The notes beneath the pieces are model-generated. The model saw nothing but the letters and a program-made list of their open reading frames with translations, did not search any database and was not told the DNA's origin. DNA of 64,000 bases from Beroe forskalii (taxonomy: Eukaryota > Ctenophora > Nuda > Beroida > Beroidae). The stretch spans positions 1-64,000 of the forward strand of contig WFMF01000631.1 of NCBI GenBank assembly GCA_011033025.1, in the 5' to 3' direction. Of this stretch, positions 1 through 64,000 are shown in pieces. Made by a program: the position numbers and the translations under genes. Positions within the stretch are counted from its first letter, which is position 1. Every line of letters begins with the position of its first letter.

Positions 1-2519
1 TTTTTGCTCCACCCAGCCTCCGCACCGGGCCCTCCCCCCCCCTCCCCCCGGCCCACCGGGTTTCCCAAAAACAGCCTCCATTATGCCCCCACTTTTCCCA
101 CTAGGCCCAAACACCCCCCTGGGAACACAGCCAAAATTTGGCTCCCCCTAGCCCCCTACTAGGCACGCCACTCACCCTTTCACTAGGTTGCACACAGCCT
201 CCACTAAGCCCCCCACTAAGCCCCCCACTAGCCCAGGCCCAAACAGCCCCCCAATGCTCAAACTTAACCCAAATTAGGCCCATTCAGCCTCCACTGCAAA
301 AACAATAGCCCCCAAATTACCCCAAAAAAACCTCTAGGCGTCCACAGCCCCTTTGGGCTTTTTCCCAAAAAGCCCCCAAATAAGGGCCCCCTATCCTTAA
401 AGGGCCCTCACAGCCTTTAAGCCCCAAAAAAAGCCTCCACTTCCCTCCACCCAGCCCCCCTCAGGCGCCACTCACCCTTCACTGGGCCCCCCGGTCCAAA
501 GTTCTACTCTCCCTGGCCTCCCACTGGGCCCCCACCAGCCCCAATGGGCTCCATAAAGGCCCAAATTAGGCGCCATTCAGTTTCACTGGGCAATTAGCAT
601 TCTATCACCTATTTTTTTATGTTGCAGGAACCCAAAGGAAAACGGGGTAAAAACATGGGGGGCCTTTATTATTGTTTTTGGCTGATAAAAACAGACTAAT
701 GAAGGGGGATGTTTTTTTTTAAGGTTCATACAAACCTGATTGTTTTTTTTTTAATACCTTTAAAAACAAACTTTTTTATTGTAGCCTTTCTACTTATCCA
801 ATATGATGGGTCTCTCCCACAGCCGGGATAACGTAAAAAAAGTGAAAGGGCCCTTTTGGAACCCAATTAAACCCCTTTGAAAAAGCATTTATGGGTCCCC
901 CAAAGGGTTTAAAAAGTGTTTTTTAAAAAGGGTTTTTTAGAAATTTTGGGCAATTCAAAATTTTCATTTTTTTGAGTTTTTAAAAAAGTGTTTAAAAATT
1001 TTCCAAAAGGTTTCCCAAAGTTTCCTTTTCCCCCCTTAAATCAACATTCCCCCTATTTTCCCCGGTTTAGTTTATAAAGCCCGTTAGTTATAAAAAAACC
1101 GCTTTACCAAGAAGTTGCCCAAAAATTAGCCTGATGTTAACCCAATCAAGTGTTTTTAAACATTTAATTAGGTTTAGGACGACAATGGTTTTGATTTGTG
1201 TTGTTATTAATTGCTTTGATGGGGAATTTTAAAAAATTTCATTTTTTAAAATTTTTTATAATGTTTTTGGACCCTTTTCATACAATTCCTTTTTTGGGAG
1301 TTTATCCAAATACTTGGACTGAAAAAAAAATGATGGGGAAAAAAAAATTACATGAAAGTTTTTAAGGAATTGATGTTTTTTGTGTCATTCATCAGTTTTT
1401 TTATTATATTGTAGTTTTTTTGGTGTTTTTAAATGCCCCTTGTTCTTATTTTATTTTTCTTTCCCAATTTTATTAAAAGTATTTTCATCCATTACAGAAA
1501 GATCGAAGATTGACTGATAAACGTTTTAAATTTTTTATTTATAACGATGCCGGGAAATGTTAATCGGGGAAACCCCCGGGGGGAATTTTGCTGTGAGTTT
1601 TGAAGCGCGATGGTTGCAAAGGAAATTTTGATTTTGGAAATTTTAAAAAATTTTAAAATTTTTTGGGAATTTACTGGAATAGACTATTGATTAGCCATAT
1701 TGATTTCGCCTTTGAATCAAGTGATCACTTGAATTATTCCAAGTTGTTTGAAAAGTCTGTTAAAATTGTTATCAGCCTTTAAAAGGCTAGAAATTTAAAA
1801 GCCTCCAGAGCTGGCAAAAGGGACCCCAGATATCACTTTTGTTACGCACAGCACAAATTTGGGGAACACAATGGTCCAAAGTTCAGCAGCTACCTAATAG
1901 AGATTGAGACTAAAAAATCGTGAATTTATTGGGGGCAAGTTAAAAACGTTTGAATGGAGAGAAAGTTAAAAAATCAGAATTTTTGAAAATCATCTGATTA
2001 TTTTCGTCATTATTGGAATGGGAAGGGTGTTAATAAACGACCACGATGAATTGAAAACGATTTTTAGAAAATATTGGCCTTAATTTGAGAACAAAGTATT
2101 GAATGTTGTGTTTGACTGACGTTTGTTTGGGGTTTTAAAATACTAAATCAAATTTGTCGCCATTTTGTCCGACCCCAGAGGGCTTTTAAAATTTCGACGT
2201 ATTTTTTGAAACCCCCCCGGGACTTTGCCTGACGTTTTGGGAAAATATGAGCTAGTAATAAAAATAAAGTTTTAAATGAAGGGAAAACTTGAGGAAAATT
2301 ATTTGTGTTAAACCCTTTTGGACTGTGGGGGGAAAATGATTTCAACTAGTTTTTTGGAAACTTTAAATGTGAAACATCGGGGGTTTGTTTTTTCATTTTA
2401 ATTTTTAGTTTCTATTAGTATTTCATTCATTGTTAAAAATGTCTATCGAAATATTGGGTTGTTCAAATTCAAAAAGTAAATTGAGATCTTTAAAACCCTT
2501 TTAAAGAAATTGTTTATTT
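1..2519. other. Low-quality, homopolymer-inflated stretch
   Basis: No gene seen. Runs of three or more identical bases dominate. Bases 1-590 are a degenerate C/A-rich repeat built around 'cagcctccact'; the rest is AT-rich. The distortion continues into the adjacent repeat at 2520-2832, whose clean relative at 27119-27452 shows that short mixed words have become homopolymers here. I read this as poor consensus quality over real repeat DNA. Confidence 0.6.
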
Positions 2520-2832
2520 TGATCTTTCACCCTAATTTTAACTCTTTCTTTTTCTAAAACCCCCTTTCCCCAAACTGGGTTTTTGAACCCGGGGTCCTGG
2601 GGGCCCCCCCTTGGAGTTGTAAGCGGGGCAGTCCGAAAACCCCCCCCGGGTTTCCCCTTTTACCTCTGCTGATGGAACCTTTCACGGGAGATGGCAGGAG
2701 ACCTTTACAACTGTAGGGGAACCTGATGATTCCACAGTTTAGTCTCTGCCTCTCTATGTCAATCCTTGAACAGAAAATCGATATACAGCATTTTATTATG
2801 TTTGTAGTTTACTTATACACCTCTATAGATAA
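2520..2832 (+). repeat. Interspersed repeat family R1, copy 1
   Basis: Shares ordered blocks with copies at 15531-15763 and 27119-27452: 'gatctttcac', 'ttgtaag', 'ctgctgatgg', 'acagtttagtctct', 'tgtcaatccttgaa' and 'acacctctatagataa'. The first ~150 bases are homopolymer-distorted relative to the 27 kb copy. No coding capacity and no clear terminal repeats, so the element class is unknown. Confidence 0.7.
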
Positions 2833-2937
2833 AGGCCAGTGGTTATTATTATCTCAAATAATTTAATCATTTTGGTCCTCATTTCTGAAATTTATGAATC
2901 AGTTCTAATTTATATAATCTATTATCAGGCAAGTGTG

Positions 2938-3114
2938 CAGGGCATAACCAGATTTTTAAAAGGAGGCGACAAGTTACATTTACAACCTGTGGAATGTTTT
3001 ATTTTGCTTGACTCAAAGCTCTCATTTTAACAAAATTAATAAAATTTTCATGTTGTTCGTCCAACAAGGGGGGAGGCAGTCGCCTGTGTCACCTTCCCCC
3101 TGGTTACGCCCCTG
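2938..3114. mobile_element. hAT-like MITE
   Basis: Ends are inverted repeats: CAGGGCATAACCAG at the left, and the right end reads CAGGGGCGTAACCAGG on the opposite strand. The flanking 8-mers CAAGTGTG (2930-2937) and CAAGTATT (3115-3122) match at 6 of 8 positions, like a decayed hAT-type target duplication. Length 177 bp, non-coding. Confidence 0.6.
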
Positions 3115-3122
3115 CAAGTATT

Positions 3123-3809
3123 GCCTAGAGCGGGGTTTTCCTTTTACCTGAGCTATCAACAAATTACCCCCAGGTATAACTTCAACTATTACGGTCAGTG
3201 CTATCGATCAAGCAATAGCTCGAATCTGGTAATTAAATTAGAGGTATTACCCGGGCAATTGTTCGAGCAAGGGAAAGTAATAACGCTTTCCCCGAGCTAT
3301 TGTTCAAGCAATTGCTCCCCTTGAAATCCTGTTGAAAGCAGGCTTTGAAAATTCTGTGCAAAAAACGGTTTAAAAAGGGCGATCAAAAAGAAAATGAATC
3401 GGCTAGTTTTTAAAATTAATGGCCCATTTAGTTTTGAGATTTCGTTGAATCTTCACCTTTCTTCATTCATCTGTTTTCATTTACAATTTTTCTTTTTATC
3501 CCAATTTTCTATTTTTTTTTTCTTATTTCTCCTTTGTTCTTTTCTTATCCTTTCGTTCTAATTCGTCTTATTTAATTTGTCTTATTTAATTTGTCTTATT
3601 TAGTTTGTCTTTATTTAATTTTTTCAAATTAATTATTTTTGTTGAAATTTCAATTTTTTTGCCAACGCGGTAAATTAGCCGATATTTTTTATTTTTTATG
3701 GAATGCGCGAAAAATATTTATTGATGATGTTGTGCGCACGCGAAAACACGTTGGCGTACCTGGTACACGAAAAATTTTTAAAAACATGTTGGCGTACATG
3801 AAACACCAT
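3123..3809. other. AT-rich intergenic DNA with short repeats
   Basis: No gene recognised. 3240-3320 holds short inverted words (CAATTGTTCGAGCAA and relatives). 3560-3620 has about four copies of a 14-bp unit like ATTTAATTTGTCTT. The rest is unremarkable AT-rich sequence. Confidence 0.5.
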
Positions 3810-4470
3810 AGTGTCCCTGTTTGTTCGCGCGCGCGCCTTTTCTTCGAAAAGTCACAAACAGGTCACAAAAATTTTGCGTGTTCTCTGAACACGCGCGCTT
3901 GCGCGCGCAAAATAGGTCCTACAACGTAGGACAACTCTATCAACAATAGATTGCCACATGCTATGTGTCCCTGTTTGTTCGCGCGCGCCTTTTCTTCGAA
4001 AAGTCACAAACACGCGCGCTTGCGCGCGCAAAATAGGTCCTGCAACGTAGGACAAACTTGCCAGGCGTTGCCTGGCCCCCTCGCGCGCGTCCTGGGGCAG
4101 GCAACGTCTGGCAAGGACAAACGATAGACATTAGACAATTTTACGCACGCTCTTTGCCAATTGCCTTCCTAAGCCTGCATAGGTGTGTGTACGCTGTACG
4201 CGCCGCGCTTGCCCTAACCATCGCCCTGGTTTCGCTGAAGTGCGCGCGAGCGGCAACCATTTACCCTGGGGGGAAGGGGGGGGGGGGGGGGGGGGGGGGA
4301 AGCCTCGCGTGGACTACGGCTCCCACGCGGACTACTGCCCACATATGCGCGAGTTACCACATGTTACGTGTACTGTCCCTGTTTGTTCGCGCGCGCTTTT
4401 CGTAGAAAAGCCTCTTCTCTGAAGAGGCGCGCTTGCGCGCGCAAAATAAGGCTCCGTAACATGGAGTAAT
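3810..4470 (+). repeat. Three copies of a ~95-120 bp GC-rich hairpin repeat
   Basis: Copies start near 3810, 3962 and 4374. Each begins GTCCCTGTTTGTTCGCGCG, then has a self-complementary CTTTTCTTCGAAAAG-type stem and ends with CGCGCTTGCGCGCGCAAAATA. The CGCGCG blocks on both sides pair, so each copy can fold. The third copy has a different inner stem (CCTCTTCTCTGAAGAGG). A 24-base poly-G run lies between copies 2 and 3 at 4276-4299. Confidence 0.65.
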
Positions 4471-4579
4471 GCGGGAGCCACACAAGGACACACTTGTTTA
4501 GCCGCGGCTGGCATCGGCGAATATAATCAGACGCCGCGCCGTCCGACAATATGATATTTTGTTTATTATATTTACTATT

Positions 4580-4608
4580 TCTGTTTGCCAATTAATATGC
4601 CAATTTAT
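4580..4608. repeat. Left remnant of a CCAATTTATAT tandem array
   Basis: Two units ('gccaattaatat', 'gccaatttat') that continue on the far side of the nested transposons at 14979-15063. The array was split by the insertion that starts at 4609. Confidence 0.6.
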
Positions 4609-4794
4609 GGTATGTGTCCCATATAACGGTATGTCTCCCATGTAAACGGGGCTGAGTGACGTCATTTTTTGCCCTACTTTTTTTTCACGGCACCACTTAT
4701 TTATTCATGAAATTTCAAACTTATTTTGTGCGCGCACAACGTAGTTTTCCCATTTTTTAAAAATAATTTTAATTTTTATAGTTATTTAAGAACA

Positions 4795-7700
4795 AGAACG
4801 GAACCCGGAAATTAGATCTTAGGAACAAGATCGTAGAACTGGGATTTAGAATCTTTAGAACAAGATCATGGAACCGGAACAAGATCAGAACAGGATTTTG
4901 GATCTAGAACAAGATCATGGAGCCAGGAACAAGATCGTGGAGCAGATCGTAGAACTGGATTTAGATCTTGGAACAGGATCATCCGAACAAGACCGTGGAA
5001 CAGGATCGTGGAACTGATTTAGATCTGGGAAACTGGATTTGGAACAAGATCGTGGAACAGGATCGTAGAACTGATTTAGATCTTGGAACAGGATCTGGAA
5101 CCGGAACAAGATCGTGGAACAGGATTTAGATCTTGGAACAGGATCTTGGGAACCGGAACAAAGATCTTGGAACAGGATCATGGAACTTGGAACAAGGATC
5201 TTGAACAGGATCAGAACTGGATGTAGATCTTTGGAACAGGATCAAGGAACTGGTACAGATCTTGGAACAGATCGTGGAACTGGAACAGATCTTGGAACAG
5301 GATCGTGGAACTGGAACAAGATCTTGGGGAACAGGATCGATGGAACTGGGGGAAACAGGATCGTGGAACAGATCAAAAATTCGTAGAACTGGAACAGGGA
5401 GCTTGAACAGGATCAAATGGAACTGGATGTAAGAAACTTGGGAGAACAAGGATCTGTGGAACTGGATTTAGATCTTGGAAACAGGATTGTGAAAACTAGT
5501 TTAGATCTTGGAACAGGATCTTGGAACCGAACAAGATGGAACAGGACTTTAGAACTGGATTTAGACCTTGGAACAGGATCATGGAACAGGATTTAGACTG
5601 GAACAGATCGTAGGAACTGGATTTGGGAACAGGATCATGGAAACTGAACAAGATCTCGGAACAGATCGTAGAACTGGATTTAGGATTCTTGGAACAGGAT
5701 CATGGAACCGAACAAGATCGGAACAGGATCATTAGAATGGATTTAGATCTTGGAACAGGATCATGGAACCGAACAAGATCGTGGAACAGGATAAGTAGAA
5801 CTGGATTTAGATACTGAAAAGGATCATGGAACCGAACAAGATCTTTGAACAGGATTAGAACTTGGATGTAGATCTTGGAACAGATCTTGAAACCGGAACA
5901 AAGATCTTTGAATTGGATCATGGAATTGGAACAAGCTTGGAACAGGATCCCGGAAACCGGAACAAGATGGAACAGGATCACGGAACCGAACAAGATCTTG
6001 GAACAGGATCGTGTGGAACTGGATTTAGATCTTGGAACAGGATCATGGAACTGGAACAAGCTCTTGGAACAGGATCGTGGAACTGGATGTAGATCTTGGA
6101 ACAGGATCACGGGGCCGAACAGATGGAACAGGAACAAGATAGAACTGGATTTAGGAGCTTGAACAGGATCATGGAACTGGAACAAGATCATGGAACAGGA
6201 TCATAGAACTGGATTTAGATCTTGGAACAAGATCATTGCGGGTTTACTAACAGGATTTAGATCTTGGAACAGGTTTGTGGAACTGGATGTAGATCTGGAA
6301 CAGGATCACGGAACCCACCGAACAAGATCGTGGAACAGGATCGTGGAACTGGATTTAGATCTTGGAATCTTTTGATCGTGGAACTGGATTTAGATCTTGG
6401 AACAGGATCGTGGAAAGGATCGTAGAACTGGATTTAGATCTTGGAACAGGATCATGGAACTGGAACAAGATCTTGGGACAGGATCTTTGAACTGGATGTG
6501 ATCTTGAAACAGGATCACGGAACCGGAACAAGATCGTAGAACTGGGTCATAGAACTTTGGATTTGGAACAGATGGGAACTGGATTTAGATCTTGAAAACA
6601 GATCATGGAAACCGAACAAGATACAACAGATCAGATCGATTTAGATCTGAACAGGGATCTTTGGGAACCGGGAACAAAGATCGTGGAACAGATCATAGAA
6701 CCGACCTAGATCTGGAACAGTGATCTTGGAACTGAACAAGATCGTGAACAGGATTTAGATGGAACAGGATCGTGGAACTGGATGTAGATCTTGAACAGGA
6801 TCACGGAACTGGAACAAGATCTGAACAGGATCGTGGAATTTGAACAGATCTCGAACAGACTCATGAACCACCCAAGATCGTGAACGGAACAAGATCTGAA
6901 CAGATCACAACTGAACAAGATCTTGAACAGGAATTGATGCATCTTGGAACAGATCGTGGAACTTAGATCTTGAACAGGGATCGTAGAACTGGATTTAGAT
7001 CTTGGAACAGGATCTTGGAACCGTAACAAGATCGTGGAACAGGATTTAGATCTTGGAACAGGATCGTGGAACTGGATGTAGATCTTGGAGCAGGATCATG
7101 GAATCGGAACAAGATCGTGGAACAGGATCGTAGAACTGGATTTAGATCTTGGAACAGGATCATGGAACTGGAACAAGATCTTGGAACAGGATTGTGGAAC
7201 TGATGATCTTGAACAGACTACGGAATCGGAACAAGATCGTGGAACATGATCCTAGAACTGGTTTAGACCCGGAACAGGATCGTGAACTGATTTAGATCTT
7301 GGAACAGGATCGTGAAAAGAGATCGTAAAACTGGATTTATGATCTTGGAACATGACATGGAACTGAACATCTTGGAAAACAGGATCGTGAAACTGGTAGA
7401 TATAACAGATCGTCCTATTGATATATGTTCCACGATCTATGATCTAGTGAGCTATGTTCTAAGATCTAAATCCAGTTCCACGATCCAGTTCCACGATCCT
7501 ATGTTCCACGATCCAGTGAGCTATGTTCTAAAATCTAAATCCAGTTCACAATCCTGTCCCAAGATCTCATTCCAGTTCTACGATCCTGTTCCACGATCTT
7601 GTTCCGGTTCCGTGATCCTGTTCCAAGATCTACATCCAGTTCCACGATCCTGTTCCACGATCTTGTTCCGGTTCCGTGATCCTGTTCCAAGATCTACATC

Positions 7701-10380
7701 CAGTTCCAGGATCCTCTTCCGGTTTCATGATAATTTTCTAGTGAGCTACGATCTATTGATATATGTTCCACGATCTATGATCTAGTGAGCTATGTTCTAA
7801 GATCTAAATCCAGTTCCACGATCCTGTTCCAAGATCTAAATCCTAATCCAGTATAATACGATCCTGTTCCGGTTCCATGATCTTGTTCTAGTGAATTACG
7901 ATCTTTTGATCTATGTTCCACGATCTAGTGGGCTATGTTCTAAGATCTAAATCCAGTTCCACTATCAGCTGTTTCTAGATCTAAATCCAGCTACGATCTA
8001 TTGATCTATGTTCCACGATCTAAGATGTAGTGAGCTATGTTCTATAAGATCTAAATCCAGTTCCACGATCCTGTTCCAAGATCTAAATCCAGTTCTACGA
8101 TCCTGTTCCACGATCTTGTTCCGGTTCCATGATCTTGTTCTTGTGTGCTACGATCTATTGATGATGATCTATGTTCCACGATCTAGTGAGCTATGTTCTA
8201 CGATCCTGTTCCTAGATCTAAATCCAGTTCTACGATCCTGTTCCACGATATTGTTCCGGCTCCATGATCCTGTTCCAAGATCTAAATCCAGTTCTACGAT
8301 CCTGTTCCACGATCTTGTTCCGGTTCCATGATCCTGTTCCAAGATCTAAATCCAGTTCTACAATCCTGTTCCAAGATCTTGTTCCAGTTCCATGATCCTG
8401 TTCCAAGATCTACATCCAGTTCCACGATCCTGTTCCAAGATTTAAACTCTGTTCCACGATCTTGTTCCGGTTCCAAGATCCTGTTCCAAGATCTAAATCC
8501 AGTTCAGCAGTTCTACGACCCTGTTCCACGATCTTGTTCCGGTTCCGTGATCCTGTTCCAAGATCTACATCCAGTTCCACGATCCTTTTCCACGATCCTG
8601 TTCCAAGATCTAAATCCAGTTCCACGATCCTGTTCCAAGATCTAAATCCAGTTCTACGATCCTTTTTCACGATCCTGTTCCAAGATCTAAATCCAGTTCC
8701 ACGATCCTGTTCCAAGATCTAAATCAGTTCTACGGATCCTGTTCCACGATCTTGTTCCGGTTCATGATCTGTTCCAAGATCCACATCCAGTTTCACGATC
8801 CTGTTCCAAGATCTTGTTCCAAACCATGATCTGTTCCAAGATCTACATCCAGTTCCACTGATCCTGTTCCAAGATCTAAATCCATTTCCTGATCTTGTTC
8901 ACATCGGTTCCAAGATCCTGTTCCAAGATCTAAATCAGTTCACGATCCTGTTCCACGATCTTGTTCCGGTTCCGTGATCCTGTTCCAAGATCTATCCAGT
9001 TCCACGATCCTGTTCCAAGATCTTGTTTCAGTTCCATGATCCTGTTCCAAGATCTACATCCAGTTCCACGATCCCTGTTCCAAGATCTAAATCCCTGTTC
9101 CACGATCTTTGTTCCAAGATCTACAGTTCACGATCCTGTTCCAAGATCTAAATCCTGTTCCACGATCTTGTTCCGGCTCCATGATCCTGTTCCAAGATCT
9201 TAATCCAGTTCTACGATCCTGTTCCACGATCTTGTTCCGGTTCCATGATCCTGTTCCAAGATCTACATCCAGTTCCACGATCCTGTTCCAAGATTTAAAT
9301 CCTGTTCCACGATCTTGTTCCGGTTCCAAGATCCTGTTCCAAGATCTAAATCCAGTTCTACAATCCTGTTCCACGATCTTTCCGGTTCCATGATCCTGTT
9401 CCAAGATCTAAATCCAGTTCCACGATCCTGTTCCAAGATCTAAATCCAGTTCTAAAGACCCTGTTTCCACGATCTGTTCCGGTTCCGTGATCCTGTTCCA
9501 AGATCTACATCCAGTTCCACGATCCTATTCCAAGATCTTGTTCCAGTTCCATGATCCTGTTCCAAGATCTAAATCCAGTTCACGATCCTTTCCACGATCC
9601 TGTTCCAAGATCTAAATCCAGTTCCACGATCCTGTTCCAAGATCTAAATCCAGTTCTACGATCCTGTTCCACGATCTTGTTCCGGTTCCATGATCCTGTT
9701 CCAAGATCTACATCCAGTTCCACGATCCTGTTCCAAGATCTACATGAACATCCAGTTCCACGATCCTGTTCCAAGATCTTGTTCCAGTTCCATGATCCTG
9801 TTCCAAGATCTACACCCAGTTCCACGATCCTGTTCCAAGATCTAAATCCTGTTCCACGATCTTGTTCCGGTTCCAAGATCCTGTTCCAAGATCTAAATTC
9901 AGTTCTACGATCCTGTTCCACGATCTTGTTCCGGTTCCGTGATCCTGTTCCAAGATCTTGTTCCAGTTCCATGATCCTGTTCCAAGATCTACATCCAGTT
10001 CCACGATCCTGTTCCAAGATCTAAATCCTGTTCCATGATCTTGTTCCAAGATCTACATCCAGTTCCACGATCCTGTTCCAAGATCTAAATCCTGTTCCAC
10101 GATCTTGTTCCGGTTCCATGATCCTGTTCCAAGATCTAAATCCAGTTCTACGATCCTGTTCCACGATCTTGTTCCGGCTCCATGATCCTATTCCAAGATC
10201 TAAATCCAGTTCTACGATCCTGTTCCACGATCTTGTTCCGGTTCCATGATCCTGTTCCAAGATCTAAATCCAGTTCTACGATCCTGCTCCACGATCTTGT
10301 TCCGGCTCCATGATCTTGTTCTAAGATCTAAATCCTGTTCCACGATCTTGTTCCGGTTCCATGATCTTGTTCTAAGATCT
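4795..10380. repeat. Palindromic minisatellite array 1
   Basis: The basic word is ~15-16 bp (GGAACAGGATCGT / GGAACTGGATTTAGATCTT), organised into a ~64-bp higher unit. From ~4800 to ~7390 units read GGAACAGGATC; from ~7420 to 10380 the reverse complement (GATCCTGTTCC) is read, so the two halves face each other. Between ~7400 and 8200 units are irregular, with extra 'gatctattgatctatgttcc' blocks. The left half has many single-base gains and losses; the right half is cleaner. Confidence 0.9.
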
Positions 10381-10388
10381 AAGTTCCG

Positions 10389-13300
10389 GGTATGTCTCCC
10401 ATATAAACGGCTCTGAGTGACGTCATATTTTTCGCTTCGTATTCTGAATAGGTGCATGTCTTGACCTAACCAGGGTCTTGACTTCGCATGAGTCTTGACT
10501 TCGCGCATATCGACTCACCTGGATAGGGAAATTGCGTGTCGCATGGGACCACAGGCTCATGGTACAAGGGGCAATAGATCAATGGTACACAGGGGGCAGT
10601 AGATCAATGGTACACAAGGGTAGATCAATGGTACACGGGGGCAGTAGATCAATGGTGGACACGGGGGCAGTAGATCAATGGGTACACGGGGCAGTAGATC
10701 AATGGTGCACTGGAACACTAGATCAGTGGTGCACGGGAACAATGGATCAGTGGATCATTGGAACAATGGAGCAGGCACACGGGAACAGATCAGTAGCAAA
10801 CACTGGAACATTGGTGCGATGGAACACTGGTGCAGTGGCACACGGGAACAGTAGATCAGTGGTGCACGGGAACACTGGAACATTGGTGCGATGGAACACT
10901 GGTGCAGTGGCACACGGGAACAGTAGATCAGTGGTGCACGGGAACACTGGAACAGTGGTGCAATGTTGCAATAGAACACTGGTGCAATGGCACACGGGAA
11001 CACTGGTGCAATGGAACACTGGTGCAGTGGCACACGAGAACACTGGTGCAGTGGTGCACGGGAACACTGGTGCACGGGAACACTGGAACAGTGGTGCAAT
11101 GGAACACTGGTGCAGTGGCACACGGGAACAGAAGATCAGTGGTTCACGGGAACACTGGAACAGTGGTGCATTGGAATTGGAACACTGGTGCTGTGGTACA
11201 CGAGAACAGTAGATCAGTGGTTCACAGGAACACTGGAACAGTGGTGCAATGGAAATGGAACACTGGTGCAGTGGCATACGGGAACAGTAGATCAGTGGTG
11301 CACGGGAACAGTGGAACAGTGGTGCAATGGAACACTGGTGCAGTGGCACACGGTAACAGTAGATCGGTGGTGCACGGGAACACTAGAACAGTGGTGCAAT
11401 GGAACACTGATGCACTGGAACACTGGTGCAGTGGCACACGGGAACAGTAGATCAGTGGTGCACGGGAACACTGGAACAGTGGTGCAATGGAACTCAGGTG
11501 CAGTGGCACACGGGAACAGTAGATCAGTGGTGCACGGGAACACTGGAACACTGGTGCAATGGCACACTGGTGCAATGGAACACTGGTGCAGTGCAGGTGC
11601 TCGAAAAAACTGGAACAGTGGTGCAATGGAACACTGGTGCCGTGGCACACGGGAACAGTAGATCAGTGGTTCACGGGAACACTGGAACAGTGGTGCAATG
11701 GAGCAATGGAATTGGAACACTGGTGCAGTGGCACACGGGAACAGTAGATCAGTGGTGCACGAGAACACTGGAACAGTGGTGCAATGGAACACTGGTGCAG
11801 TGGCACAAGGGAACAGTAGATCAGTGGTGCACGAGAACAGTGGTGCAATGGAACACTGGTTAAGTGACACACGGTAACAGTAGATCAGTGGTGCACGGGA
11901 ACACTGGAACAGTGGTGCAAAGGAACACTGGTGCAGTGGCACACGGGAACAGTAGATCAGTGGTGCACGGGAACACTGGAACAGTGGTGCAATGGAACAG
12001 TGGTGCAATAGAACACTGGTGCAATGGAACACTGGTGCAATGGAACACTGGTGCAGTGCAGGTGCACGGGAAAACTGGAACACTGGTGCACGGGAACACT
12101 GGAACAGTGGTGCAATGGAACAAGGTGCAGTCAGTGGCATACGGAACAGTAGATCAGTGGTGCACGGGAACGCTGGAACAGTGGTGCAAACAGTGGTGGC
12201 AAACGGGAGCAGTAGATCAGTGGTGCCCGGGAACACTGCAACAGTGGCGCACGGGAACACTGCAACAGTGGCGCACGGGAACACTGGAACAGTGGTGCCA
12301 CTGCACCAGTGTTCCATTACACCACTGTTCCATTACACCACTGTTCCAGTGTTCCCGTGCACCACTGCATCAGTGTTACAGTGCACCAGTGTTCCGGTGC
12401 ACCAGTGTTCCACTGCACCAGTGTTCCACTGCACCAGTGTTCCAATGCACCAGTGTTCCACAGACTGCACCAGTGTTCCACTGCACCACTGAACCATTGC
12501 ACCAGTGTTCCCGTGCACCACTGATCTGGTTCCCAGCACCACTGCAAGGAAAGTGTTCCATTGCACCACTGTTCCAGTGTTCCCGTGCACCACTGATCTA
12601 CTGTTCCGTGTGCCACTGACTGCACCTTGTTCCATTGCACTACTGTTCCAGTGTTCCCGTGCACCAGTGTTCCATTGCACCACTGTTCCAGTTTTTTCGA
12701 GCACCTGCACTGCACCAGTGTTCCATTGCACCAGTGTGCCATTGCACCAGTGTTCCATTGCACCAGTGTTCCAGTGTTCCCGTGCACCACTGATCTACTG
12801 TTCCCGTGTGCCACTGCACCAGTTCCAGTTCCACTGCATTGCACACCACTGTTCCAGTGTTCCATTGCACCACTGATCCAGTGTTCCTGTGCACCACTGC
12901 ACCAGTGTTCCCGTGTGCCACTGCACCATCAGTGTTCCATTGCACCACTGTTCCAGTGTTCCTGTGCACCACTGATCTACTGTTCCGTGTGTACTGCACC
13001 AGTGTTCCATTGCGTGCACCACTGATCTACTGTTTCCCGTGCCATGCACCAGTGTTCCATTGCACCACTGTTCCAGTGTTCTCGTGCACCACTGATCTAC
13101 TGTTCCTGTGCCCACTGCACCAGTGTTCCATTGCTCCATTGCACCACTGTTCCAGTGTTCCTGTGAACCACTGATCTACTGTTCCCGTGTGCCACTGCAC
13201 CAGTGTTCCATTGCACCACTGTTCCAGTGTTCCCGTGAACCACTGATCTTCTGTTCCCGTGTGCCACTGCACCAGTGTTCCATTGCACCACTGTTCCAGT

Positions 13301-14556
13301 GTTCCCGTGTGCCACTGCACCAGTGTTCCATTGCACCACTGTTCCAGTGTTCCCGTGTGCCATTGCACCAGTGTTCCATTGCACCAGTGTTCAGTGTTCC
13401 ATTGCACCACTGATCCAGTGTTCCCGTACTGCACCACTGCACCAGTGTGTTCCATTGCACCACTGTTCCACTGTTCCCGTGCACCACTGATCTACTGTTC
13501 CCGTATGCCACTGCACCAGTGTTTCAATTCCATTGCACCACTGTTCCAGTGTTCCCGTGAACCACTGATCTTCTGTTCCCGTGTGCCACTGCACCAGTGT
13601 TCCATTGCACCACTGTTCCAGTGTTCCCGTGTGCCACTGCACCAGTGTTCCATTGCACCACTGTTCCAGTGTTCCCGTGCACCAGTGTTCCCGTGCACCA
13701 TGCATCAGTGTTCCTGTGCACCACTGCACCAGTGTTCTCGTGTGCCACTGCACCAGTGTTCCATTGCACCACTGTTCCAGTGTTCCCGTGTGCCATTGCA
13801 CCAGTGTTCCATTGCACCACTGTTCCAGTGTTCCCATGCACCACTGATCTACTGTTCCCGTGTGCCACTGCACCAGTGTTCCATCCCACCAATGTTCCAG
13901 TGTTCCCGTGCACTACTGATCTACTGTTCCCGTGTGCCACTGCACCAGTGTTCCATTGCACCAGTGTTCCACTGTTCCTGTGCACCACTGATCTACTGTT
14001 CCCGTGTGCCACTGCACCAGTGTTCCATCGCACCAATGTTCCAGTGTTCCCGTGCACTACTGATCTACTGTTCCGTGCCACTGCTCCATTGTTCCAATGA
14101 TCCACTGATCCATTGTTCCCGTGCACCACTGCACTAGTGTTCCAGTGCACCATTGATCCACTGTTCCCCGTGTACCATTGATCTACTGCCACTGTCCAGT
14201 GTTCCATTGATCCACTGATCCATTGTTCCCGTGTACCATTGATCTACTGCCCCAGTGTACCATTGATCTACTGCCCCCGTGTACCATTGATCTACTGCCC
14301 CCGTGTACCATTGATCTACTGCCCCCGTGTACCATTGATCTACTGCCCCCCGTGTACCATTGATCTATTGCCCTTGCCCCTGCCATGAGCCTGTGGTCCC
14401 ATGCGACACGCACTTTCCCTATCCAGGTGAGTCGATATGCGCGAAGTCAAGACTCGTGCGAAGTCAAGACCCTGGTTAGGTCAAGACATGCACCTATTCA
14501 GAATACGAAGCGAAAAATATGACGTCACTCAGAGCCGTTTATATGGGAGACATACC
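10389..14556. mobile_element. Innermost foldback transposon carrying minisatellite array 2
   Basis: Arms of ~170 bp (10389-10560 and 14385-14556) begin GGTATGTCTCCCATATAAAC and share CTGAGTGACGTCA with the middle element, but their inner parts differ (e.g. AGGTGCATGTCTTGACC). Flanked by perfect 8-bp repeats AAGTTCCG at 10381-10388 and 14557-14564. It inserted at the right edge of array 1, just inside the middle element's right arm. Length 4168 bp; no protein is encoded. Confidence 0.88.
10555..14385. repeat. Palindromic minisatellite array 2
   Basis: Outer sub-arrays (10555-10700 and 14215-14385) are ~24-bp units with CAGTAGATCAATGGTACAC, in opposite orientation at the two ends. Inner units are ~70-bp groups of 15-16-bp words (GGAACACTGGTGCAGTGG, GGAACAGTAGATCAGTGG). 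Orientation flips near 12298 with no spacer. Because unit types are mirrored in order, the whole is one large inverted duplication. Confidence 0.9.
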
Positions 14557-14794
14557 AAGTTCCGGTTCCGTTATTGTTCTTAAATAACTTTAAAAATTAA
14601 AATCATTTAAAAAAATGGGAAAACTACGTTGTGCGCGCACAAAATAAGTTTGAAATTTCATGAATAAATAAGTGGTGCCGTGAAAAAAAGTAGGGCAAAA
14701 AATGACGTCACTCAGCCCCGTTTACATGGGAGACATACCCATATAACTCTGGCTGAGTGACGTCACAGACCTAAAGGTCAATTTTTCTGTATCC

Positions 14795-14882
14795 TAAACC
14801 TAACCATGACCCTAACCAAAACCCTAATCTTAATCCTAACCCTAACCCTAACAAATCCTGAACCTAATCGTGACCCTAACCC
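14795..14882 (+). repeat. Interstitial telomere-like CCCTAA repeats
   Basis: Degenerate CCTAA/CCCTAAC units, including three near-perfect ones around 14840-14855, typical of the animal TTAGGG telomere sequence on the C-strand. They lie inside the ~250-bp outermost foldback element, so they were probably carried there rather than marking a chromosome end. Confidence 0.75.
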
Positions 14883-14978
14883 GAGTCCTTAAAGCGCTAG
14901 GTGCGCTTAACTATATTTTTCTGACTGACGTCATTATCATAGATAATGAAGAGCCAGGAGTTATATGGGACACTAGCC

Positions 14979-15063
14979 CAATTTATATGTCAATTCATAT
15001 TCCGATTCATATTCCAAATCCAATTCATATTCCAATTTATATTCCAATTTATATGCCAATTTG
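14979..15063 (+). repeat. Right part of the CCAATTYATATT tandem array
   Basis: About seven ~12-bp units (CCAATTCATATT, CCAATTTATATT), continuing the fragment at 4580-4608. Confidence 0.75.
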
Positions 15064-15345
15064 AGAATCTAGTGCACCCTTTGATGGTTGATAATGAGCC
15101 AAATTGATGTGCTTTGTCTTCTTTTGGCAATTTTTGGTGCTAATTGAATAATTCATATGTATATTTGAAATAAAATTTAAAATTTAAACTTGGACGTCTC
15201 AGGCTCTTGTTAGTTAGTTGAATATCAGTATTCACTTAATTTCAATATACACTATCATCATTATATTGATCTTAATTTTCAATGTATTCGTTGATATTTT
15301 TTAATGTCATTTGCAAGTCCTATCATTGCATCCCAACTGAGCTTA
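15064..15345. other. AT-rich intergenic DNA
   Basis: No gene, repeat or regulatory feature that I can support. Confidence 0.4.
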
Positions 15346-15357
15346 GGCATCTGCATC

Positions 15358-15501
15358 GTTCCTTGTCAATCAATATGAATAAATGAATATATCAAATGAA
15401 AAACACACAATTGCTCTCGCTTGCTCTTTTGCATGGACGCTATTGTAAAAGTGTATTGTGCGTGTTTTTCATTTGATCAGTCCATTTGATTGACAGGGAA
15501 C
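15358..15501. mobile_element. Hairpin MITE
   Basis: The left arm begins GTTCCTTGTCAATCAA and the right arm ends with the inverse of GTTCCCTGTCAATCAA. A second inner pair is TCAAATGAAAAACACACAAT with its inverted partner at 15454-15478. Length ~144 bp, non-coding. Weak similarity between the flanks may extend the arms outward to ~15340 and ~15520. Confidence 0.65.
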
Positions 15502-15530
15502 TATGAAACCACCTTAGGTATTGATATAGC

Positions 15531-15763
15531 CTTGCAGTTGTAAGTAGGTAAGCTGTGAGGAGTACCATGGGCCAAAACCTCTCCGTTCTCTCTGGTCACC
15601 TGCTGATGGAAAAGGTCATTGCAGTTGACCACTTATGATTCATAGTTTAGTCTCTTCCCTCCCCACTCCGTCCTCCGATCCTTGGATAATAAATTGATAT
15701 TCAGTGTTTTTAAATGTTTGTCATATTACACCCATACACCTCTAAAGATAAGACTTTGGATTA
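15531..15763 (+). repeat. Interspersed repeat family R1, copy 2
   Basis: Matches 2520-2832 and 27119-27452 in 'ttgtaag', 'cctgctgatgg', 'atagtttagtctcttcc', 'attgatattcagtgttt' and 'acacctctaaagataagac'. Ends about 25 bp before a GTCCCAATT-family element. Confidence 0.7.
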
Positions 15764-15787
15764 TATACTTTTCTTTACTTACTTTGT

Positions 15788-16905
15788 TAGGAGGGGGCGT
15801 CACTGTCCCAATTGTCCCGCGATCTCAAGAAAAAGTGGATTAGGGCATTTGTGACAAATGGGACAGAGAAAATGGAACTAGTGGAACTCAAAAAATGAAT
15901 GAGGACTGGCACAATTGGGAAAAATTTAAATCTTAATTCTCTGGCTTTGTATCAGTATCAATGAACAAAAATACAAGAAGCAGTGGCTGAAATTTGCAAT
16001 ATGAGATACCACAGTAATCCAAAAATTAAGGAAAACCAACTATTGCAGCTTATGTGTACTGGAACTCTTGACCTAATGATTTAAAAATGTATCCAATGAA
16101 AGCATCATTCAAAACTAAACTTAAGAAATTTTTAATCTCCAAGTATGTAGGCTGAATAGCTGCTGAACGATGGTATCATAATATACTGATATCAGTGTGC
16201 ATTGGCCAGCATTCTGCTGTTGCACAGCCCAAAAATGTCTTAATTTGTTCAAATTGCCCTAATTCACCCCCTATTTCTCATCCCCATTATTAAATTGCAT
16301 TTTTACCAAATAAGGCACATGATATATTGAAATGCTGATAAAAAGTATGAAATAAATCAGTTTTAATTTGAATTTGAATCAGAGAAAAATGGGACTCTAA
16401 AAGTCAATTAAACAAATTTTCAATTATACAAGTTTTCATCATTTTACAATAGTACAGAATTAGAAGAAGGCACAAATGGAACATTCGGGAACAAAGTGAC
16501 TGAGACATCTGCAGCTCAAATGATTGTGTTTTTGAGTGGCAATTTAGTGTTTTTGTCCCACAGCCTGTTACATAGTAGCACTTGCTGTATTGCAACTGCC
16601 GGATTGAAAACCTCCGTGGAGGCTTGCCGCTTTTATGGGCAAAAAAGTAATAACATAAATGCCACTGTAGGTTTTGGGATAGGGAAGTGGGAACACTTAA
16701 CCGCTGCAAACAAACAGAACCAAAATATGTGCTTAGTATATTAGTATGGAAAAAAAACTTTTATTTCAATAGTAGAAAAACTTAAATTGATGTAAAAATG
16801 ATAAATGACTGATTTGTTTAATATTTTGTTTGTCCCAATCGCCCCAGTTGTCCCAAATGTCCCAAAAACCAGTCCCAAACTCAAAAAAAGTAAATTTGGT
16901 GACAT
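15788..16905. mobile_element. GTCCCAATT-family element, longer and damaged copy
   Basis: The left end (GGAGGGGGCGTCACTGTCCC) matches the start of the intact element at 27847-28442. Shared internal blocks: 'aaatgattgtgtttttgagtg' at ~16517 and ~28153, the 'ttttgtcccacagc' block, and 'aacttttatttcaat' near 16755 and 28256. It ends in CCAAACTCAAAAAAAGTAAAT without the terminal GGGACA run. About 550 bp (15930-16490) is absent from the short copy. Apparent ORFs here are low-complexity by-products. Confidence 0.6.
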
Positions 16906-17094
16906 TATCAAACGTTGGTTACAGTTTGCCAAACTCATTTACTTCAGTTTCGGTTTGCTCAAATTCCCTTTTTTTCTCTTGGTTCAGTTTCAGTTATTAT
17001 TAACGTTCAAAATCATTTTGATTCAAAAATTCAAATGGTTTGTTACATCTAGTCTCTGAGGTACATCACTCTGATAACGTACTGATTGCATTCG

Positions 17095-17340
17095 CACTCT
17101 GACACCAGCGCCCTAAGGAAAAGACACTTGTACACTTTGACACCTGTACACTTTGACACCACATCACTCCATGACATCATTTCAATCTGAAGCCAGTGCA
17201 TTCTGACTCAGTAGTGCACTCTGCAGCATCAGTACACTCTGGCACCAGTGCACTCTGACACCAGCTCACTCTGAAACCAGTGCACTCTGACACCAACGTA
17301 CTTTGACACCAGTGCACTCAGACACCAGCAGCTATTTTCA
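17095..17340 (+). repeat. Minisatellite, unit ~17 bp (CACTCTGACACCAGTG)
   Basis: About a dozen degenerate copies of a 16-18-bp unit. The same unit recurs at 19140-19520. Confidence 0.7.
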
Positions 17341-17784
17341 GAAATGTCACAATTTTTTCGAGCCATTTTTTTCTGAAATGGGGCCATTTCGGGAAAAGCC
17401 AAAACAAACTGTTGCCATTTTGGGAAAAGCTGAACAATTATAACCTGCAAAAATTTTGCCATTTCAGTAAATTCCCAAGATTGGCCAGTGGGGAGTTTGG
17501 ACTTTTTTCTGTAATGTTACCATTTTTCTAGTAACTTTGGCCTTTCTGAAACAGTAACATTTATGAAGAACATTTGGCTTCATTGTTTTTTCTAAGAAGT
17601 AATTTTGGGCCTTCCTCAAATGCCACCATTTTTCAACAATGAGATTTGGCACATTTTTAAATTGTCCTCGCATACTTTAACTTTGCCTAAATCCATCTAA
17701 TCGGGCTTTAATTTTCCTTGATTTATGGATTCTTTGGTAGTCGTGGAGACTCGATTGAGTAAAATAATGAAAAGGAATTTTTAT
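17341..17784. other. AT-rich intergenic DNA
   Basis: Scattered 'ccatttt.gggaaaagcc' words give a weak repeat texture to ~17470. No gene recognised. Confidence 0.4.
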
Positions 17785-18925
17785 AGGGGTGGATCCAGGG
17801 TGGAAAAAGTGGGAGGTTGTTGGCAAGGGAGGTGGCGTGCAGCGCCACCAAGTGAGCTTTGACAGGGGTGTGGGGGCGTAGGCCCCAGCGGGGTCTAGGG
17901 GTGGAGCCCCTGGTGGGGGGTTAGGGGGGCGAAGCCCCCCGGAAAATTTTCAGAAAATAGAGTCATTTTGCAAGCATCTCCTTCACATTTTTCATAGAAA
18001 CCTGGCAGTTTCGACTTTTAGTAATCGTGATCATATGAGGATTTAGGAAACACAGAAATCTAAGAGATACCTTGAATAATCCATGAAATACCAAGTAGCT
18101 ATAATAATGATAATAATACATTGTCTGTTCCATAAATAATTTCACACCTCAATAAGTTGAAGAGATGGGCTTCAGATTAGAATGAAATACACCAGTATGA
18201 AATATAGACTCCAGACCATCAAACCACCATTTTGCAATGATTTTGAACTTCTCTAACTACTGTAAAGGCAATAATTTTGAAGTTGCCTCAGAAAACAGTG
18301 TACGTCAGTTTCCAACTCCTTACTTTGCATTCAGCCTGATTCAGCGATGTTCTTCAAGTCTGGTGAACAGAAACCTGTCACACAAGTTCAAATCAGGTCT
18401 AGGGACTCAGTTCGAGCAAAGTTAGTCCCAAAGTGTGCATTTAGCTCTATATTCTTTGGGCTCTGTGTTTATGTAAGTTTAAAAACGACATACAGCAGCG
18501 GACTTAGCTAACTTTTCTAGAATCACAACTGTTAACTGTGCCGCCGTTAACTGGTAATGAGATAAGGCCTGCCTTGTTCAAAATTTTGCTTAGATACACA
18601 TAGTGCATAAAAAATTCTCCTATCTCAAACAGTTCACCAGAAATAGGGCAGTGAAATTATTTATGGAAGATACTAAGTATATCAAAATAATCAATAACTT
18701 TGAAAATTAAGCTGTTTGATTCTGACAACTTGCTAACTGGGGTTACAATTGGCCGAAGAATAATCAAGTCAATGAACTTTCCATGTCCATAGAACAAGAT
18801 AAATATTACAACCCCAACAACCCCACTCTAAAACCAACAACCCCACAACCCCACAACCCCACCGTAGAAAAAGTGGAGGGGTTGCAACCCCTCCAAAACC
18901 CCATTGTAGATCCACCCCTGGTCTA
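17785..18925. mobile_element. Non-autonomous DNA transposon with GGGGTGGATC ends
   Basis: Inverted ends: TAGGGGTGGATCCAGG at the left; CAGGGGTGGATCTACA when the right end is read on the opposite strand. Subterminal GC hairpins (GGGGGGCGAAGCCCCCC near 17925) sit at the left and a perfect palindrome GGAGGGGTTGCAACCCCTCC (18875-18894) at the right, next to (ACAACCCC)n repeats. No target duplication could be recognised and no transposase is seen. Confidence 0.55.
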
Positions 18926-19139
18926 ACATCGTAGAAGTTATATGCTTCCTGATTAGCACCTGTGGTTGCCCCTAGTTCCCGAGTTCCACATAAGGACTTT
19001 TGGTCCGCTTATGCGAGTTCCGCTTAAATCCTGCCTAAGCCCCGCTGTAGCCTGTACGTCCACCGAGGATGAGTCTCCATACCGCCTTTTTTGCTGTTTT
19101 TTACACGTCACTTTAGCAAGGGAGTGTGCCTTGACAGCA

Positions 19140-19520
19140 TCGTACTTTGCCAGCAGTTGACTCTGACACCAGTACACTTTGACACCAGCTCACTCCATGG
19201 CACAAGTACACTCAAACACCATTGCATTCTGAGTCTGACACCAGTACTCTCTATTTGTTCAATGTTCAGTGGCACCATAGCACCCTTAAAACAATTGTGT
19301 GACACTATAGTGCCTTCTGACAGCAGTGCTCTCGGACAGCAGTCAACTGTGACACCAGTTTACTCTGACACCAATGTACTCCGACAGCATTGCACTCTGG
19401 TGCAGGAGTGAATTCTGACATCAGTATACTCCACATTCCAACACCAGCGCACTGAGCCCTCTGACATTTCCACACTCGAACACCAGTTGCAGCGCACACT
19501 GACACCAGAGCATTATCTGA
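19140..19520 (+). repeat. Minisatellite, ~17-bp CTCTGACACCAGTA unit
   Basis: Degenerate units of the same family as 17095-17340, here more diverged and mixed with non-repeat words. Confidence 0.6.
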
Positions 19521-19599
19521 AACAATTATTCCGATCATCAATCATTTCGAAACAACAAAATATCATACACCGGTTGCCGATTTAAAGCGGTCTATTCTA

Positions 19600-19810
19600 T
19601 CATTTACAAGGTAAATAACCGAAAGAAAACCGGGAAAACTGCTAATTTTTCCGGTTTCGGCTCGGTTCGGTTTTTTTCAGATTCTGTAAAAGTCGGTTCC
19701 GGCTCGGGTCGTTTTTTTTCAGATTCTGTCTAAGTCAGTTTCGGTTTCGGTTCCGGTTGGCCAAAAACACCCGGTTAACCGGTTTCGGTTCGGTTAACCG
19801 GTCGTTTGAC
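19600..19810. repeat. Low-complexity CGGTTCGGTT tract
   Basis: Repeated CGGTTTCGG, GGTTCGG and GGTTAACCGG words, with two copies of a 'ttttttcagattctgt' block (near 19670 and 19715). Confidence 0.6.
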
Positions 19811-20993
19811 GTTTCCTACTTATTTCGATCAGGAATCCATACGGCTGCCACCAGTATTTCAGACTGCAGGCAAGTACAATGTACATTGTACATTGTACAA
19901 GTACCATTTGCAAATGTTTCTCAGACTAGGTATCCTTTACATTAGTACGCAAAGCAATGTTTTCTCGTACTAATCTGTCGTGTACAAATAAACCTCGGCA
20001 AGTTGACATTAGTACGTAAATTAGGTTATCTTTTCCATCAGTATTCAGTACGTCAGACAAGGTATCTTTCACTACATCAACTTACTTATCAGACTTGGTA
20101 CCATCTAGTTACACCATTCCTTTTGATAATATATGAGAAACATTGCAATTAAACCAATTCTGACATTTTATAGACATTCTTATTTTCATTAATGCTATCT
20201 AGCTATGCTGCATTAACCAAACTTTCTTTTATTCTGTTTTTCATCGATCGTTCTGTTGATGAGCTTTAATTTTTGGCGAATGTTACATTCATTTTTCATA
20301 TACCGGGTTATTGCTCTTTTATTATTGCCACATCTGAAACATCCTCAATGATTATCATACGCTGTATCAGTACAGCTGATATTGTATTCTCCCACTGGTA
20401 AAGATATGCAAGAAGTAGGAAGATTCACAATGTTTTAATGGAAAAAATTCACGAAACATTGATTGAATTTATTGTTTATTATTCGTTGTTTATTATTCAT
20501 TGTCTTGATTATTATTTTTCGCCTTCGATAATACATTGGTTTATTTGCTACTATTATGACAAATCTAGATTAATATGCTTTCAATTTTGCAGATTGCTTT
20601 CAACCGTTCAGTTGACTAATCAAAACCCATCATCCGGTCCACACCTCAGTAAAATGACGTAATTCCTCAAGCCACTTTAAGCAATGGACGCTAATGGATG
20701 CAATAGTTGTGTGCTTGGCCTCTGATGATTACGTAATAAGTGGACAATCTCTACATTTTATCGATTTTGTGAGGGGCGGTCTCTTTTTTAAATGGTATTT
20801 TCCGGGATATACGGCGGACGCGACAACATCAATTTTATTAGTACCGCGCGCTATTGAAATTTAGTGCGGCGCGCGCACACAGCGAGGAATTTTTGCAAAA
20901 CGGCCGGCAGTTGCTCAACCGTCGAGTAAATTTTAGTTACGTCATAGACCCCACCCCTTGAAACCTTTGCAGATAAGCTTGATTATCCCTAAC
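19811..20993. other. Region upstream of the helicase gene
   Basis: AT-rich, with a TGTACATTGTACATTGTACA cluster near 19875. 20800-20900 is locally GC-rich (GCGCGCGCACACAG) and 20937-20946 holds a TTACGTCATA CRE-like word, about 50 bp before the start codon. These could belong to a promoter, but no TATA box or start site can be fixed. Confidence 0.35.
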
Positions 20994-23900
20994 ATGTCTC
21001 GCTTATTTGAGGTCATGGCTAGCAAAGTTCTTGCCAAATCAGGGGCTCAGTCCTCTGGTTTGACCGCTAAAGGGGTAGATGTCAAATGGAGTATGAGCAC
21101 ATGGGCCAAAACTGAGGCGAAACTCAACGACTTCGATTTGTTGGTCCTAAGGAATCTGGTGTGTGCTGCCAGGAGGCAACGAGATGACGAGGCTACCTTT
21201 ACAGTCATGGGAGATTTCCTGTATCAGGCAGTTAGACCGGGTCTCAACACTGAGAAAGTTAAGCTGCTGGAGCTGAACGATTCTAGAGCTAGCACGCCTA
21301 GCGTGGGGGCTGCAAACAACCAGGGACGTAACAAGAAAGGCGGTAGAAAGGGTGGGGGAGGGGGCGGGAATAAAAACAAGAAAGGTCCGTCGATGAAAGA
21401 TCAAATCAGGATGCAAAACTCAGTGGGAACATTGAATTCTAAGATCGAATCAGCTATTCAGATATTCTACGATAACGGAGACACATTCCAACAACCCAAG
21501 CTCTTCTTGGAAAAGATTGTTGAGCTCCGGGGTATTGGATTCCTCTGTTGTGCTTGGTATCTGCTGAACAAGCGCAAAAGCCTGAACTGGGACAAAGAAC
21601 TAACCACACTAACGTACAGCATCATAGTTTCTCTTGAGAGATTTATCAGAGCGGCATCTAACCTGAAAGGGAAATCCCATCTCGACTCCCTAAAAGACGA
21701 TGTAGTAGCTCCCACGCTTATCTCAGATCTCACAGAGAAATTGAAGCTGTTGAAGGATAAATTCCAGTACAGCGGGGAGGCAGTTTACCTGAACGCTCCC
21801 CAACTTCTGATTTTCAGTGAATTCGACAGAGCTCTCCCTGTGTCGTCTGTCAAACCATACCCTCACCAAGCTCGGATATGCGAGATTGTGGAGAATAACG
21901 TGGAGAATGGGTGCTATGTGATGTACAGGGCGGTAACTAATGCTGGTAAAACCACTACCATTGTATCTCTAGCAGCAACAGTGCAGAACATCCGTGCAAA
22001 TAGGCCGGAGACTGACCCACTTTCAAAACTTCAGGTTAGCATTTCAACTACTTCAAGGAGTTGTGGTTGGGAGCCATCCATATAGGACCTCCGCAAACTT
22101 TCGGCCATTCTAGACCTCTACCTCCTCCCTCGTCCGCATTCCCGAAACCCGGAAACCCCTCCCTCCCCGCCCCCCAGAACGTCCGCATTTTTCCTAAAAA
22201 TCTCTTCAGTCATCAATTTCAGGTACCAAATATCACGACTTTCAAGTAAAATCGACCAAAATTTCCGTTAACCGCGGACGTCCTCATTTGGCCAAACACC
22301 CCCTCCCCCCTATGTCCGCAAACTTCCGCATTGGCCAGACTCCACCTCCCCCCTCTTTGCGGGCGTCCTTTATGGATGGTCCCTACTCCCTACTACCCTA
22401 CCCAGTGATTCATGATGGTTTGATTCCTTAATTTATAAACTTTCTTTTTATATATCTTCGCTGGATGAATATTCATGGAAGCTTCCTTGTTCACAAAATT
22501 CTAACTTAAATTCTCAACACGCTTTTTGCGTCACATACCATTGGAACATTCTCGATTCAATTTAACTTGGTATGGTTTCACTTGGTCGGTATGGAATCTA
22601 TGGAATGTAACAGGGCTTGCTTCAAATCGCATTTACCCACGTATGGCGTTAGATTCATTTAAATTTCATTAACACTACCACTCAATACCACACATGATTG
22701 GTATGTGTGATAATTTTATAAGGATGAGAATTCATTTCCCATGCGAACAAACTTTCTATTTGTTTTGTTGAACCGGGGATACCAGACATGAGTGACTACT
22801 ATACATGAATATTGGGAAGTGGTGTGCAATGTACACGAAGGCGGATGTAAACTTTGTTGTTTGTACACGGTACACAGGACGTCAGATAATTGTACTTGAG
22901 GATCTGTCTCTGATTAACAGCACATTTGTTGCTAGGTTACCCTTTTTGGCAACCAGCCCAGCTATGATATTATTATGCGGTTGATAGACGAGTTATTGAA
23001 TTTGGTGCTGAGACAGTGGCAGTTCAACCTCATTCATAGCTCTGTTTGGTGCATATATTTTCCTAAACTAGTAAACTGTTATTGACGTTCATGATAGATA
23101 CTTTTCTACGTTAAAATAATTTCATAAAATATAATAAACAGTCCATTTTTCAGATCATTTTCTGTTGCAACACCAACTCAGTAAAAGATCAAGCTGGTAA
23201 GTGGCTTTACAACTCGAGCACCATCGATTCCATCGGAAATTTGCCGTTTGCCATCGCATTCGAGAGCCCAAAGGACGGCTCACTGGTGATCAGGAACAGT
23301 TGGATGTGCAGAGCAACGCCCCTCGACAGACTGGTGATAGTCTGCTCCCCTGACATTGCCAAGAAAGTGCTGCGTGTCCACGGCCGTGACATCCCCTTCA
23401 TCCTGTTCCATGACGAGCCTACCATCGGAGCTGAGGACATCTCCAGCCCTAACCTCACTGAGAACGTGAACCTGATGAGGTGCCCCCCGAAGTGGACCAT
23501 CGTCTCCTCCGCCACCCTGCCTTCCCAGCAGAGTTGGAGCCCTTCCTCCGGCGATACAAGCGGATATTCCCCCAGGCTCACGTGGAGAACGTAGCGTCCA
23601 CCACCATCAACATCGGGTGTGACGTGTACACCCACAGCGGGGCCACCTTCCTGCCCCACACCGGTTGCGAGACAGGGCCCGACCTGAACAAGTGTGTTGA
23701 TAACATAGCGGGCAACCTCTTCCTGAGCCGTACTTACACTCCGCTCTCTGTCTCTGAGTTGTGTACGTACGCTAACGAGGCGCCCTCCATCAGCGTGCCC
23801 AAGATAGGGGACCACTTCGATAACATAGACAATCTGAGTGCTGACTCCGTCCGGAGGTTCGGTCTACAGATCCTCGGAGAGGTTGCTAAGACTGATGATA

Positions 23901-26900
23901 GCACAGTCAATGAGATCTGCTCTCGTCCCATCAAGTGCTCCGGGAGGGATGTAGATTTCAAGAAGCTGGGTACTAGCGAGGCTCACAAGTTCCCTCAGAT
24001 GAGTCTCATTGCGAGTACTAACCCCCTCAACTTCGCCTTGGAGTCCTTCGCAGATCTGCTAAATGAGATAAAGGAGGGCAAGCTCTACACCACGGAGAAG
24101 CTGGTGGCTCAGTACTGGAAGGCGCAGGAGCAGTGGTCCAATGAGATAGAGAAGTTGCGGAAGCGCAAGACGAAGCCCCCTGCGTCGAGTAAGCGGCGTA
24201 ACTCCGAGGGTGAGGTGGAGAACACGGATGAGGTGGACTACGCGCAGAAGGAGATGGATCTCCTGGCCAACAAGCCCTTCCTCTCCTTCCCTCAGTACTA
24301 CCAGATCAACTCCAGCCTGCACGCAGAGAAATACGCCCCTAACGGTGAGTCTTGCAGGTGGAAATCAGTGTTGTCACTGGAATTTCATGATTTTCTGAGT
24401 CTAACATGCGATGAAATGCACAATATATTGATCCATAGAATAGGCCAGCACTGCATCTGAGAAAGTAAGGTGTGTTCCCATCAGGTAAGGTGAGCGTGCC
24501 CCGGTTCCTGCTACCTGACTATGGCTTCCTTACGGACGAGAAGAAGGAAGCCAAGGTCTCTAACGACGTGCTGCTGCTCCTGTGTTGCGGGGTGGGGGTT
24601 TATGCTCCAGAGGATGCCAGGGTCAACAACGACAACTACCTCGAGTGAGTGGGATGAGGGGGTGTGTGGGTGAGGGGATGTGGGGTGAGGGGATGTGGGT
24701 GAGGGGATGTGGGGTGAGGGGATGTGGGGTGAGGGATGTGGGGTGAGGGGATGTGGGGTGAGGGGATGTGGGGTGAGGGGATGTGGGGTGAGGGATGTGG
24801 GGTGGGGGTGAGTGGATGTGGGGTGAGGGATGTGGGGTGAGGGATGTGGGGTGAGGGATGTGGGGTGAGTGGATATGGGATGTGGGGATGAGGGTGAGGG
24901 GATGTGGGTGAGGGGATGTGGGGTCAGGGGATGTTGGGTGATTGGATGTGTGGTGAGGGGATGTGGGGTGAGGTGATGTGGGGTTACGGATTAAGAGTGG
25001 GGGGGATGTGGGGTGAGGGGATGTAGGGTTAGTGATGTAGGGTGAGGGATGTAGGATGAGGGATTTAGAGTGAGGGGATGTGGGTGAGGGGATGTGGGGT
25101 GAGGGGATTTGGGGTGAGTGGATGTGGGGCCAGGGGATGTTGGGTGAGTTGATGTTGGGTGATTGGATGTGTGGTGAGGGGATGTGGGGTGAGGTGATGT
25201 GGGGTGACGGATTAAGAGTGGGGATGTGGAGTGAGGGGATGATGTGGGTGAGGTGATGTGTGGTGAGGGGATGCGGGCTGAGGGGATGTGGAGGTGAGGG
25301 GATGTGGGTGAGGGGATGTTGGATGCGTACTGCGGAGTGGGGTTTTTTATCCTAAAGATGTCAGGGTTAACAACGATAACTACCTCTAGTGAGTACTGAG
25401 TAGGAGCTGAATGGTGTTGATGAGTCCATAAGTCGGCGTTTTATTGGAACCCGTTGTAATTTGTGTGACTATAACCATATAATAAACCGTGGCGTCTCAA
25501 CCGTTTTAGGCGCGGCGTATTATGCCGTGCTTGGGTGCCTTATTTGTGCGCGTTGCATTGAAACTACTTTGTGGCCATCACGCGGATGTGGAGGTGAGGG
25601 GACAGGGGTGAGGTGAGGATGGGTAAATTGAGATAGGTCCGGAGACAAACCAGATGTAGATGTCGCAACATATTCTCATTGACACCTGAAATTTCCACAC
25701 TATCGCCATTTCAGAATGATTCCCATTTCTCAGTTTCTCGAACTCACGACACCTTTGCAACACCTCGCCCCGGTTTAACGTTCACTTACTCCTTTCAGAG
25801 CAGTGATAACCCTGGCACAGAATGGTCGGCTGGCGTACCTGGTGGCAGACCACAACATAGCGTACGGAGTCAACTTCCCATTCTCCCGGACCATAGTGTG
25901 TGATGACTTCTCAGCTGCACACAGCATGAACACTGTCTTCCAGCTCATGTCTAGAGCAGGTATGTGGCTCCAGTCCGCGGTTCTCAGCACGGGTGCCTGT
26001 TATCGCATTTACTCTTGGAAAGTTAGTTTACATATCAATCGCAGTCTATATAAATATTAGGTTTCCATAGTCCATACATTCATTTCCCTAAACACAAAAA
26101 TATATATGATTCATCTGATTAAGCAAAAGTAGTTCAAAACTAGCCGGTCAGGCGTCAGCTGGTCAAAAGATAGTCGAAGGACCTGAACCATGAAATTTTG
26201 TTTTGTTTTCATAAGCCAGAGATCAGTCACCAGCTCATGGATGTCTTTCTTTAAAGAGAAGTTTTTAGTCATATTTTTGGGCCATCTATGAGTTTATGGT
26301 TCAAAAAGTCTATTTCACTTTTTAGCCTGAAAATTGGTGTTTTAAGAGGTTAGAGGCTACACTTCAGTCTCAAATAGACGTGTGGGAACGATTGCATTTT
26401 TTTAATTTTATTATAGCAGTGGGGGACAGTTATTTAACACCCTCCCGGTTAAGCGTTGATACTAACCCACCCGAAACCACCAAACCCACCCGAACCCGCC
26501 CAGAAACCACTCAAAACTCATACTTGGGGTGGGTCCGCCTGGTTCAGGTGGTTCCACCCGAACTTCGACCGACGTTGCCCGTCTATTTTTTCTGACTGGA
26601 TGGCGAAAGCGCAAACGTGACTGTCCAAATGTGCGTTTTTAGGGTAACATCCTACGACCCGAAACTCGACAAAACCCACCCCAGCCCTAACGTCATTAAT
26701 GTAGACGAAGATTTTCGTTTTCTCACCAAAATTTTCCCTCGTTCAAAAGAGGGCGTGGCCCCCTGAAATTTCCTCAAGGGGTAGAACGAGAACCATAACG
26801 CTCTTTGTAAATAATTGTTTTGCTCAGACTAACTCTATTTTCCTCTCATGAAAGTTGTGAAAGGGCTGTCGAAAATCAAAGCATTCGACCAATTCAAAAT

Positions 26901-29900
26901 GCGCTGATTATAGTGGTTTACAATTATTCGTTACCAGCAGAGCTGTTTGTCATTGACCAATTAGTACGCAAGTTTACGGTCAACTCGCTCGCTGATTGGT
27001 GTAACTGTAGCTATATGTCCTGCAGTCTCCATGCGCCACCTCACGTCCATTTTAGCTTTCACCTCCAGGTTTTAATTACATAACATTTAGATATTCACCT
27101 CGATTTTAGCACTCAATGATCTTTCACCTCTACTGAATGCTCTTTTCTTTTCCTCTCCTTCCCTCTAAACTGTTGTTCAGGAATCCCAGTCCTGGGTGGC
27201 CCAGCCTTCCAGTTGTAAGCTGTGATTTTTAGTACGTGGGCCGAAACCCCTCCGTTTCCCATATTTTGTCTGCTGATGGTACACCTACACCGCAGATGGC
27301 AGGGACCTTACAACTTTCGTAAGGTAACCGGTGATGATTCACAGTTTAGTCTCTTCCGCCTCTTATGTCAATCCTTGAATTAGGAAATCGATATTCAGTA
27401 TTTTGTTATGTTTGTAGTATACCCATACACCTCTATAGATAAGACATTGGATTACAGCTGCGGCCAAATCGTCGACAGATCGTCGAAGGTATTTGAACCC
27501 TGTCAGTTAGAGCGGGGCCTGTTCGGTGTTAGACCATGTGTGATTTAGACAGATAGATACCTTCTGAGACAAGACACGACACAGAAAATGGAAGAAAATT
27601 ATAACACAAACATAAAGAAAAAAAACAGCAAACTTAATTTCTGAGATAAATTGTCTTTAAATACAAAAAGGAATATAGGTTACGATAATGAAATCAATGC
27701 ATGCGGCCAAAGCTTGAAATCTATGGATATAAAACTTATTCCCTGCCCATACTTCGTACATGAATTCCTTACAATGAAAATGATTGTTTCAACGTTCGAA
27801 ACATCATGGCAGGAAGACTTAATATTTTTTGAATAATTAAAACATTGGGGGGGGGGTTTCACTGTCCCAATTGTCCCAAACTCAAGAAAAAGTGGATTGG
27901 GACAGGGACAAATGGGACATTTGGGACAAATGGGACAATTGGGACAAATGGGACAGAGAAAATGGAACAAATGGGACCTAAAAAAGTGAATTCGGACTGG
28001 GACAATTGGGACATTTGGGACAAATGGGACGATTGGGACAAATGGGACAGAGAAAATGGAACAAATTGGACTCAAAAAAGTGAATATGGACTGGGACAAA
28101 TGGGACATTTGGGACAATTGGGACATAAGTGACAGAGACAACTGGGAATCAAATGATTGTGTTTTTGAGTGGCAGTTTAGTGTTTTTGTCCCACAGCTTG
28201 TTACATAGTGGCAGACAACCAAAACTTGTACTTATTAGCATAGTAGTATGAATATAACTTTTATTTCAATGATAGAAAAACATTGATCAGTGTAAAAATG
28301 ATACATGACTGATTTTTTCAACTTTTGAAATCCCAATTGTCCCCAATGTTGTCCCAATTGTCCCAAAAACCAGTCCCAAACTCAAAAAAAAGTAAATTGG
28401 GACAGGGACAATTGGGACAATTGGGACAGTGACACTCCCCCCAACATTCTTTCGACGGATTGTTTCTCTCCGAGCTAACAGAACGAGCAGGAAGAGAATC
28501 GCGTTGATTAACGGCAGAGAACATTTGAAAGCCATCAATAAATCTTTAAATTTTTTGTGGCGGTTAAAATTATAAAAACATATATACTCAACAGAAAATA
28601 CGACGGGGTAAGCGGAAGTACAAAAAAGAATGATAAAGAAACAAGAAGGGTTGTGAAATTGGCACGATTCCCAGAATTTAGGTTTTGAGGTGCAGCAGCG
28701 TTCATTTTCCTGATGAAATGAACCTGAACACACATGCATACGAGTACAACTATACACGGGACCAAAAACTGTGAATATATCAGAAATCCACCAGCAATTT
28801 TCTGATTCTCCCACTGTCGAATCAAAGTTATCATGACTCCTTCGCCAACGTAGCTGATAGCTTCGACATACTGAAAGAACTGAAGGCAGTGCCTGTGATT
28901 GTATAATGCACGATACCAGCAGACTACATCAGCAGCAGAGGTGGCGAGGCTTATGAGAGGGAGGAGTATCAGGAAAGTCTTTATGAGGGTCGCGTTGAGC
29001 TGATAGAAGGGTTGACTCAAGTGCACTGCCTTGACAACAGTCAGCACCAAGTTGAAGAAGACAGAGGCAGTGTAGCTGAACACGCCCAGACACAGGAACA
29101 CTATCACCGGGATGCCAGGTATGTTGCTATGGGGATCCCTCCGACACACCAAGGCGACTGTTCCCCTGGCGACCTCTGCGGCAGCAGATACCATGTCCGC
29201 TGCAGCGATGAGGATGAAGAGGAGGGCAGACAGTCGGCGTCTGTCTGCGTAATAATCCCATATTATCACGGCGTTCTGAGTCAGGATGACGGCAGCCAGA
29301 CAGAGGTTCACCGGAGCCATGTAGTCGAACACAGACTGTATCCGTGGTCCGGCAGTCATGTCCAGTGGAGTGGACATGTCCAGTGGAGTGGACATGTCCA
29401 GTGGAGTTGACATGTCCAGAGACTGGGCTGGGCTCATATCCATCAGTCTAATGAACATGCATTGATAAGGTACAAAATCCCGGATTTATCATTCAAAAGT
29501 CAAAATTCAGAGTTTCAAATACTCAGAGTTTAACTAACTAACTTCAAAGACTCAGACCTTCGCTGTTGGCAAACTTTTCATTATTAACGGATCTGATAGA
29601 AAAACTTTCGATTTTTGATTTGAATTAGAAAATATTATCAGAGCAATATCTAACTGATGATTGAAGTATATTCTAACTTTCCTCTGATCTAAAATAACAT
29701 GAAAGTAAAGGTAACAAGACTTGCGCCTGCCGGCGCATTTCTTGTGCCCGTTGTTCCCGTATACAGGCGCTTAATTTCCTGTTCCCCGGGGCTGGTATAA
29801 AAACACGCCGTCATTTGATCGTCGATCATTGTACATTGTCCGTCTCATTTACTGACATGAAGAGTTGACGATAAAGCACTACTATCAATTACTGAGGTGT

Positions 29901-32900
29901 CGCTACCTCTGAGATCGGTGTCTGAAATATCCTCAAAACCACAATTTGTACGCGTGTGATACTGATTTAACAGTATATTCACCTACGGACATGGCGCCGC
30001 GCGATCGGAAATTTCAGAAGAATTCTCATTTTTCGAGGTGGCGACACCTGCCTCAGTGTCACATCGCAATACCATAACCAAAGGGCAAAGTACTAAAGTA
30101 CCAACATCATTGAATCATTCTTCTGAATATTTCTTTCATAAGTATAGACTGTTCGTTTTCTCTTATCTAACATAGGTGAGCGCTTAAATTTCATGAAAAT
30201 ATAAAGTTTGTACGTGATTTGCACGTGCATTTTATTGCGCGCGCAACACCTGCCATGTTCTGTTTGCGCCCAACACCTGCCATGTTTTGTTTGCGCGCGT
30301 ACCCATTCATTCTTGGTTGTTTCCTTTTGAGTTTTGTGCGACATTTCGTGCTCACATCAAGCGTTGCACATTATCAAGCAGTGTGCGCTGCGCGCCCGAG
30401 TGATATTATAAAGGAGCAGGAAATGATGGAAAAAGTGACATACCACGGATCGCATACGACCAAATTCGGTCGCGCGCAGCACACCACCTATTTCAGATTT
30501 AACAGTACGCATCAAAGTAGTATACACACAACACCCACAAAACACGATCTCTGCTAACCTTTTCTCAATGCCTTTTTGTAAAACAAAAACGCGATTGGGA
30601 ACAGGAAAAAATGAAGGACATATCAGTTTTCGAGAATCTTAAAGTTGAGTAGTTGAATAACTTATTCAACAACTCAATAAGGAAAGAGGTCCGCTTTATT
30701 GGGTGAAAGAAAATGCGACATTGAACTAATATCCTAGTTGTTAACAGAACATGTTTAAAGATGAAAAATACCGATGGCCTGAGAGAACACCGTAAACAGA
30801 ATATCGCAAAATAAACGTCTGCAATTCAAAGCTTTGATAAATTCCTCGAAGATCACTCTCTTGACAAGACGAATTGACGGAGACTAGGTCGACCCTCTTC
30901 ACACAACATAATAATTATAGATATTAGTAGCAGACCCATTTGGCCTGCTAATACAAAGCTCATTCGGCGGTGCTACGCACCACCTCCTTCGAAAATTTTG
31001 GACATACGCAATTGAAATTAATGAACAACTTTTTACTACATCGAGAAATTCGAATCAGAACCAAATTTATTCAGGGGAATAGCATAACAAAACCAACAAG
31101 GCCAGAAGTTAAATTCAGACTTCTCATATTACCATAGCAACGCAAGCATTTTTCCCTAATTCAGCACGTGAATGCTGACACAAAACTAGTTCCTAGGGAG
31201 TCATGATACTTTTTTTATTTTTTGGGTAAATTGAGCGATTCGTCGAGGCCAGTATCACGCCAGTATCGCGCCAGTATCAGGCCAGTACCACGCCAGTATC
31301 GCGCCAGTACCAGGCCTACCTCACGCCGTTATCGTGCCAGTATCACGCCAGTATCGCGCCAGTCGACACTTACTTTAAGCCAGGACGCCAGTAACACGCC
31401 AGTATATGATCTGATACTGGCGTGCTACTGGCGTCCTGGCTTAAAATAAGTGTAGACTGGCGTGCTACTGGCGTGCTACTGCCGTGCTACTGGCGCGATA
31501 CTGGCGTGCTACTGGCGTGCTACTGGCGCGCTACTGGCGTGATACTGGCGTGATAACGGCGTGAGTTAGGCCTGATACTGGCGCGATACTGGCGTGGTAC
31601 TGGCGCGCTACTGGCGTGATACTGGCCTCGACGGATCGCTCAATTTACCATTTTTTGTTGTTTCTATTCCAGAAAAAACAGTGAAAAAGCAAGAAAATAA
31701 ATTGAAACATGGATCCTGTATGCAACCAATATAACGTTTTAGCAGGTGGTTGGGTAGCTCCCACTCAAATATTATCGAGGTGTATCCCCGGCCCAGATCG
31801 GAAATATTTGAACCTACTTTAGTCTCCACTCTCCAGTTGACACACCATATAACCCCAGTTGACACACCATATAACCCAGTTGACACACCATAACCCACAG
31901 GACGTGTTGGACAGAGCTGGTTTGCAGAGTCCTTTGTCTCAGACACGGTGTCCGACACCCTGACCACCTTCTCCCACACCAACACGTCGCCAGACAACGG
32001 CCTTGAGGTGAGCGGAACACGGCAAAATGTTGGGGAAAGTCGTCAAAAATATTTCAGTGATTAATTATACCAAAGCTCAAGTAATATTCTATACGGTAAA
32101 TACACACTTGGGCGTGGAATTTACACATTAATTCCACGAGCTTGCGAGTGCATTTATTGGAGTAATTGCACGAGCTTGCGAGTGCAATTACGATGGTTAA
32201 TTTTCCCAATTTTAACACCCACGTGTGTATTTACTGTATTATTACCCTGCCATATATGCATCAATCAAATGAGTAGGTTTGAAACTTAGAAACATTTTAT
32301 GCTTCATAGTCAAGGCAAAAAGGAATAATAAGTGCATAAAGTTTGGGTATGACCAAACCCGACTGCTTCTCCAACCAAGACTGAATGTCGACTGCTTATC
32401 TCGACAGCCAAGCAGCCAGCATTTTTCACATCATTTTAACAACAGCACCGTTCTGGCAACGGTACCGTTGTAAACAAGGCGCCGTTGTTTACAAGGTACC
32501 TTGTTAACAACGATACCTCGGTAACAACGGTACCTCGTTAACAACGGTACTATGTTAACAACGGTACCTTGTTAACAATGCTATCTCGTTAACAACGATA
32601 TCTCGTTAACAACGGTACCTCGTTAACAACGGTACCTCGTTAACAGCGGTACCTAGTTAACAACGGTACCTCGTTTGCAACGGTACCTCATTAACAACGG
32701 TACCTCATTAACAACGGTACCTCGTTAACAACGGTACCTTGTTGACAACGGTACCTCGTTAACAGCGGTACCTCGTTTACAACGGTACCTCGTTAACAAC
32801 GGTACCTCGTTTACAACGGTACCTCATTAACAACGGTACCTTATTTACAACGGTACCTTATTTACAACGGTACCTTATTAACAACGGTACCTTATTTACA

Positions 32901-34570
32901 ACGGTACCTTATTAACAACGGTACCTTACTTACAACGGTACTTTAACAACGATTAAGCAAGACAAGACAAGCGTACAAAAGAAAACAAGGCAAATAATGA
33001 CGAGAACTGCAGTGCATGTCCTTATATATGTTGGCTGACACCACTCAGTCATTGATGACGAACAGCGACGTATGCACATTCCACGTACCAACACTATGAC
33101 GTTGACACCACTCAGCACCCAATCAAGCATGACGAATAGCGTTACGTGCACATACCAACCCTATGACGTTGACACCACTTTGCACCGAATCAGACATGAC
33201 GAATAGCGTTACGTGCACATACCAACTCTATGACGTTGACACCACTTTGCACCGAATCAGACATGACGAATAGCGTTACGTGCACATACCAACTCTATGA
33301 CGTTGACACCACTTTGCACCGAATCAGACATGACGAATAGCGTTACGTGCACATACCAACTCTATGACGTTGACACCACTCTGCACCGAATCAGACATGA
33401 CGAATAGCTATAATCTGATGCGGATCTCGTATAGAATCTGACCTTAAAGAAAAACACGATCACATGTGAATGTAGTCAGCTAAGTCATTAGCAATTGGAA
33501 TGTATCAAAATGTATGAATGTACTCCTCAGTTGAACAATAGGAGAATAGGTATTGCGCCATAATCATTATATTCATCCCAATCTAAATAAGAAACGAACA
33601 CTGGCAGATAGAAATGACGGCGCACAGAAATAATGCAAATGAAATTGATAAAACGGAGCAATACACCATACATACGGCGCCACAAGTCTGCGTTATATCT
33701 CTTACACTAGATAAATAAACATTGAAACACGGACGGAGTTATCAAGCCCGTCTGAGTGGCGCCATTTGGGTGTATACGATAGTGTTCCTCTATCTATTTT
33801 ATCTTTAATCTTGTGTTGCCCTGTTGTATCGTTAAGATATATCGTATTTTATATATTGTGCTCCTTATTTACCTTATCTTGTGCTACCGAATATACACGC
33901 CTCTTAACATATTATTGTGCTCCTTATCGCTACTTTATCTTGTTTTACAGTACATATTCGGTTAAGAATATATCGCCTTTAATATGAAAAGTGCGATAAC
34001 AGATATCATGGGAGGTTATTATTCTCCTATTTACATCCTCACAGAGATAGCAAATAGGCTGGAATCGTGCGAATGGCTGTTTCAGAAAGTTTGTAGTCAT
34101 TCAACAGTAGTAATTCAACAGTTGGGATTAGTAATTCAACAGTTGAAATATAGAAATTACCCACTGGACAGTAATTCAACTGGTGGGCACGGTGATGTTA
34201 CACGATTAATATTGCTCAAAAATTTGAAAAGTAATTACACTGCAGGGTAATAATACCTAAAATATGTACTTTTCCCATAAAATGTACTTTTCCCATGAAA
34301 TGTACTTTTCCCATGAAATGTACTTTTCCAATGAAATGTCCTTTTCCTATGAAATGTACTTTTCCTATGAAATGTACTTTTCCTACGAGATGTACTTTTT
34401 CTATGAAATGTATTTTTCCTATAAAATGTACTTTTCCTATAAAATGTACTTTCCCATGTACTTTTCCTATGACATTTTCCCAACCCCAGGTGAGGAACAT
34501 GATCTCAGTGGCCCGGGCTATCGGAGAGAAGGAGAAAGCAGAGAAACAAGCTCGCGAGGGATTCGCCTGA
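20994..34570 (+). CDS. SF2 (Ski2-like) DExH/D-type helicase, six exons, one frameshift
   Basis: Exons: 20994-22034, 23154-24344, 24485-24644, 25799-25959, 31901-32007, 34490-34570, all with GT-AG borders and matching phases. The start is the first ATG (MSRLFEV). One base is missing in exon 2 near 23520-23526, just after the SSATLP codons; with it, exon lengths total 2742 nt, exactly 913 codons plus stop. Residues 1-280 are unassigned, with a Lys/Gly-rich linker at ~112-132. Motifs in order: PYPHQ (~286), Walker A NAGKTTT (~314), Walker B DEPT (~434), SAT (~465), STNPL (IV-like), YGVNFP (V, ~820), and QLMSRAGRVGQ (VI) split across exons 4/5. This order fits SF2 helicases, with domain 2 closest to Ski2-like enzymes: an ATP-dependent nucleic-acid remodeller of unknown substrate. 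The DEPT box is unusual. The tail is short, basic and acidic. Orthology is unknown; viral or transposon ancestry is possible but not shown. Confidence 0.82.
22069..22383. mobile_element. MITE in helicase intron 1
   Basis: The left arm GGGAGCCATCCATATAGGAC, followed by CCGCAAA, pairs with the right arm, which on the opposite strand reads GGGACCATCCATAAAGGACG and then CCGCAAA. The C-rich interior repeats GTCCGCA words. ~315 bp; no clear target duplication. Confidence 0.6.
22384..23153. other. Rest of helicase intron 1
   Basis: AT-rich intron sequence with a TATACATGAAT/GTACAC-rich part near 22800-22880. It ends in a T-rich tract and the acceptor CAG at 23151-23153. Confidence 0.5.
24648..25335 (+). 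repeat. Minisatellite GATGTGGGGTGAGGG in helicase intron 3
   Basis: About 40 copies of a 14-17-bp unit that starts right at the exon 3 splice donor. The unit resembles the intron's first bases (GTGAGTGGGATGAGGG), suggesting that the array grew from the donor region. Confidence 0.9.
25331..25397 (+). pseudogene. Degraded duplicate of the end of helicase exon 3
   Basis: Reads 'cctaaagatgtcagggtt', 'aacaacgataactacctc', then 'tagtgagt', matching the last ~50 bases of exon 3 plus its donor (24590-24650: 'ccagaggatgccagggtc', 'aacaacgacaactacctc', 'gagtgagt'). The copy has TAG where exon 3 has GAG, so it would stop translation. It lies at the far end of the minisatellite. Confidence 0.8.
25960..27118. 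other. Helicase intron 4, first part
   Basis: No exon recognised. 26455-26690 is rich in ACCCACCCGAAACC-type words; otherwise AT-rich. Confidence 0.4.
27119..27452 (+). repeat. Interspersed repeat family R1, copy 3
   Basis: Best-preserved copy; see 2520-2832 and 15531-15763. It reads 'gatctttcacctc' to 'acacctctatagataagac' and is free of homopolymer inflation, so it serves as the reference for copy 1. Confidence 0.7.
27847..28442. mobile_element. GTCCCAATT-family MITE with G-run/C-run ends
   Basis: The left end is a 10-G run followed by TTTCACTGTCCCAATTGTCCC. The right end inverts this (GGGACAGTGACACTCCCCCC). Flanked by AACATT at 27841-27846 and 28443-28448, a perfect 6-bp repeat. Subterminal DNA is a tandem of GGGACAAATGGGACA words. 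Length 596 bp; it encodes nothing credible. It sits at the 3' end of the receptor gene on the opposite strand. Confidence 0.82.
28443..28556 (-). pseudogene. Out-of-frame TM7 region of the receptor gene
   Basis: In the frame one base off from the main ORF, the minus strand encodes a hydrophobic helix (CSLPLINAILFLLVLLARR) and a basic start of tail, as expected for TM7 plus the juxtamembrane region. The switch is at the A6 run (T6 at 28551-28556 on +); one more A would join it to the upstream frame. The coding frame then runs straight into the MITE at 28442. Confidence 0.7.
28535..29458 (-). CDS. Seven-transmembrane receptor (divergent rhodopsin-like GPCR), frameshifted before TM7
   Basis: 307-aa frame from ATG at 29458. 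The N-terminus has three tandem DMSTPL repeats (an 18-bp DNA repeat at 29361-29415), then hydrophobic helices: TM1 ~55-75, TM2 ~82-105 with Asp in AAADMVSA, TM3 ~120-145, TM4 ~165-185, TM5 ~230-250, TM6 ~272-295. The TM3 end reads VVKAVHLSQPF where class A receptors have DRY...P, so the ionic-lock motif is lost or changed. The frame stops after TM6; TM7 follows in the next frame. Topology and the TM3-end proline favour a plasma-membrane GPCR; the ligand is unknown. The gene is nested antisense in helicase intron 4 and its 3' end meets a MITE. It may be functional with an assembly error, or a young pseudogene. Confidence 0.75.
   Translation of the reverse strand: MFIRLMDMSPAQSLDMSTPLDMSTPLDMSTPLDMTAGPRIQSVFDYMAPVNLCLAAVILTQNAVIIWDYYADRRRLSALLFILIAAADMVSAAAEVARGTVALVCRRDPHSNIPGIPVIVFLCLGVFSYTASVFFNLVLTVVKAVHLSQPFYQLNATLIKTFLILLPLISLATSAADVVCWYRALYNHRHCLQFFQYVEAISYVGEGVMITLIRQWENQKIAGGFLIYSQFLVPCIVVLVCMCVQVHFIRKMNAAAPQNLNSGNRANFTTLLVSLSFFFVLPLTPSYFLLSIYVFIILTATKNLKIY
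29892..30056. mobile_element. AGGTGTCGCCAC-family MITE, copy 1
   Basis: Left arm CTGAGGTGTCGCTACCTC; the right arm on the opposite strand is CTGAGGCAGGTGTCGCCACC. A second copy lies at 36072-36209. The left flank is TA; the right flank TG suggests a decayed TA duplication. Confidence 0.65.
30233..30305 (+). repeat. Two-unit tandem repeat (~35 bp)
   Basis: CAACACCTGCCATGTTCTG and CAACACCTGCCATGTTTTG, each followed by TTTGCGC, in tandem. Confidence 0.65.
30626..30661. repeat. Near-perfect palindrome
   Basis: TTGAGTAGTTGAATAA is followed after one base by TTATTCAACAACTCAA, its reverse complement with one mismatch. Function unknown. Confidence 0.7.
31225..31649. mobile_element. Small foldback transposon with palindromic minisatellite
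   Basis: Ends GGTAAATTGAGCGATTCGTC and its inverse, bounded by perfect 8-bp repeats ATTTTTTG at 31217-31224 and 31650-31657. The interior is CGCCAGTATCACGCCAGTAC-type units up to ~31405, then the same units inverted to the right end, so the element is one hairpin centred near 31410. Same plan as the elements at 4.6-14.7 kb (GGT...ACC ends, 8-bp duplication, mirrored minisatellite) with unrelated repeat sequence. It lies 250 bp before helicase exon 5. Confidence 0.88.
32094..32236. mobile_element. TA-flanked hairpin MITE
   Basis: Left arm CGGTAAATACACAC and right arm CAGTAAATACACAC (opposite strand), with TA on both sides. Inside are two copies of CACGAGCTTGCGAGTGCA, the second within a TAATTGCAC...GTGCAATTA palindrome. 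Tc1/mariner-type mobilisation is likely from the TA duplication. Confidence 0.7.
32455..32945 (+). repeat. Minisatellite, 17-bp unit GGTACCTCGTTAACAAC
   Basis: About 28 copies of AACAACGGTACCTCGTT with small changes. Each unit holds the palindrome GGTACC and most hold GTTAAC. Lies in the last helicase intron. Confidence 0.92.
33030..33415 (+). repeat. 67-bp tandem repeat, about five copies
   Basis: Units start GACGTTGACACCACT near 33099, 33166, 33233, 33300 and 33367, with a diverged part-copy upstream. The central units are nearly identical. Confidence 0.9.
33416..34262. other. Helicase intron 5, AT-rich part
   Basis: No exon recognised. Short repeated words occur: 'ttatcttgt..ta' near 33790-33960 and three 'ATTCAACAGT' words near 34095-34145. 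Confidence 0.4.
34263..34480 (+). repeat. Minisatellite, 18-bp unit TGTACTTTTCCCATGAAA
   Basis: About 12 copies ending a few bases before the acceptor of the last helicase exon (34490). The pyrimidine-rich units may supply the acceptor's polypyrimidine tract (inference). Confidence 0.9.
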
Positions 34571-35234
34571 CACTGCGAGGGCGTGTTGCAGTGATCTAGG
34601 TTAAATAATAATAATAATATATAGTGTGCAAAATAGTGTGCGGGACTCTTTGTACTTTAAGTCATGAAGAGGGGTTTTTAAATTAGTAACTTGAGCAATT
34701 ATAGGATGATTCTGTGTGTGCCGTGGCCCTGGACATTGGCAATGATTTGTAATGTTGTTGTTACTGGTGTTTGATATGATAACGTATTGCTTGAAGTAAT
34801 TTATTGAAAAACTCTCAATCTCATCAAGATATCCGTTGATGTCTGGCAAATTTAACTTTAAAGTGCTTATTGATTTCGTGTTTTCGTCAATATCAAGTTC
34901 TGGAAGAAATGGAATAGGTCCGCCGTAATAAATAGATTCATAAACTAAGTAGTTCGACTAGGAGCGTAGGACAATGATATTGTTTGTATTTAAGCTACTT
35001 TAATAGCATTTATATATACGGGTAAACATTGATGGAATTGTGAAAACCCCATTTTTGGCGAAAGATATGTTTGAATTAGGGTAAAAATAACTCTATATTG
35101 TCACATGGTGCATTTAATTTTCAAGTTTATTTGGATTTGAATATTTGATTTTGTAACTAAAGATGACCTACACCTCGTAATATTTTACATGTTGAACATC
35201 TTGTGACACACATGATTATACGTCGCTCACGAGG
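34571..35234. other. Downstream of the helicase gene
   Basis: Begins with a TAA trinucleotide run (34601-34620), then AT-rich DNA. No gene and no confident polyadenylation signal. Confidence 0.4.
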
Positions 35235-35315
35235 AATAGGCGGGTCGTATGAGTATGACGTCATTATCATATCTCGATGTAGTGCGTTGATGACGTTGAT
35301 CCGCCTATTTCTCAA
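35233..35315 (+). repeat. CRE mini-hairpin, most complete copy
   Basis: GAGGAATAGGCGG ... TGACGTCATTATCAT ... GTTGATGACGTTGAT CCGCCTATTTCTC: outer and inner arms are both inverted, giving an ~80-bp hairpin. Founding example of a family with at least 12 copies to the right edge. Confidence 0.8.
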
Positions 35316-35797
35316 GCGCGGAGTTTACTCATACTGCATTCTAGACGGAGGAGATTACGCAACAGTTTCAAAAGGAAAATTGGAGCATCTAAAGTATATA
35401 GCTTAAAGTATAAGCACATTTGTTGTTTTATCAGCCAACGATGGGTTGAAAAATTTTCTAGAAATTCAATTTGAATTTTCCATACGGAAATAATCTCAAA
35501 TCTGTGTAAAGCCAGTTACTTTCGTATCACAACATGAGCTTGATTTGTTTTCATAGATCACGTTATTGGGTCAACTGAGGATCAAGTGTATTTTGACACC
35601 TTTAAGAAGAACATGAGAAATAGGTTTTGCTCTATTATTGGAGTCGAAGATGTATTAATTGCCTTGGAATTCAAGTTGTTATCTTCATCATGATTGCTTT
35701 AGTTTTTAGGAATTTCTTCATTACTATTTTGTGACAACCACGTCTTTTTCTTGTCCCAATGTGTTTTTATCCACAATCCTAGGAACCACTGAAGCTA

Positions 35798-36017
35798 CCT
35801 TAGGAGGTGTATTTATTTAGGGGTGTATTTATGTGGAGTAAAATTTTGGTGTTTACAAATTTGGTAGGGTGCAATTTGGGGGATCTTTCTCAAGTCATAA
35901 CTCTAGTTAACATATGATAATGACGTCATTTTGAACTGCCAATGTCATGACGTGAAAAAATGGGGATTTTTCCGAAAAATCCCCAAATTACAACCTCCAT
36001 AAATACACCTCCTAAGG
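35798..36017. mobile_element. TA-flanked MITE with CCTTAGGAGGTGTATTTAT ends
   Basis: The left arm CCTTAGGAGGTGTATTTAT is mirrored at the right end (ATAAATACACCTCCTAAGG), with TA at 35796-35797 and 36018-36019. 220 bp. It contains a GATAATGACGTCATT core and a GGGGATTTTTCC/GGAAAAATCCCC inner stem. Confidence 0.82.
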
Positions 36018-36071
36018 TATACAGATTAACTTCAAGTGCTGACTTGTACCGTGGTCTGTCATGTCTCATTA

Positions 36072-36209
36072 CAGAGGTGTCCTGGTGTCACCACTTCGAG
36101 AAATGAGAATCATTCTGAAAATGAAATTTCCTATCGCGCGTTTCACGCACGTATAAATCAAAATGGCAGTTTTGTAGAAATCTCATTCTCAGATGTGGCG
36201 ACACCTATG
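36072..36209. mobile_element. AGGTGTCGCCAC-family MITE, copy 2
   Basis: Left CAGAGGTGTC...CACCACTTCGAGAAATGAGAAT; right end on the opposite strand CATAGGTGTCGCCACATCTG. TA on each side (36070-36071, 36210-36211). Same family as 29892-30056. Confidence 0.75.
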
Positions 36210-36337
36210 TAAAAGATGTGTCTTCTGAGAAGCTCTCTGAAACCTTCACACGCATGACAAAGTGCAGGTATTGGTTTTACAGAATCACGTACCTTCACGG
36301 TGCACCGTGATATTTCAGATTCTCGTATGTCTCAATG

Positions 36338-36510
36338 TCACGACAGCTGCTCCCGTAGGACTCCCGGGGTACTCCCGTAGGACTCCCGTAGGAATCCCGG
36401 GGTACTCCCGTAGGACTCCCGGGGTGCTCCCGTAGGACTCCCGGGGTGCTCCCGTAGGACTCCCGGGGTACTCCCGTAGGACTGCCGTGGTACTCCCGGA
36501 GGACTTTCGC
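36338..36510 (-). repeat. Minisatellite, ~15-bp unit ACTCCCGTAGG
   Basis: About 11 units alternating ACTCCCGTAGG and ACTCCCGGGGT. The apparent protein repeats on the minus strand (GVLRE, GVPRESYGS) follow from the period being a multiple of three and are not taken as a gene. Confidence 0.85.
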
Positions 36511-37141
36511 AGTAATTCGCTCGTATGACCGAAATTTTACAATTTTCACTTCTAATCAAAGTTGTCATGATATTGATAACGACGTCACCACCTTTGTTAT
36601 TAATATTACTATTAGTAAGTTTAAGTGTACCTGCCGCACATAGGTGTCCAGAATGGCACTCATGGTTCATACTGGTAGGGAGCACTCGAGGTTTGCTTTT
36701 CCGGACAGTAAAATCCTTGCAGACACATTCCAATGACCTGAAACAGGTTTAATTTCAGTAAAATCTTTTTAGGGAAAAAGCTCGTGTCAAAAACCATCTC
36801 CAGTTTTCAGAATTCCTTATACCATTAAATAGTCCGCACTAACTTCTGTCCATATAGACTTCATGATTTGATCGAGATTTCAGATGAATATGATAATATT
36901 GAACCAGCACTCCACATCTTCGATTCACATGTAATTACAGGTGAACGCACGATTCGGCTAGGAACAATATTTTTCATGGGGTGAAAAGCTACCGGTTCAG
37001 CTTTATCTACAAAACTTAAAGTTAAATTTGACCTCGGACCCTCGGCCTTCTTAAACTTGATTACGAGGTGGTTAAAATACTAATAGGCCAAAAATTGATT
37101 ACTGCAAATCTCATCAAGCACAGGACAATTTTTATTTGGTC
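36511..37141. other. Intergenic DNA
   Basis: No gene or repeat that I can support. Confidence 0.4.
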
Positions 37142-37143
37142 TA

Positions 37144-37968
37144 CACTCAGTTTTTTTTTATAAGAAACTGTCTATAAGAAACTTAACCTAGGATTTCCGA
37201 AAATTTAAGAAACTTAGCCTAGAATTTCGGAAAAATTAAGAAACTTCACTGATTTACAATTAAGAAATTAAGAAACTTCTAGCCTAGGATTTTGAAATTT
37301 GTGTATAAAATCCTATTGCAACTGAAATTCTTTTAACATGATACGTCTGGCTTCTGGGGGCTGCGCCCCCAGACCCCCCTTTTTTTGATTGTGAACATTC
37401 CGAAACTAATCTAGTACTTCTATTGAACTTCTATTACAGTATTACACTGGATATGTGATAATTGATCATAATATAGAATAGAAATTTAGAAAATGAACCT
37501 TTCATGATTTTTCGGTTTAAAGTAACATGCCAGATACTAAAGCACAAAACAGAAATTTAGAAATTGTTGTTGCGACAGGACACTATTACAGTTCCATATC
37601 TATTTCCAAAAGTTCCAAGCATTATAGGATTTAGAAATTATCTAAATTTCAAAATTTCAAACTTTTTTGGAAGAACGTTTGATGAAGATCCCTGAAAATT
37701 ATTGTATACAGCTGCACAAATCTTTTAAGATAGGTACATGCTTAAAAGTGTATAATTTAACTGAAAATATCAGAAGGTTCGATTCTAATCCTCAACTACA
37801 GTCTACACAGTAGGTTCCTATGTTGGAAATTTCGTAGACATTTTTCGTACGGTATGTCGGTATGTAGAATTAAGAAACCGATTAAGAAACTTTTAGGCTC
37901 AAAATCGTGAAAAAATAAGAAACTTGTAGCCTAGGATTTCAATAAGTTTCTTATAAAAAAACTGAGTG
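37144..37968. mobile_element. TA-flanked non-autonomous DNA transposon (Tc1/mariner-like)
   Basis: Ends CACTCAGTTTTTTTTTATAA and its inverse, with TA at 37142-37143 and 37969-37970. Both subterminal zones carry repeated AAGAAACTTAGCCTAGGATTT words. Contains a GGGGGCTGCGCCCCC hairpin near 37357. 825 bp; no transposase frame. TA duplication and T-rich inverted ends support Tc1/mariner-type mobilisation. Confidence 0.82.
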
Positions 37969-38273
37969 TATAATCTGCATCCCGATATCAATTCTGACAC
38001 ACATCATGACTTGCAAGGGTAATAACTGTAAGGCTGTTTGTTATTTTGAGGAAACAAAAAGAAGTCTCACACAAAAATCTCCCTAATTGAGTAATTGAAT
38101 TACTGAGAGACGGAAATTATCATATTTCAGAAACCTGATACGATGTGCAGCGATTGCAAAAGACACAGTAATCAAATTACCCGTATTTGGAGGAAGAAGA
38201 GTCCGTGAATAAATCAATTAAAGCCGTCCAAGTCTCTACAAATCATTGGTAACATTGCAACCCCTTTTACAAA

Positions 38274-40153
38274 ATGTCACGTCTTCCTTTTGCGTTACTT
38301 GTCTTGGCTCTCGGTCTCTGCATCGCAGGGGCTGAAGAGTCAGATTTACCATGCACAGGAGACAGCGGAGATATCGAGCCCTCCGACCAATCTACCATCG
38401 ACAGACTGATCCAGTTGCTCCAGGGACGAAGATCCACCATATTCGTGAGACGGCTCATCAAGAAAAGGGTGAAGGACCCCAACTCGAAGATCAGGAAATT
38501 GCTGGGTTTTGCAGGTGCCGACCCGAGGAACTTCAACGAAAACCTGAATGAGGCCCCCATGCAAAGGTCCATCAACAAGGATGTCCTGAACATCTTGAGT
38601 AGGGTAGTGGGACAGACCAGGTCCATTGTTGGTTATCTCTGGCACTACGGCTTCATTCCCAAAGTCCTCAACCTGAACGAGATGGCTTCTGACAACTACA
38701 ACGGTGTTATCCCCCCGTGTGCCATTACCAACGCCATCAAAGAGTTCCAGAGATTCAACAACTTGGAGCCTGCGGACGGTGTCTTGAGGAAGGAAACCCG
38801 GCTCCTCATGGCAGAAGACAGGTGCGGGAACAAGGATGTGCAATGCGACACCCCGAGTGTCTGGCAGCGGACGAAGCAGCGAGAGTTAGCGACAGTGACC
38901 ACCTCAAGAGGAAGAGGAGGTATGTGATCCGGTCCAGGAAGTGGCTCGATCACACCGGAGACGGACAGATCGTCCTCAAGTACTTCTACGAGAACATGTA
39001 CAGCACCAGTGCGGTCAACAAGAAGAACCACGACCAGAACATGACCCCGGAAATAGTGAGGAGGGAAGTGGAGAAGGGACTGGGAGCTTGGACCAAGGTG
39101 GCCCCCATTCACTTCGTCGAAGTTGATGATCAGTACGATGCCGATGTGAAGATCCAATTCGGGGAGGATGCTCACGGTGAATCGAGCACTAGAGCTTACT
39201 TTGACGGTAAGGACGGTATTCTCGCTCACATGTACTACCCTAGGAGCGGGAGGATGCACTTTGACGAGGCTGAGAACTTCACCGCCTCGACACAGGGTCC
39301 TGGCATCAACCTGGAGGTAACAGCTGCCCACGAGATGGGGCATGGTCTGGGGATAAAGCACACGAGCGTTCCCTACTCGCTGATGAACCCCTACTACAAG
39401 GGCTACCAGGAGGAGCCACTGGGAGAGGACGACATTGCGGCTGTGCAGCAGCTGTATGGCAGTGAGGGCACGGGATCTGTAGTGCCGCTTTCAGAGCAGC
39501 GGGAGTGTGTAGCTGGGGAGAGGAGGGACAACTTCCTGTGCGTGCAGTGCCCCCTGGACACCTTCAGTGAGACAGCAGACGCTGAGGAGTGTACGCCTTG
39601 TCCTGAGGGTGGGACTACCCTGGAGCCTGGTGCTTCGAGCAGCGGGGATTGTATCATCCCAGAGGAAGCCACTGAAGCTCAGGAGTTCGGAGCGTTGGAG
39701 GACCAGGAATGGCTCGACATTACCCGGGGACAGAAGATGGCGTTGGACATGACGAGAGGGAGTTTGCAGGTGAAAACGAGTGTAGATCTGAAGAGCAACA
39801 CTGAAGTGAGCGTCAGTCTGCTCAGTGAGACCGGGTGGATTGGGTCCTTCAGGATCTTCTTCAGGTACGGCAGGCTGCTCTACAACCTCAAGCATTGCAC
39901 TCCCACTTCAGCGCAACCCATCACAGACCTCCCTGAAGGACTTCTCACCGGTACGGATGATGTGTTTGATCTGATGGTTGACTCTGATTCCCTGGTGCTT
40001 TCATTGAACGGCGTCACGATTTTGGATTACAGGTTTTCTGAAGGAATTGGAGAGCTGTGCGTCAGCAAGTACCAGCAAGACGTAGCTGAAGTGAACTTCT
40101 GGAAAACAGACACTGCTTCGGATGGTTACAGGCACCGAGAAATGGCTGTTTGA
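38274..40153 (+). CDS. Secreted matrix metalloproteinase, intronless, no hemopexin domain
   Basis: ATG at 38274 opens a signal peptide (LLVLALGLCIAGA, ~1-20). Then come a prodomain with a peptidoglycan-binding-like helix set (~120-180), a cysteine switch EDRCGNKDV (~182), a furin site KRKRR, and the catalytic domain: structural-zinc part HGESSTRAYFDG, zinc site HEMGHGLGIKH (~353) and Met-turn YSLMNP. After LYGSEG there is a Cys-rich block with a CVQC...CTPCPEGGT pattern (ephrin-receptor/GCC2-GCC3-like) and a ~150-residue C-terminal domain I cannot name, instead of hemopexin repeats. It should be a furin-activated extracellular zinc protease. One base is missing in the C4 run at 38851-38854: the first frame ends at 38927 and the rest continues in another frame to 40153. 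With one more C the length is 626 aa. Confidence 0.93.
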
Positions 40154-40386
40154 ACAGACTGCTTCTAAGAATGACTCCATTACGAGAACTTTCATTGAAT
40201 TTTGCATGTGACACTGACTGAATGTGCATACCGATCATCACGAAACATGGACAGTAATTCTCATTAGGAAAACTTTGAAATTTTGAATGTCTATGATATT
40301 ATAAAGTGTGGGTCTCTAGTTGAAATTTATTGCTGTTAGAAGTCAACTTCAAGAAGTTGATTCAATTGATCTTCAGGCTTTTTGAT
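40154..40386. other. 3' flank of the metalloproteinase gene
   Basis: AT-rich, presumably 3' UTR. No clear AATAAA signal is seen close to the stop. Confidence 0.4.
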
Positions 40387-43300
40387 ACTCTATTATCTTA
40401 TTATTGCAGTATTCATGAATTGATTTATATATTTTTCTCTCGATAAAATGTATTACTGAAAGCGTGTAGACAGAGAGCAATTTCACGAAAGACTGCGATA
40501 AAATGAATTAATATCAACTAAGTTCTCGTATCCATAAATACAGATCTATTTACAAATTTGCCACCACAATGCCTATAATCAAAGTATTCATTGAGTTTGA
40601 TATGAATTTGAAGAGTCATCTCTTCATGAGCTGCATAGCTGCATTCAGGCAAGAATTCTACGAAGTGGGCTGAATTTTTGGGTCAAGTAATAGCGAACAA
40701 AAAGTAAAAACAATCTGACCGATTGATTCAAAACATTTGTTTTGAATCTACTGATTGCTGTCGAAAAATTTACTAAAACCAGTAAAAAATGACAACCGCA
40801 AATTGAAAACGTAAATTCAGTAAAATGCAAGGAATTTGCGCGGCCAGCGGGAATTTTGGTACTAATTCTCACGCCGGGCGCATAATTTTTGTTCCGCGCG
40901 CGTGGTATATATCATCAAAATTGTTTCGCGGCAGCAGTATAAACAACTTTTTCGTGGTACCGGCAATAAAGTTGTACGACGAAGTGCTACGAGTAAAACG
41001 TCGTACCCCGAGATTTGAACGGATCTTTAATCACCCATCGGGTAACGACCCGTCCTCCTCTTTAAGGAAGAAACTCTGGGAAGTTTTTAAAAAGAGATCT
41101 AAGCGTTGAGCCATGGGTGTCGAACGACGCTGCGCGCAAAACCATGACTAGGGGGAACGGACATTGTATAGAACGGACATTTTATAGAACAGAGATCAGG
41201 TAGATTCATCATAAAAGTGTACATAGTTCAAAACTTTTATGGCACTGCCGTTCATGGACTCAACATAAATCACCTAGGTGCTCCTCTCAAATCTCATATG
41301 GTTAGAAATTTTGAAATTAAGTTTGCGGTCCCACTGATCGGCGCCGATCGGGACATGAAAACGCCTATATGACGAATTGAAAAAGTAGTTATTTGCCTAT
41401 ATCCACAGCTTTAAGTAGTTATTTTCTCATATCCACGAGTTTAAAGCATAACAATCTAATATTTCAGTTTTTAGTTTAATAATTTCTTGAAACAAAAGAA
41501 ACTCGTAGTTCACAGTAAAACGGAATTTATTGTAGCTACAATTGAACTCCACAAAACTCACTTGTTTTTATAATAAAAATACGAATTGTTAAATTGCAAA
41601 CTGCGACTTTTTAAACCGTCAAATCAAAACTGTGAAACATAAACAAGTAATAAAATTTAAGTTAAATTTCAAGGAGTAAAGATTGCATTGTGTCACTAAT
41701 AATCTATTATAAGGCGCACATCATTTGACCTTCATTAAAGCAATTTAAAATGCAATTATATCAATATAATAATATATCGTATATCAAGTATTTATTTAAA
41801 GAAATCAATCAACGATGTCCCAATCAAAATCAAACATAATTTTCCGTCGATTTGGCCAGCTATAGTGAATACTACGGTAAATGTAAAAACACGTTGCCAT
41901 AGTGATGTCAGCGCGTTGCTATGATAGTCATGACGTCATAATGTACGACGTTGCGGACATCAGGATCCAGCTATACCCTGCGCAGATGAGGCAAGGGCCA
42001 GCTCGGATGAACCAGTGGTCAGGAATACTATACGGATCATATTGTCACTCTTTACGGGGACTATACAAGTACAGTGTACATGTACAGTATACACTATACA
42101 CTATACAGTATACACTATACAGGTACATATACAAGTACATATAGTGTACAGGGGTGTAAAACACAATAATAAAATCTCCTTTCTCTCTCGATATCTCAAC
42201 TCAAAAACATGGTGACACCAATATAATTATGATGATATGTTGTCCAATGTGCCACGGGTACATACCAATGATATATGTAACTGTGGCACGTAGCAAGTAG
42301 CCCAGAATGAGAAGCGAAGGTTCCGGAGGGGGACGGATGAAGTCATGGAAACGCCACACACGGACAGAGAATGGCGATGATCTTCAGTAGAGTATGATGA
42401 CATCACGACGTTGCCATGGCAACATCGCATCTCCTCCTTGTAGGGGTGTATCGCCGACTTGACGTGGCCTAGCATTCTGGGCTTGACGCTGATCGACTGT
42501 TATAAACAGCTCCTGAAACATTTGTTAGGGTTAGAATACTGAATAAGTGATTCGGAGGGCAATTAATTAGTCAAGAGCTGACAAAATTTAGAAAATACAT
42601 GAAATCAAGGAATACGTTGCCATGTTTGAACATTGCATTTTGGGGATTATAAGTCTGAAGTTCTAGATCTCATGTCAACATATTGTGTCACAGTGATTAA
42701 TGTCCTATTGCAAATTTAAGCCAACCATTAGTCCAACTCATCCGCAGATTGCGGAGATGACTTAAAAGCTAATTCATCAAGCACATTCCTTGAATATTTT
42801 ATAAGAACGTGTGTACTCGAGTAATGAGTATTCTGAATCGATCCTGAACATCTTAAACATCTCACTCTCCCAACTAAAAGCCTACATTAAGCCTGCATTA
42901 GGATGCTTGGTGGTTGGTTATGACGTCATTATCACTGCTTAAACTGTACAATTGAGGGCATCTAACCGCCTGCTTCCCTACAGCTCACAGTCGCACACAT
43001 ATAAACGCAGTAGTAATACCGCTACAGGCTAAGTTATAAATAGCGATATAACTAAAATGCTGCTCATAGGTCGCAATGCACTCGAACCACGACACTCCTT
43101 TTTCTAAAGACGTAGGAGCAATTTCCCGAAAGTTAGAGTTAATGCACATTAGGTTCATTAGTAAGTATGTTAGGCAGCTCGCTTTACAAAACATTCGGTT
43201 AAATATTTAAGAGCATTGTACGTTTAGTCGTTTAATATATACCCTACTGTCTTTCAAGCAGCATAGAGATCAACCAAAGACGTTATTTAGATCCAAAATA

Positions 43301-43664
43301 CTAAAATACAGTGATTAGCTCAAAAGTCCAGTGTTTAGTTCAAATTTCATTTAAAGTTCAGTGTTTAAATCAATAATTGAGCTAAAGGAGCACCCGAAAT
43401 ATACACAGAACTTGCAAAACGCTTCATATAACTCCAAACAAGCCAATATGTCACACTCAGACATCCTGAAATTCCCTATAACGGCAGATTATCAATCTCA
43501 TCTCAATGTATGACGTACTCTAACAGGCTAGCATATGATCATTTCACGTGTAAAAAGGCAGTGTTATTTCACCAATTTCCCATATTAATCTCTGACACTG
43601 CGTCACCCTGAACGCCTATCCCAACTTCAACAGGCCTTATGACAGATTCTCACGCCCTATAGGG
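40387..43664. repeat. Segmental duplication, copy A
   Basis: Aligns along its length with 46124-50836, sharing both boundaries (TTTTCTCTCGATAAAATGTA at the left; TCTCACGCCCTATA at the right). 41505-43255 and 48663-50430 are almost identical; the left part (40387-41500) is more diverged. It contains a TGTACA/GTATAC-rich tract (42062-42140) and one CRE mini-hairpin. Copy A lacks the ~1.6 kb insertion of copy B. Small ORFs common to both copies show no recognisable domain. Confidence 0.9.
42900..42972 (+). repeat. CRE mini-hairpin (duplication copy A)
   Basis: TTATGACGTCATTATCACTG ... TTAAACTGTACAATTGAGGGC then TAACCGCC; second arm diverged. Confidence 0.65.
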
Positions 43665-43790
43665 GCGGGGCCAAGTCCAATTTTGTCCAATTATGTCCAA
43701 TTTTGTCCAATGGTTTTTTGTCCAATTCTCAAAAATGAGGGTTAACTTTTGGACAAAATTGGACAAATTGGACATTTTTTTTTGCTTCCA
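43665..43790. mobile_element. Left end of a GTCCAATTTT-type element
   Basis: GGGGCGGGGCCAAGTCCAA followed by TTTTGTCCAAT words, then inverted GGACAAAATTGGACA words. The style matches the GTCCCAATT MITE (G-rich tip, then repeated GTCC.AATT) but the sequence differs. It starts exactly where homology between copies A and B ends; its right part is lost in the following artefact. Confidence 0.45.
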
Positions 43791-43839
43791 ACTGTTAAGC
43801 TGTATAGCTTTGGGATTATCAAAATTCCATAGAAATAAA

Positions 43840-46115
43840 TAACCCCAAAAAAACCCCCAAAAAAAAAATTTTAAAAACCCCCTTTTTTTTTAAAAAGGGG
43901 GGACTCAAATTCCCTTTTAAAAAAAAAAATTTTTTTTAAAAACCCCAAAAAATTTTGGGGTTAAAATTTTTTTTTTTGGGGAAAAAAAACCCCCCAAAAC
44001 CCCCCTTTTTAAAATTAAAAAAAAAAAAAAAAAAATTTAAACCGGGGGAAAAAAAAAGGGGGGGTTTTTTTAAAAAAAACCCCAAATTTTTAAAATTTTT
44101 TTTTTTAAAACCCGCCCCCCTTTTTTTTTTTTTTCCCTTTTTTTTTTTTTAAAAAACCCGTTTTAAAAACCAAAGCCCCCTTTTTCCCCCCCCAAAAAAA
44201 AAAAAACCATTTTTAAAAAAAAAATTTTTTTTTTTTTAAAAAAAAAGGGGGGAAAAAAAAATTTAAAAAAAAATTTTTTTCCCCCAAAAAAAAACCCCAA
44301 ACCCGGGCCCCCAAAATTTTAAAAACCCCAAAAAGGGGGGTTTAAAGGAAAAATTTCTTTTTTTCCCTTTTTTTTTAAAAAACCCAAAAAACCCCCCCCC
44401 AAACCCCCCCCCCCGGGTTTTTAAAACCCCCAAAGGTTGGGGGAAAAATTAATTTTTTTTAAAAAAACCCCCTTTTTTTTTTTAAAAATGGGAAAAAAAA
44501 AAAAAGGGGGTTTTTTTTGGGTTTTTGGGGAAAAGGGGGGGTTTAAAAAATTTTTAAAAAAAAAAAAGGTTTTAAAAAAGGGAAATTTTCCCCGGGGGTT
44601 TCCCCAAAAACCCCCCCAAAAAAAAAAGGGGGGGGGGGAAAAAGGGAAAAAAAAGGGGGGGGTTTAAAAAATTTGTTTTAAAAGGGTTTTTTTGGGGGGG
44701 CCCCTTTTCCCCCGGGGGGGTTTTTTTTTTAAAAAAGGGGTTTTCCCCCATGTTTTTCCCTTTTTTTTGGGGGGCCCAAAACCCCCCCCCCCGGAAAAAG
44801 GGCCCCCCCTGGGGGGCCCCCCCGGGTTCCCCCCCCCCCCAAAAAACCCCCCCGGGGGGCCCCAAAAAAAAACCCCTTTGGGGGCCGGTTTTTGGGGTTT
44901 TTTGGGGGGGGGCCGGGGGTTTTTTGGGGAAAAAGGGGGGGGGAAAAAAAGGGGCCTTTTCCCCCCCCTTTTTTGGGGTTAACAGTTTAAACCAAAAATT
45001 TAGTTTGGGGGAACCCCAAAAAAACCCTTCCCAGGGGGGGAACCCAAAAAAAAGGGGGGGGTTTTTTAAAAAAGGGGGTTTTTAAAAAATTTTTTTTAAA
45101 AAAAAAAGGGGGGGAAAAAAAGGTGTAAAAAAACCCCCCGGGGGGGCCCCCGGGGGGGGGAAAAAGGGGTTTTTTTCCCCAAGGGGCGGGGTTTAACCCC
45201 TTTCCCCCTTTTTTTCCGGCCCCCTTTAAGGTTTCCCCGGGGGGTTTTTTTTTTGGGGGTTAATTTCCCCCCGGGGGTTTTTTTCGGGGGGGTTTTTTCC
45301 CCGGGTTTTGGGAAAAATTTAAAGGGGGTGGGGAAAAAAAAAAAAGGGGGGGAAAAATTTTTGGGGGTTTGAACTCCCCCGGGGGAAAAATTTTTTTAAC
45401 CCCCCCCAAATTTTTTAAAAACCCCCAAATTTTTAACTGGGGGGAAAATTTCCCCGGGTCATTAAACCCGGGGGGGTTTTTTAAAAAAACCCTTTTTTAA
45501 ACCCCCTTTTTTTAAAAAACCCCCCTTTTTTTTTTTAAATTTGGAAAAAAAGGGGGGTTTTAATTTTAAAAGGGGGCCCCCCCAAAAAAATTTTTTAAAA
45601 AATTTTTTTTTTTTTTTAAAAAATTTTTTTTTTGGGGGGGGGTTTTTTTTTTTTTTGGGGGGGGCCCCCCCAAAAAAAAAAAAAAAATTTTTTGGGGGGC
45701 CCCCTTTTGGGGGGGGGGTTTTTTTGGGGGCCCCCCCGGCCGGCGGTTTAAAAAGGGGGTTTTTTTTTTTTTTGGGTTTTGGGGTTGGGGGGGGGTTTTT
45801 TTTCCCCGGGGGGGTTTTTTTTTTTAAAATAAAAAAGGGGAAAGGGGGGAAAAGCAAAAAAAGGGGTTTTTTTTTAATTTTTAAAAAATTTTAAATTTTT
45901 TTTTAAAAAAAAATTTTTTTATTAAGGGCCCTGGGAAAAAATTTTTTAAAAAAAAGGGAAAATTTTTTTTTCCCCCCGGGGGGGGGGGAAAACCTTTGGG
46001 GGGGGGGGGAAATTAAAATTGGGGGGGTTTTTTGGGCCTTTTTGGGGGGGTTTTTTTTTTTTTAAAAAAAAAGGGGAAAAAAAAATTTTTTTTTAAATTT
46101 TTGCCAAAAAAATTT
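43840..46115. other. Homopolymer-only stretch, probable assembly artefact
   Basis: Nearly every base lies in a run of 3-20 identical bases (for example AAAAACCCCCAAAA, GGGGGGTTTTTT). Ordinary dinucleotide variety is absent. No biological repeat I know looks like this; degraded consensus over a repeat or an unresolved junction is likelier. Its ORFs (Lys/Phe/Gly/Pro strings) are meaningless. Confidence 0.8.
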
Positions 46116-46198
46116 TTTTTAAACTATTATATTGTAGTATTTATGAATTGAATTATATTATTTTCTCTCGATAAAATGTATTACTGAAAGCGTGTATA

Positions 46199-47806
46199 AA
46201 CAAGAATTGCGCCTGCCGGTAAAATTCTTGTTTTCCACCGGTCCCGTATGCAGGCGCTTAGTTTCCCTCCCCGGCATAAGAAAAGAAGATGAATAACAGA
46301 TAATTCAAATTCCTTGTATCGTATGCGCGTAACTTTGTGGAGGGGCGAAGGTTTCACGTGTGATCATCAGTTTAATTACGCCGCGCAGGGGCATGTTTCG
46401 TAGGTTCGTTGTTGTTTTAGATTTCGCGCGAAGCTTTTATTTCATTTATGCAGGTTTTGTTACGTTAGCAGCTAGTCGACTCCTCGTACGCATTTGCCTA
46501 CTTCGCTACTTATGATTACGCTGTTCATTAAATATAAAGAATTATCGGAGATAGGATACTTGTAACACTGTATTACAATAGCGTTATCAATTATTTCATT
46601 CATGTCAATGGAGATAGGATACTAATTCATCATTTCTGGTATCCTAACTCCAGTATAAACTAAGTTATTTTTGCAGATTATGGTGGACAGGGATCCTAAG
46701 GTACCATAGGATTGTCTTTCACTCACCAAAATTTGGCAATGGATTTATGATATTTTTTAACTTCAATTTTTAGGCCTAAAATGACATATTTGAGTATGGA
46801 ATCGATTCCAAAGGGTGGAGGGGCCTCCAGAGAGGCAGTAGACAAAAGTTGGAGATAGGATTGTTTTGCACTCAGCTTTTTTTGCACTCAGTCGACGATT
46901 TGATCTTTTGATATGATAAATGGTTAATAAATCATTTTACTCCGAGATGACCAATGATCATTGACTATTATATTGGATTTTGTTCAACATAATATTTCTT
47001 CGAAAAGAACTTTGATGATTCATTTCAGCTGCTTGTCCCATAACTCTGTCGTAGCAATTGGATTACTATTTCCCGAAAAGCTGAAATTATAGTTGTTGCC
47101 TACTTTTGTTGGTCAAAATGTCAGTAATAAAGTTAGAATTAGTAAGTCATAATTATTTTATGACTAACTATCGGGCCGAGGGTTACTCCCTTAACAGGCT
47201 AACCTGCTGGATTCCGGCGGCTGGAATGACTTGGGCCGAATTCAGCCTCGCATATATGATACCTTTCTGATAAAGGAAGAAATTGGACATAATTTGGCAC
47301 GGACGCCGGCCGTGGCGCGCGCACGTGCAAGCGAATACTGCCTCCTGATTGGTTGTTAGCATGGTTACCACAGTTGAGGTAGTATGTACAAATTTTCCGG
47401 GCACTTTCTGAACTTGTCCATTGCCAACCCTCTCATTTGCCTTTTTGTATATACAAAAAGGCCAATGGGGAGGGAAAAAATCTTATATATAAAGTAAATT
47501 CACACGTGAATAATGTTTGTCTGTGCGGGCGCACACCATTAAATTTGAGCTTGCCAAGTAAGTATCAAGAGAAACAAAGGCAAACGGGAGAAATGAGGCG
47601 CCGTTGCTATGGAAACCAATTTTCGCACGTGCAGATGATAATCAGTTCTTTGAGAGTGCTTTCTGATACGTTGTTGACTGCTGCATTGTAGCGTTTGAAA
47701 GAACGGTGTGTTTACTGTTTTTCAAATGAAATTCAAGATCTGAAGATAGAGGACGGGTATGGCTAGCATCGAACGAGGTGGCGCGAAGCCCAACGGGCCT
47801 GCTAGT
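46199..47806. mobile_element. Possible Helitron-like insertion, copy 2
   Basis: Absent from duplication copy A, so insertion is seen directly. The 5' end AACAAGAATTGCGCCTGCCG has an inverted AACAAGAATT/AATTCTTGTT pair. The 3' end is a GCCC-aac-GGGC hairpin followed by CCTGCTAGT, fitting the Helitron hairpin-CTRRT signature. The flanks share TATA. Inside is a perfect palindrome GCCTTTTTGTATATACAAAAAGGC (given here only as 47440-47463 in extent). Non-coding. Confidence 0.5.
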
Positions 47807-50092
47807 ATAGACGATAAAATAAATCATTTTCAACTAAGTTCTCGTGATCGTATCCATAGATACAGATATATTTACGAATTTGTCACCACAATACCCAACC
47901 AAAGTACTCATTGAGTTTGATATGAATTGAAGAGACAGGTGTTGCATTCAAGCAAGAACGTGGGTTGACTTTTTGGGTCAAGTAACAGCGATTAAAAACT
48001 AAAAAACAATCCGATCCATCGATTCATTCATTTATGATTGATGTCGAAAAATTTACTAAAACCAGTTAAAATTGACAGCTGCAAATTGAAAACGTAAATT
48101 CAGTAAAATGCCAAGAAATTGCGCGGCCAGTGGGAATTTATTTGGTACCAATTCTCGACGCGCGCACAATTTTTGGTCCGCGCGCGTGGTATATATCATC
48201 AAAATTGTTTCGCGACCGCAGTACAAACAACTTTTTCGTGGTACCGGCAATAAAGTTGGACAACGAAGACATCAGCCTGTATCGCAAATGCTACGAATAA
48301 ACCTCGGTCCCCCGCGATTTGAACGGAGCTTTTCTCACCCATCGGGTTTCGACCCATCCCCCTATAAAAAGAAGAACCCCTATGAAGTCTTTATTTGAAA
48401 AAGATAATGGAGATCTAAGCGTTGAGCCATGGGCTTCGAAAGACGCCGCGCGAAAAAGCATGACTGGGGGGGGCGGACTAGGGGGGTCCCGCCGATCGGC
48501 GCCAATCGGAACATGAAGCCGCCTAAGTGAAGAATTGGAAAATTATTTATTGCCTTTATTCACGGGAGTATGTAGTTATTTGCCTATACCCATGGGATTA
48601 AACCATAATCGAATATTTCAGTTTTTATAAGTTCAATCATTTCTTGAAAAGTTGAAACAAAAGAAACTCGTAGTTCACAGTAAAACGGAATTTATTGTAG
48701 CTACAATTGAACTCCACAAAACTCACTTGTTTTTATAATAAAAATACGAATTGTTAAATTGCAAACTGCGACTTTTAAACCGTCAAATCAAAACTGTGAA
48801 ACATAAACAAGTAATAAAATTTAAGTTAAATTTCAAGGAGTAAAGATTGCATTGTGTCACTAATAATCTATTACAAGGCGCACATCATTTGACCTTCATT
48901 AAAGCAATTTAAAATGCAATTATATCAATATAATAATATATCGTATATCAAGTATTTATTTAAAGAAATCAATCAACGATGTCCCAATCAAAATCAAACA
49001 TAATTTTCCGTCGATTTGGCCAGCTATAGTGAATACTACGGTAAATGTAAAAACACGTTGCCATAGTGATGTCAGCGCGTTGCTATGATAGTCATGACGT
49101 CATAATGTACGACGTTGCGGACATCAGGATCCAGCTATACCCTGCGCAGATGAGGCAAGGGCCAGCTCGGATGAACCAGTGGTCAGGAATACTATACGGA
49201 TAATATTGTCACTCTCTACGGGGACTATACGAGTACATTGTACATGTACAGTATACATGCACAGTATACAGAATACACTATACAGGTACATATACAAGTA
49301 CATATAGTGTACAGGGGTGTAAAACACAATAATAAAATCTCCTCTTTCTCTCGATATCTCAACTCAAAAACATGGTGACACCAATATAATTATGATGATA
49401 TGTTGTCCAATGTGCCACGGGTACATACCAATGATATATGTAACTGTGGCACGTAGCAAGTAGCCCAGAATGAGAAGCGAAGGTTCCGGAGGGGGACGGA
49501 TGAAGTCATGGTAACGCCACACACACGGACAGAGAATGGCGATGATCTTCAGTAGAGTATGATGACATCACGACGTTGCCATGGCAACATCACATCTCCT
49601 CCTTGTAGGGGTGGATCGCCAACTTGACGTGGCCTAGCATTCTGGGCTTGACGCTGATCGACTGTTATAAACAGCTCCTGAAAACATTAGTAAGGGTTAG
49701 AAGACTGAATTAGTGAAGTAGTGATACGGAGGGCAATTAATCAGTCAAGAGCTGAAAAGATTTGAAAAATTCATGAAATCAAGGAATACGTTTCCATTTT
49801 CTTTGAACATTGCACTTTGGGGATTATGAGTCTCAAGTTCTAGATCTGAATTTCTACATCTCATGTCAACATGTGTCACAGTGATTAATGTCCCATTGCA
49901 AATTTAAGCCAACCATTAGTCCAACTCATCCGCAGATTGCGGAGATGACTTAAAAGCTAATTCATCAAGCACATTCCTTGAATATTTTAATAGAACGTGT
50001 GTACTCGAGTAATGAGTATTCTGAATCGATCCTGAACATCTTAAACCTCTCACTCTCCCATCTAAAAGCCTACATTAAGCCTGCGTTAGGAT

Positions 50093-50160
50093 GTTTTGTG
50101 TTTGCTGATGACGTCATTATTACTGCGTAGACTGTAGAATTGAGGGCATCTAACCGCCTG
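50093..50160 (+). repeat. CRE mini-hairpin (duplication copy B)
   Basis: GCTGATGACGTCATTATTAC ... CTGTAGAATTGAGGGCATCTAACCGCC; the counterpart in copy A is at 42900-42972. Confidence 0.65.
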
Positions 50161-51189
50161 CTTCCCTATAGCGCACACATATAAACGTAGTAGTAATACC
50201 GCTACAGGCTAAGTTATAAATAGCGATATAACTAAAATGCTGCTCATAGGTCGCAATGCACTCGAACCACGACACTCCTTTTTCTAAAGACGTAGGAGCA
50301 ATTTCCCGAAAGTTAGAGTTAATGCACATTAGGTTCATTAGTAAGTATGTTAGGCAGCTCGCTTTACAAAACATTCGGTTAAATATTTAAGAGCATTGTA
50401 CGTTTAGTCGTTTAATATATACCCTACTGTCTCTTGAACAGCATAGAGATCAACCAAAGACGTTATTTATATCCAAAATACTAAAATACAGTGATTAGCT
50501 CAAAAGTCCAGAGTTTAGTTCAAACTCCATTTAAAGTTCAGTGTTAAAATCAATAATAGAGCTACAGGATAACCCGAACTATACACAGAACTTGCAGAAT
50601 ACTTCATAGCTCCAAACAATCCAATATGCGACACTCATATGGAATTCCCTATAACGGCAGATTATCGATCTCATTTCACATTATAGCGTACAGTCTAGCA
50701 GATGAACATTTCACGTGTAAAAAGGCAGTTCTATTTCACCAATTTCCCATTTAAGGGCTGGCAATGGCGTCACTCTGAACGCCTATTCCAACTTCAACAT
50801 GTCTTATGACAGATTGTTATTTCTCACGCCCTATAACTTAGGAATGTGACATCAGTACATTACTTCTAATATTGAGAGTAATAGAGTAAAATTAGATGGT
50901 GAATCTAGGACACTGGACCAGCAATTCAACGTGCTCGACTTGGCGGTGTTTCTGACACATGTTACAAAGCGTAACAAAGCGTCATTAAATCCATGAAAAA
51001 TTCGTGTAAATCGGTAAATCAGAAGAGACTGTCACGTGACTGCATTGCTTAGAAAACACAAGAGGTATGAGATAATCCCTTTCACCTAGCGTAATCCGGG
51101 CGTTATAGTATTGCGAAGACTAAACGGTGATTTTAGGATGGACGAAGGATTTTAAACCTCAGGAGAAACAGGCTTTGTTCGTAGTAACC

Positions 51190-51265
51190 TGGGTCAATTG
51201 AGGTGAGATGACGTAATTATCATAGCTTTAAGTAGTGAGTTGATGACGTTTAAAAGCCTATTATT
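51190..51265 (+). repeat. CRE mini-hairpin
   Basis: GGTGAGATGACGTAATTATC, 'atagctttaagtagtgag', then TTGATGACGTTTAAAAGCC. Confidence 0.75.
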
Positions 51266-51404
51266 GCACGGGCTTTAGTTCGGCACTGGATATTACGGAA
51301 TTCTCGCATTCACAAAGGATCTGCATTTATTAGATTCCACTATTCAATGAAGGTTATAAGAGTAGATTGTAGAACTCTGCACACCATGATACACAATCAA
51401 AGTA

Positions 51405-51472
51405 AGGCTGGTGAGATTGAAGTCATTATCATTGTTTAGAATGGTGACTTGATGACGCCGAACAATCTGCCT
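51405..51472 (+). repeat. CRE mini-hairpin
   Basis: AGGCTGGTGAGATTGAAGTC, then 'attatcattgtttagaat', 'ggtgacttgatgacgccg' and AACAATCTGCC. Confidence 0.75.
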
Positions 51473-51645
51473 CTAGTGTGTGGGGTGCAACCCCACACCC
51501 AACCCCCTTCATGCACTGACAGGCTTAGATAGGCTCAGATCTACGAGTCAAGACGTAACTGTTGCAGACATCTATTGTACAGCATGTAATTAGAGAATTA
51601 AGTAATTTGGTAATTGCTGTGGTAGGCCACATATTAGCCGGTCTG

Positions 51646-51712
51646 AGGGGCTTGAGAGTGACATCATTATCATAGCTTTACGTGGTGAATTGATGACATC
51701 AGACAGTCAACG
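51646..51712 (+). repeat. CRE mini-hairpin
   Basis: GGGGCTTGAGAGTGACATCA, then 'ttatcatagctttacgtgg', 'tgaattgatgacatcaga' and CAGTC. Confidence 0.75.
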
Positions 51713-52036
51713 TATCATGCGAGATGTAGTTCTAGTAATTATATAACAGAGCCAAATTTCTTGACTGAGAGGCTTATGGGTTACATGATGTGCAGACTGT
51801 TCCTGATTTTAGAGCAGGCGACCTGATGCCTGTGTAGTGTGTTGTACGCTACTTGATGGTACTAAATGTCAGGGAGACTGAGGTAGCTGGAGTAATGTAC
51901 ACCATTCTTTACATGGTTTCAAGGTGAGATGGCATCAGTACAGCACCAAATACTCAAATAGTGGCATTCCGCTTGAGTCATGGTATCGTGTGTAGACAAG
52001 ATATTATGTTCATGACAGGGCCATTGAGCACTGTCC

Positions 52037-52117
52037 ATAAGGGGTAATCAGAAGAATGAAGATATAACATTGAAATATCAAATGTTATCTTCTTTCTTCT
52101 GATTACCCCTTATGGAC
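52037..52117. repeat. Near-perfect 81-bp hairpin
   Basis: The left arm GTCCATAAGGGGTAATCAGA, continuing AGAATGAAGATATAACATT, pairs with the right arm ending TCTGATTACCCCTTATGGAC. About 36 paired bases with only small mismatches and a short loop near 52077. Could be a tiny foldback element or the source of a hairpin RNA; no promoter evidence. Confidence 0.85.
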
Positions 52118-53237
52118 AAAACTAAATTTTAGTCCCTATATGGCCACAATATATGGCATCTTCCATTGTATCTGGTGTTCGTGATGTTCCCTTGTCAACA
52201 GCTAGTAGATTTTATAGGTAAAGTAGATAGGATCATCACTCAGCTATTAATTGGCGCCACGTAAAACAGCACTGATTGTGTGATATAGGGGCAGTTATAG
52301 GGAGTTATAGGGGCAGGAGATGGGGAAGGACCAATTATATAGACTCTCTCCCTCAGCGCATCGGGGGGGGGTATACATGCTAAATAGCTGTCTAATTGGT
52401 GCAGGTCATTATAAAGAATGTGTACACACAGCGTGTACACCTACACACTCTTACACACATTCCCCTCATCTTCATTAAATACACACTCCTCCCCCCCTTG
52501 CTCCTTCACAAAAACTATAGACTAATTGCCGAGAGGGACGGGTAGAGAGGGGACTAAGTGGGACTGTTACTTCCCTGATATAACATTCACTCTTATATGA
52601 GAGTGCCTACTGACTTTGCCTAAAATGTGGAGGGAGAGAGGACAAACAAAGCCCTCTTCATTTGGGTACAGTGACACAACTTGACCAGCCCTCCATCATC
52701 ACACTGGGTGTGATATCCGTGGTAATAACATCCCGCCGAGTAGGGAAAAGAGGTGCATATTGAAGATAGTAGGGAAACGAGGTGCATATTGTTTATTTGG
52801 GGAGAGCAGGTCACCTCATTCTCTCATTACATACTCCTAGCAGCTAAACTGTCATTTACAACTTTACATACTCATGTTTATATCCAGCAGCCTTTTATAT
52901 TGTGTCAGAGGGTTAAAGAGAGGGAGATTTAGGGAAATTAGGGCATTCATAATATGCCCTAAATATACCTAGCTAAGAGAGTACCTTTTATAATGCCCAC
53001 AATTCTCAAAATTACAATTCCCACAATTATAAAACCCCAAATTACAGGTCCTACGACCATGAAGCAGTGAAGCACACACTGGGATGAATTTTCAAGGAGA
53101 AAAGGTAAGAATTTGATGTGATTCTTGTGTAGTAGTCCATACAAGAGCAGTTACAGAGGGGAGATAAGCGGTCGGGCAGGAGGATTTGTGGAGCTTCCTC
53201 AGCTTGAGGTGTCTTATGACGGACATGAATAAAGCAG

Positions 53238-53300
53238 AGGGTTCTGAGTGATGTCATCATCATGTTTAAAGTGAGGAATTGATGACTTGTACCTAATGTT
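53238..53300 (+). repeat. CRE mini-hairpin
   Basis: GTTCTGAGTGATGTCATCAT, 'catgtttaaagtgagg', then AATTGATGACTTGTACC. Confidence 0.7.
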
Positions 53301-53800
53301 GGGTGGAAGTCTGAGGAGTGGGGAATCCCTCCTCGGAACATACGCCATTTCATGAGAGGGGTGATCTAATATACCCTCCTAGCCTCAGTAGTCAGTTCCT
53401 CAGTAGTCAGTGCTTCTGATATACCCTGTCTTACCTTCTCAAGACCAAAGATACTGGGAAAACTCCCGGTTGACAACTATAAAAAAAAGAAGCCAGGAAT
53501 GATCAAGTTTTAAAGTAGTACCTCACTCAACAACCTCCGAATAGGAGATCCTTCTTCCATAACATCTAGAGTTATTAAACCACCAGTTTTTGTAAAACAT
53601 GTACCAGTACAGCAGTGACATAAGGCCACCACAATCCACAGTCACAGTTGCACAGTACTCAGTGGTTCCTGAATGGAGAATGGGCAGATTGCCAGATAAC
53701 CTACAGGCTACGAGATCTTTAGTGGTCCCCTGTTGAAAAGAGCGGTACATTCGGGTATCATAATTATTCGGGAATATTCCCTGGGACCCCGCGCTCGAGA

Positions 53801-53866
53801 AATAGGTGGTTCGAGGTCATCAACACACCATTTTAAACCATGATAATGACATCATTCTTATGGAAG
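53801..53866 (-). repeat. CRE mini-hairpin
   Basis: On the minus strand: AAGAATGATGTCATTATCAT, 'ggtttaaaatggtgtg', TTGATGACCTCGAACCACC. Confidence 0.75.
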
Positions 53867-54505
53867 GTAACTAGTTCGTAGACACATTATAACATTCGGT
53901 ATATATAAGTTGTGGCACTGAACTAACCACTATTACCATTATATTCTGAGATGATTGCTACGCTGTAATGAACATTGAACGTATTGTGGTGGGACAATGG
54001 AGAGGGCTGTACAATCCCAATTATTTCACGACCCTTTGGAGTCTATTCGAGGGGGGTTTCTTGCAATAATTAAACAGTTGGTAGAGTTCCTTTCTAGAAT
54101 AAATTACATGTAGACTATAGAATGAAATAACCGGGTTACTTAGTGATTAGATAAGAATGGTACGGAGATAAGAATACTCATTACTCATTACACTTCTATC
54201 AAGGTCTGCCAAGGGATACCCTATATTCTGATAGATGACAAACTGGCTGTTTTACTGGCATTAAAATGACCTTTCCAATGGAATAAGTATTATAAAAAGG
54301 TTCCCCAAAGTTCTACATTGTACATAAACACACGACTATCGGGTCCATTTTGGGATACTTCCCGGTTGTGGCCTAAGCCCGTAAGGCGAGGGTCTATTGT
54401 CTAAACCAATGTGGACCCGATCAGGCAAGTGTCTATATATTATAGACCTGCATGAAAACGTCAGAGGGTTCTACAAAAGGAGGAACCCCATTCACCAGTG
54501 GGCGC

Positions 54506-54564
54506 GGAACTAAGCGACTTCCACCTCTACTCACCTTGAAAGCGGAACTAAGCGACTTCCACCT
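54506..54564 (-). repeat. 35-bp-spaced direct repeat over the stop codon
   Basis: GCGGAACTAAGCGACTTCCA followed by CCTC occurs at 54506 and again at 54541. The second copy contains the last codons and TAG stop of the MARCKS-like gene, so the gene's end was duplicated locally. Confidence 0.8.
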
Positions 54565-57500
54565 CGGGCTGCACGTTGTTCTCTATGCAGTTCTCGACTG
54601 CCTTGGTCTCCGTCACCACGTTGCTGTCTGCGTTTGCCTCTTCCACCACCTCAGCAGGTGTCTCCTCAGCCGGGGTCTCCTCGGCTGCTGCCTCTTCCTT
54701 CGTCTCTTCCACTGGGGCGGCTTCCTCAGCGGCGGCGGCTTCGTTGTCTGGCGTCTGAAAGTGGCGTTATATTAGGTTATCAAGAAGGGAATATGTGACG
54801 CAAGTTCGAATAGTCGCTTTTTTCTGAAATTTGAAATTATCAGAAATTCTTCAGTTTTCTACTCCCTCAGACGTAACTTCGTGACGTCTGAGGGAGTGCA
54901 AAATTAAATAATTTCTGATAATTTCCTATTTCAGGAAAAGTAGAATATTCGAGACAGAGGGATGTGTTGATAAACTGGAATGTTTATCAGTTCTAATCAG
55001 CATGGAGAAGTGATAGAATGAGGCTGAGTGACGTAGAGAGTTTGCTTTAATTGCAAGTGTGCAATTGATGGTGTTCTATGACTTCACTTCAGGAAATTTC
55101 CATCGATAAACCCATGCAGTACACACCTAAAGTTAATAAAACGGAATGTTTCTTATCACTGTGTGATTGAGAAGGTGTGATTGGCGTCAGAGAGCAAAAC
55201 GTCAGAGAGTGTAAAGTGTCACCATGACAACGTCAAAGGTGCTGTGTGTTACCATGTGTTACCATGTACACGTACAAGGTGCCGCGTTGACCATGTACTA
55301 TCATGCACTTCATTATCAGTTGCGAATACAAACTCAAGGGTACATGGCAGTGATGATGACAATAGTGACGTCATCAGATTTATACATGATACGGGTGAAT
55401 TAACGTTCTAGAAATCAAGTACACATTATATTTGTGGATTTGAGATTATTGATGAGTTCTTCTCGTTCCAATGCAATCCCCGCATTCTCACTGAACATTC
55501 TAGGTTTAGACTTTAGAAGAGTCTCGATCCTCTATACCAAAAGTACATTAGTGCAGTAAGAAAATACGTGATTTCTAGCCTTCCGGTGATGTAATGCAAG
55601 CAGGAAAAACTGCAAACATTCTCCTTTTATGGATATAAACGGACAAGTGCCCGGTCTAACTTTGTACTTTCATCCCGTGTAATAATATCATGATGAGAAC
55701 ATCAGATAATGTCGTATAGTAAAAAGATGTCGCATAATGACTTGTTTAGGACAATATAACCTCTAACCCACCCACTTATACTACCAATTAGATGATGTAA
55801 TCTAATGTCTGTCTGGTGCCTACCCCATGCAGCTATTATAAAATGTCATGTACAGCTCAAATGTCTGGGACTTCGCTGGGAAGTGCAGTGCTGGAAGACG
55901 GATAAAAGGCTTAGCGAGAGTGGGAATTAAGGGAAAGGTGATAATCACGCCCAAATTACTCGAGCAGTTTTTTAAATTGCGAACCTTTCCGGACCCAGGC
56001 ACAGATAAACACGGACTTTTCGGTGTTCCATCTCGAGCAACCTTACTTTTCGATACTTCGGCAGGGAACTTGGATATTTAGATTTTATGCCGAGTAAAGG
56101 GGATTGCAGTGCGTGTGAAGTGAATCCGTACCGAAGGGGAATAATCTGGGAAGGTACAGTGTTTACTGTTTAACAGGGAGTAACAATTAGTGGAGACTGC
56201 AACTGTCAACTCTGGTAGACATGTCCTGAAGTGACTGGGAAGATGGGTGCCTGGACTGGGGAAATCTTTGGTAACTCAATTAGAAGCGCAATCTTCATTA
56301 GACCCTGCCCTAGAAAGCCTTCGTCGCTCACCAATGTGAACGTATTGAACGACCCCACATCATTTTCCATATATTGTAACTTTCATTGACTATGGGAATG
56401 GTGCCTGCCCCGAGCATGAACCCGTGCATGATTGCTCTGAATAATACATGGCTCAACGACCAGTGAGCTGTTGCAGCTGTAACAAGATGACCAGGGAGCT
56501 GTAACAAGATGATCTGATAGAGCTGTAACAATAGTGTGTTACAATAGGGAGTATGAAGCTGCAAGAAGTGTAACATTTAACACTCCCATTATACGTTACT
56601 GTTCAAAAGCAGCTCTCTGGTTACACCTTCTGGTACGCAACACTAACTCCAGTACGAGAACTGAAAATCTCACGCAATGTAATAAGGACAAAAGGCTTGT
56701 GAGAATGACTTCATTATCAGGGTTTAAAATGGTGAAATAATGGCGTCTACTTTGTCCGAAAGACAGAAAAGACCAGTGTACAAGACACTTTGAGCAAGAT
56801 TCTGTAACAGGTGAACTAAGCGGTTACATCATCAGCAAATGCAGCTGTAAAGCAGCAGACTGGAGGCGCCAGAACCCCTACTTGCATGAAAACGAGAACA
56901 GCAAACCCATAGAATGCAGAGCGCGCACACTCTCGGGCTGTAACAAATGGTACAGTAGTGGGTGGTGATTGCGGTGGGAAACGGGAGACAGCGAACTTCT
57001 CAGACTTCTCAGAGTACACGGAACATTTTACAAGGATTCTTCCACACTCACAGACGCAGGGAAAGGACTAAGGAAGGCCCAGGTGGTGGATAAAGGAGGT
57101 GTAACTGTGTAAGGTGTATACCCCGTTTAATACTTTAATACCAAAAGACCCATCTTGCTAGCATTTAATTCGTCCTGAATGGCAGTTCTCTAGCCCTGAT
57201 CATGAAGATATAAGGAAAGTTATTTCCATTGAGTAAGAACATGCTCAAACTAAGTGCTGGAACAGGGTGCAAACGAACCACTTTGAAGGGAGTGAGATCT
57301 AGGATATATCTCGGATAATTAAAGTGGTTTGAGATCATGAGTACTGTGGTCTACAGTATACTGGGTATGTACGGGCTCTAGGCTCCATCCCACACAGCCA
57401 GGGTGAAGTATCCCGGGAGTTCCAGAGCAGTATTTCCCTTACACATGAAATATTCTCTTGGTACGCGGAGAGAAGAGAACATATAGTACTCTAGTAATAG

Positions 57501-60500
57501 GAAGACCTAGGAGATTTAGAGATGGTAGTGGTACAGACCAGGAATACTGATGGTCGAGAAGAAGGAGTTGAAGGAGGAGGAGGAGATGGTGGCACTGGTT
57601 GGCACACTGAAGTTATGTATGCGGCTGATGAGGCTGCTGAATAGAAATGGTGGTACTAGTGTCTTATGGCGCCGTCAGACAGGCGCCAACCCCTTCAGAC
57701 AAACCCACCCACGAAGCAACGTGCCTTCTTAGAATACCAGCACGATTCCATTCTGGGTATTCTCAGAACTCCAAGCATGACCAGGGGTGGAAGTAGCAGA
57801 GTGATTATTTTCTGTATAATAGGCATTGTTAACCAGCATGCAAGAGGAAAACTGGTGCTTTAACGTCACTGATACACCATGTTAAAGTATGATAATGACG
57901 TCATCCCACGACCGCTTATCATGAATGCTGAAACGGGCTTGTTAGAGAGGAGGAAAATGCTCGGATCTGTCTGTGTAATCAGGAGATGAGCTTATTGTTC
58001 ACTGTCAGATGGTACAAGACAGTATACATCACAGGACATCCTAAATCCTAATACATTGTAGTCTCAGATATACAGCGCTAACTGATCATCAATTCTGAGA
58101 TTGATTTCCCAATACCAGCCTTAGGCTGCAGGCGTCATATTTGCATTGCACAAATCGAATTTTCTCCAGAAACCGTAATAATTTGCTCCAGAAACCATTA
58201 TAATCCGGAGCGCAGGCGACAGGCAATTACTGACTCAAAAGTGGCCAAATAAGGTAATACCATTGCTTGGATAATTCCATTTGCTTGGCGAAGGAATGAT
58301 AACTATTTGAACAGTTGCTCAAATAGTCAAATAGATACCCGTTACTACGTCTGCAGCATTTAACCCCCAAGACGACTAGACACGCCTTTCTTTGTAGTCA
58401 GCATTGCCTTTACAGGTAATCTCAGGGTTAACTCTGTCTCGCACACAGAGTTAGTAGCAACCAGCTGGGATTATATTCAGGGGGAGGGATATTTCTACTT
58501 CAAAACACTGAGCACGGAACCTACTCAGTCAATGCAGCGAGTATTGAAATCTCAGTAAAACGGCTACTCTAAAGGCTTCTCAAGACCTAAGAGTTAGCTC
58601 TGTGGAATACGGAGTTTACGGTCCAGTAATTTGTGAAGTCTGGTGTTAATTGCTCGGGGCTGGAACTACCTGCATGAACAACTGAGGAAGTAACGATATG
58701 GTTTATTGGTTTAGGGAGTGTGGACGGTACGAATTGCACTGCGCCACTACAGAGCTGATAGTTTGGTCTGAACATACGTTAACACCTGCACCGTTACACC
58801 AAATAATAAGTGTCCTGTGGTGGAACTAACTTGATATATGCTGGACATTATATACACTGAAATACAAGGGTGTGACACATGGTAATAATTACACCCTGCC
58901 CACAACCCTAGACTTTAGGTATGAATCAGGCAGGAACCAGACAGGTATATTAGCAGGAATGACCGATTACACTGACAGAATGCTGACGGTTAGCTCTCAA
59001 GTTAACGAGCTAGTAACAACCTCCCGTGTGACATGTCCTACCCTTCCGAGAATTAGCCATGTGTGGGATATGATATGTATAATATGTGGGTGATAATTTC
59101 ATATTATGAGGATAAATTCGTGTATCATGTGCTAAAAGCAAATGGAAACTCATTACATAAGGATGACACCTTCAAAAACAACACTTTCCAATAGAATCTG
59201 TGGTATATTGAAGGCTACCCTGCATATCCATTATCCCATGTCACTAGATTTCGTGAATTATCAAACTTCTCCACCCCTCCCTTTACTCACGGGTTCCTCA
59301 GCTGGTTGTTCCTCTGCTGGAGCCTCTTCCTTTGCCTCCTCCTTGCAACTCTTCTTCTCCTTCTTCTTGAAGACCCTGCTGAAGAACTTGGCGAAGAAGG
59401 ATGGTTTCTTGGCGGGTTTCTCCTCGGCGGCGGCCTCCTCTACTTCGGGCTCGGCGGCTTCCGTCGTTTCGGCGGGAGCAGCTTCGGCTTCGGCGGCTTC
59501 TGGCTCAGCGGCGGGGGTTTCTTCAGGAGCGGCGGCTTCGGCTTCAGGGGCAGCTTCCTCAGCCTGAGAAGGGTGTAAGTTGAGGACGGTTGTACAGGAC
59601 GGTTATTGTGGCCCTACAGGACGGTTATAGTGGTGAATGTGGGTGTAATGCGAGTAGTACAGGACGGTTATAGTGGTTTGTGAGGGAAGTACAGGACGGT
59701 TATAGTGGTTTGTGTGAGTGTAATAAGCGGTTACATGTCGAAGTGGTGACCGTATACCGCAACTTACATGGTCGAGGCGACAGCCGAGACTATGTAAGTT
59801 GGATAATGGACGAGGCTTGCCGAGTTCATTATCGAAGGTATACGGTCACAGCTGAGATCATGGAGCCGGATTATACCCCGACCGGTAATAGCTTTGGCCG
59901 ACTATTTTCTGACCAAACAACAGTATTTCTTCCCACTCGGGTCTGACGACCCTCGTCCGGATTCAACGCTTAAGTAGATTTTTGAGTGCTCCTTTATGAA
60001 ATCAAATTTCATTTTAATATTTTTTACACTGTAATTCAGTGGAGACTGTATAACCAAACTTACACGGTCGCTAAAACAAGCTTGGGAGGGGTATAATGTG
60101 AGTTGTACAGGACGGTTATAGTGGTGAGTTTGGGTGTAATGCGAGTAGTACAGGACGGTTATCGTGGTTTGTGTGAGTAGTACAGGACGGTTATAGTGGT
60201 TTGTGTGTGTAGTACACTGGAGAGAGAGGATGTATTAAAGTGGTGTTTACCACATATCATTGACATGTGTACAACAACAAGTCCATAATATATTAGGTAA
60301 CGACTAACTCCTGATGACTCATGATGACCCCCTCTCTCTCTAGGCCAGTTGGTGGAAATATCAACATATGCAGAAAGAGCTATCACTTATCTCTCCCTGC
60401 ATACACACTCTATGTATATTTATATATATTCACAACATAATAATATATCCACTCTTCTCTTATCCCGGACAGGCAGTTCTCCTGAATTTGAAAGGGTGGG

Positions 60501-63069
60501 AGGACTCGAAATGAAATCAAGCACCAGCTCGCCGCCTGACGACAGATTCGTGTGCAAATCTCACGCTGCGTTCTATATTAACCATGAGGAGGGCTATTAA
60601 TTCTTCATGCGATCATTTGTATATGTGCGAGTCATTACATTGGAGCTAAAACCCGAAAACGTCGAAATTAGCCGATTCAACGCCGTCAATTCACCAGTGT
60701 AAGCTATGATAATGACGTCACGATTCAAGCGTCAATTACTTGGGCTCGGCAGCTTAGCCACGCATCATCATTACCTCCAATGATTGGTATCATGAATACC
60801 CATGCACATCGTGGCGTTCCAATTAGCTTAACTCATTGCCCTGATGAATATGAGCACCGGGATGCGTCTCACAGAGCCATTTTACGAATATTATACGGCT
60901 TGATTTATTAGAGCTGAATCCGTAGAAGAGTTCCAAAAAACCACGGAACACTTAGAAATATATCCCACCATGAACCACGCGCACACGCGAAATCTAGCGT
61001 AGGGTGCGCATTGTATTGTCCGTTGATGGGCCGTATATTAAAAGTATTGATGATGACTGTCGACAACGACAACAATATGTGTCCTTGGAGAGTCCAATCG
61101 CTCTCTCACTCACACATATATATTGGTGGTAAATGAAAACTCTATTACCTTATATGGCATAAACGATCCATTGGATATATGGTAATGCACACAATATAGT
61201 GTCATGGAGAGAGCTGCTGTCCGAGTGGTAGGGAGCTTTCAATAGAGCTGTCTCTCTTTAGAGATAGTCATTGAATTAAATTGCAACACACACACAAGCA
61301 ATCTGATAGATCAGCTAGCTAAGGGGTATGTTGAGAGAGCTCTTATTGTGCGGGGACAGCTTAAGGTGCTTACAATCTATCCAAAAAAGGTAAAAAGTTA
61401 TGTAGTGAGAATTATGTAAACCTCTCATTGAACTTAATTCACCCGCAAACAAATTCATAAATCAAAAACCGGGCACAGAAATTATATTGAAGGCTACAGT
61501 GAGGGCCAAAGTAAAACTGTAAAATGAAAATAGAGTTAGAATGAAAATGGAATAAAAAAGAATATACCAGCGGGGGCGGGTTCGGGCTCCTTTTCCTTCT
61601 TCTTCTTCCTGAAGGAGTTCCTCAACTTAGCTCCGAAGCTGGGTTTCTTGGGCTTCTCCTTCACCTCATCTTCCTTCTCCTTCTCTGACACTTTCTCCTC
61701 CTGAAAGAGAGGGGAGCTAGAGTGGAGTTTGTCGGGCAGGATACCTTCTGGGGTGTAGAGGCTGAAAGTATGATGACAAAACTGATGATTAATGAGTTAG
61801 GAAATGATAATCCACTGAAAATGGAGATGTAAATCATTCATTGTTGATGAATTAATGCATTGACAAGAAAGCATCATCAACCATTTCATGAGAAATCTAG
61901 ATCCTTGTGGTCATGACAAAATTTGAAATCTTGGAGTTCATTCAAGGAACGCAACGAGTCTTTCCCTGAAAACTTTACGGTGAAATTCTATCAAAAATGC
62001 ATGATCTAAAGCTTGGATGTAACATAGAAAGCAAAACCCAAAATTTAATGAAAAGCTTATAATCAAATCGTAGAAGAAAGCAATAACTTGTGTTCTATGA
62101 AGTAATCAGGGATTTAATGAGCAAATCCACGCAAAAAGGAATGAAATCGGCTGAAAACCAAACATACAATATAACACTCCACTCAACAATGCAACCGTCA
62201 TCGGGGCGATGTGAGGGTTAGTGCAGGGCTGGAGCCATGCATAGCCGCATTCCCAAGAAGTGGACAATATCACGTGATAAGGCATGCCCATATAAGGAGC
62301 GCCGAATTGTCCCTCCCCCAGAATTTCACACCCCAAGGCTCAAAGTAGGCTTTTTCAGCAAAACATTTTATTGAGGCAAAATTATTATCCCGGCATACCC
62401 ATTTTACGTGCAATAAGGCACTATCGAAGAAGTTTACTTGGTATCATATATGCGGAATTATGTCAATTGGGCTTCTTGGATATTGCCTACTATTACATGT
62501 ATACACAATACCATATATGGGCATGTGAGTACCACGTGACCTACATTTTCAGTGGCAGGATCGACGGCCTCTTCCTCTACAACATCTTTCTCCTCATCTT
62601 TCTTGGAGTCCTTATCTTCTGTGCTTGCCTCCTAGTGTACACAGGAATTCTTTACATGTTGGACTCGCGCCAAAAACACAAATGCTACTTCAATATTAGT
62701 GATAGGAATAATATTTTATAGTGTGAAATGACTGTGAGAAATAAGGCTTACAAGTTATGGCTAAAAATGGGAGAAAAATTAAAATAAGTTGGAAATCAGA
62801 AGTTTCAAAAATGATAATATGGCATAGAGCTCATCTTAAATGGTCCTGAGGGATTGAAAATTGTGAAAAAGGAATATAAGCATAAATAATCCCTAGACTT
62901 TTGCCAACTCGGATGTGTATTGTGTACAACAAACAGACAATGATAAATTCTCCAAATAGACATAATAACACGCATACAAATAAGATAACATTGTTCTTAC
63001 CTCGCAAGGGGTTTCCTCCTTGGGCTCTTCCTCCTGAGGTACTTCTGGGGCGGTTTCAGTCTGATCTGC
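54548..63069 (-). CDS. MARCKS/AKAP12-like acidic protein, five exons seen, 5' end outside window
   Basis: Minus-strand exons, in order of transcription: 63069-63001 (23 codons), 62631-62545 (29), 61700-61568 (44 + 1 nt), 59563-59291 (91), 54754-54548 (68 + TAG), all with AG/GT borders. The protein is Glu/Ala/Pro-rich and disordered, broken by two basic-hydrophobic segments, KKPSFGAKLRNSFRKKKK and KKPSFFAKFFSRVFKKKEKK. These resemble the MARCKS effector domain (Ser and Phe among Lys: phospholipid and calmodulin binding, PKC sites), with repeats as in AKAP12. The role inferred is a membrane/cytoskeleton-associated PKC/calmodulin substrate. All phases are 0 except the 61568 end (phase 1), which does not fit the next exon: an unseen exon or a miscounted base in the C5 run near 61571 are options. 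The start codon lies beyond the right edge. Low-complexity sequence makes family naming tentative. Confidence 0.72.
54806..54951. mobile_element. Hairpin MITE in the last intron
   Basis: Nested inverted arms: TCGAATA at the tips, then TTTCTGAAATTTGAAATTATC and AGAAATT, and an inner ACTCCCTCAGACGT/ACGTCTGAGGGAGT stem around an AACTTCGTG loop. It starts ~50 bp upstream (in transcription) of the last exon of the MARCKS-like gene. Confidence 0.75.
56692..56752 (+). repeat. CRE mini-hairpin
   Basis: AGGCTTGTGAGAATGACTTC, 'attatcagggtttaaaatgg', then TGAAATAATGGCGTC. Confidence 0.75.
57858..57920 (-). repeat. CRE mini-hairpin
   Basis: On the minus strand: GGATGACGTCATTATCATAC, 'tttaacatggtgtatcag', TGACGTTAAAGC. 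Confidence 0.75.
57921..59290. other. Intron of the MARCKS-like gene
   Basis: No further exon could be recognised on the minus strand; no strong repeat. Confidence 0.4.
59585..60215 (+). repeat. Dispersed AGTACAGGACGGTTATAGTG repeats
   Basis: Copies of GTACAGGACGGTTAT(A/T)GTGG at about 59593, 59613, 59657, 59689, 60099, 60149 and 60180, in two clusters on either side of the T-shaped palindrome and its decayed second copy (60040-60070). Confidence 0.8.
59746..59849. repeat. T-shaped (three-way) palindrome
   Basis: Outer stem GTGACCGTATACC (59746-59758) pairs with GGTATACGGTCAC (59837-59849). Within it are two separate hairpins: AACTTACAT/ATGTAAGTT (59761-59800) and GATAATG/CATTATC (59802-59833), each with a small GGC/GCC stem in its loop. 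The fold would be a cruciform with two side arms. Confidence 0.75.
60670..60740 (-). repeat. CRE mini-hairpin
   Basis: On the minus strand: TTGAATCGTGACGTCATTAT, 'catagcttacactgg', TGAATTGACGGCGTTGAATC. Confidence 0.75.
60741..61567. other. Intron of the MARCKS-like gene
   Basis: AT-rich. No exon or repeat recognised. Confidence 0.4.
61701..62544. other. Intron of the MARCKS-like gene
   Basis: Nothing recognised. Confidence 0.4.
62632..63000. other. Intron of the MARCKS-like gene
   Basis: Short intron, AT-rich, no other feature. Confidence 0.5.
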
Positions 63070-64000
63070 CTGGAAACAAGCATCGTGTTTAGGATGGTTG
63101 CTATTAGATTTTATTAGACTTATCAGTAAATCATCACGAAAAAAATATCAAATTTATTGTAGCAATTAATTTTTGATCCAAGTCATTCAAATTTATGAAT
63201 TTTCGTTTTATGATGATCTCCTATAAAAATATTTCCCTCTCCTCGAGTATTTGATTCTCCTCTTTCTCTCACGTACATTCCTCCTCTCTCTGAAAGAACT
63301 CCTCCGCCAAGTCACGATCCATTGACTCTCACAACGGCACATTTCACAATTACTCCACCACTTACTCTGTACATCACGAGTTATTTACTCCTTTCTCCGA
63401 GTTATTTACTCATTCTCCGGGTAATTTCCTTATTCTCCGAGTAATTTCCTGCCTGCTCTGGTGCCGGAATGTTTCGATTTGCGGCAACTCTCATCGCGAC
63501 TTAGACATGACGCGCACGAACAACACACAATCTGACTTCATCTATTCACCATTTTAACTCATGATAATGACGTCACTCTCAATCGCCTGTCATTTGTGCA
63601 TGACTTATTAACACTGGAAATCACTCCGACCAGTTATCTCTCATACCGGAAATCTTCATCATTTGAGCGGAGAGAATTCCCGCAGTGAGAGCAAGAAGAA
63701 GCGAGAAGAGAGGGAAAGGATGAGAGGAAGATAGGTCAGCATGATGTTTAAAATTATGTAAGATAATTGTTCGATTATCAAGTAGAATAGGAAGCGTAAT
63801 GAGTGACACTAATTCCTACACTCATGTGAGTGTGTGTGTGGGTGAGTGTGTGGTCGGAGAACGGATGATGGAGCAGGAGGGTCGGAGCATAGCTTGGTAC
63901 GAACTCACATACACTCGAGTAGATACACTCATGACTGACGACTCCCATGTACAGATCATGTACATTTAAATGTACATGTACATTTCAATGTACATATTTT
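63070..64000. other. Upstream intron of the MARCKS-like gene
   Basis: No exon recognised. 63365-63450 has three 'ttctccgagtaatt' words; 63825-63855 is a GTGTGTG tract; 63955-63995 is a cluster of TGTACATTTAAATGTACA palindromes at the window edge. Confidence 0.45.
63526..63592 (-). repeat. CRE mini-hairpin
   Basis: On the minus strand: GGCGATTGAGAGTGACGTCA, 'ttatcatgagttaaaatgg', TGAATAGATGAAGTCAGATT. Confidence 0.75.

Follow-up and report, generated by a model that had tools for sequence, protein, structure and literature searches.

Two foldback transposons nested within a miniature element in the ctenophore Beroe forskalii share a terminal module and are probably mobilised by a Merlin-type transposase

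Sequence analysis of the window, the first 64,000 nucleotides of contig WFMF01000631.1 of Beroe forskalii, showed three transposons inserted one into another between positions 4601 and 14986. A preliminary description had proposed three related, nested foldbacks with GG...CC ends and perfect 8-bp target duplications; all six ends and their duplications were found where it had placed them, with base-exact intervals of 4609-14978 for the outer element (duplication CAATTTAT), 4628-14739 for the middle element (CATATAAC), and 10389-14556 for the inner element (AAGTTCCG). GG stands at the start of each of the six ends, in agreement with the terminal hallmark of Merlin transposons. The foldback assignment itself held for the middle and inner elements, while the outer one proved to be a miniature element of about 250 bp with short tips and internal blocks in direct orientation. 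The parts of the nest are as follows.

4601..4608, no strand: outer target duplication, left copy CAATTTAT, read directly from the sequence
4609..4627, + strand: outer miniature element, left tip (GGTATGTGTCCCATATAAC), from the sequence, the flank of locus L021, and the end-pair scan
4628..4800, + strand: middle foldback, left unique outer arm including the shared terminal module (4628-4664), from the sequence and the arm alignment
4801..7400 (boundary approximate), + strand: middle foldback, left repeat array with a unit of about 32 bp (GAACAGGATCATGGAACTGGATTTAGATCTTG), from repeat analysis
7401..10388 (left boundary approximate), - strand: middle foldback, right repeat array of 32/96-bp units in opposite orientation
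10381..10388, no strand: inner target duplication, left copy AAGTTCCG
10389..10560, + strand: inner foldback, left unique outer arm and shared terminal module
10561..12295 (boundary approximate), + strand: inner foldback, left repeat array of 24/72-bp units (Tandem Repeats Finder)
12296..14384 (boundary approximate), - strand: inner foldback, right repeat array in opposite orientation (Tandem Repeats Finder)
14385..14556, - strand: inner foldback, right unique outer arm, identical to the left arm at 170 of 172 positions
14557..14564, no strand: inner target duplication, right copy AAGTTCCG
14557..14739, - strand: middle foldback, right unique outer arm, matching the left arm at 177 of 182 aligned bases, with 6 gap columns
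14740..14747, no strand: middle target duplication, right copy CATATAAC
14740..14978, + strand: outer miniature element, remainder, with a CCCTAA telomere-like interior and the right tip GGCTAGTGTCCCATATAACTC in reverse
14979..14986, no strand: outer target duplication, right copy CAATTTAT

The middle and inner elements have a common layout: an outer arm of unique sequence, about 170-185 bp long, is followed by an array of short repeats and then by the mirror image of both. The middle element measures 5,936 bp after removal of the inner element and one duplication copy, and the inner element 4,168 bp. Arm-to-arm alignment gave 2442 identical bases out of 2647 aligned (650 gap columns) for the former and 1749 out of 1842 (484 gap columns) for the latter; the repeat units found by Tandem Repeats Finder are about 32/96 bp and 24/72 bp, respectively. 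Long inverted repeats made of short tandem repeats, the mark of a foldback, are therefore present in these two elements and absent from the outer one. Without the middle insertion, the outer element is about 250 bp long, with tips of about 21 bp that are alike at 18 of 21 positions (counted by eye), and its two CTGAGTGACGTCA-like blocks, CTGA[G/C]TGACGTCA, at 14753 and 14921, have the same orientation; on account of these short tips and direct-orientation blocks, a foldback reading of the outer element was rejected. Its duplication, taken alone, is the weakest of the three, since a CCAATTTATATT-like local repeat of similar sequence (14978-15062; Tandem Repeats Finder) directly adjoins CAATTTAT.

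The nest consists of real transposons inserted one into another, in the order outer, middle, inner. The left duplication CATATAAC belonging to the middle element coincides with the last 8 bases of the outer left tip (4620-4627), and the exact coordinates bear out that the middle element entered the terminal repeat of the outer one and that the inner element lies at the edge of the middle element's arm. The greater divergence between the arms of the middle element than between those of the inner one agrees with this order, arm divergence being a weak clock. When the whole 64 kb was scanned for 8-mer duplications combined with GG...CC and matching inverted tips, the three elements of the nest and a small element at 31225-31649 were recovered; the other hits lay within repeat arrays or at about 43.9-46.0 kb, in a stretch that is rich in homopolymers and resembles an artefact.

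All three element types begin with the same module, GGTATGTCTCCCAT[A/G]TAAACGG-NNN-TGAGTGACGTCA, and diverge directly after it; written through its block, the module reads GGTATGTCTCCCAT[A/G]TAAACGG...CTGAGTGACGTCA and occurs as a variant in the window's outer element. Behind the module lies a telomere-like stretch in the short element, an array of units of about 32 bp in the middle element, and an array of units of about 24 bp in the inner element. Kinship through a common tip, as the preliminary description had it, is supported by the host assembly (216,145,372 bases in 1,134 contigs), in which the 22-bp tip has 480 exact matches and the same pattern read backwards has none. The CTGAGTGACGTCA block, also described as shared, is overrepresented in the window, with 13 matches at up to two mismatches versus 1.03 expected, 6 of the 13 within the nest. 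By count, the tip GGTATGTCTCCCAT at up to three mismatches is not overrepresented in the window (6 versus 5.42 expected); its informative copies there, four exact and one with a single mismatch, lie at element boundaries. Searching the assembly for the 35-place module, with the following base set to not-C and up to two mismatches allowed, gave 978 matches; of the 100 matches listed, 81 are exact, while the other 19 have one mismatch each and, in 18 cases, end in GTCAC, like short elements. The expected base after NNN is missing in 15 of the 480 exact tips.

Most of the tips examined outside the two arm searches belong to relatives of the outer miniature element. The arm searches themselves gave at least 41 matches for the middle arm (best 40 of 269 candidates scored) and at least 43 for the inner arm (best 40 of 902 candidates scored), 10 of these 43 covering the shared end alone. 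Wherever an array was seen, it matched its arm, middle-type arrays standing behind middle-type arms and inner-type arrays behind inner-type arms; the exceptions to this pairing are C727:14739, whose arm is followed by the inner element, and C228:174478, which showed no array. The copies on C158 and C197 and at the slice ends of C303, C373, and C503 were classed as middle-type by arm match, except that C158 was recognized by the letters GTCATTTT. In each of the two types there are several copies whose array breaks off early and gives way to other sequence; beyond arm and array, this sequence differs among four truncated inner-type copies compared by eye. A common middle segment was sought in truncated inner-type copies and not found, so that arm and array are what the copies share. 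The 40 scored middle-arm matches are 93-100% alike and the longest array alignments mostly 72-84%; the arrays seem to evolve faster than the ends, although out-of-register alignment of arrays may contribute to the difference. Within the nest, the left middle array is noisier than the right one (repeated-12-mer fraction, 0.42 versus 0.72).

In the loci examined, 123 ends were placed, and 32 end pairs have perfect 8-bp duplications: 19 long pairs (12 middle-type and 7 inner-type, the window's two included) and 13 short ones (81-356 bp), with the pair of the outer element excluded. The duplication reaches 9 bp in none of the 32, a length distribution within the 8 or 9 bp typical of Merlin. Ten further pairings of the remaining ends lack matching 8-mers; seven of these involve short elements and have 2-8 mismatches, two join ends of different types, and the tenth (C154:147488-148588; 1,101 bp) has 7 mismatches. 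Base preference was evaluated with 31 distinct paired duplications, here including the outer one: C or G occupies 39 of 62 outer positions versus 44 of 186 inner positions (Fisher p=5e-8), and foldbacks and short elements have similar target profiles. Some matching duplications lie 15-27 kb apart.

The nest contains 18 stop-to-stop frames of at least 150 aa, and 17 of them have no Pfam match; the remaining frame has a sub-threshold match to DUF1265 (19.7 bits versus a cutoff of 25). No convincing domain is thus present in these frames, and the earlier statement that none of the elements encodes a protein is supported as far as recognizable proteins are concerned. The transposase domain DDE_Tnp_IS1595 (PF12762) was not found in the 18 long frames, and none of its 35 matches in the genome lies on contig C727. 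A nonautonomous element would be without a transposase.

Eleven of the 35 loci with the PF12762 Merlin domain were examined (L092-L102), and in six of them (L092, L096, L097, L098, L099, and L102) the gene is surrounded by long, tandem-repetitive inverted repeats. Three of the six have GG ends and perfect 8-bp duplications: L092 (CAATTTTC), L099 (GAAATACT), and L102 (GACGATTT). In L092, the Merlin gene is flanked by inverted repeats about 180 bp long that are 96% identical and internally repetitive, with the tip GGCAGTATCCAAG, and L099 and L102 have repetitive inverted repeats with the tip GGCAGTCTGGAGG. The tips of L098 are GGTAACTCGG (by eye) with nonmatching flanks, and L096 and L097 have long repetitive inverted repeats with ends that are unclear or beyond the fetched stretch. 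The Merlin domain in the frames of L099 and L098 was confirmed by Pfam. No inverted repeat spanning the gene was found in the fetched stretch of the other five loci (L093, L094, L095, L100, and L101); in L093, sequence on one side matches the L092 repeat at 75%. Genuine Merlins in this genome can thus have foldback-type repeats. They also seem to have noncoding derivatives, as suggested by the repeat of L099, which recurs in inverted pairs with no PF12762 between them on C259, C725, C325, C461, C1024, and C1069.

An autonomous relative with the same ends, the search for which had been proposed as a check, was sought via the Merlin loci, tip variants, and unusual interiors and was not found. 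No Merlin gene within a GGTATGTCTCCCAT-ended element was detected among the 11 of 35 Merlin loci or the tip variants, and a BLAST comparison of the 38-bp module with the 11 loci gave no match at E<=0.001. There is no Merlin match within 300 kb of the 15 tips with an unusual next base; two further searches, aimed at copies of the module that continue into a different interior, located 1 and 7 of them, and the contigs concerned contain no Merlin match. The 11 small loci examined in the search for an autonomous copy (L081-L091) are, by eye, copies of the miniature element, several of them partial or interrupted. Among the matches listed, which for the exact tip comprise 100 of 480 places, the tips nearest to Merlin genes are 6.0 and 7.4 kb away (C2:865592 and C171:113889) and face away from the gene. 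A likeness, seen by eye, of the short-element right end GGTCAGTCTCC to the Merlin tip GGCAGTCTGG was dropped as evidence, since a BLAST search with the left-end module retrieves no Merlin locus.

Terminal GG and duplications of 8 or 9 bp are given as hallmarks of Merlin, for which inverted repeats 24-462 bp long and, in some families, tandem repeats have also been reported (PMC8101967). The elements of the nest resemble Merlin, which is related to IS1016/IS1595, in their 5'-GG termini and 8-bp duplications; they differ from it in having no transposase and in their foldback arms of about 2-3 kb, which consist mostly of short tandem repeats. Based on the GG termini, the rigid 8-bp duplications, and the presence of Merlin genes with foldback-type repeats in the same genome, we infer that the nest elements were probably moved in trans by a Merlin-type transposase encoded elsewhere; no Merlin copy with the exact shared tip was found, and mobilization by Merlin is for this reason put forward as an inference.

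According to this model, a miniature element of about 250 bp would have inserted first, a foldback with arrays of 32-bp units would then have entered its left tip, and a second foldback with arrays of 24-bp units would have followed at the junction between array and outer arm of the first. A single transposase, most likely of the Merlin superfamily (IS1595-like DDE), would recognize the end module of about 37 bp and cut next to GG, and the element would be joined to C/G-(A/T)6-G/C-like sites opened by cuts staggered by 8 bp. Mobility would not depend on the interior, and the same end module could thus carry a telomere-like stretch or either array. Array units may grow and shrink via slippage or unequal exchange, and the arrays may provide further binding sites for the transposase, a role that has been discussed for Galileo (PMC3573991). 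There is about an even chance that the Merlin superfamily as such evolved a foldback architecture in this genome, comprising coding copies with repetitive inverted repeats, noncoding derivatives with one 37-bp module on unrelated, fast-evolving arrays or a telomere-like miniature core, and amplification in regional bursts.

It is unlikely that the elements are instead Mutator (MULE) foldbacks, like Drosophila FB or nematode Tm1, moved by a MULE transposase of this genome. The MULE domain PF10551 has 46 matches in the genome, most described foldbacks have been assigned to Mutator (PMC4079207), and the inverted repeats of Tm1 contain tandem repeats of 13-15 bp (PMC3169594); however, all 32 perfect pairs here have duplications of 8 bp, with none reaching 9 bp, whereas the same sources give 8-10 bp, mostly 9, for Tm1 and 8-10 bp for Tetris. 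The closest parallel in design is the foldback Tetris together with the miniature element DAIBAM in Drosophila virilis, which have the final portions of their inverted repeats in common and for which the same autonomous mover was presumed and not found (PMC4079207). Tetris differs from the nest in its repeats of about 220 bp, its 8-10-bp duplications, and its assignment to Mutator by its authors (PMC4079207). Tm1, a Mutator/Foldback element of root-knot nematodes with transposase-coding, miniature-like, and other forms, is like the nest in its composite inverted repeats with short tandem units and unlike it in its mostly 9-bp duplications and in the asymmetric 7-bp motifs outside the inverted repeat (PMC3169594).

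The size of the duplications alone fits hAT and P also. GG termini are not known to be typical of hAT or P, and it is improbable that the transposase belongs to another superfamily with 8-bp duplications, be it hAT, P, KDZ/Zisupton, or an undescribed one. The P-type domain PF21787 has 0 matches in the genome in a search whose control was also silent. Sea urchin TU elements resemble the nest as well, being foldbacks that combine short tandem repeats and 8-bp duplications with modular middles. That a member of the P superfamily can resemble a foldback is known from Galileo, which has long, internally repetitive inverted repeats like the nest and differs from it in its 7-bp duplications and P-type transposase (PMC3573991).

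Foldbacks were previously known from Mutator (PMC4079207) and P (PMC3573991), and some are orphans for which no transposase has been reported (PMC4079207). A Merlin-linked foldback was named in none of the literature titles searched, in a search with most subscription journals outside its range. The combination of Merlin genes in foldback-type repeats with orphan foldbacks that follow the same rules for ends and duplications makes Merlin a testable source of foldbacks besides Mutator and P, and the same ends with different interiors form a natural series for testing the role of the arrays. Knowing the enzyme matters because foldbacks have been implicated in inversions and satellite formation (PMC4079207).

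Self-targeting, in which the elements actively seek their own sequence and nest for that reason, had been suggested by the preliminary description, and we consider it very improbable. Apart from the two nested insertions in the window, which was picked for its nest, three insertions outside it abut family sequence at E<=1e-8, and two more places do so at a looser threshold (C35:26478 and C1:463670). For the 84 ends outside the window with at least 1 kb of flank, however, junctions in family sequence are no commoner than expected from nearby bases: 4 of the 84 ends, belonging to the three insertions, abut it, versus 5.9% family bases (6,422 of 109,268) at 150-1480 bp from the same ends, the flank at C154:148588 alone contributing 1,325 of them. 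By comparison, none of the 53,610 bases in the remainder of the window and none of the 35,811 in the Merlin loci are family sequence. Family members cluster strongly, a preference for their own sequence is unsupported, and clustering together with the target preference suffices to explain the nesting.

Clustering is clearest on contig C154, which has 459,066 bases (0.2% of the assembly) and holds 14 of the at least 43 inner-arm matches. Its four pairs have four different duplications, which favors separate transpositions over segmental duplication. One of its pairs, at 104626-131694, spans 27,069 bp with GTGGACTG at both sides, and five of six 300-base samples from this interior are not array (by eye); the whole interval may have transposed together, or it may have acquired its contents through later insertions. 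That the nest is an assembly artefact of repeats is scarcely credible: residual assembly errors seem to be present, as in the noisy left middle array and the homopolymer-rich stretch at 43.9-45.8 kb, but both foldback types and the short element recur at many other loci with perfect duplications.

Outside the nested elements, the window holds a separate small foldback and two tandem arrays:

31225-31649: small foldback of 425 bp, with a perfect 8-bp duplication, ATTTTTTG, and the tip GGTAAATTGAGCGATTCGTC
24649-25319: tandem array, 45 copies of a 15-bp unit
27887-28125: tandem array of TGGGACAAAT-type units

The arms of the small foldback lie in opposed orientation and are built from 11-bp tandem units; the element has GG...CC ends and an 8-bp target duplication in common with the nested elements, and no similarity was found between it and the loci examined in this analysis. 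By eye, the TGGGACAAAT-type array resembles an array reported by Tandem Repeats Finder at a locus on another contig of the assembly (C258, L061).

Within the middle foldback (4628-14739), the right array is far more regular than the left: the repeated-12-mer fraction was 0.42 for the left array (4801-7400) versus 0.72 for its right inverted partner (7401-10388). The irregularity of the left array reflects either true decay or read errors within the hairpin.

Elsewhere in the assembly, matching duplications also flanked long intervals. A 27-kb interval (C154:104626-131694; L068, L059, and L111 to L116) has ends like those of the inner foldback and the duplication GTGGACTG on both sides, and five of the six samples of its interior were non-array sequence. 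A second interval, of 15 kb (C158:351744-366863; L103 and L104), has matching copies of CATTTTTT, and its ends were read as middle-type. The 8-mer CTGGTTAG was the target of four middle-type insertions (C307, L033; C489, L049; C287, L034; C221, L041), two known as end pairs and two as single ends; by eye, these target sites seem to lie within a GC-rich repeat of this genome. The target 8-mer CAAACTTC likewise occurred four times.

At L086 (C899:42765-43790), a miniature element, a short relative sharing the end module, is interrupted by another foldback-like array, composed of GTAACGTCGTTACGACATA units, whose orientation reverses partway (both judged by eye).

Two further features of the window were noted. 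A matrixin-type metalloprotease gene (38253-40153) appears to have been split, as if through an indel, between two overlapping frames, the second of which carries Pfam Peptidase_M10. About 1.9 kb at 43900-45800 consists almost entirely of short homopolymer runs and appears to be an artefact, either of the sequencing or of the assembly.
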